From Polyangium spumosum (GTDB lineage: Bacteria; Myxococcota_A; Polyangia; Polyangiales; Polyangiaceae): a DNA stretch of 64,000 nt. Under the pieces are notes generated by a model. It did not search any database, was not told the DNA's origin, and worked only from the letters and a program-made list of their open reading frames with translations. This document shows, in pieces, positions 1 to 64,000 of this stretch. The position numbers and the translations under genes are program-made. Each line of letters begins with the position of its first letter. The first letter of the stretch is position 1. Where the stretch lies: contig NZ_WJIE01000008.1 in assembly GCF_009649845.1 (NCBI RefSeq), positions 1 through 64,000 of the forward strand, written 5' to 3'.

Positions 1-2
1 GA

Positions 3-374
3 CAGCCGCTCTCGATCGCGATGCAGCTACGCTACGAGAGTCATCACGTCGCGTTCGGCCGGCCCGTGAGTCTCAACATCAATGCCAACCTGGGGGAGAG
101 GTCGGAGCCGACGTGGCCGAGGAACCTGATGATTGCGAGCGGGGTGGGGATGGGGCTGGGTCTCGGGGGGCTCGTCACGGGGGTCGTCTTGCGGGACGAG
201 ACGCCCGGCAACCCGTGGACAGGCGTGGCTGTTGGGGGTGGGATCTTGTCAGCTCTATCCGTGACCGGCCTCATCATCGGCATCGCGAGCCGTCCTACTC
301 CGCCCAATGTCATCATTCAGCCCCAGGTCTCGAACGACGGGGGCGGCATCGGGGTCAGCGGCGTGATTCCGTAG
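3..374 (+). CDS. C-terminal end of a membrane-associated protein (partial)
   Basis: The reading frame is open back to the window edge, so this is the tail of a longer gene; the Met codon at 21 need not be the start. Counting from that Met, two glycine-rich hydrophobic stretches (about residues 36-57 and 68-90) look like a pair of membrane helices, followed by a short hydrophilic tail. The same layout, a hydrophilic segment followed by two Gly-rich helices, ends the TPR-PEGA protein at 18950..19894, so this could be the end of a similar envelope protein. That is inference; no catalytic motif is visible. Confidence 0.6.
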   Translation, partial: QPLSIAMQLRYESHHVAFGRPVSLNINANLGERSEPTWPRNLMIASGVGMGLGLGGLVTGVVLRDETPGNPWTGVAVGGGILSALSVTGLIIGIASRPTPPNVIIQPQVSNDGGGIGVSGVIP

Positions 375-391
375 GGGCGATCGGCGGGGTG

Positions 392-545
392 CTGAGCATT
401 GGTTTCATCGGGCAAGCGCTTCGCTGGGGCGTTGCCCCAGGCCCCACCAGGGGCTGTCCGCCCCTGGACCTGGACCAGCCAGGGGCTGGACCCAACGTCG
501 ATGAACTGCGCTCCGCGCAGTTCATCGAACAGGCCCGGCCAAGAC
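392..545 (+). repeat. Four-hairpin intergenic element, copy A
   Basis: Four successive perfect hairpins: H1 arms 425-430/434-439, H2 arms 447-454/460-467, H3 arms 475-480/484-489, H4 arms 498-511/515-528 (14-bp stem, 3-base loop TCC, core CTGCGC/GCGCAG). Copy B (603..755, opposite strand) and copy C (49343..49470) show the same four hairpins in the same order with different but complementary arms. It starts just after the upstream gene ends; copies A and B face each other across about 57 bases (546-602) in which I see nothing else. Function unknown: a terminator-like or REP/MITE-like element is possible. Confidence 0.8.
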
Positions 546-602
546 TGACGACGCCCCTGCCAGTCAAGACAGCCGCGCTGCGGGTTCTGCCGGCGACGCG
601 GC

Positions 603-755
603 CTCTTCGCCGGCCTGTTTGAAAAACTGCGCGGAGCGCAGTTTTTCAACCCCCGGTCCAGGGCTTGCCCTGGCGCGGGTCGAGGGGCGCGTAGCCCCCG
701 CGGGGTCCGGGGCAGCGCCCCGGCTCTGCGCCTGCCCGATGAGACCCATGCTCAG
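603..755 (-). repeat. Four-hairpin intergenic element, copy B (inverted relative to A)
   Basis: Read on the minus strand this parallels copy A from its first shared block (CTGAGCAT) to the block after H4 (AACAGGCC). Plus-strand hairpin arms: H4 619-632/636-649 (14 bp, 3-base loop), H3 658-664/667-673, H2 684-688/694-698, H1 707-713/717-723. Several stem positions differ from copy A on both arms at once, so pairing is kept. The element lies between a plus-strand gene end and the 3' end of a minus-strand tRNA gene. No coding potential is supported between 375 and 801. Confidence 0.8.
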
Positions 756-801
756 GGCCGTGCCTGGTCCGGGGTGAAGGGGGCTGTATGCCCCCCTCAG
801 G

Positions 802-875
802 CACGCCCGGCAGGACTCGAACCTGCGACCCGCGGCTTAGAAGGCCGCCGCTCTATCCAGCTGAGCTACGGGCGC
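802..875 (-). tRNA. tRNA-Arg (anticodon TCT)
   Basis: The minus strand folds as a complete 74-nt tRNA: acceptor stem GCGCCCG with CGGGCGT (a terminal G-U pair), D arm beginning TAGCTCAGC, anticodon stem GCGGC/GCCGC with loop CTTCTAA giving anticodon TCT, and T arm GCAGG/CCTGC with TTCGAGT. The discriminator base is G and CCA is not encoded. It reads AGA codons, which are rare in this GC-rich genome. Confidence 0.95.
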
Positions 876-922
876 TCGCTTTCGCGTTCGCTCGCGAGCA
901 TAAACGGTCGCGGGCCGCCTGC

Positions 923-1681
923 CTAGATCGATCCGATCTCCGCCGTCGTCGCCGTCCGACCGACCTGCTCGTCCGTGCGACCAAACCGGCGCTGCCGGCG
1001 CGCGTAGAACGCGAGCGCGTCGTCCAGCGTCGCCTCCGAGAAGTCGGGCCAGAGCGTCTCCGTGAAGAAGAGCTCCGCGAACGCTGCCTCGAACGGCAGG
1101 AAGTCGCTCAGCCGTTGCTCGCCGCCCGTGCGGATCACGAGGTCCGCGTCCGGCAGCTCGCTCGTGCTCAGGAAGCGACGCACCGACACCGGGTCGATGT
1201 CCTCCGGCAAGAGCAGGCCCGCCCGCGCCTGCGCCGCCACCGCGCGCATCGCGTTCACCATGTCGCGACGGCCGCCGTAGTTCAGCGCCAGCGCCAGCGT
1301 CATCGACGTCCCGCCCGCCGTGTCCGCGATGAGCCGCTCCGTCGCCTTTCGCGTCGCCGTCGGGACCTCGTCGTCGATGTCCCCCACCACGACCACACGC
1401 ACCCCACGCGAGACCAGCTCGTCGTGCGCGTCCTCCGCGAACTCCCGGCAGATGCGCATGAGGTTGTCCACCTCCTCCGCCGGCCGGCTCCAGTTCGCCG
1501 CGCTGAAGGCGTAGACCGTCAGCACCGGGATCTTGCGCTCGTGACAGGCGCGCGCCGCGAGACGCACCTTGTGCACCCCGCTCTCGTGACCCTTCGTGCG
1601 AGGGAGCCCGCGCGACGTGGCCCAGCGGCCGTTGCCGTCGAGGATGATCGCGATGTGCCGAGGGAGCGTGCGTTCGTTCAT
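923..1681 (-). CDS. uppS: Undecaprenyl diphosphate synthase (cis-prenyltransferase)
   Basis: It condenses isopentenyl diphosphate onto farnesyl diphosphate with cis geometry to make the C55 lipid carrier used for peptidoglycan and polysaccharide assembly. The 252-residue product has the family signature DGNGRWA at residues 15-21, with catalytic Asp15, then NYGGRRDMVNAM in the middle and RTGGEQRLSDFLPF near the C-terminus. The start at 1681 is chosen because it gives normal family length and puts the DGNGRWA motif near the N-terminus; upstream codons in this frame run through intergenic sequence. A partner such as cdsA, often next to uppS, is not visible here. Confidence 0.95.
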   Translation of the reverse strand: MNERTLPRHIAIILDGNGRWATSRGLPRTKGHESGVHKVRLAARACHERKIPVLTVYAFSAANWSRPAEEVDNLMRICREFAEDAHDELVSRGVRVVVVGDIDDEVPTATRKATERLIADTAGGTSMTLALALNYGGRRDMVNAMRAVAAQARAGLLLPEDIDPVSVRRFLSTSELPDADLVIRTGGEQRLSDFLPFEAAFAELFFTETLWPDFSEATLDDALAFYARRQRRFGRTDEQVGRTATTAEIGSI

Positions 1682-1809
1682 GGGATGCCTCGAGATTGCG
1701 GCCAGAGGATGCACCATACACGCACGCTCGTCCACGAAGCGGCCATGGTGCATTCGTGGAGCCTCCATGGAGAACGCACACACGAGAAGCGTGGCGAGTG
1801 TGGATTTTG

Positions 1810-3191
1810 TTACAGGATCTTCGCGGCCGGGAGCGTGACGCGGAACGTGACCTCGGGGGGGCCGCTCGCGGCGCACTCCGCCGAGCCGCTGTGCGCCTCG
1901 GCGATGGCGCGGACGATGGCGAGGCCGAGGCCCGTGCCGCCGTTCTCCACGCGGGTCGTGACGAAGCGCCGGAACAGGCGGCCGGCGACGTGCGGGTGGA
2001 TGCGGCCGCGGCTGCGGACGGTGAAGCGGACCTCGTCGCCGTCTCGCACGAGCGAGACGTGGATGACTTCGCCAGGCTCCCCATGGGTCACGGCGTTGTC
2101 GAGCAGGTTCTCGAGGGCCCGCGAGAGCCAGAGGGCGCTGCCGCGGACGGTGACCGCGCCGGTGGTGGAGACGTCCACGAGGGCGCCTCGCTCGCGCGCG
2201 AGCGCCGCGGCGTCCCGGGCAAGCTTGGCGAGGTCGACGACGGCGGCGTCCTCGACGCCACGCGCCTCGATCCGCGCGAGGTTCAGGAGGTCGCCGAGCA
2301 AGGCCTCGATGCGCTCGGTCGCTTGCTGGATGCGGCCGACGAAACGCGCGGCCTCCTCCGGCTCCTCGAGGGCGCCGTCGGCGAGGACCTCGGCGCTCGC
2401 GCGGATGGCCGCGACAGGGTTCTTGAGCTCGTGCGAGAGGTCGGCCGCGAAGGTCTCGACGAAGGGGCGGCCCTCGAGCTGGCGGCGCATGGAGTCGATG
2501 GCACGCGAGAGGCGCTGGACCTCGCGGCCAAAGGCCGGCGGCGGCGGGGCGCGGCGCTCGCCTTCGCTGACGCGGACGGCAAAATCGGTGAGGGCCTCGA
2601 TGGGGCGCGCGATGGAGCGGCCGATGAGGACGGCGGCAGCAGCGGCAGCAGCGCCGAGGACGAGGCTGATCGCGAGGATGGTGGGCGCGAAGTCGGCGAG
2701 GGTGCGGACGATGACGAGGGTCGGCTTGACGACCTGGACCTGGCCGACGACGAGGCCGTGGACGAGGATGGGCGCCGTGACGAAGACGGTGCCCGGCTCG
2801 CCCTGGGCAGGGCCGGCGCGGAAGACGGGGCGGCCGTCGGGGTCGAGCAGGGAGAAGTGGATGGCGTCGGGATCGGCGGAGCGGGTGATGCGGCGGCCGA
2901 CGTCGGCGAGGGAGGCGCCGCGGGCGTCGAGCTCGCCGCCGACGACCGCAGCGATGGCCGCAGCCTCGTCCCGCGCGGCGTCCTCGGCGAGCAGGGTGGC
3001 GCGCGCCTCGATGCGATCGAGGACGAGCAGGCCGAGGCCAAACGCGAAGGCGCCGACGATGCCGGCGAGGGCGAGGAAGACCTGGAGGCGGATGCTGGTG
3101 CCGCGGGTGCGAGCGCGGACGAGGCGCGAGGCGATGTAGGCGACGAAGAGGATGAGGCCGACGGCGGAGGCGGCGGCGACGAGGAGGCGGA

Positions 3192-3195
<4 letters not shown>
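1810..3195 (-). CDS. Membrane sensor histidine kinase, CreC-like, with altered G1 box
   Basis: This is the sensor of a two-component system, paired with the regulator at 3192..3956. The 461-residue protein has hydrophobic helices at about 3-24, 38-59 and 170-192, a short extracytoplasmic region, a HAMP-like linker, an H-box with phosphoacceptor His255 (SHELKNP), an N-box (NLLDNAVTHG) and a G2 box (GTGLGLAIVRAI). Where the G1 box normally reads DxGxG, the sequence is VRSRGRIHPHV, without the adenine-binding Asp. The start is a GTG overlapping the regulator's stop (GTGA, 4 bases), indicating translational coupling. Catalytic output may be weakened; the stimulus is unknown. Confidence 0.88.
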
Positions 3196-3956
<761 letters not shown>

Positions 3957-4134
3957 GCGGGGAGGTATCGCGCCGCTCGGGGATGGGTTCAACCGGGAAG
4001 AGGGGGGCCTGCCGGGGCTGCGAGCGCTCGGAGGCCCCCGGCGCCGGGGAAGGAGCGTCGGGGGTAAGGCGCGGGGGGCTTCAGCGCTCCGCGGAAGTCG
4101 CGTACCATCACGCACCAACCGTCGACGAGGATCC

Positions 4135-4461
4135 ATGAACAGACACGTGTCAGGGACGCTGGGCTTGTTTCTGTGGGCGCTCGCCGGGCTCGCCTGCGCC
4201 GGCGCGTCGCCTGGCGGCGCAGGGGGCGCCGTCGCGGCGGAGGCCACGTGTCAGTCGGACGCGGACTGCGTCGTCGTCCGGACCACGTGTTGTGATCACT
4301 GCAACGGAGGAAAGGTCGAGGCGTTCAACAAGGCGCACGCCGACGAGCACCACCCGCGAGGTTGCGAGGGCGTCGCGTGCACCCGCCTGGGGTGCGGCGA
4401 CGCCATCGCCGTGTGTGAAGACAACACGTGTCGGATCGAGATCCTGCCGCTCGGTTCCTGA
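4135..4461 (+). CDS. Small cysteine-rich lipoprotein
   Basis: A 108-residue exported lipoprotein: hydrophobic signal segment with lipobox LAGLAC (Cys21), then a compact domain with about ten cysteines, including CQSDADC, TTCCDHC and a CEDNTC motif near the end. The spacing suggests several disulphides, and domains of this look are common in myxobacterial exported proteins. The start at 4135 puts the signal peptide directly at the N-terminus. It converges on the alpha/beta hydrolase gene that ends at 4509. No specific function is recognised. Confidence 0.8.
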   Translation: MNRHVSGTLGLFLWALAGLACAGASPGGAGGAVAAEATCQSDADCVVVRTTCCDHCNGGKVEAFNKAHADEHHPRGCEGVACTRLGCGDAIAVCEDNTCRIEILPLGS

Positions 4462-4508
4462 CCTTTCTGCCGCTCGTGGGTGGCGGAAGCCAGGCGGGGT
4501 GAACGGAT

Positions 4509-5849
4509 TCAGTGCGCGGTGATCCAGGCGCGGATCGGCTCCCAGAAGAGCGTCTCCGCCTCGTAGCCCTGGAAGATGTCGGTATGGCCCACGTCGAGGA
4601 GGCGGTATTCCTCGGGGAAGTGCTGGACGACGTGGCTCGAGACGTCCCCGCTGCCGAGCAAGGTCGTCGTGTAGATGCCGGCCGCGCCAAACCCGCCGCC
4701 CGCGCCGACGTAGAAGGTGGGGACCGTGATGTCGGCGAGGTGATCGTCGAAGGGCACGTCGTCCTGCGGATCGTCGCAGGCGGCCGCGTCGGCGTCGGCG
4801 ATCATGGCGAGGGGCTGGAAGGGTCTGGCGCGGGAGAGCACGTCGAACCACACGGCCGGATCGGTATAGGCGAGATCCAGCACGCCGGTCTCGTCCCAGA
4901 GGCCACCCGTGAGGTGATACGAGGGCACCGGGGGCTGGGGCATCAGGAGGAAGGTGGCCGCGCCGAGGGTCATGGCGGCGTGCTCGTTGTCGAGGCCGGG
5001 GAACGCAGGCGAGGGGCCCGCGGGATCGATCTGCGCGAGCAACCCGAGCGGCCCGACCTGCGCGCCGAGGTCGTTCGCGTACTGGCCCGAGGCGACGAGG
5101 GCGCGCTCGTCGGCCCGACGCTGGCAGGCGCCGGCGCGCAGGTCGGGGTCGTCCGTCTCGAGGTAGATGTCCACCGGAATCAGGCCAGCGACGTGGCGCA
5201 GGCCGGCGGGGCGCTGGCTCTCGGCGCCCGCGTAGGCATACGCGAGCTGGCCGCCGCGGCTCCAGCCGAGCAAATGCAGGCGGCCGTGTCCATGGCCGGT
5301 GACGGCGCGGACCACGCGGGCGATGCCGAGCGCGGCGCCGATGTCGCGCACGTCGCGCGAAAAGCCCCACGATTGCATGAACGAGAGGTCGGCCTCGTTC
5401 GCGGGGACACGTGTCCAGCCGAGATCGATGCCCCAGACGTCGATCCCGTGCGCGGCGAGGTGGACGGGCAAGCTCGCGCCGCCCGGCGTGGGGCCGGCGG
5501 CGAGGAAGGCGGCCTCGAAATCCCAGGCGTCGCCGTGCACCATCATGACGGCCTTGCTCGTGGGTGCGGGGACGCTGGGCGCGGATTCGCGCACCACGCG
5601 GTGCAGGCCGATGACGTCGTAGGCGCCGGGTCCGACGCGGACGTCGACGCGGTATTCGACGACGTCTCCCGCGAGGACACGTCGGCTGATGGGCGCGGCG
5701 AGGCTTTTTTCGGGGGCGTCGCAATCGGAGTCGTTCGACTCACAAGCAATGGCGATCGCGCGGGTCAGGCTCGGGGCCGCAACGGCGGTCGAGGAAAGCG
5801 CGAGGACGGGGGAAAGGGCGAGGGTCGCAAGAAGGGCGTGTCGCAACAT
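4509..5849 (-). CDS. Secreted alpha/beta-hydrolase
   Basis: Predicted exported serine hydrolase of 446 residues with a signal peptide (residues 1-25, ending AVAA). The nucleophile elbow GWSRGGQ places the catalytic Ser at about 197, and a C-terminal LLDVGHTD supplies a likely His. An MMVHGDAWD segment near residue 102 resembles the oxyanion-loop strand of lipases and esterases. The ATG at 5849 is preceded by an AAGGTG ribosome-binding site at good spacing, which decides the start. Substrate is unknown; lipid or ester hydrolysis is a reasonable family-level guess. Confidence 0.8.
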   Translation of the reverse strand: MLRHALLATLALSPVLALSSTAVAAPSLTRAIAIACESNDSDCDAPEKSLAAPISRRVLAGDVVEYRVDVRVGPGAYDVIGLHRVVRESAPSVPAPTSKAVMMVHGDAWDFEAAFLAAGPTPGGASLPVHLAAHGIDVWGIDLGWTRVPANEADLSFMQSWGFSRDVRDIGAALGIARVVRAVTGHGHGRLHLLGWSRGGQLAYAYAGAESQRPAGLRHVAGLIPVDIYLETDDPDLRAGACQRRADERALVASGQYANDLGAQVGPLGLLAQIDPAGPSPAFPGLDNEHAAMTLGAATFLLMPQPPVPSYHLTGGLWDETGVLDLAYTDPAVWFDVLSRARPFQPLAMIADADAAACDDPQDDVPFDDHLADITVPTFYVGAGGGFGAAGIYTTTLLGSGDVSSHVVQHFPEEYRLLDVGHTDIFQGYEAETLFWEPIRAWITAH

Positions 5850-6045
5850 CAATTCACCTTTCGGTTGGACAACGAGCGGGCGCCCTTGGCAAAGCCCGTG
5901 CCGCCTCGTACGAGGGGCCCATCGCCGAGCTCCAGCCGATCCTCGTTGTGCAGGTTCTGCTCGAATCGCGCGGATGTGGGTCGGCTTGGGCGCGGGCGAC
6001 CCGAAAATTTTTGACACCCCGATCGCGCGGACATAACCGGGGCAT

Positions 6046-7155
6046 GTGCTCCCCTCTCCCGGATGTTCGGTGGGGCCCGACGGCTCCGTGACCTTCGCCT
6101 ACCGCGACGAACACGCGTCCCACGTGCTCGTGGCAGGAGACTTCACCGGATGGGGCAGGGATCCCATCCCGCTCGTGAAGCGCGAAGGCGCGGATCTCTG
6201 GGTCATGACGACGCGGCCGCTCCCGCCCGGAGTGCACGCGTACAAGCTCGTCGTGGATGGACGGTGGATCGCGGATCCCGAGAACCCGCTCGACGTCGAC
6301 GACGGGCTCGGGGGGCGGAACGCGGCGTTCGTCGTGGGGGCGCGTGACCTCGGGGATCCAGCGGCGATCCGCGTGCTCTCGCTGAACCTGCACACCTACC
6401 AGGAGCGCGGCACGCGCGAAGGCGTGGTGGTGAACGACTCGATCCCGAAGCTCGAGCGGGTCGCGTTCGGCGTGGCGGTGCATGGGCTCGACGTGTTGCT
6501 CTTGCAGGAGGTCGGCGAGCACGTGTCGAACCCGGCCGAGCCGAACGCGGGGCGGCTCTTGCAGCAGTTCCTGGAGAGGTTCACGCGGCGGCGCTGGGAG
6601 CACGTGTGGAGGGAGGCTCATATCGGGTTCGACGTGTACCGCGAGGGGCTGTCGATCCTGTCGTCAGGGCCGATCGAGGACGTGACGGTGTTGCAGCTCA
6701 GCGAAGGCGGGCTCGCTCGTATCGCGCTCGTCGCTCGGACGACGATCAAAGAGACAAAAATGCGGGTGGGGACGACACACGTGGCGTGGGGAGCCGAGGG
6801 CGGGGCGCAGGTGGAGCGGCTGCTCGCGGGCCTCGCGCGGCTGCCTTCGGGCGATCACGTGGCGACGCTCGTGGCGGGGGATCTGAACGCGAGCCCGGAG
6901 GAGCCGCCGGTCGCCCATTTCGTGGAGCGAGGGTATGCCGACGTCGGAATGGCCACGCGGGCGGTGTGGCCGACGTTCGGGGAGAAGAGGCTGACGAGCC
7001 GGATCGATTATCAAATGCTCCGGGCCTCGGCGGGCCGGAGGGCCGCGAAGGTCGAGGCCTTCGCGCGGGTGTTCGACGGCGAGGGGCCCGAGGACGGGCT
7101 GCACCCGCGGGTGAGTGATCACGCAGGGATCGTCGGGGCGTATCGCTGGGCGTAG
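6046..7155 (+). CDS. CBM48/AMPK-type glycogen-binding domain fused to endonuclease/exonuclease/phosphatase-family domain
   Basis: Residues about 12-95 look like an E-set carbohydrate-binding module of the AMPK-beta/CBM48 kind (VAGDFTGW; PGVHAYKLVVDGRWIADPEN). Residues about 107-369 look like an EEP-fold phosphoesterase: SLNLHTYQ (Asn), LLLQEVGEH (metal Glu), GTTHVAWG, AGDLNASPEE (Asp/Asn) and VSDHAGIVGAY (Asp-His pair). No signal peptide is seen, so it is probably cytoplasmic. An in-frame stop at 6034 limits the start to GTG 6046 or GTGs at 6070 or 6088. The pairing of a glycan-binding module with this phosphoesterase fold is unusual; the substrate is unknown. Confidence 0.8.
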   Translation: MLPSPGCSVGPDGSVTFAYRDEHASHVLVAGDFTGWGRDPIPLVKREGADLWVMTTRPLPPGVHAYKLVVDGRWIADPENPLDVDDGLGGRNAAFVVGARDLGDPAAIRVLSLNLHTYQERGTREGVVVNDSIPKLERVAFGVAVHGLDVLLLQEVGEHVSNPAEPNAGRLLQQFLERFTRRRWEHVWREAHIGFDVYREGLSILSSGPIEDVTVLQLSEGGLARIALVARTTIKETKMRVGTTHVAWGAEGGAQVERLLAGLARLPSGDHVATLVAGDLNASPEEPPVAHFVERGYADVGMATRAVWPTFGEKRLTSRIDYQMLRASAGRRAAKVEAFARVFDGEGPEDGLHPRVSDHAGIVGAYRWA

Positions 7156-7266
7156 CGGGCGCGTCAGCCCGGCCGAGCAAGGTCGCGACGAAGACCCCCT
7201 TCGGATTTTTCGCACGGTCTCCTCCCGCTGGGATACCGTGGAGGTTCGAGCGGAGGTCTTTGGGTC

Positions 7267-8247
7267 GTGAAAAACGGGTTCGGGGTTCGTCGCCAAATAT
7301 CATGGTCGCTGGCCGCGGGGGTCTCCTTCGCGGGGGTGGCGTTCGCCTTGCCTGTCCGCGCGGAGGCGCCGCCAGAGGCCGCGCCCGCCGCGCCGGAGGC
7401 CGCGCCCGCGCCGAAGGCCCCCGCGCCGTATTCGTTGCCCTTCATGCTCCGGCCCCTGACCGCGGGGAACGTGGTCCGCCTCGACACGACGCTCGCGTTC
7501 TCGAAGACGAAGGACACGGTCCCCGTGCTCCTGCTCGGCAGCTACAAGGTCCTGCCGAACCTCGCGGCCATCGTCCGGCTCGGCGTCATCCACAGCGAGA
7601 CGAAGGGGCCCGAGGGCTCGAAGGCCACGTCGTTCATCAACCCCGCGATCGGCGCGCTCTACTCGATTCCACTCGGCGAGGCGTGGAAGGTGGGCCTCTT
7701 CGCGGGCACGACGATCCCCGTCGGGATGGGCGGCGGCGACACGCCCGACATGGCCGTCCGCACGGCGAACCTGGACGGGATCTATGCGCGCGCCTCCATG
7801 GATAACGCGCTCTTCCAGGTCAACTACATGACCCCGATCGTCGGCGCGGGGATCGGATACGTGGCGAACGGGCTCACGATCCAGGCCGAGGTGACGCTGC
7901 TCGAGCTGCTCCGCGTGCGCGGCGCGGCGCTCGACAAGGACGCGGCCCGGACGAACCTCACGGCGGGCCTGCATTTCGGGTGGTTCCTCCTGCCGCAGCT
8001 CTCGTTCGGCGCGGAGCTCCGGTACCAGCTCTGGGTCTCGAACGGCACGATCGAGAAGGGCCCGGATCCGACGCGGCTCGAGAACTGGACGCTCGGCCTC
8101 GGGCCCCGCGGGCATTTCAAGCTCGGCGACAAGATGTGGCTGCGGCCCGGGGTCTCGCTGACGCTGGGCCTCGACGCGCCGACGGGCTTTTCGCAGAACG
8201 GGCTCGAATACAAGATCGTGCAGATCGACGTGCCGCTCGCGTTCTAG
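7267..8247 (+). CDS. Predicted outer-membrane beta-barrel protein
   Basis: A 326-residue protein starting with a GTG and a signal peptide (about residues 1-31), followed by an Ala/Pro-rich segment and then alternating amphipathic strands with many aromatic ends. It finishes in a terminal Phe (VPLAF), the usual outer-membrane assembly signature. It resembles uncharacterised myxobacterial porin-like or transporter-like barrels; no specific family is recognised. Its stop overlaps the stop of the convergent gene at 8244..8834 by 4 bases. Confidence 0.75.
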   Translation: MKNGFGVRRQISWSLAAGVSFAGVAFALPVRAEAPPEAAPAAPEAAPAPKAPAPYSLPFMLRPLTAGNVVRLDTTLAFSKTKDTVPVLLLGSYKVLPNLAAIVRLGVIHSETKGPEGSKATSFINPAIGALYSIPLGEAWKVGLFAGTTIPVGMGGGDTPDMAVRTANLDGIYARASMDNALFQVNYMTPIVGAGIGYVANGLTIQAEVTLLELLRVRGAALDKDAARTNLTAGLHFGWFLLPQLSFGAELRYQLWVSNGTIEKGPDPTRLENWTLGLGPRGHFKLGDKMWLRPGVSLTLGLDAPTGFSQNGLEYKIVQIDVPLAF

Positions 8248-8834
8248 CCCACCGCCGCGTGCAGGACCTCGCGCGTGACGCCGAGCAGGCGCTGGTAATG
8301 CTCGGCCACGGGGCGCAGGCCGGCCATGAAGAGGGCCAGGCCGCCGGGGCGCATCTCGACGTGGCCCGAGAACCCCCAGCTCGCCAGGAGGGCGCGCAGG
8401 GGCGGGGGGAAGGCGGCGGCGGCCTCGGCGGGCGAGGCGGCGAAGGTCGTGACGTGCTGGTCCCAGAGTTTGTCGCCGATCGTGACCGTGGGCGGCGGCG
8501 GGCTCTCGAGGTAGGCGACGCGGGTCACGAAGTGCTCGCCGACCCGCATGGCCGCGCGGCGCACGAGGCGCGGGTGCGTGGCGTAGGCGAAGACGGTGCG
8601 CTCGAGGGGCTCGGTGTCGAGATCGACGGCGTACCAGGGCTCGACGAGCACGTAGGGGCCGTGAGGCGTCTGCCGTGTGACCGCGTGGAGGTAGTGGCCC
8701 GGGGGCGCGATGTTGTCGTAGGGCTCCCACTGCCGGAACCAGGTCTCGCCGGGGAAGGGGCTCCACGCGAAGCCATTCGCGTACGCCCAGCCGGCGATAC
8801 GCTCTGCGCCAAAGGTTCTCTGGGGGCCTGACAC
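8244..8834 (-). CDS. Hypothetical protein of unknown function
   Basis: About 196 residues from the GTG at 8834; a TTG at 8870 would add 12. Codon use matches the neighbours and the frame is not a shadow of another gene. The sequence is rich in aromatic residues and contains conserved-looking blocks (GFAWSPFPGETWFRQWEPYD, LVEPWYAVDL, HPRLVRRAAMRVGEHF), with no signal peptide or membrane helix. The composition suggests a soluble single-domain protein. I do not recognise the family. Confidence 0.65.
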   Translation of the reverse strand: MSGPQRTFGAERIAGWAYANGFAWSPFPGETWFRQWEPYDNIAPPGHYLHAVTRQTPHGPYVLVEPWYAVDLDTEPLERTVFAYATHPRLVRRAAMRVGEHFVTRVAYLESPPPPTVTIGDKLWDQHVTTFAASPAEAAAAFPPPLRALLASWGFSGHVEMRPGGLALFMAGLRPVAEHYQRLLGVTREVLHAAVG

Positions 8835-8999
8835 GCGGCGAGAGCGTAATCCGGGAGGGCGACGAGACAAAGGGTGAAATGACGAGCGGGAGGGTCGGTC
8901 GGAGGACGGGCGACGGTCGTGCTCCCGGGTAGACGCCGCGCGGGTTCCATCCTAGACGGGGGCCCTGCGACGCTCTGCGTCGCCGTCGACGCCCGAACC

Positions 9000-10133
9000 A
9001 TGAAGCTTCACGAACGGCTCGCCGTCCTCGAATGTTCGCCCGTCCCGACCTGGGTGTTCGATCTCGACTTCTTCCGCCAGCGCTGGGCGAACAAGCCCGC
9101 CCTCGAGCTCTGGCGAGCGGCGACGCCGGAGGAGCTCTACGCGCGCGATTACTCCGATATGTCGGCGTCGACGCGGGCCAGGATGCGCGGATATATCGAG
9201 GGGTTTCGCTCGGGGCGCGCCGCCGAGGAGGAATGGACGCTGTATCCGAAGGGCGAGCCCCAGACGATGAAGCTCTTCATGACGGGCGTGCCGCTCGACG
9301 ACGGCCGGACGGGCGTGCTGATCCAGGCGTTCGTCAAGGAGAACGCGCCGAGCCCGGATCTCGTGCGCAGCATCGAGGCGCTCCGGCACACGTCCGTGAT
9401 GGTGACGCTGCTCGACATGGAAGGGACGATTGTCCTGCAAAACCCGGCGGCGCAACACGCGTTCGGCGTGGACGCTCCGTTCCGCGCGCGTTTTTCGGAG
9501 GAGGACGTCCCGGACGCGCTTCTCGCGGCGGCGCTTGCGGGCGAGGTGTTTTCGCTCGAGGCGGCGGTGCAGACGGAGGCGGGCGAGCGCTGGCACGTGA
9601 TCGAGGCGCGCACGCTGCCGGACCCGGCGACGGGCAACACGGTGATCCTCGTGCACCACACCGACGAGACGGCGCGGCGCGGGGCCGAGCGGCGGGCCGC
9701 GGAGGAGGGGCGGCTCGCGGAGGAGCTGCGGGGGACGCTCGCGCTCGTGGAGCGGCAGAAGCAGGAGATCCTGGCCCTGTCGGCGCCGGTGCTCGAGGTC
9801 TCGTCCCGCACGATCGCGCTGCCGATCATCGGGGCGCTCGATCCTGCCCGCGCCGCGGAGCTCGAAGGTCGGATCCTCGCGGCCGTCTCGGCGCGCGGGG
9901 CCGAACGCGTGATCCTGGATCTGACCGGAGCCGACGCGCTCACGGCGGAGACGGCCGAGCAGGTGGCGCGCCTCGGGCATGCGATACGGCTGCTCGGGGC
10001 GAAGCCGATCGCCACGGGCATCACGTCGAAGCTCGCGCGGACGTTGATTCATGCCAACGTGGATCTCGGCGGGATCCTGCTCCTCCGCAGCCTGCGCGAC
10101 GGAATCGAGGCGGCGCGGCGCGAGCGGACGTAA
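9000..10133 (+). CDS. PAS-PAS-STAS sensor protein (RsbR-like)
   Basis: A soluble signalling protein of 377 residues. Residues about 8-115 and 125-230 each look like PAS sensor domains (the second begins IEALRHTSVMVTLLDMEGTI). A charged coiled-coil of about 30 residues follows, then a STAS domain (about 265-372, with VSSRTIALPIIGALDPARA and ERVILDLTGAD) as in RsbR/RsbS stressosome proteins. Such proteins relay a sensed signal through partner-switching kinases; no partner kinase or phosphatase lies beside it here. The ATG at 9000 is chosen because the upstream frame is low-complexity and not protein-like. Confidence 0.85.
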   Translation: MKLHERLAVLECSPVPTWVFDLDFFRQRWANKPALELWRAATPEELYARDYSDMSASTRARMRGYIEGFRSGRAAEEEWTLYPKGEPQTMKLFMTGVPLDDGRTGVLIQAFVKENAPSPDLVRSIEALRHTSVMVTLLDMEGTIVLQNPAAQHAFGVDAPFRARFSEEDVPDALLAAALAGEVFSLEAAVQTEAGERWHVIEARTLPDPATGNTVILVHHTDETARRGAERRAAEEGRLAEELRGTLALVERQKQEILALSAPVLEVSSRTIALPIIGALDPARAAELEGRILAAVSARGAERVILDLTGADALTAETAEQVARLGHAIRLLGAKPIATGITSKLARTLIHANVDLGGILLLRSLRDGIEAARRERT

Positions 10134-10274
10134 TCTCTCACCTCGCGGGCACGTCGCGCGGGAGGGGGGCTGGTCGGCTCACCATGAGCGCATGATATTG
10201 GTGGCTGTTCCGTAGGGAGCCGGTTTTCGGCGCGAGGCTCGAGGTCCGAGCGCGTCGAAATGGGCCTGGATACC

Positions 10275-10331
10275 CCACGGAGGCGCGTCCGGGTCGTTCG
10301 TCCTTCCGAAGGGCCGGGCGCTCCTCCGTGG
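10275..10331 (+). promoter_or_regulatory. Long-range inverted repeat in the leader of the 10348 gene
   Basis: CCACGGAGG at 10275-10283 pairs perfectly with CCTCCGTGG at 10323-10331. The right arm runs into the purine-rich ribosome-binding stretch just before the ATG at 10348. In mRNA the stem could limit ribosome access; as DNA it could be an operator. It may also be chance in GC-rich sequence. Confidence 0.3.
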
Positions 10332-10347
10332 AGGGGCGGGGGCAGTC

Positions 10348-11550
10348 ATGAAGTATGAATTCCATGGTGTGTGCGCGGCCCTGCTTGCGCTCGTGGTCTC
10401 GGCGGGCTGCGGGGAGGCGCCGATCTCCGAGTCCGTGGAGGCGGAGCCCATCGGGGAAAACGAGGAAGCGCTCTCCGATTGCTCCATCGATGCCACGAAG
10501 GAGCTCTTCATCACGGATCTATCGGTGATCCAGGATGCCCGGGCCACCGGGATCGGCCCGTGGTCGTTCGGCTACGTGGTCCGGGAAATGGCGAAAGGCA
10601 ACGACGAGCAGGAGTTCATCGAGCGGTTCATGGAATCGTGGCTCGCGGATCAGGTCGTCGACGGGCTCACGATCAAGGCGCGCAGCAGGATGGAGAGCCT
10701 CGTGCTCGCGCCCTGGCGGGCGAAGAGCGCGGACGGAAAGACGTACGATCTCGACAAGGCGCCGATGTCTCTGCTCGGTATCGTGTACCGGCTCGATCTG
10801 CGCAAGCTCCGGAACTTCGGCGCGGGCGCGGGCGAGGGGCGCATGATCTACAACGTGCACGGGCCCGACGGGCGCGCGCTGCCGTTCACCCTGATCTTCG
10901 AATACCGGCTGCCCGCGAACCGGGGCCAGACGGCGGAGAGCTGGGCGAAGGAGTTCCACGCGCTCGGCGCGTTGCCCTTCGGCCCGGAGTACAACAAGAA
11001 GCTCGAGGCGCTGACCGAGAAATTCGTGACCGCGAAGGCCCGGCAAGGGATGCCGCCCGGGACCGTGCTCAACCAGCTCCGCTCGAACGAGATCGCCCTG
11101 ACCTTCGGCGACGAGGAGCCGCTGTGGGAGCTCCGGCAATTCGAGGTCGACCGAAAGGGGTTCCTCGTGCCGGCGAGCGTGGGGTTGACGCCGGACCTCA
11201 TCCACAACAACACGCCGCTGCTCGCCGATTACGTGCGGCAGAACGAGCGCCTGATCCTGGAGGGGAACCACAAGGTGGGATCCCGATTCAAGGGCAAGGC
11301 GTTCAACGGCGGATCGGCGCGCGTGCCGACGCGCGACTTCACCTGGCAGGTCCCGGGCGTGGAGGAGGACGTCCGGAAGGCGTTCTCGCTCAACACCTGC
11401 AATGGTTGTCACGCGGGCGAGACGGGGACGAACTTCCTGCACGTGTCCCGGAGCCGCACCGGCCCGGAGACCGTGCTCTCGGATCACGTGCTCACGACGG
11501 ATTTCCCGTTCCGCGTGCAGGAGCTGAAAGCCGTCGTCTGCAAGGATTGA
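10348..11550 (+). CDS. Lipoprotein with a single CxxCH heme-attachment motif
   Basis: A 400-residue lipoprotein: signal peptide with lipobox ending in Cys21 (VVSAGC), a long domain without recognised enzyme motifs, and CNGCHAGET at residues 351-359, the classical c-type heme attachment motif. A purine-rich ribosome-binding site precedes the ATG. The motif sits near the C-terminus, after a segment typical of large myxobacterial exported proteins. Heme attachment is plausible because the protein is exported, but no second heme motif or partner is adjacent. It does not look like a known cytochrome family. Confidence 0.78.
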   Translation: MKYEFHGVCAALLALVVSAGCGEAPISESVEAEPIGENEEALSDCSIDATKELFITDLSVIQDARATGIGPWSFGYVVREMAKGNDEQEFIERFMESWLADQVVDGLTIKARSRMESLVLAPWRAKSADGKTYDLDKAPMSLLGIVYRLDLRKLRNFGAGAGEGRMIYNVHGPDGRALPFTLIFEYRLPANRGQTAESWAKEFHALGALPFGPEYNKKLEALTEKFVTAKARQGMPPGTVLNQLRSNEIALTFGDEEPLWELRQFEVDRKGFLVPASVGLTPDLIHNNTPLLADYVRQNERLILEGNHKVGSRFKGKAFNGGSARVPTRDFTWQVPGVEEDVRKAFSLNTCNGCHAGETGTNFLHVSRSRTGPETVLSDHVLTTDFPFRVQELKAVVCKD

Positions 11551-11555
11551 CGGCG

Positions 11556-12770
11556 CTATCGGCGGCGGCGGCGCGCGCCGAGGCTCGCCAGGGCGGCGAA
11601 CGTGGCGAGGCCGAGCCAGCCGGGCGGGCCCTCGCTCGTGCCCGTCGCGTGGCACTGGCAGGAGACGAAGCCGCGGACCGCGCCATCGTCGTCCGCCGCG
11701 AAAGCTCCGGCGCCGCCGCCGCCGCCTTCGCCGCTCGCGCCGCCGCCCCATCCGGCGCCGCCTTCGCCGCCGGCGCCGCTTCCATCTCCGGCGCCGCTTC
11801 CATCTCCGGCACCTTCGCCGCCGGCACCTTCGCCGCCGGCGCCGCTCCCGCCCGCGCCGCCGCCTCCGCTTCCGCTTCCGCCGCCGTCGCCGTTACAGGC
11901 CGTGACGTGGGTCGGGCGTTTGTTCACGCAATCGGTGGGGGAGGCGCAGTCGGGATCGGGGAGGGCGGGCGGGCTCGAGCCGCCGCCGATGTCGCCGGGG
12001 TTCGGGTAGGCGGGCTCGATCGTCTGCCACTGGCTGTTGAATTCCATGAACCCGTAGACCTTCTCCTGGTACGGCGCGGCGCCGCCCACGGAGGGCTTCC
12101 AGACGCCGCGGTTCGTATCGTAGTTCGGGTTGTTCGGGTTGTTCACGTACGCCAGACCATTGTAGGCCCACGTGGCCGCGTACCAGTGCTCGACGACCTT
12201 GGGCTGGTTGTCGCCGACGCAGTTCGTCGCCTTCCATTTCGCCGCGAGGATGCGGGTGCTCGTGGCCAGGTTGTAAAAAGGATCCGAGGCGACGCGCTCG
12301 CGGTCGAAGTCCGGGTTCTCCCCGACGTGCATGCCGCTCGTCACCTGCCCGATCCCGTAGCCGCAATCGAAGGAGATGATGGTGCGGGATTCGCCGCCGA
12401 CCTGATCGGCGGGCAAGGTGGGGACGCAGAATTGACGCCAGCCGGACTCGACCCTCGTGATGGCCTTGAGCAGCTCGCAAGGGAAACGCGCGGGGACGGA
12501 TTGATAAGGCTCCGGTTTGCCGCAGCCCTGGCCGATGTCGCTGACGGTGGGGCCGTCGCCGCCCCAGGCAGAGGGGCCCTGGGCGACGAGGTCGAAGATG
12601 ACGTTCCACTCGTCGACCGTGGGGTTCGTCCCGGGCACGGCCTCGATGGCGCAGCCGTGATCGTTCGAGGGGCTCGAGGCGGTGTAGGAAGGGCAATACG
12701 CGGCGGCGCCCGCGCTCGTGGCGAGCAGGGCGAGCGAGGCGGCGGCGGCGAGGGGGCGCGTGGGGCTCAC
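11556..12770 (-). CDS. Secreted transglycosylase-like protein with MYXO-CTERM-like anchor
   Basis: About 404 residues from the GTG at 12770, which has a GGAG ribosome-binding site and overlaps the upstream gene's stop by 4 bases. It has a signal peptide, then a lysozyme/SLT-like domain with a candidate catalytic Glu in RVESGWRQF and a CGYGIGQVTSGM block, then a long Gly/Ser/Ala spacer built of GGEGAGG-like repeats. The end has a Cys pair (SCQCHAT), a hydrophobic helix and an Arg-rich tail, matching the MYXO-CTERM sorting signal. It probably acts on peptidoglycan or a related polymer at the cell surface; catalysis is unproven. Confidence 0.78.
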   Translation of the reverse strand: MSPTRPLAAAASLALLATSAGAAAYCPSYTASSPSNDHGCAIEAVPGTNPTVDEWNVIFDLVAQGPSAWGGDGPTVSDIGQGCGKPEPYQSVPARFPCELLKAITRVESGWRQFCVPTLPADQVGGESRTIISFDCGYGIGQVTSGMHVGENPDFDRERVASDPFYNLATSTRILAAKWKATNCVGDNQPKVVEHWYAATWAYNGLAYVNNPNNPNYDTNRGVWKPSVGGAAPYQEKVYGFMEFNSQWQTIEPAYPNPGDIGGGSSPPALPDPDCASPTDCVNKRPTHVTACNGDGGGSGSGGGGAGGSGAGGEGAGGEGAGDGSGAGDGSGAGGEGGAGWGGGASGEGGGGGAGAFAADDDGAVRGFVSCQCHATGTSEGPPGWLGLATFAALASLGARRRRR

Positions 12771-13888
12771 GGAGCACCTCCATTCTCGAGGTAAAATCCT
12801 GCAATGGCGACGCGGCTCCCGCGAGGCGCGGGGAGCACGGACGCGGCGCCGGTCTTCGTGTCGACGAGGAAAGGCACGGGGAGCGCGCTCGGCTGGGTGT
12901 GCAGCGCGGCGATGAAGCGAGAATCGGCGGTCGCGGCGGCGACGAGGTCGACGCCGGGGCCGAGGGGGCCCGCGATACGCGCCTCGGCGTCGAGGGTGGA
13001 GAGGCCGCGGCCGGGAGGATTGTAAAGGACGCCGCCGCTCGGGAGGACGGCGGGCGCGAGGCTCATGCTCGGGCTCGAGAAGAGCCGGCGCGCGCGGCCC
13101 GTGGTGAGGTCGAGTTCGTCGACGACCCACGTGCGGCTGTTGGTCTCGTGGCGGTTCTGGAAGACGAGCTTTTTGCCGGCCGCGTCGATGGAGAAGTCGC
13201 GGGCGAACGGCGGGAGGTTTTTCACGAGCGGACGCACGGCGCCGGCGTCGGGATCGACGGCGACGAGGTCGGCACGATCGGGCAGGACACGATAGAGGAT
13301 GATTTCACGGGCCGTGGCGCCCGCGAGGAAGAGGAGGTGTCCGTGCGCGCCGTGGACGGCGCGGGTTTTCCCGGTCGTCATGTCGACCTCGTCGACGGTG
13401 AGGGGATCGACGCGCAGGCGGCCTTCGAGGTCGGGGCCGGGGCGGCCGCGGGAGACGAAGACGCGGCCCGTGGGGGCGACGAGGGGGCGGCTCGCGTGCA
13501 CGACCCGGTCGACGAGCACCTCGGCCGGCGCGTGGGGCCGGAGGCGGAAGAGGGAGGCATTGAAGGAGGCGTCGCGGCCGGGCGTGCTGTCGGCGGTCGC
13601 GAGGACAAAAGGCGTGTCCGGGACGACGGCGGCGCGTACGGTCGCGTCGGGCAGGTGGGAGAACGTCGCGACCGGGGCGGGATCGGCGCCGCCGCCGGCC
13701 TGGACGAGGTAAAGCGCGCTGTGTTCGGCGCCCGGGAACGTGGCCAGGAGGGCCACGCGTGGTCCGCGGACCTCGGGCGGCGCTGCAGCGTGGGCGGGCG
13801 CCGCGACTTCGGGGCCGTACGCGGCGAACGCGAGTGCGACCACGACGCACGAGGCGCCGAGGCCGAGGAGGAACTTTCGCGTGAGCAT
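12767..13888 (-). CDS. Exported beta-propeller-like protein
   Basis: A 373-residue protein with an N-terminal signal or anchor helix (residues 5-23) and then repeated beta-rich units such as VDEVDMTTGKTR, VDELDLTTGRARRL and FLVDTKTGAASVL, typical of WD40/TolB-like propellers. It is encoded just upstream of, and coupled to, the transglycosylase-like gene (GTGA overlap), so the two are probably co-produced at the envelope. No catalytic residues are visible; a scaffolding or binding role is inferred. Confidence 0.7.
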   Translation of the reverse strand: MLTRKFLLGLGASCVVVALAFAAYGPEVAAPAHAAAPPEVRGPRVALLATFPGAEHSALYLVQAGGGADPAPVATFSHLPDATVRAAVVPDTPFVLATADSTPGRDASFNASLFRLRPHAPAEVLVDRVVHASRPLVAPTGRVFVSRGRPGPDLEGRLRVDPLTVDEVDMTTGKTRAVHGAHGHLLFLAGATAREIILYRVLPDRADLVAVDPDAGAVRPLVKNLPPFARDFSIDAAGKKLVFQNRHETNSRTWVVDELDLTTGRARRLFSSPSMSLAPAVLPSGGVLYNPPGRGLSTLDAEARIAGPLGPGVDLVAAATADSRFIAALHTQPSALPVPFLVDTKTGAASVLPAPRGSRVAIAGFYLENGGAP

Positions 13889-13914
13889 GAAGGGAGCGTA
13901 ATGCCAGGAGGGCA

Positions 13915-15153
13915 CTACGGAAAGTTCGCCGCGCGAGAATCCGCGGAGGTGGCCTTCCCGGCGCCGGAGGACGGAGCGACCGGCGCGCATCCGTCCGCGG
14001 AGGCGGGCCCGATGGCCGCGTCGCCGACGCGCCGCGAGAGGGCGCGGAATCGACCAAAAAAGTGGGATTCGTAAGCCTTGCGCCGGGGATCGCGGGCGAG
14101 GGGGATCGGGTCGATGCCGTGAATGCGGAAGGGGCAAACGAAGAGGCGGGGAGGGGCGCCCTTTTCGAGCTCGAGTTTGACGGAGAGGCCCATCTCGGTC
14201 CACGGGTGGCCGCTGTGCATGCGCATGAGCAGGTTGCCGAGGCTGTAGACGATGGGTTTTCCCGCGTGGAACGTGACGCCCTGCACGACGTGGGGGTGGT
14301 GGCCGAGGAAGGCGTCGGCGCCGGCGTCGATCACGGCCTCGGCGAGGGCGCGCGTGCGGGGCAGGGGGTCTTCGCGGTACTCCTCGCCGCCGTGGTAACT
14401 CACGAGGATCGCATCGACGTCGCCCTTTTCGCGGAGGGATTTCACGGCGCGGACGAGGGCCTCCCGATCGGCGGAGGCGACGTGGGCGCGGCCCGGGTGC
14501 CGCGAGAGGACGCCCTGGTTCCAGACATCGGTGACGGCGAGGAACGCCAGGCGAAGCCCGCGCCGCGTGACGATGGCGGGCTCGAACGCCTTTTCGAGGG
14601 TCGCGCCCGTGCCCGCGTGCAGGACCTTGGCGCGGTCGAGGTGATCGAGCGTCTCGAGCATGGCCGATTTCCCGTAATCCCAGGCGTGGTTGTTCGCCGT
14701 GGAGACGACGTCGATCCCGGCGCGCGCGAGGACGTCGGCCGAGGCGGGCGGGCCATTGAAGACGAGGTTGTTCTCGGGGGAGACCGTCTCGCGGCCCTGA
14801 TCACTGATGGGCCCCTCCAGGTTGACGAACCGCACGTCGGCCGCGCGGAGGAGGTCATCCATGGAGGCGAACAGGGCGCGCTCCGGCTCGCGCAGGAGGA
14901 TCTGCCCGACGAGGCGGCCGAAGCTCACGTCGCCGGCGGCGAACACGGTGACGAATGCGGGTTTTTCGGGGCCCGTGTCCGGGGCCGCGTCGCTCGCGTC
15001 CGCGCCTGCGTCGTCTCCGGCTCCGGGCGGGGTGGCGGGTGCCGCGGGCGCGGGGGAGGGCGCTGGATTCGAGGTATCCGCGCGATCATTCCCACACGCG
15101 GCGACGAATACGAGCGCGAGGGCGAGGGGTGCGGCAGCGCGGATCGAGGCCAT
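13915..15153 (-). CDS. CapA/PgsA-family metallophosphoesterase lipoprotein
   Basis: A lipoprotein (lipobox FVAAC, Cys20) with an Ala/Pro/Asp-rich spacer and then a calcineurin-like domain of the CapA/PGA_cap family: AAGDVSFG, VNLEGPISD, STANNHAWDYG, VSYHGGEEY, GHHPHVVQG and YSLGN. In Bacillus, relatives take part in poly-gamma-glutamate export; elsewhere many members are uncharacterised exported phosphoesterases. Total 412 residues, a usual family size. No capB/capC genes are nearby, so a polyglutamate role is not supported here. Confidence 0.88.
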   Translation of the reverse strand: MASIRAAAPLALALVFVAACGNDRADTSNPAPSPAPAAPATPPGAGDDAGADASDAAPDTGPEKPAFVTVFAAGDVSFGRLVGQILLREPERALFASMDDLLRAADVRFVNLEGPISDQGRETVSPENNLVFNGPPASADVLARAGIDVVSTANNHAWDYGKSAMLETLDHLDRAKVLHAGTGATLEKAFEPAIVTRRGLRLAFLAVTDVWNQGVLSRHPGRAHVASADREALVRAVKSLREKGDVDAILVSYHGGEEYREDPLPRTRALAEAVIDAGADAFLGHHPHVVQGVTFHAGKPIVYSLGNLLMRMHSGHPWTEMGLSVKLELEKGAPPRLFVCPFRIHGIDPIPLARDPRRKAYESHFFGRFRALSRRVGDAAIGPASADGCAPVAPSSGAGKATSADSRAANFP

Positions 15154-15186
15154 GGGAGGGAGCTTCGGCGTAGCGCGCGGCGGCCC

Positions 15187-16140
15187 TCAGCGCCACAACC
15201 GCGCGACGATGACGCCGAGCTCCGTGAGGAGGAAGAAGGTGGAAGATTGCAAGATGAACCGGTTCGTCGAGGAGTTCGGCATTCCACGCACGACGCGGTG
15301 CAGGAGGAGGATGAGCGGGAAGCTCGTGATCATGCCCCAGAGGAAGCCGCTGTAGAGCGGATCGCAGCACTCCGGGGCCTTGCTGCATACGAGGCTCGAG
15401 CCTTCCCCGTCGGATTCGACGCAGCCTCTCGGCGCATAAGCGAACGCGATGACGACCGCCACGATGAGGCCGACGATCGCGCCGGCGCAGCCGCCCGTGG
15501 CCGCCGCGGCCTGCTTGTCGGACGGAGGGGCCTCGCCGCTCGCGCGGATCGGGGGCAAGGCGTCCGCGAGGAGGGCGAGGGCCGAGACGAGGCGCGCGCC
15601 GCGCTCCTGATCGGGCGAGCGGGTCGTGAACTCGACGAGGCCGAGCGAGATAGTGCCTTCGCTCGTGCCGTCGATGCGGACCTCGGTGCAATGGGCGCCC
15701 TGGAGGAGGGCGAGGATCGCGGCGCGGGCGTCCGGCGAGGCGAGGACGGCGCGGACCAGATCATCGTTGATCAATGTATCAATGTAGACCGCTTCGTCGA
15801 AGGCCGGGTCGCCGGTCTGGATCTCGCGGTTCACGCCGTCTTGCTTGAATGCGCGGTCGCCCGGGGTCTCCTTGCGGAGCACGAGGTTCATGGGCCTCGG
15901 GACGAGGAGCGGCCCCTGGCGGCCATTTCGATAGCCGGCCTGCGCGTGACGCGGGGTGGATCCCCTCTCCGAGATGCGCGTCTTGACGTAAAGCGAGTCG
16001 GTCGATCCGGGGCTGAAGTGGACGTGAATGACGCGGCCCTCGTCCGCGAGGACGTCGAACTCGTTCGTATCGTGCGAGACCCCGGCGAGGGCGCGGAGCT
16101 GCTCGACGAGGCTCCTCTTGGAGGGATCGATCTCGGCCAC
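15187..16140 (-). CDS. Hypothetical protein with C-terminal membrane helices
   Basis: A 317-residue protein starting at GTG 16140. The N-terminal two thirds are soluble and charged. Near residues 213-233 there is a hydrophobic helix (GAIVGLIVAVVIAFAYA), then a short Cys-rich loop and at least one more hydrophobic stretch (FLWGMITSFPLILLLH). No signal peptide is present, so the N-terminal domain is probably cytoplasmic. I recognise no family. It is divergent from the 16260 gene across about 119 bases. Confidence 0.65.
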   Translation of the reverse strand: MAEIDPSKRSLVEQLRALAGVSHDTNEFDVLADEGRVIHVHFSPGSTDSLYVKTRISERGSTPRHAQAGYRNGRQGPLLVPRPMNLVLRKETPGDRAFKQDGVNREIQTGDPAFDEAVYIDTLINDDLVRAVLASPDARAAILALLQGAHCTEVRIDGTSEGTISLGLVEFTTRSPDQERGARLVSALALLADALPPIRASGEAPPSDKQAAAATGGCAGAIVGLIVAVVIAFAYAPRGCVESDGEGSSLVCSKAPECCDPLYSGFLWGMITSFPLILLLHRVVRGMPNSSTNRFILQSSTFFLLTELGVIVARLWR

Positions 16141-16259
16141 GAGGTACGTTTACCAGAAAAAGGCGAGCGGGCGCGAGGAGGCGCGGCATCCGTCGTGCAG
16201 GCGCCTCCCCGGTGAGCAAGACGGTCCCCCGGGGCCGATGTGCTCGTCAGGAAGGGGGA

Positions 16260-16820
16260 ATGACCATGGCCATGCTCTCGACGTCCGCCTGGGTGCTGCA
16301 TGATCTCGGCCTCGCGGCCGGCTTCGGCGGCCCGCTGTTCGGCAAGCTCGCGTTGCACCGCGCGGTCCAGGACATCCACTCCGAGGAGGAGCGAGGACAG
16401 GTCCTCCACGACGCGTGGAGCAGCTACAACGTCGTGACGGCGGCGAGCCTGGGCGTCGCGGCGCTGACCTGGTTCATCGGCCGCGCCGCGATCTCGGGGC
16501 GGTCGATCGACGAGGAGACGCGTGGCCTCGTGCTGGCGAAGGACATCCTGCTCGGCGCCGCCGTCCTGACGGGCGCGGCGAACATCCTGAGCGGTCAGGA
16601 GCTCGGCCGTCAGGCCCCCGAGGGCGCGGTGCCCGTGGCGTCGGGGGAGGAGCCCTCGGCCCGGACGCCCGAGAAGGCGAGGGGCCTCATGCGATTCCTG
16701 GGCGTGATGGGGCCGGTCAACCTGGCCTGCACGGCGGGCGTCATCGGCATCACCGCGGTCCTCGCGATGAAGTCGGGCCAGTCGACGAAATGGAGCATCA
16801 TCTCGCGCCTGTTGCCCTGA
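16260..16820 (+). CDS. Four-helix integral membrane protein of unknown function
   Basis: A 186-residue protein with four hydrophobic segments (around WVLHDLGLAAGFGGPLFG, NVVTAASLGVAALTWFIG, KDILLGAAVLTGAANI and VNLACTAGVIGITAVLAM) and a charged cytoplasmic loop between helices 3 and 4. A GGAAGG ribosome-binding site precedes the cluster of ATGs at 16260/16266, deciding the start. It could belong to a small DUF-type membrane family, but I cannot name it. Confidence 0.7.
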   Translation: MTMAMLSTSAWVLHDLGLAAGFGGPLFGKLALHRAVQDIHSEEERGQVLHDAWSSYNVVTAASLGVAALTWFIGRAAISGRSIDEETRGLVLAKDILLGAAVLTGAANILSGQELGRQAPEGAVPVASGEEPSARTPEKARGLMRFLGVMGPVNLACTAGVIGITAVLAMKSGQSTKWSIISRLLP

Positions 16821-16839
16821 GCCTCACCCCCCAACCCCT

Positions 16840-16860
16840 CCTCTCCGCGCGTCGGAGAGG
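16840..16860. terminator. Hairpin between convergent genes
   Basis: CCTCTCCG (16840-16847) and CGGAGAGG (16853-16860) form an 8-bp stem with a 5-base loop between the stops of two convergent genes (16820 and 16889). It has no U-tract, so it may act as a bidirectional hairpin or as a processing site. Confidence 0.5.
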
Positions 16861-16888
16861 GGGCGAAGGGAGGGCTCGGGTGGTGAGG

Positions 16889-18919
16889 TCAGGGCGAGGC
16901 CTTGGCCTTGACGTGTTTGTCGAGGAAATCGACCATCGCGGGGAAGGCGACGAGGCGGTTCTTGCGCTTCGCGATGCCGTGACCCTCGTCCTCGAAGGTC
17001 AAGAGCTCGACGGGCAGGCCGCGCTTCTTCACGGCCTCGGCGATCTGCCGCGCCTCGCCGATGGGGACGCGGGGATCACGCGTGCCGTGCACGACCATGA
17101 GCGGGGCCTTGATGCGGTCGACCTTGTGGATGGGGCTCACGCGGTCGAGGAAGGCGCCGTCCTTCGCCAGCGAGCCATACTCGGCCTCGCGGAGGTGGCG
17201 GCGATAAGGCGCGGTCTGCTCGAGGAAGGTGCGGAAATTGGCGATGCCCACGATGTCGACGCCGGCCGCCCATTGATCGGGGTAAAGCGTGAGCCCGGCG
17301 AGGACCATGTACCCGCCGTAGCTGCCGCCGAGGAGCGCGATCCGGGCAGGGTCGACGTCGGGGCGCGCCGCGATGAACTTGCCGACCTCGGAGAGGTCCC
17401 GGACGGAGTCCTCGCGCTTCTCCTTGTCGTCGAGGTGGGAGAAGGATTTGCCGTAACCCGTCGAGCCGCGCACGTTCGGCGCCGCCACCGCATACCCGGA
17501 GAGCGCGAGCCATTGCACGAGCGGGCTGAAGTTCGGCTGCGCCTGACCCTCGGGGCCGCCGTGCACCGAGATCACGACGGGCCGCTTCTCGCCCGCGTTC
17601 GGGGGCGTCTGGTAATAAAAAAACGAGATCGTCTTCCCGTCGGAGGCCTTCATCGTGATGAGCTCGGCCGGGACGAGCCTGGACGTGTCGATGCCCGCGT
17701 GGTGGCTCTTCGTCGCCCGCGTGACGGCGCCTGTCGCGACGTCGACGCGGTAGACCTCGGTCGGGAGGTTCGGGCGCTCGAGGCCGACGAAGGCGACGTC
17801 CCCGGCCGGCGCGAGATCGAGGCTCGACACCACGCCGCCGAGGTCGGTCTTTTTCTTCGACACGACCTTGCGCTTCGCGTCGAGCGTGACGACGTGCACC
17901 TCCTCGACGCCGTCGACGTTGACCGTGAGCGCCACGATGTCCTCGGGCTGCCCGGCCTCGGCCTTGCGGCTCGTGTACGACGGGAGGTCGAGGTCCTGCA
18001 CGTCGTGGTCGAGCTCGAGCACCGGCGTGACCTTGCCCGTCGCCACGTCGAGCGCGACGAGCGAGAGGAACTCGCGGCCCCGATCGGTGAGCACGAGCAA
18101 GGACTTGCCGTCCCGCGTGAAGCGCGGCGAGACCCAGCGCTCGTCACCCTTGTGCTTGGTGAGCAGCTTCTTCGAGGCGTTCTTCGCGTCGATGAGCCAG
18201 AGGTCTTGATCGAAGCCGGAGCGCATCTCGCTGACGATCACGCGATCGCCGAGGAAGTCGGCGACCGCGTGGCTGCCAGACAATGCGACGACGGGCTTCT
18301 TGCCGAACGTCTCTTTCTTCGCGGGCAGCGCCTCGACGTAGAGGTCCATGTCCTTGCCGTTGCGCGCGTTCGAGGTGAACGTGAAGCGCTTGCCGGCGTC
18401 GTCGAAGACGGGGAGCGTGTGCCGGACCTTGGGCGCGTCCGAGAGCGCCTGCGTCGCCTCGGGCTTGTCGCCGGCCGCGAGGTCGAGCCAGTGGATCTGG
18501 AAGTTCTCGTCTCCGCCCTTGTCCTTGAGGAACACTGCGCCTTTGCCGCCGGGCGCGAGCCGGAGGGCCACGACGCGATCGGGGAACTTCGTGAGCTGCA
18601 CCGGGGCCGTCGGCTCGGCCGTGGGCGCCGCGTCGAGCGAGGCCGAGAAGATCTGCATCGTGCCCGGCGCGTCCGAGAGGAACAGGAATTTTTCGCGGCC
18701 GAGCGCGCGCGGGGCCGTCGCGCGGTGCACGTCGAGGAGCTGCTCGAGCGTGATGCCCGCGGCAGCCTCGGCGGCGGGCTCGGGCGCCGGGGCCTCGGGA
18801 GGCTCGACCGGAGGAGGCACGAGGGCAGCAGGAGGGACGGGCACGGGCTTCGGCGGCTCCGGCGAGGCGCAGGAGACGAGGCCGAGGCCCGCGAGGAAGG
18901 CGAGACGCGGGAGGCGCAT
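16889..18919 (-). CDS. S9 (prolyl oligopeptidase-family) peptidase, lipoprotein
   Basis: A 676-residue serine peptidase. A lipobox-like signal (GLVSC, about Cys17) and a Pro-rich spacer are followed by a beta-propeller region of about 400 residues and a C-terminal alpha/beta-hydrolase domain. The catalytic Ser is in GGSYGGYM, the likely Asp in VHGTRDPRVP and the His in EDEGHGI. Family members cleave short peptides after Pro or act as dipeptidyl/acylaminoacyl peptidases; the exact specificity is not visible. The ATG at 18919 is chosen so the signal peptide is N-terminal. Confidence 0.92.
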   Translation of the reverse strand: MRLPRLAFLAGLGLVSCASPEPPKPVPVPPAALVPPPVEPPEAPAPEPAAEAAAGITLEQLLDVHRATAPRALGREKFLFLSDAPGTMQIFSASLDAAPTAEPTAPVQLTKFPDRVVALRLAPGGKGAVFLKDKGGDENFQIHWLDLAAGDKPEATQALSDAPKVRHTLPVFDDAGKRFTFTSNARNGKDMDLYVEALPAKKETFGKKPVVALSGSHAVADFLGDRVIVSEMRSGFDQDLWLIDAKNASKKLLTKHKGDERWVSPRFTRDGKSLLVLTDRGREFLSLVALDVATGKVTPVLELDHDVQDLDLPSYTSRKAEAGQPEDIVALTVNVDGVEEVHVVTLDAKRKVVSKKKTDLGGVVSSLDLAPAGDVAFVGLERPNLPTEVYRVDVATGAVTRATKSHHAGIDTSRLVPAELITMKASDGKTISFFYYQTPPNAGEKRPVVISVHGGPEGQAQPNFSPLVQWLALSGYAVAAPNVRGSTGYGKSFSHLDDKEKREDSVRDLSEVGKFIAARPDVDPARIALLGGSYGGYMVLAGLTLYPDQWAAGVDIVGIANFRTFLEQTAPYRRHLREAEYGSLAKDGAFLDRVSPIHKVDRIKAPLMVVHGTRDPRVPIGEARQIAEAVKKRGLPVELLTFEDEGHGIAKRKNRLVAFPAMVDFLDKHVKAKASP

Positions 18920-18949
18920 GCGCGGCAGGTTAACAGACAAACCGTGAGG

Positions 18950-19894
18950 TCAAAAGCGCCCGACGAGCCCAACCCCGGTCGGCGTGACGAACGGCTTGAC
19001 GGAGATCCCGGAGGACTCGGCGGGCGTGTCCTGGGGCTTGCCCAGGAGGAGCATCGCGGCCCCCGCGCCCGCGGCGAGGATGCCGACGCTGCCGACGATG
19101 TCCCCCGCGAGCGCGAGCCTGCGCGCCTCCGCCGCCTCGGGGCCGTCCTGCACGGGGGCGTCCGAGGCCTTTTGAACACCAATCAACCCGACGGTCAGGC
19201 CCGACGCGAAGGCCACGGCGCCACCCGCGAGCAGGACGATGGGCGCGATCGGCCGCTCGGGCTCGGGGCCCTCGACGATCGGAGGCTTCACGGGCCCAGG
19301 GCCCTTCGCGTGGATCGGCTCGAGCTTCACGGTGACCTTGATCTGCTCGCCCTCGCCGACCTTGGCCGTGGCCTTGGCCTCGCGGTAGCCCTCGGCGCGC
19401 ACGACGATGCCGTGCTCGCCCGGATCGACGATCCGCGGCAAGCCGAGCGCCGCCTGCGGGACGTCGAGGCCGTCGACGCGCACGGCGAGCGCGCGTGGCC
19501 CGGCGGGGACGATGCGCAGGTCGAGGCGGCCCACGCGCTTCTCGAGCGCCGTGATGGCGTCACGCGCGGGCTGCTCGTACGACTTGTGGGTCGCGTTCTC
19601 GGGATCCATCTCCACGAGGAAGGCGCGGAAGCTCTCGAGCGCCTCGACGAGGCGGCCGACCTCGCGGCTCGCGACGCCGAGGCTGTAGAGGGTGAGCGGC
19701 GCGCGCTTCAAGGCGAGCGAGCGCGCGTATCGCTCGCGCGCCTCGGCCCAGCGCCCACCCTCCGCGAGCGTGGCGCCTTCGCGGAAGAGCTCACGCGCGA
19801 GGGCGACGTCCGCGGGGCTCTGCGCGCGCGCGGGCGCGTGGCCGAGGAGCACGGCGGCGAGGACGAGGGACGTGAAGAGGCGCCTCGGGATCAC
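18950..19894 (-). CDS. TPR-PEGA envelope protein with two C-terminal helices
   Basis: A 314-residue exported protein. The signal peptide (about 1-24, ending ARA) is followed by TPR-like helices (AEGGRWAEARERYARSLAL), a PEGA-type beta module that often binds surface polymers (LDLRIVPAGPRALAVRVDG; GEHGIVVRAEGYREAKA), a linker, then two Gly/Ala-rich helices and a terminal Phe. The start is GTG 19894, just 2 bases after the stop of the Kelch gene. It is the last gene of the kinase/Kelch/TPR operon. Similar proteins are common in Polyangiales. Confidence 0.82.
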   Translation of the reverse strand: MIPRRLFTSLVLAAVLLGHAPARAQSPADVALARELFREGATLAEGGRWAEARERYARSLALKRAPLTLYSLGVASREVGRLVEALESFRAFLVEMDPENATHKSYEQPARDAITALEKRVGRLDLRIVPAGPRALAVRVDGLDVPQAALGLPRIVDPGEHGIVVRAEGYREAKATAKVGEGEQIKVTVKLEPIHAKGPGPVKPPIVEGPEPERPIAPIVLLAGGAVAFASGLTVGLIGVQKASDAPVQDGPEAAEARRLALAGDIVGSVGILAAGAGAAMLLLGKPQDTPAESSGISVKPFVTPTGVGLVGRF

Positions 19895-19896
19895 GG

Positions 19897-21441
19897 TCAA
19901 GGGCGGTAGCGCTCCCCCGCGGAGGTCAACATGTTGTCCTTGTCGAGCCCGCCCCAGACGATGATCTCCTGGCCGGTCCACACGAAGGTGCCGTGCTCGT
20001 GGCTGTTGCCCGAGGGCCAGGGCGGGATCGCGCTCCAGAGCGCGCTCGCGGCGTCGTAGACGTGGCCGTCGGTCGCGGGCATCTGCGCCACGTCGAGGCC
20101 GCCGGCGAGCAGGACGCGGCTGCCGAGATAACCCGTCACGCCCGTCCGGCCGATCGGCGCGGAGCGCTTGACGTTCGAGGTCGTGGGGACCCAGACGTCG
20201 CTCATCGGATCGTAGATCGCGGCGTCCTCCAGCGCGGAGCCGGCGACGTTGCGACCGCCGTACACGAGCATCGTGCCGTTCATCCACACGGTGAAGGCAT
20301 CATAACGCGAGTTCGGCGCTTGCTGGGTAGGCAGGCTGCGCCACTTGTTCATCGTGGGGTCGTAGCCGAAGCCCTCGTTCGTCGCGCCGGAGCCGAAGGG
20401 GCGCCCGCCGAAGAGCAACATCTCCGTGCCGGTCCAGACCCAGCCGGTGTGGGTCCGGGCGTTCGGCGCGCTGGCGGTGCTCATCGTGCTCCACTTGTTC
20501 ATGGCCGGGTCGTAGAGCGCGCCGCCGGCGATGGGCGAGCCGCCGCTGGTGCCGCCCCAGATGAGCACGTGGCTGCCCGTGGAGAAGGCGACGGGCGCGC
20601 GCCGGCCGATGGGCGCGACGGCGACGTCGCTCCAGGCGTCGGCCGCGGGATCGTAGAGCTTGCCGGTGTTCACCGCCGCGGAGCTGTTCGCGGCGCCGCC
20701 GCCCCAGACGAGCACACGATCGCCGGTCCACACCGCGACCGCGTCGACGCGCGCCTCGGGCGCGTTCGTCGCGCTCACGGCCGTCCACGTGTCGGTCTTC
20801 GGATCGTAGAGCGCGCCGTCGCCGAGCGCGCCCTGCGCGTCCTGGCCACCCCAGACGAAGAGCCTCGCGCCCGCCCACGCCGCCGCCGCGCGTTGCCGCG
20901 GCGAGGGCGCGTTCATGGGGGTCATCGTCACCCAGCCGGGCTGGCAGACGCCGCCCGCGCACGCGTGCCCCGCGAGGCAGTCGTTGCTGCAGGTGCCGCA
21001 GTGCTTCGGATCCGTCGCGAGGATCGCGCAGACGTCGCCGCAGGCCTCGGTTTGCCCGGAACACTGGAGGACACACGTGTTCCCGATGCACTGGTGATCC
21101 TGCGGGCAGTCCGCGGTCGCGCAGCACGCCGCGCAGCCCACGTCGCCGCCGCAGCAACGCTCGCCGGCCGCGCAAGCTTGCCCGCAGCCTCCGCAGTGCT
21201 CGGCGCTCGTCTCGGTGTCGACACACGCGTCCGCGCAACACGCCTCGCTCGCGCTGCACGCGCCGTCGCAGGGCGCTCCGCCGCCGCCCTCGTTGCCGAC
21301 GCCGCCGGTGCCCGTGGCCGCGCCGCCGCCTGCGTTCCCGAGAGGTTTGTCCGCGAGCTCCGACTCCGCGAGCAGCGAACACGCGAGCGGCGCGAACAGC
21401 AGGGGAAGGACGAGCGTGAGCGGCGTGCCGCGAGCGTTCAT
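19897..21441 (-). CDS. Kelch-repeat lipoprotein with Cys-rich N-terminus
   Basis: A 514-residue lipoprotein (lipobox FAPLAC, Cys21). A Gly/Ala-rich spacer leads to a Cys-rich region of roughly 120 residues (motifs such as CCADACVD, CGGCGQAC, CGTCSNDC), then about six Kelch units with repeated WVWTG...GGA...YDP...W patterns forming a probable beta-propeller. It lies between a Ser/Thr kinase gene (gap 4 bases) and a TPR-PEGA gene (gap 2 bases), so the three are almost certainly co-transcribed. Binding or adhesion at the surface is inferred. Confidence 0.85.
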   Translation of the reverse strand: MNARGTPLTLVLPLLFAPLACSLLAESELADKPLGNAGGGAATGTGGVGNEGGGGAPCDGACSASEACCADACVDTETSAEHCGGCGQACAAGERCCGGDVGCAACCATADCPQDHQCIGNTCVLQCSGQTEACGDVCAILATDPKHCGTCSNDCLAGHACAGGVCQPGWVTMTPMNAPSPRQRAAAAWAGARLFVWGGQDAQGALGDGALYDPKTDTWTAVSATNAPEARVDAVAVWTGDRVLVWGGGAANSSAAVNTGKLYDPAADAWSDVAVAPIGRRAPVAFSTGSHVLIWGGTSGGSPIAGGALYDPAMNKWSTMSTASAPNARTHTGWVWTGTEMLLFGGRPFGSGATNEGFGYDPTMNKWRSLPTQQAPNSRYDAFTVWMNGTMLVYGGRNVAGSALEDAAIYDPMSDVWVPTTSNVKRSAPIGRTGVTGYLGSRVLLAGGLDVAQMPATDGHVYDAASALWSAIPPWPSGNSHEHGTFVWTGQEIIVWGGLDKDNMLTSAGERYRP

Positions 21442-21445
21442 GAGC

Positions 21446-23113
21446 TCAGAAGTCGGGGTTCTTGGGGACGGGCATTGGCGCAGGGCCCGGCTTGCTGGAG
21501 GGCCTCGGGGCGATCGGCGCGCTCGTGCTCGGCGCGGGCGAGGGCGTCGCCGGCTTGCTGGTCGCGCTCGAAGCAGGCTCCGCGCTCGGGGGCGGCGTCG
21601 CGGAGGGGAGCGCGCCCTCGGGAGGCGACGCCGCGTGGATCGTGGGCTTCGCCTCGGGGTCGCTCGTGAGCGGCGCGGTGAGGGCCGACGGCGCGCGCGC
21701 GCTCGCCGCGCTCGGCGCCGAGCCATCCCCCTGCACGTAGATCCACGCGCCCGCCGAGGCCGCGCCCACCGCGAGCGCGATCGGCCCGATCCAGAGCGCA
21801 GCCGAGCGCCGCTCGGGTGGCCTCGTGCTCGTCGTCGGGAGCGGCACGCTCGAAGGCGGGTGCACGGCGTTCGGGTCGGCCTCCGCGTCGAGGTCCTCCG
21901 CGGCGGGATCGCCGTCGAGGTCCACGGGCGGCGGCAGCTCGCGCTCGGAGATCATGCGTGGCCGCGGCGAGGAGGGTTGCACCACGGATGTCGGCGGCCT
22001 GTCGGAGAGCGGCCGATGCTCCTCGGGCTCGAGCCAGTGGGCGCGCAGGGAGTTGCCCGCGGCGTCGGTCTCCACGCCGTGGCTCTGCGCCCACGCGGCG
22101 AGCGCGGCGCCGAGCTCGCGCATCGTCTGCCAGCGATCGTCGACCTCCTTCGCGAGGCCGCGCTGCACGATCGCCCAGAGCTCCTCGTCGTCGACCTGGT
22201 GCTCGGACCACGGCTCCGGATCACGCAGCAGGATCGCGCTGAGCAGCGCGTTGTAGTTCGAGCCGTCGTACGGCTTCACGCCCGCCGTGACCTCGTAGAG
22301 CATCACGCAGAACGCCCAGATGTCGGTGCGATGATCGACGTCGCTGCGGCCACACGCCTGCTCGGGCGACATGTAGTGCGGGCTGCCGAGGATCACGCCG
22401 GCCTGCGTCGTCGTGCGCACGACCTCCTCGTGGTGCAGCTTCGCGATGCCGAAGTCCACGATCTTGGGCACGACCGCGCCGCGATCGTCGGTGACGAGCA
22501 GGACGTTGTCGGGCTTGAGATCGCGGTGCACGATGCCCTTCGCGTGCGCGGCCGCGAGCGCGCTCGCCACGGGCAGGAGCGTACGCACGGCGGCGGCGGG
22601 CGAGAGCCTGCGCCTGCGCGAGATCGTCTCGCCGAGCGACTCGCCGTGCAGGACCTCCATCACGATGAACGGGTCCTTCTGCTCCGTCGTGCCGAAGTCG
22701 AACACGCGCACGATCGACGGGTGCCCGATGCGCGCCGCGGCCCGCGCCTCCTGCAGGAGGCGCTGCGACGCCTCGGCGGTCGCGAACTCGCGCCGGATGA
22801 GCTTGACGGCGACGTCGATGTCGAGCGTGAGGTTCTTCGCGAGCCATACGGCGCCCATGCCGCCCTCGCCGAGGACCTTCGAGAGCCGGTACTTCCCGGC
22901 GATCACGTCACCGGCGAGGTACGTCGTCGCGGGGGATGCCTCGGGCGGCGCGGAGCGCGGCGGCGTCGATCGGGGCTCGCCCGAGCGCGGCGCGTCCTGC
23001 GTCTCGGCCATGGATCGCGCCTCGGCCTCCGGGCTCTGCTCTGCGCCCGTGATCGCGGCGTCGCCCGGCGATCGAGCGGACGCGGGCGGCGGCTTGTGGG
23101 ACGAAGGCGACAT
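21446..23113 (-). CDS. Eukaryotic-type Ser/Thr protein kinase with one transmembrane helix
   Basis: A 555-residue kinase. After a disordered N-terminus, the kinase domain (about 74-330) has the Gly-rich loop LGEGGMGAVW, the ATP-binding Lys in VAVKLI, catalytic HRDLKPDN, DFGIAKL and SPHYMSPEQ. A Pro-rich juxtamembrane stretch, one helix (about 425-445) and a Pro/Ser/Ala-rich extracytoplasmic tail follow. All catalytic residues are present, so activity is expected. It heads an operon with a Kelch lipoprotein and a TPR-PEGA protein, which may be its envelope partners. Confidence 0.92.
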   Translation of the reverse strand: MSPSSHKPPPASARSPGDAAITGAEQSPEAEARSMAETQDAPRSGEPRSTPPRSAPPEASPATTYLAGDVIAGKYRLSKVLGEGGMGAVWLAKNLTLDIDVAVKLIRREFATAEASQRLLQEARAAARIGHPSIVRVFDFGTTEQKDPFIVMEVLHGESLGETISRRRRLSPAAAVRTLLPVASALAAAHAKGIVHRDLKPDNVLLVTDDRGAVVPKIVDFGIAKLHHEEVVRTTTQAGVILGSPHYMSPEQACGRSDVDHRTDIWAFCVMLYEVTAGVKPYDGSNYNALLSAILLRDPEPWSEHQVDDEELWAIVQRGLAKEVDDRWQTMRELGAALAAWAQSHGVETDAAGNSLRAHWLEPEEHRPLSDRPPTSVVQPSSPRPRMISERELPPPVDLDGDPAAEDLDAEADPNAVHPPSSVPLPTTSTRPPERRSAALWIGPIALAVGAASAGAWIYVQGDGSAPSAASARAPSALTAPLTSDPEAKPTIHAASPPEGALPSATPPPSAEPASSATSKPATPSPAPSTSAPIAPRPSSKPGPAPMPVPKNPDF

Positions 23114-23159
23114 GAGGAAGCAGAAGGGGCGCCCGGGCCGGGCACGCGGATCCAGCCGA

Positions 23160-23189
23160 ACTATAGCGCTGCCAACGGACGCTCCACAA
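23160..23189 (-). promoter_or_regulatory. Candidate sigma70-type promoter for the kinase operon
   Basis: On the minus strand, TTGTGG (23189-23184) and TATAGT (23165-23160) are 18 bases apart and point toward the kinase start at 23113. The -10 is good and the -35 weak. It is the only promoter-like pair I see in the 23114..23291 gap. Confidence 0.3.
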
Positions 23190-23291
23190 CCCTCGCCGAG
23201 ATCCGGCTCTACGGGTTTTCCGGACGCCCGAGGTGGAGCGCCGAAATCCTCCGAAGGCGCGCGACTTTGTCCCGGGCGGCGACGCCGCGCG

Positions 23292-24227
23292 TCAGGGCAG
23301 CAGGCGATCGAGCAGACCGGCGAGGGAGGCGAGCGCGAACAGCAGGCCGAGGGCGTAGAGCGCGAGGAAGGTGGTCGGCACCGTGGCCTCGAGCTCCGAG
23401 AAGCCGAAGCGCTTCTTCGCGCGTGGCGCGTAGAGGCCCTCCCACTCGCGGGTGAAGAGGCGATAGCTGCCGACGAAGCGCCGCCGCTCCATGCGCCGGA
23501 GCTGGCGGTAGCGCCAGTCGACGAGGGCCTCGTACTGGAGGATCGTGCGCTTCCAGAGGCGGCAAGCGAGCACGCCGATCAAGAAGAGCGGGATCGTCAC
23601 GAGCGCGAGGCGCGCGCCCTCGAGCGCGAGGTCCTTGACGAGGAAGGCGACGACCGCCGAGAGCCCCGCGTTCACCGTGAGGAACGTCTGCGTGGTGCCG
23701 CGCCTGCGCTCGACGAGGCGCTCGGTGCTGTCGAAGAGCAGGCGGTACTCGTCGAAGGCGTCGGTGCGCTCGGGCGCGTGGGATCGATCCACCTCGGCGA
23801 GGACCTCGTGCGCGACGTGGCGCTCGACGTCCCGCGCCGCGCCCTCGTCGAGCTCCGCGAGGCCCCCGCGCGCGGGCAGGACATCGGCGCGCAGGTCGAC
23901 GAGCGGGGCGAGCGCGGCCCTGTCGACGGCGACGAGCAGGAGTTTGTCCGTGAGCTTCACGAGCGCGGGGACGAGCTCCTCGGGCGCGCCGATCTTGCCG
24001 GCGGCGAAGCTGCCGTCGGCGAGCAGGACGATCGCGGCGGCGGCCTTGCCGGCGCGGGCGAGCGAGCGCGCGGGATCGGCGCCGTCGTCGTCGTCGGGCC
24101 AGCGCTTCGCGTGGAGGCCGCGCTCCTCGAGCCGCTCGATGATCCGGGAGGCGCGTCCGTCCTGGCTCGGAGCAGCGACGACGAGGACCTCGGCCGGCGG
24201 TGCGTCGTGCATGATGGCTCGCCGCAT
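23292..24227 (-). CDS. TIR-like domain fused to RipA-like membrane domain
   Basis: A 311-residue protein. Residues about 12-125 form alternating beta/alpha segments (AEVLVVAAPSQDGRASRIIE; RLEERGLHAKRW; AAIVLLADGSF; KLLLVAVDRAAL) resembling a Toll/TIR-type fold. The second half (from YRLLFDSTERLVERRRGTTQ) resembles the RipA-family octameric membrane proteins: helix VNAGLSAVVAFL, a second helix, RLWKRTILQYEALVDWRYRQ, then a C-terminal helix near residue 290. TIR domains often sense or degrade NAD in immunity, but a catalytic Glu is not certain here. The start at ATG 24227 (or 24212) gives the TIR-like strand at the N-terminus. Confidence 0.6.
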   Translation of the reverse strand: MRRAIMHDAPPAEVLVVAAPSQDGRASRIIERLEERGLHAKRWPDDDDGADPARSLARAGKAAAAIVLLADGSFAAGKIGAPEELVPALVKLTDKLLLVAVDRAALAPLVDLRADVLPARGGLAELDEGAARDVERHVAHEVLAEVDRSHAPERTDAFDEYRLLFDSTERLVERRRGTTQTFLTVNAGLSAVVAFLVKDLALEGARLALVTIPLFLIGVLACRLWKRTILQYEALVDWRYRQLRRMERRRFVGSYRLFTREWEGLYAPRAKKRFGFSELEATVPTTFLALYALGLLFALASLAGLLDRLLP

Positions 24228-24334
24228 CAAAGCAAGAGATTGGCATTTTGAACAGCGGAACGCGTGATGACGAGCGTCGGCCGTTCGGATATCGTGAGCC
24301 CCGGAAGGCGGGCGGCATGTCAGGAGGAAGAACG

Positions 24335-25459
24335 ATGAGCGGGTGGACGAAACGCGGCGCGCTCGTGACGACGATGGGAGCGCTGGTGGTGATCGGTATC
24401 GCGTCGTGTTCGCTGGGTGATTACCAGCCGCCCCCGGCCTCGAATATCACCGTGGCGGCGGCGAGCGGGTCGGGCGGCGCGGGCGGCGCGGGTGGGATGG
24501 GGGGCGACGGCGGCGGCGTGACAGGTCCCGGCGGTGCGGGGGGCATGGGCGGCGCGGGTGGTTTCGGAGGCGGCGCGTGTACGGAAGGTGTATGCATCCC
24601 GTCGATACCGCCGGAAGGCTGGGTCGGGCCGTACTGGGGGCACGTGACGGAGCCCCTGGCAGCTACCGAGGCCTGCCCGGAGGGCGGCCCGCCCGACTTC
24701 ACCTTGCGGGCGGATCCCTCGCCGAACGATTGTAATGCCTGCGAGTGTGACGTTCTCCCGGAGGTCACGTGTGTCGGCGCCGAGGTGTCGTGTCATGCAG
24801 GCTCCGGTTGCAGCAACGGCGCGCCCAAGCTCGTCCAGGGTGGGTGCGTGGGGGGCAGCTCCCTGCCGGGCGGCCCGCTCGGGGCCTCGTCCTGCAAGAT
24901 CACGGGGTTGCCCGTCCCGAGCAACGACAACGCGGTGAAGTGTGCGTCGACGTTCGAGGCGCCGACGCTCAAGTACCCGAAATTGTGGCAACACGACGTG
25001 CACCTTTGCGAAGCGGGCCCGGGGAGCTCCGCGTGTGAAGGCGGCGCGTGCAGGACGCCGCCGCAAGGGCTCTACAGCGGTCTGGTTTGCATGAAAACGG
25101 AGGGCGTGGTGAGCGAGTGCCCGGTGGGCTGGCAGGACGCGCGCCATGTCGCGTATGGCGCCTACACCGAGGGGCGAAAGTGCGGGAATTGCGAGTGTGA
25201 TTCGAGCAAGGTGTCGTGCGGCACGGAGGGCGTGTTCTGGTACACGCCGGCTGAGCTCGAGCTCGGATGCAGCGGGAACAAGGAGGTCCCGGCTGGGACA
25301 TGCGTCAACATCGGGCTGGGCGGCGCGATCGAGGTCAAGCCCCCGCAGCCGGCGCTCGGCCCCGATGCGTGCCCGACGCCCGCGGGGCAGGGCGAGGTAT
25401 TGACGGCGGGGAGCGCGACGACGATCTGCTGCAAGAGCCTCCTGCTGGCGGCCCCTTGA
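24335..25459 (+). CDS. Cysteine-rich lipoprotein with glycine-rich spacer
   Basis: A 374-residue lipoprotein (lipobox GIASC, Cys25) with a GGAGGAGG-type spacer of about 40 residues, then a domain with about 25 cysteines in patterns such as CNACECD and CGNCECD, probably all in disulphides. An AGGAGGA ribosome-binding site 7 bases before ATG 24335 decides the start over the ATG at 24317. The Gly spacer is the same type as in the 33685 lipoprotein and the 11556 protein. Function unknown; surface display is likely. Confidence 0.8.
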   Translation: MSGWTKRGALVTTMGALVVIGIASCSLGDYQPPPASNITVAAASGSGGAGGAGGMGGDGGGVTGPGGAGGMGGAGGFGGGACTEGVCIPSIPPEGWVGPYWGHVTEPLAATEACPEGGPPDFTLRADPSPNDCNACECDVLPEVTCVGAEVSCHAGSGCSNGAPKLVQGGCVGGSSLPGGPLGASSCKITGLPVPSNDNAVKCASTFEAPTLKYPKLWQHDVHLCEAGPGSSACEGGACRTPPQGLYSGLVCMKTEGVVSECPVGWQDARHVAYGAYTEGRKCGNCECDSSKVSCGTEGVFWYTPAELELGCSGNKEVPAGTCVNIGLGGAIEVKPPQPALGPDACPTPAGQGEVLTAGSATTICCKSLLLAAP

Positions 25460-25477
25460 ATCACGTCGGCGCCGGCC

Positions 25478-26905
25478 TCACCCCGCCGGCGCCTCCGCCC
25501 CCAGCGCCTCCCCCATTCGACGAATCGCCGCGACCTTCGCCTCGAAGGGCCCCCAGTCGTCGTGCGCGTCGATCGCGTGCCATATCGACTCGATCTCGTC
25601 GATGAGCAACGAGCACGGCCCGTCGCCCTGGAAATACGGGTGCGAGAGCGCCTCGGGGCGGGCGGGCGCATAGAGGTCGATGAGGCTCCGCAGCGCGTCG
25701 AATCGTTCACCTTGGTAAAACCGCGCGGCCTCGCTCGCCCGGGCCCGCGCCTCGCTCGCGGCGCCGCCGTACCAGTCGAAGAAGAATGGGTCGAAGGGGG
25801 CCCCGCTCTCCTCCAGGAAGAGCTCGATCGCCTCCGTCAGGCTCGCGTCGATGTCGGGATCCGAGGGCGAGAGGCCCATCCGGGAGAGGAACGCGGCCGA
25901 GCGCGCCTCGCGCAGCGCCGGCTCGAACGCGCGCACGGCCGGGGCGAACGCGGCCTGGGGGGCCACGAGGCGCAACGCGTCGGCGAGGCGCGTCAGGTTG
26001 ACCGCCACGGCGCGCGCCTGCTGCCCGAAGGCATAGAGGCCCGTGTGATCGAAATAGGCGGCGATGAACGAGGGATCGAGCGTGGGCAAGAACCGGTACG
26101 GGCCATAATCGAAGCTCTCGCCCGTGATGTTCATGTTGTCGCTGTTCAGGACGCCGTGGACGAACCCCGCGGCGCTCCAGCGCGCGACGAGCCGGGCCGA
26201 GCGCCGCGCCACCGCCTCGACGAACCGGACGGCCGGCTCGGCGCCTCCGGCCGCCTCGGGCACGTAATGGGTGACGCAGAAATCGAGCAGCTTCGACAGG
26301 CGCGCCGCGTCGCGGTGATAGGCGTGCCGCTGGAACGTGCCGAAGCGGATGTGGCCGTGCGAGAGGCGGACGAGGACGGACGAGCGGGTGGGGGAGGGTT
26401 CGTCGCCGCGGAACAAAGCCTCGTGGGTCTCGAACAGGGAGAACGCCTTCGACGTGGGCACGGCGAGCGCCTCCAGCATCTCCGCGGCGAGGACCTCGCG
26501 CACGCCGCCCTTCAGCGTGAGGCGCCCGTCGCCGCCGCGCGACCAGGGCGTCGTCCCGCTGCCCTTCGTGCCGAAATCGAGCAGCCTTCCGTCCTCGGGA
26601 TCCTCGAGCTGGGCCAGGAGAAACCCGCGCCCGTCGCCGAGGTGAGGGTTGTACACGTCGAACTGATGCCCGTGGTAACGCAACGCGAGCGGCGCGGGCA
26701 GGTTGTCCGGCAAGGGCTCGAGGCGCGCGAAGTGACGCTCCCATGCCTCCGCGTCGAGCTCGCCCAGGCCGAGGCGGCTGGCCCAGCGCTGGTTACGAAA
26801 GCGGAGCGTGCGGGCGGGGAAACGGGCGGGCGCGACGACGTCGGCGAAGCCTTCGCCGAGCGACGAAATCCGGGGGGAGGGGCGGTAGCGGGGGGGGAGG
26901 GGCAT
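25478..26905 (-). CDS. selO: Protein adenylyltransferase SelO (YdiU family)
   Basis: A pseudokinase-fold enzyme that transfers AMP to Ser/Thr/Tyr of target proteins, linked to redox stress in characterised members. The 475-residue product matches the family in order: LRYHGHQFDVYNPHLGDGRG, FGTKGSGTTPWSRGGDGRLT (nucleotide-binding Lys and Arg), HGVLNSDNMNITGESFDYGP (metal Asn/Asp) and FDHTGLYAFGQQ. The C-terminal selenocysteine of eukaryotic SelO is absent, as in most bacteria. It is divergent from the M17 aminopeptidase gene. Confidence 0.95.
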   Translation of the reverse strand: MPLPPRYRPSPRISSLGEGFADVVAPARFPARTLRFRNQRWASRLGLGELDAEAWERHFARLEPLPDNLPAPLALRYHGHQFDVYNPHLGDGRGFLLAQLEDPEDGRLLDFGTKGSGTTPWSRGGDGRLTLKGGVREVLAAEMLEALAVPTSKAFSLFETHEALFRGDEPSPTRSSVLVRLSHGHIRFGTFQRHAYHRDAARLSKLLDFCVTHYVPEAAGGAEPAVRFVEAVARRSARLVARWSAAGFVHGVLNSDNMNITGESFDYGPYRFLPTLDPSFIAAYFDHTGLYAFGQQARAVAVNLTRLADALRLVAPQAAFAPAVRAFEPALREARSAAFLSRMGLSPSDPDIDASLTEAIELFLEESGAPFDPFFFDWYGGAASEARARASEAARFYQGERFDALRSLIDLYAPARPEALSHPYFQGDGPCSLLIDEIESIWHAIDAHDDWGPFEAKVAAIRRMGEALGAEAPAG

Positions 26906-26962
26906 AGGAAATCGGAAGTCCTTTAGGCCACCTCTGCGCGGCTGGCCAGCGCAAGCGTGCGA

Positions 26963-26978
26963 GCGGGGCTCGCCCCGC
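26963..26978. promoter_or_regulatory. Inverted repeat in the selO/aminopeptidase divergent region
   Basis: GCGGGGC (26963-26969) and GCCCCGC (26972-26978) with a 2-base centre lie between the divergent starts at 26905 and 27020. A shared operator is possible, but GC-only palindromes are common in this genome. Confidence 0.25.
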
Positions 26979-27019
26979 GGTTGCGACGCCGTAGCTGCAT
27001 CCTCTAGGATGGGGCCCTC

Positions 27020-28573
27020 ATGTCCTCCTACGATCCGCCGTTGCTCCTCGGTCAACCCGAGGACGCGCTCGCCCAAGGCTCGCTCGAAGGCCTGCCTTTT
27101 GATGCCCTGGTCCTCGTCGCGCCTTCGCCGCTCAGCTCACGCGGCGGCGCGTTCACGGGCCCCGTCTCCGCGGCGCTCGCGTGCGCGCTCAAGGCCGACG
27201 CGGCGCTCGATCGAGGCCCGCGGCCCCCCGCGGTGATCGCGGCGCCCGGGCTGCCGGGAGGGCGCCTCGTGGTGGTGCCGATGGGCCCGCTCGGCGAGGA
27301 CACGGACGACGTGCGCAGCGTGGCCGAGGCCGTGGCCGCGGGGACGAGCCGGGCGGTCGACGCGGGCGCGACGAGGCCGCTCGTGTGGGTACAAGCGCCG
27401 TCGGGGCCGCGGTTTTCGCGTGCGCGGGAAGTCGCAGCGCTCGCGGCGCTTGGCAGCCAGTGGGCGCCGGTCGAGGCGCGCGAGGCGGGCAAGGCGCCGC
27501 GCACCGCCTCTGCCGTCGGCGTGGTGGGCCTCGACGAGGCGCGGGCCCGGTCCTTGTCGGCGATCGACCATGGCCGCGCGCTCTGCCGCGACATCGCGGG
27601 CACGGAGCCCGAGCGTATGGCGCCGCGGCGTATCGCGGAGCTCTGCGAGATCGCGTTCCGCGGCACGGGCGTCGCGGTCTCCGTGGAGCACGACGTGTCG
27701 GGGTATCCGCTGATCGCGGCCGTCGCGCGGGCTTCGATGCGGGTCGAGCGTCACCGGCCGTGCGTCGTGCGCCTCTCGTACACGCCCGAGGCGCCGGCGT
27801 CGCGGACGGTGGTGCTCGTGGGCAAGGGCGTCACGTACGACACGGGGGGCGCGGATCTGAAGACGGACGGGCACATGGCGGGCATGTCGCGCGACAAGGG
27901 CGGCGCGGGCGCGGTCGCGGGGCTCGTCCTGGCGGCGGCGCTGCTCAAGGTGCCGGTGCGCGTGGTGGGGCTGCTGGGGCTCGTGCGGAACAACGTGGGC
28001 GACGAGGCGTTCGTGAGCGACGAGATCATCCGGGCGCGCTCGGGGGTGCGGGTGCGTATCGGGAACACGGACGCCGAGGGGCGGCTCGTGCTCTCGGATC
28101 TCCTGGCGGAGGCGAAGTCGATCGCGGAGCGGGCGCCGTCGCCGACGGTGCTCTCGGTCGCGACGCTCACGGGCCACGTGTACCGCGCGTACGGGCCGTA
28201 CGTGGGTGCGATCGGCAATGGTTCGGCGCAACGCGCGGGGACGCTGGAGCTCCTGGATCGGCTGGGCGAGGCGTGGGGCGAGCCCCTGGAGCGGTCGCGC
28301 CCGCGGCGGGAGGATTATTCGTTCGTGGCGCCGCGATCGAGCGCGGAGGACGTGGTGAGCTCGAACCGGCTCGCGTCGGTGAACACGCCGCGGGGGCATC
28401 AGTTCCCGTTTGCGTTCCTCGATATCGCGTCGGGGCTGCGGGGCGAGAAGATCCCGTTCGTGCACCTCGACATCGGCGGCGTGGTGGTCGATCCGCCGGA
28501 CTGGCAATTCGGCCGGCCGACGGGGAGCCCGGTGGCGATGTTGACGGCGTTTTTGGGGCAGCCGGCGGAGTGA
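27020..28573 (+). CDS. pepA: M17 leucyl aminopeptidase
   Basis: A cytoplasmic di-metal exopeptidase that removes N-terminal residues, preferring Leu. The 517-residue product has the metal and catalytic set: VGKGVTYDTGG (Lys and Asp), ADLKTDGH (catalytic Lys), MSRDKGGAG (Asp, in place of the usual KxDM context) and the invariant NTDAEGRL (Asp, Glu, Arg). The N-terminal domain is divergent, as is usual. Its stop is followed almost at once by the 43-bp tandem array. Confidence 0.93.
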   Translation: MSSYDPPLLLGQPEDALAQGSLEGLPFDALVLVAPSPLSSRGGAFTGPVSAALACALKADAALDRGPRPPAVIAAPGLPGGRLVVVPMGPLGEDTDDVRSVAEAVAAGTSRAVDAGATRPLVWVQAPSGPRFSRAREVAALAALGSQWAPVEAREAGKAPRTASAVGVVGLDEARARSLSAIDHGRALCRDIAGTEPERMAPRRIAELCEIAFRGTGVAVSVEHDVSGYPLIAAVARASMRVERHRPCVVRLSYTPEAPASRTVVLVGKGVTYDTGGADLKTDGHMAGMSRDKGGAGAVAGLVLAAALLKVPVRVVGLLGLVRNNVGDEAFVSDEIIRARSGVRVRIGNTDAEGRLVLSDLLAEAKSIAERAPSPTVLSVATLTGHVYRAYGPYVGAIGNGSAQRAGTLELLDRLGEAWGEPLERSRPRREDYSFVAPRSSAEDVVSSNRLASVNTPRGHQFPFAFLDIASGLRGEKIPFVHLDIGGVVVDPPDWQFGRPTGSPVAMLTAFLGQPAE

Positions 28574-28577
28574 GGGA

Positions 28578-29050
28578 GAGCGCGCGGCGGAGGTCGAAGG
28601 TGACCTCGAAGGTTGGCTCCGAGGTCCGCGCGGAGCTCGAAGGTAACCCCGAGGGGTGGTTTCGGGTGTCGGGCGGAGTTCGAAAGGAACCTCGGAAGCT
28701 GGCTCCGAGGTCCGCGTGGAGCTCGAAGGTGACCCCGGAGGCAGGTTCCGAGGTCCGCGCGGAGCTCGAAGGTAACCCCGGAGGCTGCTTCCGAGGTCCG
28801 CGCGGAGCTCGAAGGTAACCCCGGAGGCTGCTTCCGAGGTCCGCGCGGAGCTCGAAGGTAACCCCGGAGGCAGGTTCCGAGGTCCGCGCGGAGCTCGAAG
28901 GTAACCCCGGAGGCAGGTTCCAAGGTCCGCGCGGAGCTCGAAGGTAACCCCGGAGGCTGCTTCCGAGGTCCGCGCAGAGTTCGAAGGTAACCCCGGAGGC
29001 TGCTTCCGAGGTCCGCGCGGAGCTCGAAGGTAACCCCGGAGGTTGCCAGC
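28578..29050. repeat. Tandem array, 11 units of 43 bp
   Basis: The unit (starting GAGGTCCGCGCGGAGCTCGA) recurs exactly every 43 bases at 28621, 28664, 28707, 28750, 28793, 28836, 28879, 28922, 28965 and 29008, preceded by one degraded unit at 28578. Units from 28707 on are nearly identical; 28578 and 28664 are worn. Each unit holds the palindrome GGTAACC and an interrupted dyad around TCCGCGCGGA. Because 43 is not a multiple of 3, all frames cycle with a 43-residue repeat, producing long spurious ORFs. There is no variable spacer, so it is not CRISPR. It fills most of the gap between pepA and the P450 gene. Confidence 0.9.
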
Positions 29051-29079
29051 AGCACATTCCCAACCCTTGCAGGAAACCA

Positions 29080-29100
29080 AGGAAACCGGTACAGTTTCCT
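29080..29100 (+). promoter_or_regulatory. Candidate TetR operator before the P450 gene
   Basis: AGGAAAC (29080-29086) and GTTTCCT (29094-29100) form a perfect dyad with a 7-base centre, 20 bases before the P450 start. An extra direct half-site AGGAAACC lies at 29071. The size and position fit a TetR-family operator, and a TetR gene is the next gene in the same operon, so autoregulation is likely. Confidence 0.5.
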
Positions 29101-29120
29101 GAGTTCCCACGGAGGCCCCC

Positions 29121-30449
29121 ATGACCTTGCCTGCCGGCCCTCGCGTCCCTGCGCTCCCCGTGCTCGGGATCGCGCGTGATACGAAGCGTTTTTTCCTCGA
29201 AAGCTCCCGTCGTTACGGCGATCCCTTCACGCTCCCGCTCCCTACGGGTACGGTCGTCGCCACCGGCGATCCCGAGGGGATCCGCGAGATATTCACCGCC
29301 GATCCCGCCCTGTTCACCCCTTATGCGGTCCTCCCGCTCGAGCCCGTCGTCGGCCGGCATTCGGTCCTCCTGCTCGACGGCGCGCGCCACCGCCGCGAGC
29401 GCAAGCTGCTCACCCCGCCTTTTCACGGCGATCGCATGCGCGCTTATGGCGAGCTCATGGCGAACATCACCCTGCGCAATGCGGCCGCGCTCCCGCCGGG
29501 CGCCGCGTTCAAGGCGCAGGACCTCACCCAGGACGTCTCGCTCGAGGTCATCATCGAGGCCGTCTTCGGCGTGCGTGATCCCGCGCGCGTCGCGCTCTTC
29601 CGCGAGGTGATCGTCGGCTACATCGAGGCGTACACGCCGCCGCTCATGATGACGACGCTCCTGCGTCGCTCCTTCGGCGGGCTCGGGCCCTGGGCGCGTT
29701 TCCAGCGGTTCTCCGGGCGTTTTCACGCCCTCATCGCCGAGGAGATCACGGCGCGGCGCGCGAGCGGCGAGGTCCGCGAGGACATCCTGAGCCTCCTGCT
29801 CTCCGTGCGCGACGAGGACGGGCGGCCGATGTCCGACGAGGAGATCGACGACGAGCTGCGCACCATGCTCATCGCCGGCCACGAGACGACGGCCATCGGG
29901 ATGGCCTGGGCGCTCGACGCGATTCATCGCGATTCGCGGATCCGCGATCGGCTCCTCGATGAAATCGGCGCGCTCGGCCCCGCGCCCTCGCCTGAGGCGC
30001 TCGCGAGGTTGCCTTATCTCTCGGCCGTCTGCGACGAGGCGCTCCGCATTCATCCCGTGGTCGGGATGGTCTCGCGCAAGCTGCTCGCGCCCTTCACGCT
30101 CCGCGGGCGGGAGCTCTCGCCCGGGATCGGCGTGATGGCCGCGATCGTGCTCGTGCACAATCACCCCGCCATTTACCCCGACGCGGACGTGTTCCGGCCC
30201 GAGCGATTCCTCGAGCGCAAGTTCACGCCTTTCGAATACCTGCCTTTTGGCGGCGGCGCGCGGCGGTGCCTCGGGGCGGCGTTCGCGCTCTACGAGATGA
30301 AGATCGTGCTCGGGACGTTGCTCTCGGCGCACCGCTTCCAGATCGTCTCCTCGACGCCGCCGCGTGTCGTTCGCCGCAACGTGACCCTCGGCCCCTCCGA
30401 GGGCGCGCCGCTCCGGCACCTCGGCCCCGTCCGTCGGGCGGTCGCGTGA
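29121..30449 (+). CDS. Cytochrome P450
   Basis: A soluble heme-thiolate monooxygenase of 442 residues. The I-helix oxygen-activation motif AGHETTAIGMAWAL, the K-helix ExxR (CDEALRIHP) and the heme-binding loop FGGGARRCLGAAFA with its Cys ligand are all present. The family resembles CYP110/CYP4-like bacterial P450s. The start at 29121 follows GGAGG. It is translationally coupled to a TetR regulator (GTGA overlap), suggesting substrate-induced expression. No ferredoxin or reductase gene is adjacent and the substrate is unknown. Confidence 0.95.
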   Translation: MTLPAGPRVPALPVLGIARDTKRFFLESSRRYGDPFTLPLPTGTVVATGDPEGIREIFTADPALFTPYAVLPLEPVVGRHSVLLLDGARHRRERKLLTPPFHGDRMRAYGELMANITLRNAAALPPGAAFKAQDLTQDVSLEVIIEAVFGVRDPARVALFREVIVGYIEAYTPPLMMTTLLRRSFGGLGPWARFQRFSGRFHALIAEEITARRASGEVREDILSLLLSVRDEDGRPMSDEEIDDELRTMLIAGHETTAIGMAWALDAIHRDSRIRDRLLDEIGALGPAPSPEALARLPYLSAVCDEALRIHPVVGMVSRKLLAPFTLRGRELSPGIGVMAAIVLVHNHPAIYPDADVFRPERFLERKFTPFEYLPFGGGARRCLGAAFALYEMKIVLGTLLSAHRFQIVSSTPPRVVRRNVTLGPSEGAPLRHLGPVRRAVA

Positions 30450-31054
30450 CGGTCGAGGCGGAGGTGAAGCTCCGCATCCTCGCCGCCGCGCGCCGGCTCT
30501 TTTTTGCGTACGGCTTCGGTCGCGTCACGATGGACGAGATCGCCTCCGAGCTCGCCATGAGCAAGAAGACGCTCTACCGCCATTTCGCGAGCAAAGAGGT
30601 GCTCTGCGAGGCGGTCATCGACGCGTCGTTCTCGGCGATCGACGGCGACCTCGCGGGCGTGCTCGGCGACGGGGCGCTCTCGTTCGAGGACAAGCTCGAG
30701 CGCTTCATGCGTATCGTGGCGGCGGGTTACGAAGAGGCGCGCGGGCCGCTGCTCAGCGATCTGCAGCGCGACGCGCCGTCGCTCTGGGCCCGCGTCGAGC
30801 AATGGAGGCAGAAGGTCGTCCACACGCGCACGCGCGCGCTCTTCGCCGCGGGCAAACGCGCGGGCGTGTTCCGGCCCGACATCCCCGAGGATCTCGTCGT
30901 CCGCGTCGTGATCGGCAATGCGCAGAACGTCCTCCGCCCCGACGTGCTCTCCGCGCTCGGGATGAGCTTCCCCGAGGCGTTCGCCCATTGCAAGGCCGTC
31001 CTCCTCGACGGGATCCGCGCCCGGGACGGGGACGCGCGCGGCGTGAAGGTTTGA
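30446..31054 (+). CDS. TetR-family transcriptional regulator
   Basis: A 202-residue repressor. The N-terminal helix-turn-helix reads LAAARRLFFAYGFGRVTMDE followed by MSKKTLYRHFASKEVL, and the C-terminal part is a helical ligand-binding domain. The start is GTG 30446, overlapping the P450 stop by 4 bases. It probably controls the P450 through the dyad at 29080..29100. Confidence 0.92.
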   Translation: MTVEAEVKLRILAAARRLFFAYGFGRVTMDEIASELAMSKKTLYRHFASKEVLCEAVIDASFSAIDGDLAGVLGDGALSFEDKLERFMRIVAAGYEEARGPLLSDLQRDAPSLWARVEQWRQKVVHTRTRALFAAGKRAGVFRPDIPEDLVVRVVIGNAQNVLRPDVLSALGMSFPEAFAHCKAVLLDGIRARDGDARGVKV

Positions 31055-31081
31055 TCCTCCCGGAGCAGGGCGCCCTCGCTT

Positions 31082-31124
31082 GCGCGAATCGCGTCACGGT
31101 GACGCCGATTTGCGCAATTCGCGC
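31082..31124 (+). terminator. Nested hairpin after the P450-tetR operon
   Basis: The inner stem GCGTCAC (31091-31097)/GTGACGC (31099-31105) has a one-base centre and is enclosed by GCGCGAAT (31082-31089)/ATTCGCGC (31117-31124). It lies between the tetR stop and the S37 peptidase start. It could be a terminator or an operator; the one-base centre favours a DNA-binding site for the inner part. Confidence 0.4.
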
Positions 31125-31215
31125 AGGGGAGCTGCGCGACATGCGCAGCGGCGGGCGCGCGTGACCTCTCGGCGAAGCGAAACTCCCGGGCACGGCGATT
31201 GCCAGATGGATTCGT

Positions 31216-32673
31216 ATGGACTTTCGACGAATCCGTACTTTTCCCGTGGCCACGATCCTCCTCGCTCTCGGCGTCGCCGCTTGTGGTGACGCCTCCTCGC
31301 CGGACGAGGACGTCGCCGCCGCGCAATCCGCCGTGAATGACGAGCTCCTCGCCGGGCTCGCGACGATCCCCGGGCTCACGGTGGTCAGCGAGAACCCCTC
31401 GACCATCCCGGGGGCGCGTTTCCTCGTGCTCCGATTCGAGCAGCCCGTGGATCACCACGACCCGCAAGGGCCACGCTTCACGCAGAAGATCGCCCTCGTG
31501 CACCGCTCCTTCGACGCGCCCATGTCGATGCTCACTGGAGGTTACTCCGTCTGGACGGGGCGGCAGGTCGAGAGCGAGCTCACGACCGCGCTCGGGGCCA
31601 ATCAGATCTACGTCGAGCACCGCTACTACGGCGAATCCGTGCCCGCGGGCCCGGCGTACGAGCACCTGAACATCCAGCAGGCCGCCAGCGACATTCACCG
31701 GATCGTGCAGGCGATGAGGCCGGTTTACACGGACCGCTGGATCTCCAACGGCAGCAGCAAGGGCGGCATGACCTCGATCTACCATCGTTACTATTATCCG
31801 GACGACGTGGACGGCACGGTCGCGTACGTGTCGCCGTCCACCTATTCGGACAGGGATCCGCGGTACGTCAAGTTCATTCGCAATGTGGGGACACCGGAGC
31901 TCCGGGCGAGGTTGATCGCCTTCCAGCGCGAGCTCCTGAAGCGGCGCGACACGCTCGTGCCGATGATGCAGGCGGGGGTCGCTCAATGGGGCCTCACCTA
32001 TGACGTCGTGGGCGCCGATCGGGCCTTCGAGTTCGGCGCCCTGGAGGCCTCGTTTTTCTTCTGGCAGTTCTGCCCCCTGGAGGTCTGCGAGCCCCTCCTC
32101 CCGGAGCCCACCGCGAGCGACGCGGAGCTCATCGACTTCTACATCAACTGGCTCGGCGCGCCCTTCAACTACGACGACGACACCATCAACATCCATTACG
32201 GGCCGTATTTCTATCAATCGGCCACCCAGCTCGGCCACCCGCGCTTCGACGAGGCTCCTTTGAAGGACCTCTTGCGATATCCGGGGGAGGACCTGGCGAG
32301 AAACCTCACGCCCGTGCCGGTGACGATCCCCTTCTCGCACGGGCTCATGCCGCTGATCGAAGCGCGGACGCGGGCGCACGGCGAGCGGATGCTCTTCATC
32401 TACGGCGAATACGATCCCTGGAGCACGAGCAAGTTCGAGGGCAGGGCGAAAAACGACTCCTTCCAGTACGTCGTGCCCGGCGGGTGGCACGGCGTGAGGA
32501 TCGCGCATCTGCCCGAGGACGAGCGACTCCACGCGATGAGCCGCATTTTCGAATGGGCCGACGTGCCCTTTGATCCCTCGGTCTTCCAGGCGGCGGCGTC
32601 GCCCGCCTCGCTCGCGCCGGAGCCCGTGGACGACGAGCTCCCGGGGCCCTTCTCGCGCCTGCCGCCGCGCTGA
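31216..32673 (+). CDS. S37-family (PS-10) tripeptidyl aminopeptidase-like lipoprotein
   Basis: A 485-residue exported peptidase: lipobox LGVAAC (Cys23), then the S37 pattern with VEHRYYGES, the nucleophile in NGSSKGGMTSIYH, DDVDGTVAYVSP, and a C-terminal LFIYGEYDPWS (Asp) and VPGGWHGVRIAHLP (His). Characterised Streptomyces relatives remove tripeptides from protein N-termini outside the cell. It is a stand-alone gene. The N-terminal signal fixes the start. Confidence 0.88.
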   Translation: MDFRRIRTFPVATILLALGVAACGDASSPDEDVAAAQSAVNDELLAGLATIPGLTVVSENPSTIPGARFLVLRFEQPVDHHDPQGPRFTQKIALVHRSFDAPMSMLTGGYSVWTGRQVESELTTALGANQIYVEHRYYGESVPAGPAYEHLNIQQAASDIHRIVQAMRPVYTDRWISNGSSKGGMTSIYHRYYYPDDVDGTVAYVSPSTYSDRDPRYVKFIRNVGTPELRARLIAFQRELLKRRDTLVPMMQAGVAQWGLTYDVVGADRAFEFGALEASFFFWQFCPLEVCEPLLPEPTASDAELIDFYINWLGAPFNYDDDTINIHYGPYFYQSATQLGHPRFDEAPLKDLLRYPGEDLARNLTPVPVTIPFSHGLMPLIEARTRAHGERMLFIYGEYDPWSTSKFEGRAKNDSFQYVVPGGWHGVRIAHLPEDERLHAMSRIFEWADVPFDPSVFQAAASPASLAPEPVDDELPGPFSRLPPR

Positions 32674-32686
32674 CGCCCTGCTTTCG

Positions 32687-33598
32687 TCACCGGAGCGGCC
32701 GCGCGGCGAGGTCCTCGGCGAGCTTTCGTAGCGCCGCGTCCCGCGGGTGGCCCTCGCGCCACACGAGCCGGAACCAGTCGATCGGCAGCTTCACGCGGGG
32801 CAGGATCGGCAGGAGCCGGCCGCGCCGGAGATCCTCCTTCACGAAATAATGCGGCAGCACCGCGACCCCCGCTCCCGCGAGGGCGCGCAGCCGCACGGCG
32901 CCTATCGTGCCGAGATATTCGACGCGGCGGAAGGCCCAGTCCTCACCTCCGGGGCGCGTGTCCAGGAAGTAGCGGAAGAGCGGCAGATCGCGGTGCACAT
33001 CGAGCAGCGTAAACGCTGCGCAATCGTCCCGGCGCGCGAGGGGGCGGCACGCGAGGAGCCGCCGTTCTCCCACGAAGACGTATCGCTCCTCGTGCAGGCG
33101 CGCATAGGAGAACCCTGCGTCCGAGAGGCGCGCGCTCGAGATGAAGGCGTCGATCACGTCACGTTGCGCCTGCCGGACGAGGTCCGGCGTGTCGCCGAAA
33201 GAGAGGTGGATCCTGCGCTCGGGGCGCGCCGCTTCGAGCGCGTCGAGCGCCGGGACGAGCCAGCTCAAGCCGAGCTCGAAGCGCGTGCCGATCGTGAGCT
33301 CGTACGGCATCGGCGCGCCGTCCTCGCGCCGCGCGACCTCGCCGCACCGGCGCGCTTGATCGAGGCAACGTTGCGCCTCCGGCACGAGGCGTTCGCCCGC
33401 AGCGGTGAGCGCGACGCGGCGGGTCGTGCGGTCGAACAGGGAGGCGCCGAGCGTGTCCTCCAGGCGCTGGATGCGATCGCTGAACGCCGCGGGCGACAGC
33501 GCGACCGCGCGCGCGGCCACGCGAAAGCTCAGGTGACGCGCCGCGGCCAGAAAACAGCGGAGCGATTCGAGGTCGGGGAGGCGAGGGATGTCGGTCAT
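32687..33598 (-). CDS. LysR-family transcriptional regulator
   Basis: A 303-residue regulator: an N-terminal winged helix (LRCFLAAARHLSFRVAARAV; ALSPAAFSDRIQRLEDTLG) and a periplasmic-binding-protein-like effector domain. It is divergent from the 33685 lipoprotein gene, and a perfect 9-bp dyad with T-N11-A character (33597..33619) overlaps its start codon, which is consistent with autorepression. Its inducer is unknown. Confidence 0.92.
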   Translation of the reverse strand: MTDIPRLPDLESLRCFLAAARHLSFRVAARAVALSPAAFSDRIQRLEDTLGASLFDRTTRRVALTAAGERLVPEAQRCLDQARRCGEVARREDGAPMPYELTIGTRFELGLSWLVPALDALEAARPERRIHLSFGDTPDLVRQAQRDVIDAFISSARLSDAGFSYARLHEERYVFVGERRLLACRPLARRDDCAAFTLLDVHRDLPLFRYFLDTRPGGEDWAFRRVEYLGTIGAVRLRALAGAGVAVLPHYFVKEDLRRGRLLPILPRVKLPIDWFRLVWREGHPRDAALRKLAEDLAARPLR

Positions 33599-33619
33599 CG
33601 TTCGGTCGCTCCGAACGAT
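33597..33619. promoter_or_regulatory. LysR operator-like dyad at the regulator start codon
   Basis: ATCGTTCGG (33597-33605) and CCGAACGAT (33611-33619) are perfect inverted repeats with a 5-base centre, containing a T-N11-A core (33602/33614). It lies between divergent genes and overlaps the LysR ATG. Confidence 0.55.
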
Positions 33620-33684
33620 ACAGTATCAAAAGTTCCGATTCACAGGACGTTCGAGGGAGCGCATGCTCTGACGCGAGGGATGCG

Positions 33685-34071
33685 ATGAACATCGAAAAAC
33701 TTTTTCATGTCCTGGTCATGGGCGGCGCGGCGGTTGGTCTCGCTGCGTGCAACCACGCGAGCGACGAGGGGAGCGGCGGCGAAGCCGGCGCGGCCAGCAG
33801 CACGAACGACGGCAATGGCGGGGGAGGGACGGGCGGCGCGGGCGGCGCGGGCGGCGCGGGGGGCGCAAGCGCGACGACGGGGAGCGGCGGCGCGGGCGGC
33901 GAGGCCGGCGCGGGCGGCGGGAGCAACCTCGAATGCACGCCGACGCCCGGCGACCTGGCCGATCCGTGCGGCTGCCCGTGCTGCTGGGCCAACGATTGCC
34001 TCAATACGGAGCCGTGCTGCGCAGCCCTCTGCGATGCGGGCAACGCCGGGGCGGGCTGCTGCGGTGGTTGA
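33685..34071 (+). CDS. Small Gly-spacer, Cys-rich lipoprotein
   Basis: A 128-residue lipoprotein (lipobox GLAAC, Cys22), with about 60 residues dominated by GGAGGAGG repeats and then a compact Cys-rich end (CGCPCCWANDCLNTEPCCAA) carrying about a dozen cysteines. Its 3' end overlaps the start of the ferritin-like gene by 8 bases, so the two are probably co-expressed. The Cys-rich end could bind metal or form disulphides. Confidence 0.75.
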   Translation: MNIEKLFHVLVMGGAAVGLAACNHASDEGSGGEAGAASSTNDGNGGGGTGGAGGAGGAGGASATTGSGGAGGEAGAGGGSNLECTPTPGDLADPCGCPCCWANDCLNTEPCCAALCDAGNAGAGCCGG

Positions 34072-34789
34072 CGTCGGAGCCGCGACGGCGCGTGAAGCCG
34101 CGGCGCTGATCTGGCGGAGCCGCGCGCGCGCCGAGCTCGAAGCGTCGGCGCGATTCACGCGGCTCGCGGGGGATCTCGCGGCGTGCGACGCCGTCTCGCC
34201 CGTCGTCACGATGGCCCGCGAGGCGGCCGAGGACGAGCGGCGCCACGCGGTGCAATGCGTGGCGCTCGTGCGCGAGCTCGGGGGGAAAGCCTTCGAGCTC
34301 GGGCCCGCGCCCGCCGCGTGCAAGGTCGGGCCCTCCGGGCTCGAGCCACGCGAGCGGCTGCTCTACGAGGTCGTCGCGATGTCGTGTGTCACGGAGACGC
34401 TGAGCGCGGCCCTGCTCGGCGAGCTCGTCGCGCGCGCGATCGATCCGCTCGTGCGCGAGACCATGCAATCGATCCTCCGCGACGAGGTCGACCACGCGCG
34501 GCTCGGGTGGGCGCACCTCGCGGCCGAGCACGAGCGCGGCGCGCCGGACGTCGTGGGCCCCTCTCTGCCGGCGATGCTCGCCGGCACGGTCTCCGAGGAG
34601 CTCTTCGCGTCCTGGGCAGAGCACCCGGCAGCAGAGTCGCTCTCCGGTCTCGGCGCGCTCGATCGCGCCGAGCGGAGGCGGATCTTCCGCGACACGATGT
34701 CGCTCGTCGTGTTCCCGGGGCTCAGGCGGTTCGGCGTCGATACGGGGCGGGGGGAGAGCTGGCTCGCGGAGCGGCTGCCGCCGTCATGA
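34064..34789 (+). CDS. Ferritin-like di-iron protein
   Basis: About 241 residues from GTG 34064, a four-helix-bundle pattern with carboxylate/His motifs typical of ferritin-like di-iron proteins: an early helix ELEASARFTRLAGDL, EDERRHAVQC, a third helix TETLSAALLGELV and DEVDHARLGW. The start overlaps the upstream lipoprotein by 8 bases; a later Met would lose the first helix. Metal binding is inferred from the motifs. It may oxidise or store metal, or carry out hydroxylation; no substrate evidence exists. Confidence 0.75.
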   Translation: MVDVGAATAREAAALIWRSRARAELEASARFTRLAGDLAACDAVSPVVTMAREAAEDERRHAVQCVALVRELGGKAFELGPAPAACKVGPSGLEPRERLLYEVVAMSCVTETLSAALLGELVARAIDPLVRETMQSILRDEVDHARLGWAHLAAEHERGAPDVVGPSLPAMLAGTVSEELFASWAEHPAAESLSGLGALDRAERRRIFRDTMSLVVFPGLRRFGVDTGRGESWLAERLPPS

Positions 34790-34800
34790 CGAACCTCGCG

Positions 34801-35688
34801 TCATAACCCCAGTTTCCCCAGGAATGGCTCCAGCAAGTCCAGCATGGCCTTGATCCGCGGGACCTCGGCGAGCACGGCGGGCACGACCACGCGCAGGCCG
34901 ATCTCCCGGCCCACGATTTCATCCAGGACCGGGACGAGCGCGCCCTCGGGCAGACCGGGGTCGGGGACCATGGCGTCGGGCACGAGCGCGACGCCATGCC
35001 CCGCGATCGCGAGCTGCCGGATCAAATGAATGTCCGGCGCCGTGATGACGGGCGCGACGGAGAACGTGCCCCCACGCAGGAGCGGCCAGGAGCGTCCGTC
35101 CTCGAAAGGGGCCTCCCAGGTGAGCAAATCGTGACGCGCGAGGTCCTCGACGGACGCCGGCGTGCCCCGCCGCGCGAGGTATTCGCGTGACGCGACCAGC
35201 CACACGCGGAGGCGGGCGAGCTCGCGCGAGACCCACGGCCCCGCGGGGCTCGTCTCGCCAAAATGGATGGCGAAATCCACGTTCTCCATGAGCCCCCCGA
35301 TGGGGTTGTCGCTGAACTGGAGCCGGAAGGCGAGGCGCGGATACGTGCGCGCGAGGGTGAGCAGCGGGGGGAAGAGGTGCGGGGGCAATCCCACGGGCAG
35401 GAGGACACGAAGCACGCCGGACGGCTCGGCGCCGGCCTCCCGGACCGATTGCAAGAGCGCATTCGATTCTTGCACCATCAGCCGCCCGCGCGCCGCGAGG
35501 AGCCGGCCCGCCTCGGTGAGGGAGACGCCGTCACGCGTCCGATCGACGAGCAAGACGCCAGCCCGCGCCTCGAGCTGATCGATGCGCCGACGCAAGGTCG
35601 CGCGGGGCATGCGGAGCGACGTCGCCGCGGCCAGGAACGAGCCCGCCTCGGCCACGGCGAGGAAGGCGCGGAGCTCTTCGAGGTCCAT
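34801..35688 (-). CDS. LysR-family transcriptional regulator
   Basis: A 295-residue regulator: helix-turn-helix LRAFLAVAEAGSFLAAATSL followed by MPRATLRRRIDQLEARAG and an effector-binding domain of the group often controlling stress or oxidoreductase genes. Only 13 bases separate its start from the M50 protease stop upstream, so it is probably the last gene of that operon and not divergent from a target, as is more usual for LysR regulators. Confidence 0.9.
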   Translation of the reverse strand: MDLEELRAFLAVAEAGSFLAAATSLRMPRATLRRRIDQLEARAGVLLVDRTRDGVSLTEAGRLLAARGRLMVQESNALLQSVREAGAEPSGVLRVLLPVGLPPHLFPPLLTLARTYPRLAFRLQFSDNPIGGLMENVDFAIHFGETSPAGPWVSRELARLRVWLVASREYLARRGTPASVEDLARHDLLTWEAPFEDGRSWPLLRGGTFSVAPVITAPDIHLIRQLAIAGHGVALVPDAMVPDPGLPEGALVPVLDEIVGREIGLRVVVPAVLAEVPRIKAMLDLLEPFLGKLGL

Positions 35689-35701
35689 CCCGAAAATTCC
35701 C

Positions 35702-36721
35702 TCAGCTCGGCAGGACGCGCCCGGCCGCCCAGGCGATCAGCGGCAAGGCGACGAGTAATGCGACGAAGGTGCGAAACGCGCGCGCATCCCCCTGCGCCGG
35801 CAGATCCGATTTCAGCCGCACCCCTCCCGCCGCGCACACCACCCAGCCCATCACGTCGCCCGAGAGCAGCGCGGCCACCGCTGCGACGGTGAGCACGATC
35901 CCACGCTGCCGGACATCGAGCGCGCGGAACCCTCGCGCGCCGTCGAGCTGCCAGACCGGGATCAGGTTGAACACGTTGATCATCGCGCCCACGCTCGCCA
36001 CCGCGAGGGCCGTTCGTTCGTGCAGCAACCATCCCGCCGCGAGCGCCGCCGCCGCCGCCGCGCACCCCCACACCGGCCCCGCGAGCCCGACCCGCGCGTC
36101 TTCGCGCGCGTCGATGGGATACTGCCGCAGCCGCACCAGCGCGCCGAGGCCGGGGATGAACATCGGCGCGGTCGCCTGGATGCCGTAATGCCGCAGCGCC
36201 GCGACGTGCCCCATCTCGTGCACGTAAATCGACGCCACGAGCCCGAGCGCGAACGACATCCCGCGGGATCGATCGAGCGCGAGCCAGGCGAACATGGAGA
36301 GCACCGTCGGCAGCGACGCGAGCCCCGAGACGAGCAGCTTCGCTTTGCCGAGGAGCGAGAGCAGAAAATACTTGAGGTTCCAGGCAATCAGCGCGAGCGC
36401 GCCGAGCCCCGCCGCCGCCTTCGCGCGGCCGCCGGGCGTCTTCGGCGTATTGCCGTCACGCTCGAGCGCGAGGCTCAGGCGGCGGATCGTCTCGCCGACC
36501 GCGTGGTGCTGCGTGCTCTCCGGAGGCAGGAGCCCGAGCGCCTCGCGCCAGTGGACGAGGGCGTCTGTCAGGCGGCCTTCGCGCTCGGCGGCCTCGCCGT
36601 CCGCCGCGAGGGACCCGAGCCGCGCGCCGTGCACGAGCTTGCGACACGCGGGGCAAGCGAGCATGCCCGGGGCGAGCTCGACCCCGCAGGCCACGCAACG
36701 CGCGACGGCTCCGCTGCTCAC
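35702..36721 (-). CDS. M50 (site-2-protease-type) membrane peptidase with N-terminal zinc ribbon
   Basis: A 339-residue intramembrane metallopeptidase. Residues 5-22 form a zinc-ribbon pair (CVACG and CPACRK), then a short TPR-like helix pair, then several membrane helices with the zinc-binding HEMGH (YVHEMGHVAALRHYGI) and the second motif NVFNLIPVWQLDG. Site-2 proteases release membrane-held regulators. The start at GTG 36721 overlaps the upstream gene stop by 4 bases. The substrate is unknown. Confidence 0.88.
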   Translation of the reverse strand: MSSGAVARCVACGVELAPGMLACPACRKLVHGARLGSLAADGEAAEREGRLTDALVHWREALGLLPPESTQHHAVGETIRRLSLALERDGNTPKTPGGRAKAAAGLGALALIAWNLKYFLLSLLGKAKLLVSGLASLPTVLSMFAWLALDRSRGMSFALGLVASIYVHEMGHVAALRHYGIQATAPMFIPGLGALVRLRQYPIDAREDARVGLAGPVWGCAAAAAALAAGWLLHERTALAVASVGAMINVFNLIPVWQLDGARGFRALDVRQRGIVLTVAAVAALLSGDVMGWVVCAAGGVRLKSDLPAQGDARAFRTFVALLVALPLIAWAAGRVLPS

Positions 36722-37416
36722 GCGCCGGCGCTGACCTGATACGGCCCGCTGATGGCGACGGGGCCGCCGATGCCACGCGACACCTGCCACGCCGTGCGCA
36801 GGCCGAAGAAGATGATGAGCGCGCCGAGCACGCCGCTGAAGCCGCTCGTGACGTCGAGGACCGGCGCGGCGAGGGTGAAGGCCGCGGCGAGCCCGAAGTA
36901 GAGGATGCTCCCGATCAAGCCGAGGCTCCCGTCTCCGGCGCCGTTGTCGAGCGCCGCGAGGATGCCGGGCAGGTATCCCATCGCAGACGCGAGGTACGTG
37001 AACACGACCGCGAGCACCTGGTGCTTCGTGCCGCCGAAGCCGCGCGTGACCTGCTGGATCACGCGTCCGACGACCCAGCCGATGCCGATCGTCGCGAGCG
37101 CGAGCTGGATCTGGGTGAAGTGGACGAAGACCGCGTACACGGCGCCGCAACCGAGGCCCGCGCCGCCGGCCACGAGGAACGCCTTTCCAAAGGCCGCGCC
37201 GCTGCGGGCTTGCTCGGAGGTGTGGTTCACGGCGTCGCGACACGAGCCACACAGCACCTTGTCGAGGAGCTGATAATACGCCGTCGTGATGCCCGCCTGG
37301 CAGGCCGAACATGTCACGTGCCGGGCGGCGGGATCGCCGAACTCGGCGCGCTCGAAATCGAGCTTCTGTGGGGCTTCTGTTTCAGCAGGTTTGGTGTCGA
37401 GGGTCGCGTCGCTCAT
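36718..37416 (-). CDS. Zinc-ribbon multi-pass membrane protein
   Basis: A 232-residue protein with a CxxC pair (CSACQAG and CGSCRDA) near residues 36-60 and then about four to five hydrophobic helices (for example FLVAGGAGLGCGAVYAVFVH and SILYFGLAAAFTLAAPVL). It is coupled by a GTGA overlap to the M50 protease gene, which also begins with a zinc ribbon, so the two may form a complex or be recruited by the same partner. Confidence 0.75.
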   Translation of the reverse strand: MSDATLDTKPAETEAPQKLDFERAEFGDPAARHVTCSACQAGITTAYYQLLDKVLCGSCRDAVNHTSEQARSGAAFGKAFLVAGGAGLGCGAVYAVFVHFTQIQLALATIGIGWVVGRVIQQVTRGFGGTKHQVLAVVFTYLASAMGYLPGILAALDNGAGDGSLGLIGSILYFGLAAAFTLAAPVLDVTSGFSGVLGALIIFFGLRTAWQVSRGIGGPVAISGPYQVSAGA

Positions 37417-37482
37417 CGCCGAGGGGTCTCCGCGGGCGAGTGGAGCGTCACCGGCGAAGGAAGTCAATCGACGCGGGATGGC

Positions 37483-38727
37483 TCACGCCGTCGGCGAGGT
37501 CGGCGGCGGCAAGACGGCCGTGAAATCACGGACGAACCGCACGGCATACTCCTCGACGAGCTCGCGGACGCGGGAAGGTTCGTCCGCGCGGACGATGAGC
37601 CCCGCGTGGTACGTCTTCTCCGGCGTGCGCCAGACGATCTCCGGGTCCGTGTACGCCGACATGTCCGGGTGCTCCTGCCGCGACAAGGACAGCACCAGGC
37701 CCGCGTAGTCGTGGCGCCGCGGCGGCAGCTCGTACGGGCGTTCGCCCTGCGTGATTTCGATCTTCGCCCATTCGCGCCACAGGTTGATCCCCGTCGCCGC
37801 TTCCACCACGTCCGCCGTGTGGCTCCCGCCGACACGCGCGGCCGCCTCGATGAAGTAGATCCGGCCGTCCTCGGCCGAGCGCACGTACTCGATGTGCGTC
37901 ACGCCCCGCACGAGGCCCATGTGCTCGATCACCCGATCGTTCACGTCGATGAGCTCGCGCCAGAGATCACTCGACCGATCGACCGTCTGCGTCGCCGAAG
38001 GGCCGCCCTGGTTCACCACCTCGAAGAGCGAGGTCCGGTACTGGTGCGCCTCCGCGAACACGATTCGTTTCTCCGAGACGATCGAGTCCACGTGGAAGAA
38101 CTGGCCGGGGATCATCCGCTCGAGCAGGTAACGGGATCGATCGTCGCCGAGCTCCTCGATCACGCGCAGGGCCTCGTCTTCGCGCTCGAGCTTCTTGATG
38201 CCGAGCGACGCCGCCTCGGAGCGGGGCTTGAGCAGCCACGGGGCCGGCACTGTGCGCAAGAAGCGGCGCACGCGCTCGTCGTTCAGCACGTGCACGAAGT
38301 CCGGCACCGGGATGCTGCGATCCTTGGCGCGTGCGCGCATCGCGAGCTTGTCGCGGAAATACCGCGCCGTCGTCTCGCCCATGCCGGGGATACGCAGGTG
38401 CTCGCGCAGGTGCGCGGCGAGCTCCACGTCGTAGTCGTCGAGCGGCGCGACGCGCTCGATCTCGCGCGTGCGGGCGAGGTAACTGACGGCGTTCACCACG
38501 GCGCGTCGATCGTTCAAGGTCGACATGCCGAAGACCTCGTCGATGACCTCGCGCGGCCAGGGCTTGTCGAGCAAGGACTCGAGGGTCAAGAGGATCACCC
38601 GGCATCCCTCGCGCCGCGCCTGCTCGAGGAAATCGTGGCCCTTGAAGTAGCTCGACACGCAGAGGATCGTGGTCGGCAACGGGGGCAGGGAGGCGGGCCT
38701 CGTCGGATCGTGGTCGGTGTTGATCAC
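37483..38727 (-). CDS. ATP-grasp domain ligase
   Basis: A cytoplasmic carboxylate-amine (or thiol) ligase of 414 residues. The ATP-grasp core includes WLLKPRSEAASLGIKK (ATP Lys), ERMIPGQFFHVDSIV, HIEYV and the metal site YFIEAAARVGGSHTADVVEA. The N-terminal part is a Rossmann-like preATP-grasp domain. The start is GTG 38727 with an AAGGGAG ribosome-binding site. Members join an acid to an amine in amino acid or natural-product pathways; no pathway genes flank it, so the substrates cannot be named. Confidence 0.85.
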   Translation of the reverse strand: MINTDHDPTRPASLPPLPTTILCVSSYFKGHDFLEQARREGCRVILLTLESLLDKPWPREVIDEVFGMSTLNDRRAVVNAVSYLARTREIERVAPLDDYDVELAAHLREHLRIPGMGETTARYFRDKLAMRARAKDRSIPVPDFVHVLNDERVRRFLRTVPAPWLLKPRSEAASLGIKKLEREDEALRVIEELGDDRSRYLLERMIPGQFFHVDSIVSEKRIVFAEAHQYRTSLFEVVNQGGPSATQTVDRSSDLWRELIDVNDRVIEHMGLVRGVTHIEYVRSAEDGRIYFIEAAARVGGSHTADVVEAATGINLWREWAKIEITQGERPYELPPRRHDYAGLVLSLSRQEHPDMSAYTDPEIVWRTPEKTYHAGLIVRADEPSRVRELVEEYAVRFVRDFTAVLPPPTSPTA

Positions 38728-38791
38728 GGCGGCTCCCTTACCCCAGCCGGGCCGGGATGTCATCCGGCCCGGTGATACCGCGCCCGCCGCT

Positions 38792-39421
38792 TCAGCCGGC
38801 CATCTCGGCGCCGCGCATCTGGCGAATGAGGGCAATCACGAGATCGATGCCGATCTTGTTGTCGCCCCCCTCCGGGATGATCACGTCCGCCCAGCGCTTC
38901 GAGGGCTCGACGAACATGAGGTGCATCGGCCGCACGGTCTTGTAATACTGCTCCCGGATCGAATCGAAGGTCCGCCCGCGGTGCTCGATGTCGCGGCGGA
39001 TGCGCCGGAACGCGCGGATGTCGGCGTCCGTGTCGACGTAGATCTTGATGTCGAGGTGCTCGCGCAGCTTCGCCTCGACGAACACGAGGATGCCCTCGAC
39101 GATCACCACCGGCGTCGGCGCCACGCGGCGCGAGTCGGGCGCGCGGCGGTGCGTCTTGAAGTCGTACCGAGGGACGTCGATGGACGCCCCACGCCGGAGC
39201 GCGGCGAGGTGCTCGACCAGGAGCTCGGTCTCGAGCGACTCGGGGTGGTCGAAGTTGAGCCCGCAGCGCTCCTCGTAGGAGATGTCACTGCGATCGCGGT
39301 AATACGCGTCGTGCTCGAGGATGGTCACCCCGGCCGGAGGCAACGCCTCGGCGATCCGGCGGGCCACGGTCGTCTTGCCGGAGCCACTGCCGCCGGCAAC
39401 TCCAATCATGAGCGGTCGCAT
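38792..39421 (-). CDS. udk: Uridine kinase
   Basis: It phosphorylates uridine/cytidine to UMP/CMP in pyrimidine salvage. The 209-residue product has the P-loop GVAGGSGSGKTTVA, the substrate segment ILEHDAYYRDRSDISYEE with NFDHPESLE, YDFKTHRR, and VEGILVF followed by RRIRRDIEHRGR. Length and motif order match Udk closely. The ATG at 39421 gives a normal N-terminus. Confidence 0.94.
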   Translation of the reverse strand: MRPLMIGVAGGSGSGKTTVARRIAEALPPAGVTILEHDAYYRDRSDISYEERCGLNFDHPESLETELLVEHLAALRRGASIDVPRYDFKTHRRAPDSRRVAPTPVVIVEGILVFVEAKLREHLDIKIYVDTDADIRAFRRIRRDIEHRGRTFDSIREQYYKTVRPMHLMFVEPSKRWADVIIPEGGDNKIGIDLVIALIRQMRGAEMAG

Positions 39422-39632
39422 CAGAGCTCGTTCGTCCCGGCGGCACCATACTTCGATTCGGCGGCCCGGTCGACTGCCGAACGACGAAGCGAAGGAGCGA
39501 GCCGCGCCACACCCGGACGGACGCCAGGGAGCTTGCCGCAGCGCGGACGGAGCCGAATGTGAGGGGGAGAAGAAGGCGCGAGTCCCGGCGTCCCGACGGC
39601 CGGGTCCGTGCCTGTGCGTCGAGGGAGGCTCC

Positions 39633-40202
39633 ATGAAGTTACCGCTCCAGATCACGTTCCGCGACATGCCATCGTCGGAGTCCGTCGCGCGCGAGGTGCG
39701 CGAGAAGGCCGAGAAGCTGGAGGAGGTCTACGACGGGATTTTGGGGTGCCACGTGGCGATCGCGTCCCACTCCCGAAGGCACCATCAGGGCAACGTCTAC
39801 CGGGTGCGCATCGACATGGCGGTACACGGCGGCGAGGTCGTGTTCGGCCGCGAGGCGTCCGAGGATCACGCGCACGAGGACGTGTACGTCGCGGTCCGCG
39901 ACGCGTTCGACGGCGCGCGCCGTCTCCTCCAGGAGCACGCGGCCAAGCAGCGGGGCGACGTGAAGACACGCGTCGGGCCGCCCCATGGCCGCGTGGCGCG
40001 GATCTTCCACGAGAGCGGCTACGGGTTCCTGGAGTCCGAGGAGGGCTACGACGTCTACTTCCACAAAAACAGCGTCCTGCACAACGGCTTTGCGCGCCTC
40101 GAGGTGGGCGCGGAGGTCCGCTACGAGGAGGAGCTCGGCGAAAAAGGCCCGCAGGCGAGCACGGTCGCCATCGTCGGCAAAAATGGGCACAAGGCGGCCT
40201 AG
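39633..40202 (+). CDS. Ribosome-hibernation (HPF/RaiA) domain fused to cold-shock domain
   Basis: A 189-residue protein. Residues about 3-105 are HPF/RaiA-like (LQITFRDMPSSESVAREVRE; VYRVRIDMAVHGGEVVFG), the domain that binds the small ribosomal subunit when growth slows. Residues about 120-185 are a cold-shock domain with the RNA-binding GRVARIFHESGYGFLESEEG (a RNP1-like YGFLE) and VYFHKNSV. The GAGGGAGG ribosome-binding site fixes ATG 39633. Such fusions exist in some proteobacteria; here it probably protects ribosomes and binds RNA during stress. Confidence 0.85.
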   Translation: MKLPLQITFRDMPSSESVAREVREKAEKLEEVYDGILGCHVAIASHSRRHHQGNVYRVRIDMAVHGGEVVFGREASEDHAHEDVYVAVRDAFDGARRLLQEHAAKQRGDVKTRVGPPHGRVARIFHESGYGFLESEEGYDVYFHKNSVLHNGFARLEVGAEVRYEEELGEKGPQASTVAIVGKNGHKAA

Positions 40203-40206
40203 TCCC

Positions 40207-40231
40207 GAGGGGGACGCCTCGCGTCCCCCTC
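40207..40231 (+). terminator. Strong hairpin after the HPF-CSD gene
   Basis: GAGGGGGACGC (40207-40217) and GCGTCCCCCTC (40221-40231) form a perfect 11-bp stem with a 3-base loop, 5 bases after the stop at 40202. It is followed by CGGGC/GCCCG (40237-40249) and GGAGCGCCG/CGGCGCTCC (40291-40299/40306-40314), so the 40203..40397 gap is a series of hairpins. Confidence 0.65.
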
Positions 40232-40397
40232 TCGTCCGGGCAAAGCCCGTACGATTCACCCCCCGAGGCGAGCTCGCTGCGCGATCTCGCGGAGCGCCGC
40301 TCGATCGGCGCTCCCAACCACCCCCCCTTGCGGAGCCCCGGAGAAGTAGGTACGAACGCCGGCTGCGGACGCGCGGCCCGGGCAGTCGCCCGGCGCG

Positions 40398-43300
40398 GTG
40401 ATCCTTTCGGAGGACGGCGTGGCGGACCCTTCGGGGCGCTTCCCCAGAGCTTCACACGACACGCTGACCGGCGGCTTCTCGGGCCGCCCGCGCGCGGGCT
40501 CGACCTTGCCCGGCCCCATGGCCGAGGCGCCCTTCCATACGCCGATCGGCCCCGCCCTGCGCGCCTTCGAGAAGGGCGCGCGTATCGGCAAGTTCCCGAT
40601 CGTCCGCGTGATGAGCACGGGCGGCATGGGGATCATCTACGAGGCCGCGCACCCCGTGCTCGGCTCGCGCGTCGTCATCAAGACCGTGCGCCCCGAGATG
40701 GCCGGCAAGGCCGCGATGGCCGAGCGCTTCCGCAACGAGGCGCTCGCCGCGAGCCGCATCCGCGACGATCGCCTGCCGCAGATCTTCGACATCGACCGGC
40801 TCGACGACAACACGCAGTACATGGTCATGGAGTACCTCGAGGGCGAGGATCTCCAGCAGCGGCTCACCGAAGGGCCGCTGCCGCCCGCGTACGCGACGCG
40901 CGTGGTCTTCGAGGTCCTCGAGGTCCTGCACAAGGTCCACAAGCTCGGCGTCATCCACCGCGACATCACGCCGCGCAACATCTTCCTCGCCCGCAGCGAG
41001 GTGCTCGGCGAGATCCCGAAGCTGCTCGATTTCGGCGTCGCCCACTTCGTCGACGACCCCAACACGAGGCCGGGCGAGCTCGTGGGGTCGCCGTTTTACA
41101 TGGCCATCGAGCAGGTCCGCGATCACGGCGCGATCGGGCCCTGGACCGACGTCTTCGCCGCGGGCGTCGTGCTCTACGAGCTCGTCGCGGGCGTGCGCCC
41201 CTGGCCAGGGACGAACCTCCTCGGTTACCTCACGGCCCTCGCCGAGCGGCAGCCGCCGCGCCCGCTCGCCGCCGCCGCGCCGAACGTCCCGCCCGGCCTG
41301 GCCGAGGCCGTGATGCGCGCGATCCGCGTCGAGCCGATCGAGCGCTTCCCCGACGCGCTCGCCTTCGCCCGCGCGCTCGAGCCCTTCGCCGCCGATCGCG
41401 CCGTGCTCTACGATCTGCGCCGCGTCGGGCAACGATCGAGCGTGCCCACGCGCCGCGCGAGCCTCGAGAACGAGGCCACGGTCGCGATGACGCGCGGCAA
41501 GACCGTGACGATCCCGCCGCCGCCGCCCGTGCCCAAGCTCGCGGGCATCCAGTCGAAGCTCGCGGGGCTCGGGCGCGTTCGCGCCGGGACCGACGTGCCG
41601 CGGCCGAGCCTGCGCAAGGGCGAGCGCAGGCACCTGACGATCGCGATGGTCGGCCTCGCGCTCGACGAGCCCCGCGAGAGCACGCTCGGCGCCGAGGAGA
41701 TCGAGCAGATCGCCTCGCAGATCTCCGAGGTCGTGGGCCGCGCCTTCGAGACGGCGGGCGCGCGCCTCGACAGGCCGCCGGGCGAGTCCTTGATGGCCGT
41801 CTTCGGCTACCACGCGTCGAGCGAGGACGACGCCGAGCGCGCCGTCGCTGCCGCCTTCGCCGCGCTCGATCAGCGTCACGAGATCAACGCGACCCTCGCC
41901 GAGATCGGCTGCGCGCTCTCCATGCGGATCGGCATCCACACGGGCTTCGTCACGCGCGGCGGTGACGCCATGCTCACGGGCGAGAGCATCAACCTCGCCG
42001 AGGTCCTCCAGCGCTCGGCGCCGCTCAACGCCGTCGTGGTCAGCCGCGAGACGCTCGATCTGCTCGGCGGCAGGTTCACGGAGCGGCACTTCGGGCCGAT
42101 CTCGATGAAGGGCCGCGCGCGCCCGAGCGAGGCGTACGAGATCCTCGGCCCCTCCGAGGTCGAGGGCCCGCGCAAGACGCGCGCCGGCTCCCCCGAGGAG
42201 CGCCCCTTCGTCGGCCGCGACGCCGAGCTCTCCTCGCTCGAGGGCCTCCACGCCGAGGCACGCGCGCGCGGCGGCCTGCACCTCGGGCTCGTGACGGGTG
42301 GTCCCGGCGTCGGCAAGTCGCGCCTCGTGCACGAGCTCCTGCGGCGCATCGAGGCCGACGACGCTCGTTCGACCCTCGTCGTCCGCGCGCACCCGTCCTC
42401 CGCCGCGCCGTACGGCGCCTGGGTGGCCTTCCTCCGCCGCGTCTTTTTCCCGCCCGGCGCGACCATGATCGACGCGCGGGAGACCTCGACCGAGATCGGC
42501 GCCCTCGCCGCCGCGCTCGAAGATTCTCGGCGGAGCGAGCTCATGGCCAAGGCCCCCGTCGTCGACTTCCTCCTCGGCCTCGGCGGGCACGACCTCGTCG
42601 AGCAGTACGGCCCCGACGGCTTCCAGAGCCGCGTCCAGCAGACGCTCACCCTCTTGCTCGAGGCCCTCGCGCGCCGGGCCACTTCGCTCCGGCCTGGCAG
42701 GCCCGTCGTCTGCGTCCTCGACGACATGCACCGCGCCGACGCGACGAGCCTCGAGCTGCTCGGCCGCGTCCTCGGCGGGTATCGCGCCGCGCTCCCCGTC
42801 GTTTTTCTCGTCACGAGCCGCGACGGCGAGATCGCGACGTTGCCCGAGCACGTGGCCGTCACCCGCGTCCCGCTCGTGCCCCTCACGGACGACGAGATCC
42901 GCGACATCGCTGTGCACCTCGCGGGCGAGGAGCCCTCCGCGGACGTCGTGCGCCTGCTCGTCGAGCGCGCCGCGGGCAACCCGCTCTTCGCCGAGGAGCT
43001 CTCGCTCTCCTTGCGCGAGCAGGGCATGGTCATGGCCGACGCGGCCTCCCTCCGCCGCTTCACGGTCCCGTCCTCGCTCGTGGGCATGTTGCTCGCGCGC
43101 CTCGACCGGCTCGAGCCCGAGCTCCGCACCACCCTTCAATACGCGAGCATCCTCGGCGTCGAGTTCAGCGTCGATCTCTTCGAGGCCGTGGCCTCGGCCC
43201 TCGGCGACGAGCGGACCTCGCAGCGCCACCTCCACGAGCTCGTCCGCCGTGGCGTCCTCTCGCACCGGCGCGAGCGCGGCGAGGAGACGTTCACCTTCCG

Positions 43301-44609
43301 CCAGGTGCTCGCGCGGGACGCCATCTACGGCACGGTGCTCATGGACAACAAACGCGTCCTGCACCACCTCGCCGCCGCGGCGATCGAGCGCCTGCACGCC
43401 GGCAAGCTCGCGCCGCACCTGCCCGCGCTCTTCCATCACTACAGCCAGACCGACGAGGTCGAGCGCATCGTGCAGTATGCGCGCCTCGCGGGTCGCCGCG
43501 CCGTCGCCCTCGGCGCGTTCGCTGATGCCGTCGAGGCCTTGATGACCGCGGAGACCTTGCGTGGTCGCCTGCGCGACGACGAGCCGCTCGCGGCGGCCCG
43601 CGCGCTCTTCGACCTCGGCATCGCCCTCTTCTGGCTCGGCCGCTTCGACGAGGCGGGCGAGCGTGTCGAGCAGAGCCTCGGCCTCCTCGCCGACGACGCC
43701 CGCGGCGAGGCGCTCACGGTGCGGGCGCGTTGCCACCTCCTCTGCGCCGAGACCGCGCACCAGCGGGCGCTCTGGCCCGAGGCGGCCCTCGAGCTCGAGC
43801 GGGCGGAGGAGCTCTTTCGCCGCGCGGGGCGGCCCTTCGACGCGGCGCAGGCGCTCTGCACGCGGGGCTTTCAGCTCCGCAGCCAGGGCAAGATCGAGGA
43901 GGGCCTCGCGCTCGCCGAGAAGGGCTGGGCGACCTTGCGGGGTTCGGACGACCTGCCGGCGGTGGTGCGCGCGGGCCACGACCTCGGGAACTTGCTGCGC
44001 GACGTGAAGCGGTACGACGCGGCGATCGAGGTCTTCGAGGCGGCGATCCGGGCCGGCGAAGAGCTCGCGCTCTCGGGGGATCCGCTCGCGGCCGTGTGGG
44101 GCCAGGTCGCGGCGCGCAGCGGGCGGGCGATGACGTTCGCGGCGATGGGCCGGCTCGACGAGGCGATCGAGGATCAGAAGGCGGTGCACGCGCTCGCGGT
44201 GCGGGAGGGCAACGTGCTCGCGCAGGCGCACTCGGGCTTTCACCTGGCGCATCACCTGCGTGAAAAAGGGGAGCTCTTCGAGGCCGAGGTGCAAGCGAAC
44301 CGCGCGCTCACGCTCTGCACGGAGCTCGGCTTGTCGGGGCGCGCCGTGAAGTGTCGATTGCTGCTCGCGGATCTGTCGGAGCAGACGGAGCGCGGCGGCG
44401 AGGCGCTCTCGCACGTGGAGGAGGCCGAGCGGCTGGCGCGTCCGATGGGCGGTGACCCGTGGATCGACGTGGTGGAGCGGCTCGTTTTGCTCCTGCGGGC
44501 GCGGGGGCGTACGGATCGGATCGCGGCGCTCGCGGCCGAGGCGGAGGCGCGCCTCGGTCCGTCGGCGGATCATGCGTTGCGGCAGAGGGTGGCGGCGCTC
44601 ATTCCTTGA
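40398..44609 (+). CDS. Ser/Thr kinase - cyclase-like - AAA ATPase - TPR regulator
   Basis: A 1403-residue signalling protein. Order: kinase (about 55-330; STGGMGIIYEA, Lys in VVIKTV, HRDITPRN, DFGVAHF), a class III cyclase-like domain (about 415-590) that lacks the usual first metal Asp and reads PPGESLMAVFG at the second, then an AAA/AfsR-like ATPase (Walker A GGPGVGKS, Walker B VCVLDDMHRAD) and a TPR region to the end. The kinase has Thr in place of the usual HRDxK Lys and MAIEQ instead of MAPEQ, so activity is uncertain; related myxobacterial kinases often vary here. The start at GTG 40398 could instead be ATG 40518. Confidence 0.85.
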   Translation: MILSEDGVADPSGRFPRASHDTLTGGFSGRPRAGSTLPGPMAEAPFHTPIGPALRAFEKGARIGKFPIVRVMSTGGMGIIYEAAHPVLGSRVVIKTVRPEMAGKAAMAERFRNEALAASRIRDDRLPQIFDIDRLDDNTQYMVMEYLEGEDLQQRLTEGPLPPAYATRVVFEVLEVLHKVHKLGVIHRDITPRNIFLARSEVLGEIPKLLDFGVAHFVDDPNTRPGELVGSPFYMAIEQVRDHGAIGPWTDVFAAGVVLYELVAGVRPWPGTNLLGYLTALAERQPPRPLAAAAPNVPPGLAEAVMRAIRVEPIERFPDALAFARALEPFAADRAVLYDLRRVGQRSSVPTRRASLENEATVAMTRGKTVTIPPPPPVPKLAGIQSKLAGLGRVRAGTDVPRPSLRKGERRHLTIAMVGLALDEPRESTLGAEEIEQIASQISEVVGRAFETAGARLDRPPGESLMAVFGYHASSEDDAERAVAAAFAALDQRHEINATLAEIGCALSMRIGIHTGFVTRGGDAMLTGESINLAEVLQRSAPLNAVVVSRETLDLLGGRFTERHFGPISMKGRARPSEAYEILGPSEVEGPRKTRAGSPEERPFVGRDAELSSLEGLHAEARARGGLHLGLVTGGPGVGKSRLVHELLRRIEADDARSTLVVRAHPSSAAPYGAWVAFLRRVFFPPGATMIDARETSTEIGALAAALEDSRRSELMAKAPVVDFLLGLGGHDLVEQYGPDGFQSRVQQTLTLLLEALARRATSLRPGRPVVCVLDDMHRADATSLELLGRVLGGYRAALPVVFLVTSRDGEIATLPEHVAVTRVPLVPLTDDEIRDIAVHLAGEEPSADVVRLLVERAAGNPLFAEELSLSLREQGMVMADAASLRRFTVPSSLVGMLLARLDRLEPELRTTLQYASILGVEFSVDLFEAVASALGDERTSQRHLHELVRRGVLSHRRERGEETFTFRQVLARDAIYGTVLMDNKRVLHHLAAAAIERLHAGKLAPHLPALFHHYSQTDEVERIVQYARLAGRRAVALGAFADAVEALMTAETLRGRLRDDEPLAAARALFDLGIALFWLGRFDEAGERVEQSLGLLADDARGEALTVRARCHLLCAETAHQRALWPEAALELERAEELFRRAGRPFDAAQALCTRGFQLRSQGKIEEGLALAEKGWATLRGSDDLPAVVRAGHDLGNLLRDVKRYDAAIEVFEAAIRAGEELALSGDPLAAVWGQVAARSGRAMTFAAMGRLDEAIEDQKAVHALAVREGNVLAQAHSGFHLAHHLREKGELFEAEVQANRALTLCTELGLSGRAVKCRLLLADLSEQTERGGEALSHVEEAERLARPMGGDPWIDVVERLVLLLRARGRTDRIAALAAEAEARLGPSADHALRQRVAALIP

Positions 44610-45387
44610 ACAGGAACGTCGCCGTCACCTGCGCGCTCACCTGGATCTCGCCTGGCTCGACGGGGAAGCCGCCCACGCTCGTCACCATATCCTCGGATAT
44701 CATGGCCTGCTGCGCGTATCCGTAGCTCTGGACGGTCTCCGTCGAGATCGTCTTCAGCCCGGTCAGCGTGACGTCCGACGCGCCGGCCACCACATCGGCG
44801 TTTTGCTGCGCGTCGCGCACGGCCGCCACGAGCGCGAGCCTGTGGGCCTCCCGCGGCTCGTTCAGGAAGAACTGCACCCCGCCGACGACATTGGCGCCCG
44901 CGGCGAGCGCGGTATCGAGGATCCGCGATCCCTGGGCGCGCAGGACGTCGACCTCGACGTTGCGTAATGCGACCGAGAGCCTGCTCTCGGCCTCGTAGCC
45001 GATGATCTGCGGCGGCGTATCGTCGCCCTCTCGCTGGCGCTCGTGAATCGGGCTCACCGAGATCTCCACGGTCCGCACCTGCAATGCCTGGATGCCCAGG
45101 CCCTCCAGCGCCGTGAGCACCGCCTGCGTCTTGGTCCCGGCCTCCTCGCGCGCCTCGGCCAGCGTACGAGCGCGCGCCCGGACCGAGACGCTCGTGCGCA
45201 TCGAATCGGGCGTGACCATCACCTCCCCGAGCCCCTGGACGGTGACGATCCGGGATTCGGCCTTCTCCTCCGCATGATGGGCCGCCTCGGCCTCTGCGTC
45301 CTCGACCGCGAATGCAGGCGTGGAGACGGCGGACAAGGCGCAGGTCGCGAGCAAGGCGAAGAGTTTTGTCGTTTTCGTCTTCGGCAT
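44599..45387 (-). CDS. SIMPL-domain exported protein
   Basis: A 262-residue periplasmic or outer-membrane protein of the SIMPL/BP26 family: signal peptide (about 1-27), then VTVQGLGEVMVTPDSM, GIQALQVRTVEISVSP, GYEAESRLSVALRN and a C-terminal strand. Members are often immunodominant surface proteins of unclear function. An AGGGAGG ribosome-binding site precedes ATG 45387. Its stop overlaps that of the large kinase by 11 bases (convergent). Confidence 0.85.
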   Translation of the reverse strand: MPKTKTTKLFALLATCALSAVSTPAFAVEDAEAEAAHHAEEKAESRIVTVQGLGEVMVTPDSMRTSVSVRARARTLAEAREEAGTKTQAVLTALEGLGIQALQVRTVEISVSPIHERQREGDDTPPQIIGYEAESRLSVALRNVEVDVLRAQGSRILDTALAAGANVVGGVQFFLNEPREAHRLALVAAVRDAQQNADVVAGASDVTLTGLKTISTETVQSYGYAQQAMISEDMVTSVGGFPVEPGEIQVSAQVTATFLFKE

Positions 45388-45477
45388 GGGTCCCTCCCTT
45401 CTCGGGAGAATCTAAGGCGGACGGCGGGGCGGTGGGAGCCGAGGCGGGGCGGCTGCGCGACTCTCGATGGCGTGTAC

Positions 45478-45498
45478 GGCATCCACTCGACCGATGCC
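45478..45498. promoter_or_regulatory. Inverted repeat between divergent genes
   Basis: GGCATC (45478-45483) and GATGCC (45493-45498), spaced by 9 bases, lie between the divergent SIMPL and 45615 genes. It could be an operator; short arms make this weak. Confidence 0.25.
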
Positions 45499-45614
45499 AT
45501 GCCGTGGAGTCCACGTGTCGCGCCGCTGCACACCCGCACACGAGTGGCCCTGCCCCTGACTGGTTCGGCGTGGCGTGACGATTGCTTGTTTCCGGGACGG
45601 AAGGAGGCATTCCC

Positions 45615-46076
45615 ATGAAGACAATTGCGATGACTCTGATGGTGGCTGCCGCGTGCGGGGTCGCGGCGCCGGTGCACGCGCAGCCGACGGTGCGGCCTCA
45701 GGAGGCTCCTGGGCTCGGTGGAGTGACGACGTCGGTTGGAACGGCGGCCGGGAGCAGGCTGGCGTCGGACCTCCGGTCCGGGTGCAATGGTTACATCCCG
45801 GTCGAGCACGACTTCAATGTGGAGATCACCGAACGGCGGGCTTCCATGCTACTATATACCCGATCCGACAAGGATCTGGTCCTCGTCGTAAAACTACCCG
45901 ACGGCTCCTACCGCTGCGACGATGACAGCGGCGGCGCCAGCCAGCCGCAAATCCAAATCACGAACCCGCCGCTCGGCACGTATCGCGTGTGGATCGGCGT
46001 GTTCAACCCCGGCGACGTCGCGGACTTCAAGTTTCACACGGCGGTCAGACCGATCCTCAGCGGCTTCACTCCCTGA
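45615..46076 (+). CDS. Small secreted protein with a pre-peptidase-like beta domain
   Basis: A 153-residue protein with a signal peptide (about 1-22, ending VHA) and a beta-rich domain with DLVLVVKLPDGSYRCDDDSG and GTYRVWIGVFNPGD blocks, similar to pre-peptidase C-terminal-like domains in exported proteins. AAGGAGG 7 bases upstream decides ATG 45615. It converges on the remnant ORF and the AAA ATPase gene. Function unknown. Confidence 0.75.
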   Translation: MKTIAMTLMVAAACGVAAPVHAQPTVRPQEAPGLGGVTTSVGTAAGSRLASDLRSGCNGYIPVEHDFNVEITERRASMLLYTRSDKDLVLVVKLPDGSYRCDDDSGGASQPQIQITNPPLGTYRVWIGVFNPGDVADFKFHTAVRPILSGFTP

Positions 46077-46155
46077 GCCCCCGTAGCGCGACGACCACCG
46101 CGTGCGCATGATCCGACCCGTCTTCGCTCAAGGCGAGGATGCGGAGGACCGGCAT
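46066..46155 (-). pseudogene. 29-codon remnant ORF after the AAA ATPase
   Basis: Starting 1 base past the ATPase stop (TGAGATG), the minus strand encodes MPVLRILALSEDG followed by SDHAHAVVVALRGLRE and a stop. The strand with an acidic ED/SD pattern then a helix resembles the N-terminus of a TOPRIM-like or DUF4276-like partner, as in two-gene AAA-plus-effector defence systems. The rest of such a protein is absent; the ORF runs into the end of the convergent 45615 gene. The partner identity is inference; a chance ORF is the alternative. Confidence 0.4.
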
Positions 46156-46156
46156 C

Positions 46157-47416
46157 TCACCAGAGCCCTTTTTGCCGCAGGACCTCGCTGACGGCCTGGA
46201 TCCCGGTCCGATACGCGACGAAGAAGTCGTCGGCCTCCTCGTCGGTGAAGTTCTCCCAGACCATCTCGTCGCCGTCGAGGGAGCAGCGGATGAAGCGAGA
46301 CTTCACGGATTCGCGGGTCTCGAAGCCCATGTGATCGACGAGCAGGGGATTCTGGCTGGCGAAGAACTTCTGGCGGCCTTCGCACGCCTCGACGCAGGCG
46401 GAGATCCAGTCGTAATGCAGGCCGTCGACGAGCTCGTCGGCGACGACGGGGTTTGAAAGGGTGAGATAGTAGAGAAAGGAAAGCAGCCGCTTTTGCCCGA
46501 AGCTCAGGTGCTGCTCGCGGAGCTCGTCGCCATTCTTGCGGCGGAAGAGGAAGGAGGGGCGGCCGTACAAGGCATAAATGTCGTCCTCGAACGTGGTTCG
46601 CTTGAGAAGTTCGAAGTGGAGAGAAGCATTTGCGAACCCACATAGGTCGACGAACCTACGAAGGAATGGCAGGTTGGTGTGCTCGACCGAGATGCGCTCG
46701 TCAGCGCTCCAGATGGAGTCTCCGAATGCTTGTACTAACTCCGGGCTGGCGAGCGACCGACCTGTCACATCCGTGGAGAGGGTCATATTTTCATTGGGGC
46801 TGATTCGTTGGAAGTGCGTAAGAATCTCGTCGAAACGCAGCACGTCCGCTGATCTGGATGCCGCACGCGCAGCTTTTCTGAACCAATGCTCTTTAGACGA
46901 AGCATGGTAACCCAACAAGACCATCACGGCGAAAAGCGCAGAGCCGCCGGCCGGGCTTATCGCACGAGTGCCGTGGAGCCCGTCGATTCCACGATCGTCG
47001 CCAATGAACGTGCGGTTCCCCAGGTCAGGCGCAAATAGCTCCGCGTGAAAGCGACGTTTTGCCGAATGCACGATGGCCGGCAGACCTGCGACGCGCTCAG
47101 GGACGGCGCTCGGCTCCGCGTTTTTGACCGACCACTTCACATCGACAGCCCCAAATGAGAGCTCCGCCTCCAGATCGTAATCAACCCCCTCGAAGGCCTC
47201 CAGATCCCCCCGAATCGTCGCCGCGATCAACTCCAGCAGCGTCGTCTTCCCCGTCCCATTCTTTCCGAGCAGGACGTTCCACTCCTCATCGAACACGAGC
47301 TCCGTCGGACGCACGTTTCGGAACTTGTTGATCTTGAGCCGCCGGAGCCGCGGTCCGGGGATTCCGTTCCCGCCCTCGGGGGTCGAACCTGTCGTCTCCG
47401 TCGTCTCGTCGCTCAT
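46157..47416 (-). CDS. AAA ATPase of the SMC/OLD-like type, AT-richer than neighbours
   Basis: A 419-residue ATPase with Walker A LGKNGTGKTTLLELIAA, an LSFGQKRLLSF signature and NPVVADELVDGL near the Walker B/D-loop. Such stand-alone ATPases are frequent in OLD-, PARIS- and Septu-like defence systems, where a nuclease or TOPRIM partner is adjacent. The stretch about 46560-46920 is visibly AT-richer and uses rarer codons than neighbouring genes, suggesting horizontal origin. The only possible partner is the 29-codon remnant just downstream. Confidence 0.8.
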   Translation of the reverse strand: MSDETTETTGSTPEGGNGIPGPRLRRLKINKFRNVRPTELVFDEEWNVLLGKNGTGKTTLLELIAATIRGDLEAFEGVDYDLEAELSFGAVDVKWSVKNAEPSAVPERVAGLPAIVHSAKRRFHAELFAPDLGNRTFIGDDRGIDGLHGTRAISPAGGSALFAVMVLLGYHASSKEHWFRKAARAASRSADVLRFDEILTHFQRISPNENMTLSTDVTGRSLASPELVQAFGDSIWSADERISVEHTNLPFLRRFVDLCGFANASLHFELLKRTTFEDDIYALYGRPSFLFRRKNGDELREQHLSFGQKRLLSFLYYLTLSNPVVADELVDGLHYDWISACVEACEGRQKFFASQNPLLVDHMGFETRESVKSRFIRCSLDGDEMVWENFTDEEADDFFVAYRTGIQAVSEVLRQKGLW

Positions 47417-47488
47417 CACCGCGGAGCATCGCACATCCAGCCAGAAGGGGCCTACCTCTCACCCCCGTCCATCTCGTTCGAACTCCCC

Positions 47489-47720
47489 ACCCCCTCCACC
47501 GAACCCCAAGTCCCAACGGTTGGGACTCGACCTTCCCTCCACCGAAGGCCAAGTCCCAACGGTTGGGACTCGACCTTCCCTCCACCGAAGGCCAAGTCCC
47601 AACGGTTGGGACTCGACCTTCCCTCCACCGAAGGCCAAGTCCCAACGGTTGGGACTCGACCTTCCCTCCACCGAACCCCAAGTCCCAACGGTTGGGACCC
47701 GGCCTTCCCTCCACCGAAGC
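47489..47720. repeat. Tandem array, five units of 43 bp
   Basis: The palindrome GTCCCAAC-G-GTTGGGAC recurs exactly every 43 bases at 47510, 47553, 47596, 47639 and 47682, with a linker ending CTTCCCTCCACCGAAGGCC; a decayed sixth unit follows near 47724. It lies in the divergent promoter region between the AAA ATPase and the TrpD-like gene. The sequence is unrelated to the 28.6-kb array, but the period is the same. There is no variable spacer, so it is not CRISPR. Nothing else is supported in the 47417..47829 gap. Confidence 0.9.
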
Positions 47721-47829
47721 TCCGTCCCAAACGCGAACTTTTTTGTTCAGTCCCTCACCCCCAAGTTCGAACCACGAACCTCGCCCCCCTTCTCGGTTTG
47801 TCCCGTTCAGGCTACGTTGCCCCGAGCCC

Positions 47830-48948
47830 ATGCACGACGAAGACAAGCTCCGCGCCTTCGGACGCCTCGTGGTCAAGCTCCAGCAGCGCGAGGACCTCAG
47901 CCGCGACGAGGTCCGCGAGGCCTACCGCCAGATCTGGCGCAACGAGCAGCCCGAGCTCCACCAGGGCGCCTTCATCGCCGCCCTGCGCGCCAAGGGCGAG
48001 ACCCAGGCCGAGCTCACCGGCGTCGTCGAGGCCTTTCAAGACGAGTGGCGCCTCTGGTTCCCCCACACCGTCAACTCCCCCGAACCACCGCTCAGCATCG
48101 CCGGCGTCGGCATGGACGCCCTCAAGACCATCAACGTCTCGAGCGGCGCCGCCGTCCTCGCCGCCGCCTGTGGCCTCTACGTCCACAAACCCGGCGCCCC
48201 CGCCCTCACCGGCGTCAGCGGCGCCGCCGACATGTTCGCCCACTGGGGCGTCGACCTCGACGCGCCAGGCGAAGCCCAGGTCAAGAGCACCGAGACCTGC
48301 CGCCTCGGCTTCACCTCCGTCGTCGGCCGCGCCTTCATGACCAGCGGCTTCGCCCGCGTCATCAGCCAGATCCGCATCGGAACCTCGTTCCACATCGGCG
48401 GCCCCCTCGTCCGCCACGTCGGCGAGCGCCACAAGATCGCAGGTGTCCCCGAGCCCCGCCTCGTCCGCATCGTCTGCGAAGTCATGCGCGACCTCGGCTA
48501 CGAGCGCGCCCTCGTCCCCTGCGCCGCGTCCACCGCCCACCCCGGCCGCTACCTCGACGAGATCGGGAACGTCGGCCCCACCCACGTCGCCGAGCTGCTC
48601 CCCAACGGCGAGATCCGCGAGTACACGATCCGTCCCGAAGACGCCGGCCTGCACGAAGCCCCGTTCGAAGCCATCGCCTCCCGCGGCACGGCCGAAGAAA
48701 ACGCCCGCGTCCTCGCCCGCGCCCTCGCCGGAAAGCTCGAAGGTCCCATCGTCGACGTGCTCCTCCTGAACGCCGCCGCGAGCCTGAAGCTGATGGGCAA
48801 GGTCGACTCGCTCACCGAAGGCGTGGCCCGAGCCCGCCGCGCCATCCAGGAAGGCCACGCGATACACCAGCTCCGCGCCCTCGTGGAGACCCAGAACCGT
48901 GAGCCCACCGCAGGCCGAGCCAAGCTCGAAAGTTTGCTCTCGGACTGA
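47830..48948 (+). CDS. TrpD-like phosphoribosyltransferase paralogue
   Basis: A 372-residue protein with the anthranilate phosphoribosyltransferase fold: SIAGVGMDALKTINVSSGAA (PRPP region, normally GTGGDGANTFNIST) and ALTGVSGAADMFAHWGVD. The usual KHGNR, which contacts PRPP and anthranilate, is replaced by HKPGAPAL. True tryptophan biosynthesis is therefore doubtful; a transferase for another acceptor is possible. It is the first gene of the cluster, 86 bases before the NHLP precursor, on the same strand. Confidence 0.8.
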   Translation: MHDEDKLRAFGRLVVKLQQREDLSRDEVREAYRQIWRNEQPELHQGAFIAALRAKGETQAELTGVVEAFQDEWRLWFPHTVNSPEPPLSIAGVGMDALKTINVSSGAAVLAAACGLYVHKPGAPALTGVSGAADMFAHWGVDLDAPGEAQVKSTETCRLGFTSVVGRAFMTSGFARVISQIRIGTSFHIGGPLVRHVGERHKIAGVPEPRLVRIVCEVMRDLGYERALVPCAASTAHPGRYLDEIGNVGPTHVAELLPNGEIREYTIRPEDAGLHEAPFEAIASRGTAEENARVLARALAGKLEGPIVDVLLLNAAASLKLMGKVDSLTEGVARARRAIQEGHAIHQLRALVETQNREPTAGRAKLESLLSD

Positions 48949-49034
48949 GCGTCGTCGGAAATACGTGACGAGGCCCCCCCCGGTGGGTATCCTCGGCGCA
49001 TTGCGTCGTCCGCCGTGAACGGGGAAAAATTCCG

Positions 49035-49340
49035 ATGACGAACAAGACCAGCTACACGAAACACATCGAGATGTCGGCCGACGAGATGGCCAACCTGGCC
49101 GTCTGGGATCGCGCCGTCCTCCGCGCCTGGCAGGACCCCGAGTTCCGCCAGAAGCTGATCGACGACCCGAACAAGGTCCTCGCCGACCTCGGCTTCAAGA
49201 TCCCCCCCGGCGTGCGCTTCGTGGTCGCAGAAAACACCGCCGAACGCCGCCACATCGTGCTGCCCGCAGCCCCCTCCGGGGACGTGTCCGTCAAGCCGCT
49301 CGATATCTCGCCGCTGCACGACTACGACCCGGGGTTCTGA
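49035..49340 (+). CDS. NHLP-type RiPP precursor candidate
   Basis: A 101-residue protein with the nitrile-hydratase-alpha-like leader pattern (TIGR03793-type): WQDPEFRQKLIDDPNKVLAD, LGFKIPPGVRFVVAENTAER and RHIVLP, ending near residue 77. The remaining about 24 residues (AAPSGDVSVKPLDISP, then LHDYDPGF) would be the core: Asp/Pro-rich, no Cys, no Trp, one Tyr. There is no clear GG cleavage site. No LanM, YcaO or radical-SAM enzyme is adjacent, so the modification type would differ from the known classes. It could also be a non-RiPP protein of this family. Confidence 0.7.
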   Translation: MTNKTSYTKHIEMSADEMANLAVWDRAVLRAWQDPEFRQKLIDDPNKVLADLGFKIPPGVRFVVAENTAERRHIVLPAAPSGDVSVKPLDISPLHDYDPGF

Positions 49341-49342
49341 GA

Positions 49343-49470
49343 AGAGGGACGGGGGTTTCCACCCCCGAACCCCCGACCAGGGGTTGTCCACCCCTGGACC
49401 CGGACCAGGCACGGCCTGGACCGAAAGTGGATGAACTGCGCGATGCGCAGTTCATCCAGCAGGGTGACGT
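49343..49470 (+). repeat. Four-hairpin intergenic element, copy C
   Basis: Same order of hairpins as copies A and B: H1 arms 49350-49356/49361-49367, H2 49377-49384/49390-49397, H3 49405-49410/49414-49419, H4 49428-49441/49445-49458 (14-bp stem; loop GAT). Stem sequences differ from A and B on both arms in parallel. It sits exactly between the convergent ends of the precursor gene and the S53 peptidase gene, so it may serve as their shared terminator. Confidence 0.85.
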
Positions 49471-51251
49471 CAGGGTCGCTTGTCTCGCCGGGTGACGAGC
49501 TCGATGAGGCGCGTGACGTCAGGGACGCCGAGCCCCGTCGCAGGGTCCCAGCCAGGGGCCGCCGAGTAACCAGACAGTCTGTGGATCACCGCCTTGCCGT
49601 GCGCGTTGAGCACGTTCATGGCGACGTCCGTGCTGCCCTCGGAGATCTCGCGGAACGGGGAGGCTTTCTCCTTGCGCAACGCGTAGAGGAGCGGATTGAC
49701 GAACCCCACGCGCCCAAGCCCAGCCGCCCGGCGCGCCTGGTTCATGAGCGCCACGATCGCCGCCCAGATCGGCGCAGCCACGCTCGTGCCACCCGCATAG
49801 TCGACCCACTGCCCACACGCGACAGCCTGGTACCCCTGCATCGTGAGCGGCTGGCCCGGCGCACGTTGCACGGCGGAGCCAGAGGCCATGAGCGAGACGT
49901 CAGGGAAGCCGCGACCGTAAGGCACGACGGCAGGTTCTCCCTCGCCACGCGCGTACCAGCCCTTCATCGCGTCGGTTTGCCATTTCGGGACGGGCACCTC
50001 GCGCGAGAAGCCGCCGCTCGAAGCGAGCCGAACGAAATGAAGGACCCGGCCGAGACCAGGCGGAGGCGGCCCGCTCCAAGCGATCTCCGTGAGCGGCGCG
50101 CGACCGGTGATCATCGTGCCGCCGACCGAGAGCACGCGCTCCTCGACCGCAGGAAAGACCCCGTGGGGCCAGGGCGCGTCACCGACGTACCTGCCGTCCT
50201 TGATCGTGCGCGGCACGCCGTCGAACGCGCCCCAGTCGCCCGCCGCGCTGATCACCGTCACGCCGATCGCCGCGGCCTGATCGAGCAGGCCGCTCACGAC
50301 CCTGCGCCCGTGGACGCGGTAGTAGCTGCGCTCGGGCGTGATCCAGCTCGTCGACACGATCGTCGGCGCGTTCTCGCGATCGCCGATCACCTTGAGCAGG
50401 AACGTCGCCCAGGGGTCGGCGATCACCATCGGGTCGACGAAGTACACGAGGATCCGCGCGCCCGGCGCCATCGCGGACGCCCACTGGACCGTCATCGCAG
50501 CCTCGAGCGTGTAGAGCTTGTTCGCGCTCGTCACCTTCGAGGGGCGTGATCCCACGTGGTACGTCTTGATCTCGGGCGGACGCGGGATCCCATGCGCGTC
50601 CCAGAACGTGAAGAGGTCACTCTCCTCGAGCGCGCCGCCGAGCATGAGCAGCGCGATCGTCTCGCCCGAGCCGTCGAGCTCCGTCATCGAGGGGAAGCGG
50701 TAGATCTCGCGCACGTCCGCGGGCGTGAGGCCAAAGCCGGGCTCGGGCAGGGTCTCGCGCGCGCCCTCGAGCGTGGGGAACTGCATCGGGTGCTCGGCGC
50801 CCGCGTCCGCGACCATCGTGCTGCGCGCGCGGTTGCCGCTCTGCCGGACCTTCACGGACTGCACGTACTGCGAGAGCTGCCGCGGGATCGGCCACTCGAC
50901 GGGCGTGTGCGTGCGCTCGTCCTTCTCGCTCTCGTCGAGCCAGCGCCGGCACTCGGCGCCGAACGTGCGCCCCACGGCCTCCTTCGTGGTCTTCACGAAG
51001 ATCGTCTGTCCCGACACGCTACGCACGTCCATGTGCGGCATGCCGTGCTCCTCCAGCCACGAGAGCACGGCGCGGCGCTCGTCCGAGGGGAGCACGACGA
51101 ACTTGCGCAGCTCCTCGCGCTCGAGGTGCGGCGCGCGCTTGTGCTCGTCCGGGTGGCTCGCCGCCTCCGCCACGCGGCGGATCGACTCGCGATCGTGCTC
51201 GTGCAGGACGAAGACGAGCGTGAGCTCTTCCTGTTGCGCGTGGGCGCTCAA
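49470..51251 (-). CDS. S53 sedolisin-family peptidase with altered catalytic residue
   Basis: A 593-residue subtilisin-like acid peptidase: N-terminal pro-kumamolisin domain (about 8-170), then the catalytic domain with Glu250 (LEAAMTVQW), oxyanion Asp339 (ISAAGDWG) and nucleophile Ser490 (GGTSVAAP). The Asp that follows the Glu by four residues in kumamolisin is Thr254 here. The start is TTG 51251, overlapping the halogenase-like gene's stop by 4 bases. No signal peptide is seen. A role in precursor cleavage is plausible, but reduced activity is possible. Confidence 0.85.
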   Translation of the reverse strand: MSAHAQQEELTLVFVLHEHDRESIRRVAEAASHPDEHKRAPHLEREELRKFVVLPSDERRAVLSWLEEHGMPHMDVRSVSGQTIFVKTTKEAVGRTFGAECRRWLDESEKDERTHTPVEWPIPRQLSQYVQSVKVRQSGNRARSTMVADAGAEHPMQFPTLEGARETLPEPGFGLTPADVREIYRFPSMTELDGSGETIALLMLGGALEESDLFTFWDAHGIPRPPEIKTYHVGSRPSKVTSANKLYTLEAAMTVQWASAMAPGARILVYFVDPMVIADPWATFLLKVIGDRENAPTIVSTSWITPERSYYRVHGRRVVSGLLDQAAAIGVTVISAAGDWGAFDGVPRTIKDGRYVGDAPWPHGVFPAVEERVLSVGGTMITGRAPLTEIAWSGPPPPGLGRVLHFVRLASSGGFSREVPVPKWQTDAMKGWYARGEGEPAVVPYGRGFPDVSLMASGSAVQRAPGQPLTMQGYQAVACGQWVDYAGGTSVAAPIWAAIVALMNQARRAAGLGRVGFVNPLLYALRKEKASPFREISEGSTDVAMNVLNAHGKAVIHRLSGYSAAPGWDPATGLGVPDVTRLIELVTRRDKRP

Positions 51252-53038
51252 GCGGAGGCTCCCGGCGCGAGCTTGACGAAACCCTTCTTCGCGGCGGCGC
51301 GCACGACGTGCAGCGTGGCGGCGCGGATCGCCTCGGGGGAGGCGTAGCCGTCGGGCAGGAGCCGCGGCGCCTCGTCGAGCAGGGAGGAGACGTCCCGGTG
51401 GCGCCCCATCGCTTCGACGACGGGCCCGAGCGCGGGCGCGATCTTGCTCGGCGCGGCGTGCGTGCGGTGCGTGAAGTCGTCGTCGTCGCTGACGAGATCG
51501 TAGAAGACGTCGAGCTCTCCCGTCGGCTTGCCCTCGCTCGCCATCGGCTCGGTGCGGAGCGCGAGGCGGAAGCGCGCGAGGTGCTCGATCACGTGCTTCG
51601 GCAGCGCCTCGGGCGGGGGCAAACCGTCGTCGTAGAAGACGTTGTACACGTCGCCCTCTAGGCCCGCGATGCCCGCGACGAGCGGGATCACCGTGTCGTC
51701 CGTGACGGCGCGTAGCGTCGGGAAGAAGCCCGCGCTCGCCATGGTGAAGGCCTGGCGATCGTCGACGGCGAGCGCGCCCGAGGCGTTGACGAGCCGCTGC
51801 GCCTCCCACCACCACGAGGGCGCCGCCTTGTTGTTGCCGTAGAAGTACCGCGCGAGCCGCAAGAACGAGCCCGCCTCGCCGCGGATGTAGTCGGCATACG
51901 CGCGCCAGAGCGCGTCCTCGGGCAGGTCCTCGCGCGCCCGCGCCGTGCGGAGCGTGTACGCCGCGCGATGGCCGCTCTGCATGGCGAGCGTGACGCCGGA
52001 CGAGAGGATCGGATCGACGAAGATGGCCGCGTCTCCCGCCGTGGCCCAGCCCGGGCCGATGGGGCTCTTCGCCCACGACGACCAGTCACGCGTCACCGAG
52101 ATCCGCTTGCCTCCGCCGATGAAGTCGTCGCGCAGCGTCGCCCGCGAGAGGAGCCCCCGCACCTCGTCGCAGCCCTGGATCGTCTCGTGGTAAAACGCCT
52201 CGGGATCCTGGCTCTGGAGCGCGTCCTTGAAGTGCGTCGTGTTCGTCACGACGCCGACGCTGATGCGATCCTGCGCGACGGGGATGTACCAGATCCAGCC
52301 CTTGTCGACCGAGCAGATGAACACGTTCGTCCGGTCGCGCGTGCCCCGGTAGAGCACCTTCCACTCGGCGCCGGACCAGTAGCCGTAGACCGCGTAGTTG
52401 TTCATGTTCGGATCGAAGACACGCCCGCCGGGCGTGAAGCGCGTGCCTTGCCCGCTCGCGTCGAGCACGAACGAGGTCTCGATCGTGCCCCCGCGGCCCG
52501 CGTCGTCCTCCCAGTCGACGCCCGTGACGCGGCCACGTTCGTCCTTGTGGATGGCCTTGCCGCGTGTCCCTTCGCGCACGTCGGCGCCGAAGTCGCGCGC
52601 GCGGTTCATGATCATCTGGTCGAACTCGGCGCGCCGGACGTTGAAGGCGTTGAAGGTCTCGTCGCGCTCCTCGGGGCGGCGCAAGAGCTTCGAGAAGTCC
52701 TGGCCGAGCACGTTCAGCACCTCGGCGCCGTCGTGGATCCGCACGTCGCCGAGCTTGAGGTAGTCGGCGTCCCAGGGCGCGCGATCGCGGCCCCAGACGA
52801 AGGTGATGCCCATCTTGCGGATGAAGCCCGCGCGAGGGAGATCGTCGTAGATGCCGAGATCCCGCAGCACGGGGTTCACGGCGGGGATGAGGGACTCGCC
52901 GATGTGGTAACGCGGGAAGCGCGCCTTCTCGAGGACCGTGACCGAGAGGCCCGGCTCGTACTTCTTCAGGATGGCGGCGAAGGTGCTGCCTGCAGGACCT
53001 CCGCCGAGGACGACGACGTCGCGACGCTCGATGCCCAT
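51248..53038 (-). CDS. Flavin-dependent halogenase-like enzyme
   Basis: A 596-residue FAD-dependent enzyme: dinucleotide site GGGPAGSTF (residues 12-20), HIGESLIP (46-51), the candidate catalytic Lys75 in AGFIRKMGITFVWG and the halogenase signature WIWYIP at 248-253, followed by DASGQGT-type sites. This is the profile of FADH2-dependent halogenases. A flavin reductase would be needed and is not adjacent. It heads a two-gene operon with the S53 peptidase. In RiPP pathways such enzymes halogenate Trp (MibH-type); the local core has Tyr, not Trp. Confidence 0.85.
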   Translation of the reverse strand: MGIERRDVVVLGGGPAGSTFAAILKKYEPGLSVTVLEKARFPRYHIGESLIPAVNPVLRDLGIYDDLPRAGFIRKMGITFVWGRDRAPWDADYLKLGDVRIHDGAEVLNVLGQDFSKLLRRPEERDETFNAFNVRRAEFDQMIMNRARDFGADVREGTRGKAIHKDERGRVTGVDWEDDAGRGGTIETSFVLDASGQGTRFTPGGRVFDPNMNNYAVYGYWSGAEWKVLYRGTRDRTNVFICSVDKGWIWYIPVAQDRISVGVVTNTTHFKDALQSQDPEAFYHETIQGCDEVRGLLSRATLRDDFIGGGKRISVTRDWSSWAKSPIGPGWATAGDAAIFVDPILSSGVTLAMQSGHRAAYTLRTARAREDLPEDALWRAYADYIRGEAGSFLRLARYFYGNNKAAPSWWWEAQRLVNASGALAVDDRQAFTMASAGFFPTLRAVTDDTVIPLVAGIAGLEGDVYNVFYDDGLPPPEALPKHVIEHLARFRLALRTEPMASEGKPTGELDVFYDLVSDDDDFTHRTHAAPSKIAPALGPVVEAMGRHRDVSSLLDEAPRLLPDGYASPEAIRAATLHVVRAAAKKGFVKLAPGASA

Positions 53039-53112
53039 GGTCGACGTCGATTACCACGAGAGCGCGCGCGCCTGGAAGCCACGCGCCCGATGGGTTATTC
53101 GTGCTGTGAGCC

Positions 53113-53946
53113 GTGCAGGATTCCGACATCACGTGGGCGCGTATCGCGCCAGGCAAGGTCGTGGTCGCGACGGGCGCGCGCGCGTTCCTCCACGAGGACA
53201 CGTCGGCGTTCGGAGGCCCGTTCACCATCCCACCCGAGGGCCCCGTGAGCCTCGCGGCCACGCGGCACTTGCTCGAAGGCGCGGTGGGCGTCGCGCAACG
53301 CGAGGGCCCCGCGCCGCCGCGCCGAGCGCTCACGCTGCCCGGATGGATCCACCGCCTCGCCGGGTATTTCCACACGACGCACGCGACGCCTCCGCTGATG
53401 ATCGAGGCGCGCGCGCGCTTCGAAGCGGAGGGGCGCGCGGCGCTCGCGGCGTGGGCGGACGAGAAGTCACGCGACGAGCGAGGGCACGACGAGCTCGCGC
53501 TGCGGGATCTCGTGTCGCTCGGGTACGACGGCCGCGCGCTCGTCGCCGCGCACGTGCCAGAGACCGCGAGGGCGCTCGTGGATTTCTTCACGTCGCTCGT
53601 GCGCGGCCCGGGAGATCCCGCGCGGTGCGTGGGTTACGCGTTCGCGCTCGAGCGCCTCGCCGCGACGCGTAGCGCGGCCGAGGTGCGCGCCGTCGCGGCC
53701 GTGATCCCGGACGGGATCGACGCCACGCGATGCCTGCGCGTGCACAGCGCCGCCGGCACCGACGCGGATCACGTCGACGACATCGTCACGCTCGTCGCCG
53801 GCCTCTCGCACGACGAGCGCGAGGCGATCACGCGGGCCGCTCACGAGACCACCCGGATCGGTAGATCCACGCGGGGCGAGATCGCTCGCAGCGACGACGA
53901 GCTCTCCGCCGTGTTCGAGCCGTTTCGCGTCGCGCGCAAATCTTGA
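53113..53946 (+). CDS. Heme-oxygenase-like di-iron enzyme (HDO type)
   Basis: A 277-residue all-helical protein from GTG 53113, with E/H-rich motifs RDERGHDELALRDLVSLG, YAFALERLAA and RVHSAAGTDADHVDDIV, as in the iron-containing heme-oxygenase-like oxidases (UndA, BesC, SznF type). The His/carboxylate spacing is consistent with a di-iron site. It is divergent from the halogenase-like gene (74-base gap) and precedes the Asp/Asn hydroxylase gene. Its substrate may be the peptide or a small molecule. Confidence 0.7.
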   Translation: MQDSDITWARIAPGKVVVATGARAFLHEDTSAFGGPFTIPPEGPVSLAATRHLLEGAVGVAQREGPAPPRRALTLPGWIHRLAGYFHTTHATPPLMIEARARFEAEGRAALAAWADEKSRDERGHDELALRDLVSLGYDGRALVAAHVPETARALVDFFTSLVRGPGDPARCVGYAFALERLAATRSAAEVRAVAAVIPDGIDATRCLRVHSAAGTDADHVDDIVTLVAGLSHDEREAITRAAHETTRIGRSTRGEIARSDDELSAVFEPFRVARKS

Positions 53947-53998
53947 CAGGATCACGCGCGTCGGCTTTCGATGCTCGCCCTCCACAGCGGGAGAGCGG

Positions 53999-54703
53999 AT
54001 GTACCAGAGGCGTCACGTGCCGAGCCCACGCGCGCTCGCGAAGTCCTATCGTTTCCTGCGGCTGCCGCTCACGCTCGACGTCGGGCCGATCGTCGCCGAG
54101 ATCGAGGCGGCGAACATCGACTGGCTGCCGAGCCAGTGGAAGTGGCACCTCGGCACCTCGTTCTGCATCCTGCGCGGCGGGCAGGAGCGCGGATGGCCGG
54201 GCAGTCGGCTCACGAGCGGCGGCGGCATCGACGCGCCGGCGCTCGCGCCCCTGCCGCGGCTGCGCGAGCTGCTCGACACGGCGTTCCCCGCGCGCCCCGT
54301 CTCGGCCTGGCTCGGCCTGAGCCCGCCGGACTCGCGCATCCATCTGCACGTCGACAACACGCCGCACTGGGACGAGCACCACCGCTTCCACGTCCCGCTG
54401 ATCACGACGCCCGCCGCGCGCCTTTGCGTCGCGGGCCGCTTCCTGCATCTGCCCGCGGGCACCGCGTGGGCCTTCAACAACAGCGTGCCGCACGGCGCGG
54501 AGAACCTGGGTCCGCCGCGGATCCACCTGATGGTCGATCTGCCGCCGACGCCCGAGGTCGAGGCCCTCGTCGCCGCCGGGACCGCGGAGGACGGCGCAAA
54601 AGATCCCGAGGCGATGGCGCGTTTGTCGCGGGATCCGATGGAGTCGATCCCCGAGGGGATGAAGTCGGACGCGTACCTGCTCTGGCGCCTCGCCCAGCAG
54701 TAG
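53999..54703 (+). CDS. Aspartyl/asparaginyl beta-hydroxylase-like dioxygenase
   Basis: A 234-residue Fe(II)/2-oxoglutarate oxygenase of the AspH fold: SRIHLHVDNTPHWDEHHRFH supplies the first His and Asp, NNSVPHGAENLG the distal His, and RIHLMVDL the end of the core. CinX-type relatives hydroxylate an Asp in the cinnamycin peptide. The Asp-rich core of the nearby NHLP peptide makes peptide-Asp hydroxylation an attractive guess. Confidence 0.75.
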   Translation: MYQRRHVPSPRALAKSYRFLRLPLTLDVGPIVAEIEAANIDWLPSQWKWHLGTSFCILRGGQERGWPGSRLTSGGGIDAPALAPLPRLRELLDTAFPARPVSAWLGLSPPDSRIHLHVDNTPHWDEHHRFHVPLITTPAARLCVAGRFLHLPAGTAWAFNNSVPHGAENLGPPRIHLMVDLPPTPEVEALVAAGTAEDGAKDPEAMARLSRDPMESIPEGMKSDAYLLWRLAQQ

Positions 54704-54769
54704 CGGGGCAGGGGAGGGAGGGCGTTTTTCTCGCTCGACCCCGAAGCCACGCAGGACCCGGCGAACCTC

Positions 54770-54792
54770 GAACGTCCCCCTACGGAACGTTC
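54770..54792 (+). promoter_or_regulatory. Inverted repeat upstream of the alternative complex III operon
   Basis: GAACGT (54770-54775) and ACGTTC (54787-54792), with an 11-base centre, lie about 175 bases before actA. A regulator site is possible; no promoter match is convincing in 54704..54966. Confidence 0.3.
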
Positions 54793-54966
54793 TTCTCCCA
54801 TCAAATCCCCGTCAACCTGTGGCCTGACCAACCGTTCGTCGGACCGTAAGGGAGGGGGTGCGGCAGGTTGCCGCAGCCGTGCGGCGCTTTGCCATCTTGC
54901 CCTCGTCGGCTGGGGACGGCAAAACCCGCCCGCGTCGTCGGGAATTCCCGATGATCGAGCGTCCAC

Positions 54967-55620
54967 ATGGCGAGATACCTATTCCCAAAGTGGTCCAACC
55001 GGGTGCTGCCGATGGTAGCCGCCTTCGTACTTGCTCCGCTTGGCACCGCGGCTGCCGGCGGCCTCTGGTACTACGGTACCAACAAGCACGTCGAAGTTGG
55101 CTACACCCCCACGCAACCGGTGGACTACAGCCACAAGCTTCATGCCGGCGATCTCGGCATCGACTGCCGTTACTGTCATACGGCCGTCGACAAGAGCGCC
55201 CAAGCGTCCGTCCCTCCCACCGAGACGTGCATGAACTGCCACTCGAAGGTGAAGACGGATAGTCAAAAGCTCCTCCCCGTGCGGGAGAGCTACGCGACGG
55301 GGAACCCCATCCCCTGGGTGCGCGTCCACAACCTGGCGGACTACGCGTACTTCAACCACCAGGCCCACGCGACCGCGGGGGTGGCTTGCCAGAGCTGCCA
55401 CGGGCGCGTCGACCAGATGATCAAGGTGAGTCAGGCCCAGCCGCTCTCGATGGGCTGGTGTCTCGACTGTCATCGGAACCCGGAGCCTCACCTCCGCGAT
55501 CCGAAGGACATCACCAAGATGGTCGACGAGACCGTGCCGGCGAGCGTCGCGAACCTCGCGGCGCCGCCGTCTCAGCGCAAGGTCTCGCCTCCCGTTCATT
55601 GCTCGGGGTGCCACCGATGA
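54967..55620 (+). CDS. actA: Alternative complex III multiheme cytochrome c subunit ActA
   Basis: A 217-residue cytochrome with one N-terminal membrane anchor (about 13-35) and five CxxCH heme motifs (CRYCH, CMNCH, CQSCH, CLDCH, CSGCH). It is the electron-transfer head of alternative complex III, the quinol oxidase that replaces bc1. It opens the operon and overlaps actB by 4 bases (ATGA). Confidence 0.93.
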   Translation: MARYLFPKWSNRVLPMVAAFVLAPLGTAAAGGLWYYGTNKHVEVGYTPTQPVDYSHKLHAGDLGIDCRYCHTAVDKSAQASVPPTETCMNCHSKVKTDSQKLLPVRESYATGNPIPWVRVHNLADYAYFNHQAHATAGVACQSCHGRVDQMIKVSQAQPLSMGWCLDCHRNPEPHLRDPKDITKMVDETVPASVANLAAPPSQRKVSPPVHCSGCHR

Positions 55621-58600
55621 AGCGAGCTCCGTATCCCATCGAGCCGGATACGTCCGGAAAGAACTACTGGCGGAGCGTCGACGAGTTCGAGAAGTCGCCG
55701 TCGTTCGCAGAGGATCTCACGCGCGAGTTCCCGGAGGGCGCCGCAGAGCCTCCGCAAGGGACGAGCCGTCGTAGCTTCCTCACCATCATGGGCGCCTCGA
55801 TGGCCCTCGGCGGCCTCGCGGCCTGCCGCAGGCCGGAAGAGGTCATCGTCCCCTACGCGCGCGCGCCGGAAGAAATCGTCCCCGGCAGGCCGCTCTTCTT
55901 CTCGACCGCGATGCCGCTGCAAGGCTCCGCGATCGGCCTCGTCGTCGAGACGCACGAGGGTCGGCCGACGAAGATCGAGGGCAACCCGCGCCACCCCGAG
56001 AGCCTGGGTTCGACCAGCACGTTCGTGCAGGCGTCGGTGCTCGACCTCTACGATCCCGATCGCAGCCAGAGCCCGCAGGAGAAGGGCGAGGCGCGCACGT
56101 GGGACGAGGCGAGCTCCTTCCTGCGCAAGCTCGGCGATGACGCGAAGAAGAAAAACGGCAAGGGCCTCGCGGTCCTCGTCGAGGATCATCGCTCGCCCAC
56201 GCTGGCCGCGCAGCTCGACGCGCTCCTCAAGCTGATGCCCGACGCCCGCGTCGTGCGTTACGAGGCGTTTGGTCGTGACGCAGCCGAGGAGGGCGCGAAG
56301 CTCGCGTTCGGCAAGGCGATCGTGCCGGTCTACGACCTCGGCGAGGCCGACGTCGTGGTCTCGCTCGACGCGGACTTCCTGCTCACGGACGGCGCCGCGG
56401 TGAAGAACGCGCGCGCCTTCACGTCGCGTCGCAACCCCGAGAACAAGCAGAAGCCGATGAACCGCTTCTACGCGATCGAGAGCGCCTTCTCGGTCACGGG
56501 GACGAACGCGGATCACCGGATGCGCGTGCAGAGCCGGAAGATCCCGGCGATCGCCTTCGCGCTCGCGCAGGAGATCGCCTCGGCCGCGAAGGCGGAGCTG
56601 CCCGCGGAGATCGCCTCGGCGCTCGGCGGCGCTCCCGCGCTGGATCCGCAGGCGGCGAAGATGGTCAAGGCCATCGCGAACGACGTCGCCAAGCGTAATG
56701 GCGCGGTCGTGATCCTCGTCGGTCGCAAGCAGCCGGCGGCGGTGCACGCGCTGGTGAACGCGCTCCATCGGACGATCGGCGCGGTCGGCAAGACCGTGAA
56801 GTTCGTGAAGCCGCTCGACGAGGTGAAGGGCGGACCGGCCGAGGTCGCGGCGCTCGGGAAGGACCTCCAGGCGGGGGCGATCGACACGCTGCTCGTGCTC
56901 GGCGGCAACCCCGTGTTCAACGCGCCCGCGGACGTTCGGGACGCGATCACCAAGGCCAAGACGCTGGTCCACGTCGGCACGCACGTCGACGAGACGGGCA
57001 AGGCCGCGGCGTGGCACCTGAACCGCGCGCACGCGCTGGAGAGCTGGGGTGACACCCGCGCCGAGGACGGCACGGGCGCGATCATCCAGCCGCTCATCGC
57101 GCCGATGTACGGCGGCAAGACCGACGCGGAGATCCTCGAGGTCCTCCTCGGCGGCACGCGCAAGGGCTACGACCTCGTCCGCGCGAGCTGGCGTGGGGCG
57201 GAGTCGCTGGTCGCCGACTTCGAGCGTGATTTCCGGCGCGCGCTGCACGATGGGCTCTGGAAGGACAGCGCCTTCCAGGCCGAGACGGCGGAGCTCGACG
57301 CGGCGAAGATCGGCGCGGCGATCAAGGCGCAGAAGGCCGTGGCGCCGAAGGGCGACCTCGAGGTCGTCTTCGAGCCCGACTTCCACACCTGGGACGGCCG
57401 TTACGCGAACAACGGCTGGCTGCAGGAGCTGCCCGATCCGATGGGCAAGCTCACCTGGGGCAACGTCGCGTCCCTCTCGCCGGCGACGGCGAAGGGCCTC
57501 GGCGTGGCCGACGGGGATCTCGTCACGGTGAGCGCGAACGGCGCGAGCGTGACGCTCCCTGCGCTCGTGCAGCCGGGGCAGGCGGACGGGACGATCCTCC
57601 TGACCGTCGGTCAGGGCCGGAGCGTGGTCGGTCGGGTCGGCAAGAACATCGGCGTCGAGACGGGCGTGCTCCGCACGAGCGCGGCTTTCCACGTCGCCGA
57701 CGGCGCGTCGATCACGAAGGCGGGCGGCGTGGCGAAGCTCGCGCGGACGCAGGAGCACTTCCTCACGGAGGGCCGTCCGCTCGTGCACGAGGCCTCGTAC
57801 GTCAAGTACCAGGAGAGCCCGCAGGTCGTCCCGCCGCCGAAGAAGTACCTGAGCCTCTTCGAGGAGCGGAAGTACGACCAGGGCCATGCCTGGGGCATGA
57901 CGATCGACCTCTCGGCCTGCATCGGCTGCAACGCTTGCAGCGTCGCTTGCCAGGCGGAGAACAACATCCCGATCGTCGGCGCGGAGAGCGTGGGGCGCAC
58001 GCGCGAGATGCACTGGATCCGCATCGACCGCTACTACGAAGGGACGAACCTCGACGAGCCGACGAGCGTGGCGCAGCCGATGATGTGCGTGCACTGCGAG
58101 AACGCTCCGTGCGAGGAGGTCTGCCCGGTCGCGGCGACGACGCACAGCCCCGAGGGGCTGAACGAGATGACGTACAACCGGTGCATCGGCACGAAGTACT
58201 GCGCGAACAACTGCCCCTTCAAGGTCCGAAGGTTCAACTACTTCGACTACACGAAGGACACGATCGAGCAGCACAAGATGCAGATGAACCCCGACGTCAC
58301 GGTGCGAGGCCGAGGCGTGATGGAGAAGTGCACGTACTGCGTGCAGCGCATCAACCGCGCGAAGATCGCCGCGAAGGCGGAGGGGCGTGATCGCCTCCGC
58401 GACGGTGAGGTGGTGACGGCGTGCCAGGCGGCTTGCCCGGCGCAGGCCATCCACTTCGGCGATCTCAACGACAAGCAGAGCGAGGTGGCCAAGCGGGCCG
58501 CCCTGCCGCGCGGATACAAGCTCCTCGAGGAGCTGAACATCCGCCCGCGCACGTCGTACCTCGCCAAGATCAAGAACCCCAACCCTGAGCTGGAGGGGGC

Positions 58601-58604
<4 letters not shown>
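55617..58604 (+). CDS. actB: Alternative complex III subunit ActB (molybdopterin-like plus ferredoxin domains)
   Basis: A 995-residue protein. A Tat-like signal ([17 protein letters not shown]) is followed by a molybdopterin-oxidoreductase-like fold without obvious cofactor ligation, then a four-cluster ferredoxin domain with Cys motifs [35 protein letters not shown] and CTYC...CQAACP. It relays electrons within complex III. It overlaps actA and actC by 4 bases each. Confidence 0.93.
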
Positions 58605-60119
<1,515 letters not shown>

Positions 60120-60127
<8 letters not shown>

Positions 60128-60686
60128 GGCTCATCGTCACGAAGAGCTCGAGGAAGAGTCGGCGAAGCCGTTCGGCCTCATGGGCTACTTCCTCACGCCG
60201 GGCGAGCTGATGCACGCGTGTGAGAAGCTCAAGAACGCCGGGTACAAGCACTTCGACGCGCAGACGCCGTTCCCCGTGCACGGCCTCGAGAAGGCGATGG
60301 GGCTGCCTCCGTCGAAGATGCCGTGGATCGTGCTGTCGTGTGGCGCGACGGGTCTGCTCAGCGCGATCGCGCTGACGTGGTTCGTCTCGGTCGACTACCC
60401 GCTCGTCATCAGCGGCAAGCCGTCGTTCTCGTGGCAGGCGTACATCCCGATCATGTTCGAGCTCACCGTGCTCTTCTCGGCGTTTGGTGCGTTCTTCGGC
60501 ATGTGGGGCATCAACCGCCTGCCGATGTTCTACCACCCGTCGATGAAGCACCCGTCCTTCCCGCGGGCGACGGACGACGCGTTCTTCGTCACCGTCGAGG
60601 CGAAGGACCCCAAATACGACGCGTCGAAGACGAAGAAGCTCCTCGAGGAGCTCGGCGCGCGCGAGATCGTGGAGGTCACGGAATGA
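60120..60686 (+). CDS. actD: Alternative complex III subunit ActD
   Basis: A 188-residue protein with two membrane helices (about 63-85 and 105-130) and a conserved N-terminal [20 protein letters not shown] block. It anchors the peripheral subunits. GTG 60120 overlaps actC by 8 bases, and the ATGA overlap with actE continues the coupled chain. Confidence 0.9.
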
Positions 60687-61294
60687 GGCCCGCCGCATTC
60701 CTGCTGTTCGCGCTGGCCCTCGTCGGCTGTCGCGGCGGCAAAGGCGAGGAACCGCCGGTCCATGTCTTCGGAGACATGGACTGGCAGCCCAAGTACCAGT
60801 GGGGTGAGGCGAGCCCGCTCTTCGAGGACGGCCGCGCGATGCGTCCGCTCGTCGACGGGACGGTGCCGGTCGGCTACCTGAACGAGGACGACGCGTATTA
60901 CCGCGGTAAGGACGCGAAGGGCGAGTTCGTCAAGCGGGTGCCGACCGAGGTGGACGAGAAGCTCGTCCGCCGCGGCGAGGAGCGCTTCAACATCTACTGC
61001 GCGCCCTGCCACGACATGTCGGGCAGCGGCCGCGGGATGGTGGTGCAGCGCGGGTTCCCCCCGCCGGTCGATCTCGCGTCGGAGCGTGTCCTCACGATGC
61101 CGGACGGGCAGGTCTTCGACACCATCACGCACGGCGTCCGCAACATGCCGGGCTATCGCAAGCAGATCCCGGTGGCCGACCGGTGGGCCATCGTCACGTG
61201 GGTGAGGGTGCTCGGCAAGAGCCAGCATGCCTCGATCGACGACGTGCCTGCCGAGAAGCGCAGCGCGATCGAGCCGGAAGGAGACGCGCAATGA
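60683..61294 (+). CDS. actE: Alternative complex III mono-heme cytochrome c ActE
   Basis: A 203-residue lipoprotein (lipobox ALVGC, Cys16) with a c-type heme motif CAPCH near residue 108 and an axial Met in TMPDGQVF or NMPGYRKQ. It accepts electrons from ActA and passes them toward the oxidase. It is linked by 4-base overlaps on both sides. Confidence 0.92.
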   Translation: MRPAAFLLFALALVGCRGGKGEEPPVHVFGDMDWQPKYQWGEASPLFEDGRAMRPLVDGTVPVGYLNEDDAYYRGKDAKGEFVKRVPTEVDEKLVRRGEERFNIYCAPCHDMSGSGRGMVVQRGFPPPVDLASERVLTMPDGQVFDTITHGVRNMPGYRKQIPVADRWAIVTWVRVLGKSQHASIDDVPAEKRSAIEPEGDAQ

Positions 61295-62526
61295 GCCAGG
61301 CGGCGGCGATGACCGCAGGTCGGGCCTCGGGCGGCAAGGCGAAGACCGACGACGCTCGGAAGCTCCCGAAAGACGTGGGCGACACGCTCACGAAGGCGGG
61401 CATGGGGCTCGCGGTCGTGGGCGTCGTGGCGGCGGGCGCCGGGTATGCGATGGACGCGAAGCGGTTCGCGTTCTCGTACCTCGTCGGCTTCCTGTTCGTC
61501 GCGACGATCGCGCTCGGCGGCCTGTTTTTCGTGCTGGTCCAGCACCTCGCGCGAGCGGGCTGGTCGGTGGCGGCGCGGCGGCAGATGGAGTGGCTCGCGA
61601 GCCTGCTCCCTGCGGTCGCGGTGCTCGCGATCCCGATCTTCCTCTGGGCGCACGACCTCTACCATCACTGGATGGGGCCCCAGGCGGCGACGGATCCGCT
61701 CCTCCAGAAGAAGGCGGGGTATCTGAACCCGTCGTTCTTCTATGGCCGGTCGGTGCTCTACCTCGTGGTGTGGGCGGCCCTCGGGCTCTACTTCGTCCGC
61801 ACGAGCCGGGCGCAGGACGAGAGCGGGGACCTCAAGCTCACCGAGAAGATGCAGGCGGCGAGCGCCCCGGCGATGATCCTCTTCGCCCTGACGACGACGT
61901 TCGCGGCGTTCGACTGGGTGATGAGCCTCGACCCGCACTGGTACTCGACCATCTTCGGCGTGTACGTGTTCGCGGGCTGCGCGACGAGCTCGCTGTCGGT
62001 GCTCGCGCTCATCACGGTGCAGCTCCAGCAGCGCGGCTACTTCCGCAAGATCAGCACGGTCGAGCATCGGCACGACATCGGCAAGCTGCTCCACGGGTTC
62101 GTCATCTTCTTCGCGTACATCGGCTTCTCGCAGTTCCTGCTGATCTGGTACGCCGACATCCCCGAGGAGACGATCTGGTACCACCACCGCTGGGACGACG
62201 CGGGGTGGGCGAAGGTGAGCCTCGCGATCTTCTTCGGCCACTTCGTGATCCCGTTCCTGCTGTTGCTCTCGCGGCACGCGAAGCGGCACGGGGCGGTGCT
62301 CTCGCTCGGCGCGGTGATCATGCTGGTCATGCACTATGTCGACCTCTACTGGCTCGTCATGCCGACGTTCGACCACCACTTCCACTTCAGCGTGGTGGAC
62401 ATCTGCGGCCTGCTCGGTCCGCTCGGCATCGCGGCGTTCCTGGTTGCGCGGCAGGCTGCGCAGGGACCGCTCTACCCGCTCCGTGATCCTCGGCTCGCCG
62501 AGACCGTGAAGGTGGACAATCCATGA
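61291..62526 (+). CDS. actF: Alternative complex III membrane subunit ActF
   Basis: A 411-residue polytopic subunit with about ten helices, NrfD-like and paralogous to ActC; conserved HDLYHHWMGP and a HRWDDAGW loop. With ActC it forms the membrane core. The ATGA overlap with the next gene shows continued translational coupling. Confidence 0.92.
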   Translation: MSQAAAMTAGRASGGKAKTDDARKLPKDVGDTLTKAGMGLAVVGVVAAGAGYAMDAKRFAFSYLVGFLFVATIALGGLFFVLVQHLARAGWSVAARRQMEWLASLLPAVAVLAIPIFLWAHDLYHHWMGPQAATDPLLQKKAGYLNPSFFYGRSVLYLVVWAALGLYFVRTSRAQDESGDLKLTEKMQAASAPAMILFALTTTFAAFDWVMSLDPHWYSTIFGVYVFAGCATSSLSVLALITVQLQQRGYFRKISTVEHRHDIGKLLHGFVIFFAYIGFSQFLLIWYADIPEETIWYHHRWDDAGWAKVSLAIFFGHFVIPFLLLLSRHAKRHGAVLSLGAVIMLVMHYVDLYWLVMPTFDHHFHFSVVDICGLLGPLGIAAFLVARQAAQGPLYPLRDPRLAETVKVDNP

Positions 62527-63206
62527 GCAAGAAGAAGAAGAAGAACCAGGGCCGCGCGGAGGCCGCTGCCGAGGAGACCTCGAAGGTGTCCTCGAGCGAC
62601 GAGGAATCCACCTCCGAGGAGCGCGAGGACGGCGCCGAGGCTTCCGCGCACGACGCGGGTCACGGCGACGAGGCGCACGGCGGCGGCCACGGGCACGGCG
62701 GGCACGACCCGGTCGAGGACGACAGGCCCCGCAACGGGCTGATCGCGCTCGTCACGGTCGTCACCTGCGTGGTCGTGGTGGTCATGTGCGTCGCGGTGCG
62801 CGAGATCTTCAACTACTACGTGGACAGCGAGCTCCACGAGAAGGTCCTCTCGCTCCAGTCGAGCGACCTTCGGGCGCTTCGCGCCGCCGAGCAGCAGAAG
62901 CTCACGCATTACCAGTGGGTGAGCAAGAAGGACGGCGTCGTGCGGATCCCGACGGATCGCGCGATGGAGCTCACGATCGCGGCCTATCGGCAGCCGGCGC
63001 CCGAGCCCTTGAAGGAGGAGCCGGCCCCCGCGCCCCAGCAGGACAAGCCCGAGGAGAACAAGGGCGAGGACAAGGGCGAGGAGAAGAAGGACGGCGCCAA
63101 GGTCGAGGAGAAGAAGGACGGCGCCAAGGTCGAGGAGAAGGGCGAGAAGAAGGGCGAGGCCACGGACAAGAAGCCCGAGGACAAGCCCGAGGAGCCCAAG
63201 CAGTGA
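62523..63206 (+). CDS. Charged single-helix protein of the complex III operon
   Basis: A 227-residue protein: a Lys-rich start and acidic N-terminus, one membrane helix (about 75-95), and a C-terminal tail of Lys/Glu/Pro with repeated KKDGAKVEE units. It is encoded in the overlap chain (4 bases with actF, 1 base with the SCO gene), so it probably belongs to the complex or its assembly. No family is recognised. Confidence 0.75.
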   Translation: MSKKKKKNQGRAEAAAEETSKVSSSDEESTSEEREDGAEASAHDAGHGDEAHGGGHGHGGHDPVEDDRPRNGLIALVTVVTCVVVVVMCVAVREIFNYYVDSELHEKVLSLQSSDLRALRAAEQQKLTHYQWVSKKDGVVRIPTDRAMELTIAAYRQPAPEPLKEEPAPAPQQDKPEENKGEDKGEEKKDGAKVEEKKDGAKVEEKGEKKGEATDKKPEDKPEEPKQ

Positions 63207-64000
63207 TGGTTCGTCCGGGCCGCTTCCTTATGTTCTTCGCTGCCGCGCTCACGGCGGCCGTGGTCACGCTTGCGCCGGCTTCGCGGGCGCTCGCGGGGGA
63301 TCCGGCGTTGCCGAAGGAGCTCGTTGGTGTGGACATCGAGGAGCGACCCGGCGCCGACCTTCCGGCGGACGTGAAGCTCCGAGATCAAGAGGGGCGCGAC
63401 GTCACGCTGGGCAGCTACCTCGACGGCGAGCACCCGGTGATCCTGGTGCTCGCGTATTACGAGTGTCCGATGCTCTGCACGCTGGTCGTGAATGGCCTGA
63501 TGCAGGGCATGAAGGGCCTCGATTGGACGGCGGGCAAGGAGTACCGCGTCGTCGTCGTGAGCTTCGATCCTCGCGACACCCCCGAGATGGCCCGCAAGAA
63601 GCGCGACGTGTACGTCGGCGCGTATGGGCGTCCCGTGGGGGAGCGTGGGTGGGAGTTCCTGGTGGGGGAGGAGGCCCAGGTGCGTCGGTTGGCCGACGCG
63701 GTGGGCTTCCGGTACCGCTGGGAAGAGGCGACGCAGCAGTATGCGCACGCGGCAGGGGCCTTCGTATTCACGCCCGAGGGCAAGCTCTCGCGGACGCTGT
63801 ACGGGCTCAACTTTGCCTCGAACGACTTGAAGTTGTCCTTGCTCGAGGCGTCGCAGGGCAAGCTCGCGACCGCGTGGGGTCGCGTGCTCCTGTTCTGCTT
63901 TCATTACGATTCCGGCGAAAACAAGTACGTCCTCGCGACGAGGCGTCTGATGAAGGCGGGTGGCGCGTTCACAGTGCTGGGACTCGGGGGTATGCTCCTC
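63206..64000 (+). CDS. SCO1/SenC-type copper chaperone (truncated by window end)
   Basis: At least 265 residues of a thioredoxin-fold copper-delivery protein: N-terminal signal/anchor, the Cu-binding CPMLC pair and the His in QYAHAAGAF. SCO proteins insert copper into cytochrome oxidase CuA, so a cox gene cluster probably follows. The start overlaps the previous stop by one base (TGATG). The gene runs off the window. Confidence 0.9.
   Translation, partial: MVRPGRFLMFFAAALTAAVVTLAPASRALAGDPALPKELVGVDIEERPGADLPADVKLRDQEGRDVTLGSYLDGEHPVILVLAYYECPMLCTLVVNGLMQGMKGLDWTAGKEYRVVVVSFDPRDTPEMARKKRDVYVGAYGRPVGERGWEFLVGEEAQVRRLADAVGFRYRWEEATQQYAHAAGAFVFTPEGKLSRTLYGLNFASNDLKLSLLEASQGKLATAWGRVLLFCFHYDSGENKYVLATRRLMKAGGAFTVLGLGGMLL

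Follow-up and report, generated by a model that had tools for sequence, protein, structure and literature searches.

A probable family of IS50/Tn5-type MITEs with four-hairpin arms in Polyangium

Results

The element at positions 392–755 of the window, by which we mean the entire stretch of 64,000 nucleotides analysed from the start of contig NZ_WJIE01000008.1 of Polyangium spumosum, is a 364-bp unit with a terminal inverted repeat (TIR) at each end and two facing arms of four hairpins. We propose, with a probability of roughly two thirds, that it belongs to a family of MITEs of the IS50/Tn5 type in Polyangium, unusual for its four-hairpin arms, in which the third hairpin is itself an insertion target and the arms outlast the TIRs. 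The unit is short, has TIRs at both ends and contains no transposase gene, as is the case for MITEs.

The whole non-autonomous unit (locus L039) is bounded by an 18-bp inverted repeat pair. The left TIR, CTGAGCATTGGTTTCATC, is located at 392–409 on the plus strand and has one mismatch to the TIR pattern. The right TIR, CTGAGCATGGGTCTCATC in its minus-strand reading, is located at 738–755 and agrees with the pattern. The preliminary description of this region had reported two separate copies, A and B, of a four-hairpin element, which face each other and carry their hairpins in the same order. Both copies and the common order are found, but since 392–755 are the exact ends of the inverted repeat pair, A and B have to be regarded as the halves of one unit. 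The two arms are inverted duplicates of each other, with 76% identity over 70 nt.

Arm A spans 424–528 on the plus strand and arm B 619–723 on the minus strand. From the outer end inwards, each consists of the hairpins H1 (GGGGC..GCCCC), H2 (CCAGGGGC..GCCCCTGG type), H3 (GGACCAGGC..GCCTGGACC type) and H4. In arm A, H1 (424–440) was assigned by eye and pairs as in the covariation alignment, the 8-bp H2 (447–467) corresponds to inverted-repeat pair I20, H3 (472–492), which harbours IS copies at other loci, was assigned by eye, and H4 (498–528), with a 14-bp stem and a 3-base loop, corresponds to pair I7. In arm B, H4 (619–649) corresponds to pair I8 and contains A5/T5 within its stem; H3 (655–676), the bulged H2 (681–700) and H1 (707–723) were assigned by eye and from the arm match at this position. 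The arms are separated by a central spacer at 529–618, which is found in other facing pairs too. The last stem had been described as always having 14 bp with a CTGCGC/GCGCAG core. In both window arms the core, the stem length and the 3-base loop are exactly as described, but stem 4 varies across the family, with CCGCGC cores in some arms and a shorter stem at the ortholog in the Polyangium genome G003.

The window unit has no 9-bp target duplication, and its flanks differ at 4 of 9 bases. Its right end lies at the position within H3 at which IS copies insert elsewhere, the flank GGACCAGGCACGGCC adjoining the TIR, and the same junction recurs at three other loci (L319, L323 and L325). The adjacent sequence at 756–799 on the minus strand, which adjoins the tRNA-Arg, is a probable remnant of an older arm and was recognised by eye as half of an H3 followed by an H2-like hairpin. 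The left flank of the unit does not resemble the H3 remnant on the right, so its other half has been lost or exchanged.

Two tRNA predictions lie nearby. Within 756–875, the tRNA-Arg (TCT) has the H2-H3-like arm remnant as its 3′ side, as if the arm were its terminator. A tRNA-Gly predicted by ARAGORN at 1074–1167 falls within a called gene on the minus strand (923–1681) and is probably false.

The covariance-model search for further copies, which had been suggested as a check, was performed with a model built from 24 arms at a threshold of E 1e-3. It identified 80 arms in the 10.8-Mb genome of P. spumosum, 48 of them single and the others forming 16 facing pairs. The five other Polyangium genomes gave at least 129 arm matches each. 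The remainder of the 30 genomes searched, 24 that represent other genera in the family and order, gave no match. In a sample of the phylum, for which stricter filters were applied than in the genus search, the model matched 2 of 140 genomes, namely P. spumosum and, weakly, G125. The exact H1-H2 pattern occurred in only one of 282 phylum genomes, again P. spumosum. A scan of genomes from named species returned only Polyangium among the matches listed, and a search of plasmids with arm A gave no match. The arms were the main search key, and copies that keep their TIRs and have lost their arms would therefore be under-counted. The statement that the element matches no named family also stands: tRNA is the only family to reach the Rfam gathering threshold in the window, and the element itself gives just three weak sub-threshold matches, at 370–800. 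No description of the element was found in the available parts of the open-licence literature on myxobacterial and Polyangium repeats, MITEs, IS targets and terminators, a body of work outside which subscription-journal papers mostly fall.

The weak match in G125 is a GC-rich array resembling H1-H2. An H1-like GC hairpin followed by ACCCC is present in a distant phylum genome (L350, 1475–1550), where it is accompanied by an H2-like hairpin, and the pattern scan of viral sequences returned four contigs (L358–L361) that have the H1-like hairpin in other surroundings, with other sequence following ACCCC. This combination may be a recurrent theme across the distant genome and the viral contigs.

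The TIR pattern is present in all six Polyangium genomes, with eight matches in P. spumosum, and the backwards control of the pattern had no match in any of the six. A candidate source of the corresponding transposase was found in G004, which contains four copies of a 1504-bp IS whose two TIRs match the TIR consensus of the element at 17 and 16 of 18 bases. Its open frame has 482 codons, and the 441-aa part from the chosen start was used for protein matches. This protein matches the IS4-family transposase model NF033590 (E 1.1e-75), PF01609 and the Tn5 dimerisation domain PF02281, and the Y-(2)-R-(3)-E-(6)-K signature can be read in it as YSQRWRIEDFFRTWK. Two of the four copies are flanked by perfect 9-bp duplications, one by a duplication with one mismatch and one by none. 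Members of the IS50 subgroup are 1350–1550 bp in length, with CW ends, 8-9-bp duplications and the same signature (PMC2266710). The 1504-bp IS agrees with Tn5/IS50 in its size, CT ends, 9-bp duplications, signature and Tn5 dimerisation domain. The window element differs from this subgroup in having no transposase; the hairpin arms are absent inside the ends of the 1504-bp IS, and the targets are often hairpins.

One copy of the partner IS, with 84% protein identity, is present in G001. No intact transposase was found in the genome of P. spumosum, in which only two pieces with 66% and 46% identity were detected; IS copies may be hidden at the contig ends of this assembly. In G002, a contig end is found at a distance of about 60-125 bases from many of the TIR matches (e.g. 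on C14, C15, C20, C40, C110 and C181), as if the assembly broke inside identical IS copies, and the IS copy number may thus be under-counted.

In total, 26 TIR-bounded units were considered, and 16 of them measure 344–392 bp and have no transposase gene. Perfect 9-bp target duplications flank nine units, perfect 10-bp duplications, recognised by eye, two (L327 and L285), and duplications with one mismatch four. The 11 units without a duplication include the window unit and three pairing artefacts or doubtful cases: L326, which is 80 bp long; L346 at 1391, where an IS that the count already includes was paired a second time; and L246, in which an IS was matched to a chance repeat lying inside. 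The hybrid L320, 1033 bp in length, has a TIR and an arm at one end and the 3′ end of the transposase gene and a TIR at the other, a composition that links the hairpin element with the IS. Taken from such sequence features, the mobility of the element is well supported. A further TIR-bounded unit of 2090 bp with a perfect 9-bp duplication in H3 is located at L319 1038–3127 (G004:C1:6314037-6316126). The gene called in it has about 500 codons (388–1881 of the unit) and does not resemble the transposase, and the unit is perhaps a cargo-bearing non-autonomous element.

High-copy arrays of intergenic hairpins that partly form facing pairs are also characteristic of REP/BIME families moved by Y1 (RAYT) transposases on single-stranded hairpins, and such a transposase had been put forward as a lead. 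This origin is hardly credible for the Polyangium family. Only two Y1 matches were found in the P. spumosum genome, one with an internal stop, and neither has an arm in its flanks of about 1.5 kb. The family also has TIRs and 9-bp duplications, and we know of no Y1 element that produces these.

The sites of insertion point to a preference for hairpins. For 13 units with a target duplication of at most one mismatch, a stem of at least 7 was found at the reconstructed empty site in 5 cases, compared with 7 of 543 control positions (P 1.2e-5). The target stems of L327 and L285, which are outside this count, measure 10 and 9. Three of the five hairpin targets are the H3 of the family itself: two of them are occupied by copies of the 1504-bp IS and one by the 2090-bp unit of L319, with the duplication GGCACGGCC. 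This shows, at the level of the reconstructed sites, that the targets are enriched for hairpins and that the family's own H3 is among them. A preference for palindromes has a precedent in the IS4-family element ISRm22 of Sinorhizobium, which was inserted at the axis of REP palindromes (PMC1525189).

Comparison of orthologous sites revealed both conserved and variable occupancy; from the 44 matches, eight with E values of 0.0011 to 0.0075, most of which run antisense over H4, had been removed beforehand. A single arm of the family lies in the window at 49,348–49,459 on the plus strand, between the convergent genes 49,035–49,340 (+) and 49,470–51,251 (−). An element is found between the same convergent genes in all six Polyangium genomes. 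It is a single arm in P. spumosum and G003, a facing pair of one type in G004 and G002, and a facing pair of another type in G005 and G001. By contrast with this occupied site, all three genomes comparable at G003 78217 lack the element and have the stop codons 3-4 nt apart. At G005 7274, where the element is accompanied by other sequence of about 600 bp, it is absent from all four comparable genomes. For G004 38527, the sole comparable genome, G002, has a different spacer of 117 nt. Two further empty sites (L256 compared with L271, and L263 with L188) were found among 11 pairs inspected from 292 flank-match rows, many of which repeat one site. The left and right flanks of L005, a pair between divergent genes, were not found together in the loci of the relatives. 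At L110, near 2487, the left flank of the arm has several further matches within its own locus, at 75-88%, which represents a diverged local repeat.

Relatives carry facing pairs at five sites that hold a single arm in P. spumosum, namely the window site at 49,348 (4 of 5 relatives), L060 (2/2), L015 (2/2), L087 (1/1) and L101 (1/1). Judged from these sequences, the single arms are therefore best read as former facing pairs that lost one arm. At the sixth single-arm site inspected, L104, no clear facing pair was seen in the relative (L239).

The relation between arms and TIRs allows a second order of events. The arms could be an older, genus-specific family of intergenic hairpins, of which some copies later gained IS50-type TIRs and the TIR-less arms spread by other means. 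A recognisable TIR is found on only 13 of the 80 P. spumosum arms, and the flanks of the other 67 contain no TIR trace (mean 8.16 of 18 bases, against 8.18 in control flanks; P 0.61). In addition, at TIR-less elements whose sites are empty in relatives, among them facing pairs, no duplication is visible by eye, and the H1-H2-like array occurs alone in a distant phylum genome. We nevertheless consider this order of events unlikely. The TIR-bounded units with duplications hold complete facing pairs, some TIR-less elements show TIR remnants by eye, and no second mobiliser was found in a search limited to Y1 transposases. An IS50/Tn5-type MITE family with eroding TIRs remains the preferred reading.

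The gene neighbourhood of the single arms is strongly biased. Of the single arms in P. spumosum with both neighbours known, 33 of 43 lie between convergent genes, compared with 43 of 292 element-free gene pairs (P 3e-16); these background pairs were drawn from six orthologous stretches that overlap and are hence not independent, and five further single arms with one unknown neighbour are outside the 43. The genes were called by a codon-score finder. In 21 of the 33 convergent cases both stop codons are at most 50 nt away. The facing pairs of P. spumosum are not enriched at convergent genes (3 of 15, with 5 divergent and 7 tandem). In the stretches from the five relatives, one of four single arms and nine of 14 facing pairs are convergent, four of these nine representing one orthologous site. 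At four loci (L094, L018, L055 and L025), the stop codon of a neighbouring gene overlaps a short GC-rich stretch just outside H1.

H4 together with the flanking T-rich sequence has the shape of a two-way intrinsic terminator. An H4 core was recognisable in 61 of the 80 arms, and the eight bases after this core contain on average 3.5 and 3.7 T on the two strands, against 1.2 expected, and 14 of the 61 have a run of at least four T; the 19 arms without a recognisable core were left out of this count. A simple terminator scan of window positions 1–2000 called neither H4. We infer a terminator function for the element from these features, and the arms perhaps act as two-way terminators.

The conservation of pairing in the arms is pronounced. 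On RNA folding, each window arm exceeds all 200 dinucleotide shuffles (z −5.66 and −3.41). In the alignment of the 80 P. spumosum arms (78 distinct rows), which was fitted to the structure, 97.3% of the cells are paired compared with 83.4% in shuffles, and 24 of 37 pairs show double-sided change. The covariation score is 0.343 against 0.098 in shuffles, none of 500 shuffles reaching it, and slid versions of the structure score at most 0.051. An unfitted MAFFT alignment of 24 arms displays the same trend, with double-sided change in 14 of 37 pairs and a score of 0.228 against 0.083 for shuffles; for one of its five measures, further pair types, 39 of 500 shuffles reached the value of the alignment. 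Across the 80 arms, 337 cells are changed on both sides of a pair and 24 on one side. The pairing-preserving changes noticed between copies A and B are thus confirmed far above controls. They had been taken as a sign of selection on structure as opposed to duplication; the first part is plausible, but the contrast with duplication is not supported for arms that are inverted duplicates within one TIR-bounded unit.

One-sided G-U steps are common where selection acts on a single RNA strand. Their scarcity here suggests DNA, the use of both strands, or a mutational process in which one stem side is copied onto the other. It is one of the observations against a structured non-coding or cis-regulatory RNA acting on one strand, for which the conserved four-hairpin fold could be taken as evidence. 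The arms also occur in both orientations relative to the neighbouring genes, show signs of DNA mobility and match no Rfam family at threshold, and a role as such an RNA is very improbable.

Selection on structure is a plausible cause of the pairing, to judge by the alignments. That so few changes are one-sided agrees with a constraint acting on DNA or on both strands, but also with palindrome-perfecting mutation or exchange between copies. Pairing could then be kept without selection, if template switching perfects the palindromes and copies exchange entire hairpins with each other. Copying of one stem side to its partner would be expected to give an excess of double-sided changes. Moreover, at one orthologous site where the flanking DNA has 82-92% identity, H3-H4 are of entirely different types. 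The retention of an element at one site in six of six genomes and the bias of single arms towards convergent gene ends speak rather for use, or at least tolerance, of the arms, with which this explanation is itself compatible. We regard an origin of the pairing without selection as doubtful.

Discussion

MITEs can be mobilised by transposases that recognise their TIRs (PMC3733652). We propose that an IS50-type transposase would move the hairpin-armed element in trans. Its insertion would split intergenic hairpins, some of which would be terminators. Both arms, each ending in a GC-rich palindrome with T-rich sequence on both strands, would then act as replacement two-way terminators, and this replacement could explain why insertion between genes is tolerated. 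Afterwards the TIRs would decay and one arm would often be deleted. Selection on pairing would retain the leftover four-hairpin arm where it lies between convergent genes. New copies would insert into the H3 of old copies and recombine with them, which would account for the mosaic of arm types. The fullest version of this scheme, which we offer tentatively and to which we give less than an even chance, is that the family attacks intergenic hairpins, carries replacement two-way terminators as its body and so swaps the host terminator. Convergent genes would in this case have the eroded single arms as their resident terminators, and the family's own H3 would let new copies overwrite old ones and renew the arms throughout the genus.

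Like the bacterial MITEs RUP, NEMIS, ERIC and Nezha, the element is short, TIR-bounded, non-coding, intergenic and strongly folding (PMC3733652). In the Polyangium family, each half of the element consists of four covarying hairpins in a fixed order, and its own H3 is targeted by the IS and related units. We know of neither ordered covarying hairpin arrays nor targeting of an own hairpin in RUP, NEMIS, ERIC or Nezha. ISRm22 likewise represents an IS4-family element at the axis of palindromic intergenic repeats; it has 6-bp direct repeats and resides in REP units of 21-65 bases (PMC1525189), whereas the direct repeats in Polyangium have 9 bp and the target repeat is carried by the TIR-bounded relatives of the IS itself. 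With the REP/BIME sequences and their RAYT proteins the element shares the many intergenic palindromic copies in alternating orientation (PMC2817692, PMC3733652). It is distinguished from them by its TIRs and 9-bp duplications, and no link to Y1 was found in the P. spumosum genome.

The near-pure Watson-Crick covariation of the arms provides a test case of how such covariation arises in mobile DNA. Searches for structured RNAs that are based on covariation could mistake a hairpin-armed family of this kind for an RNA family. If the proposed scheme is true, a mobile element would have become harmless, and perhaps even useful, through bringing with it the signal that its insertion destroys, and wholesale replacement of the terminators between convergent genes would be possible.
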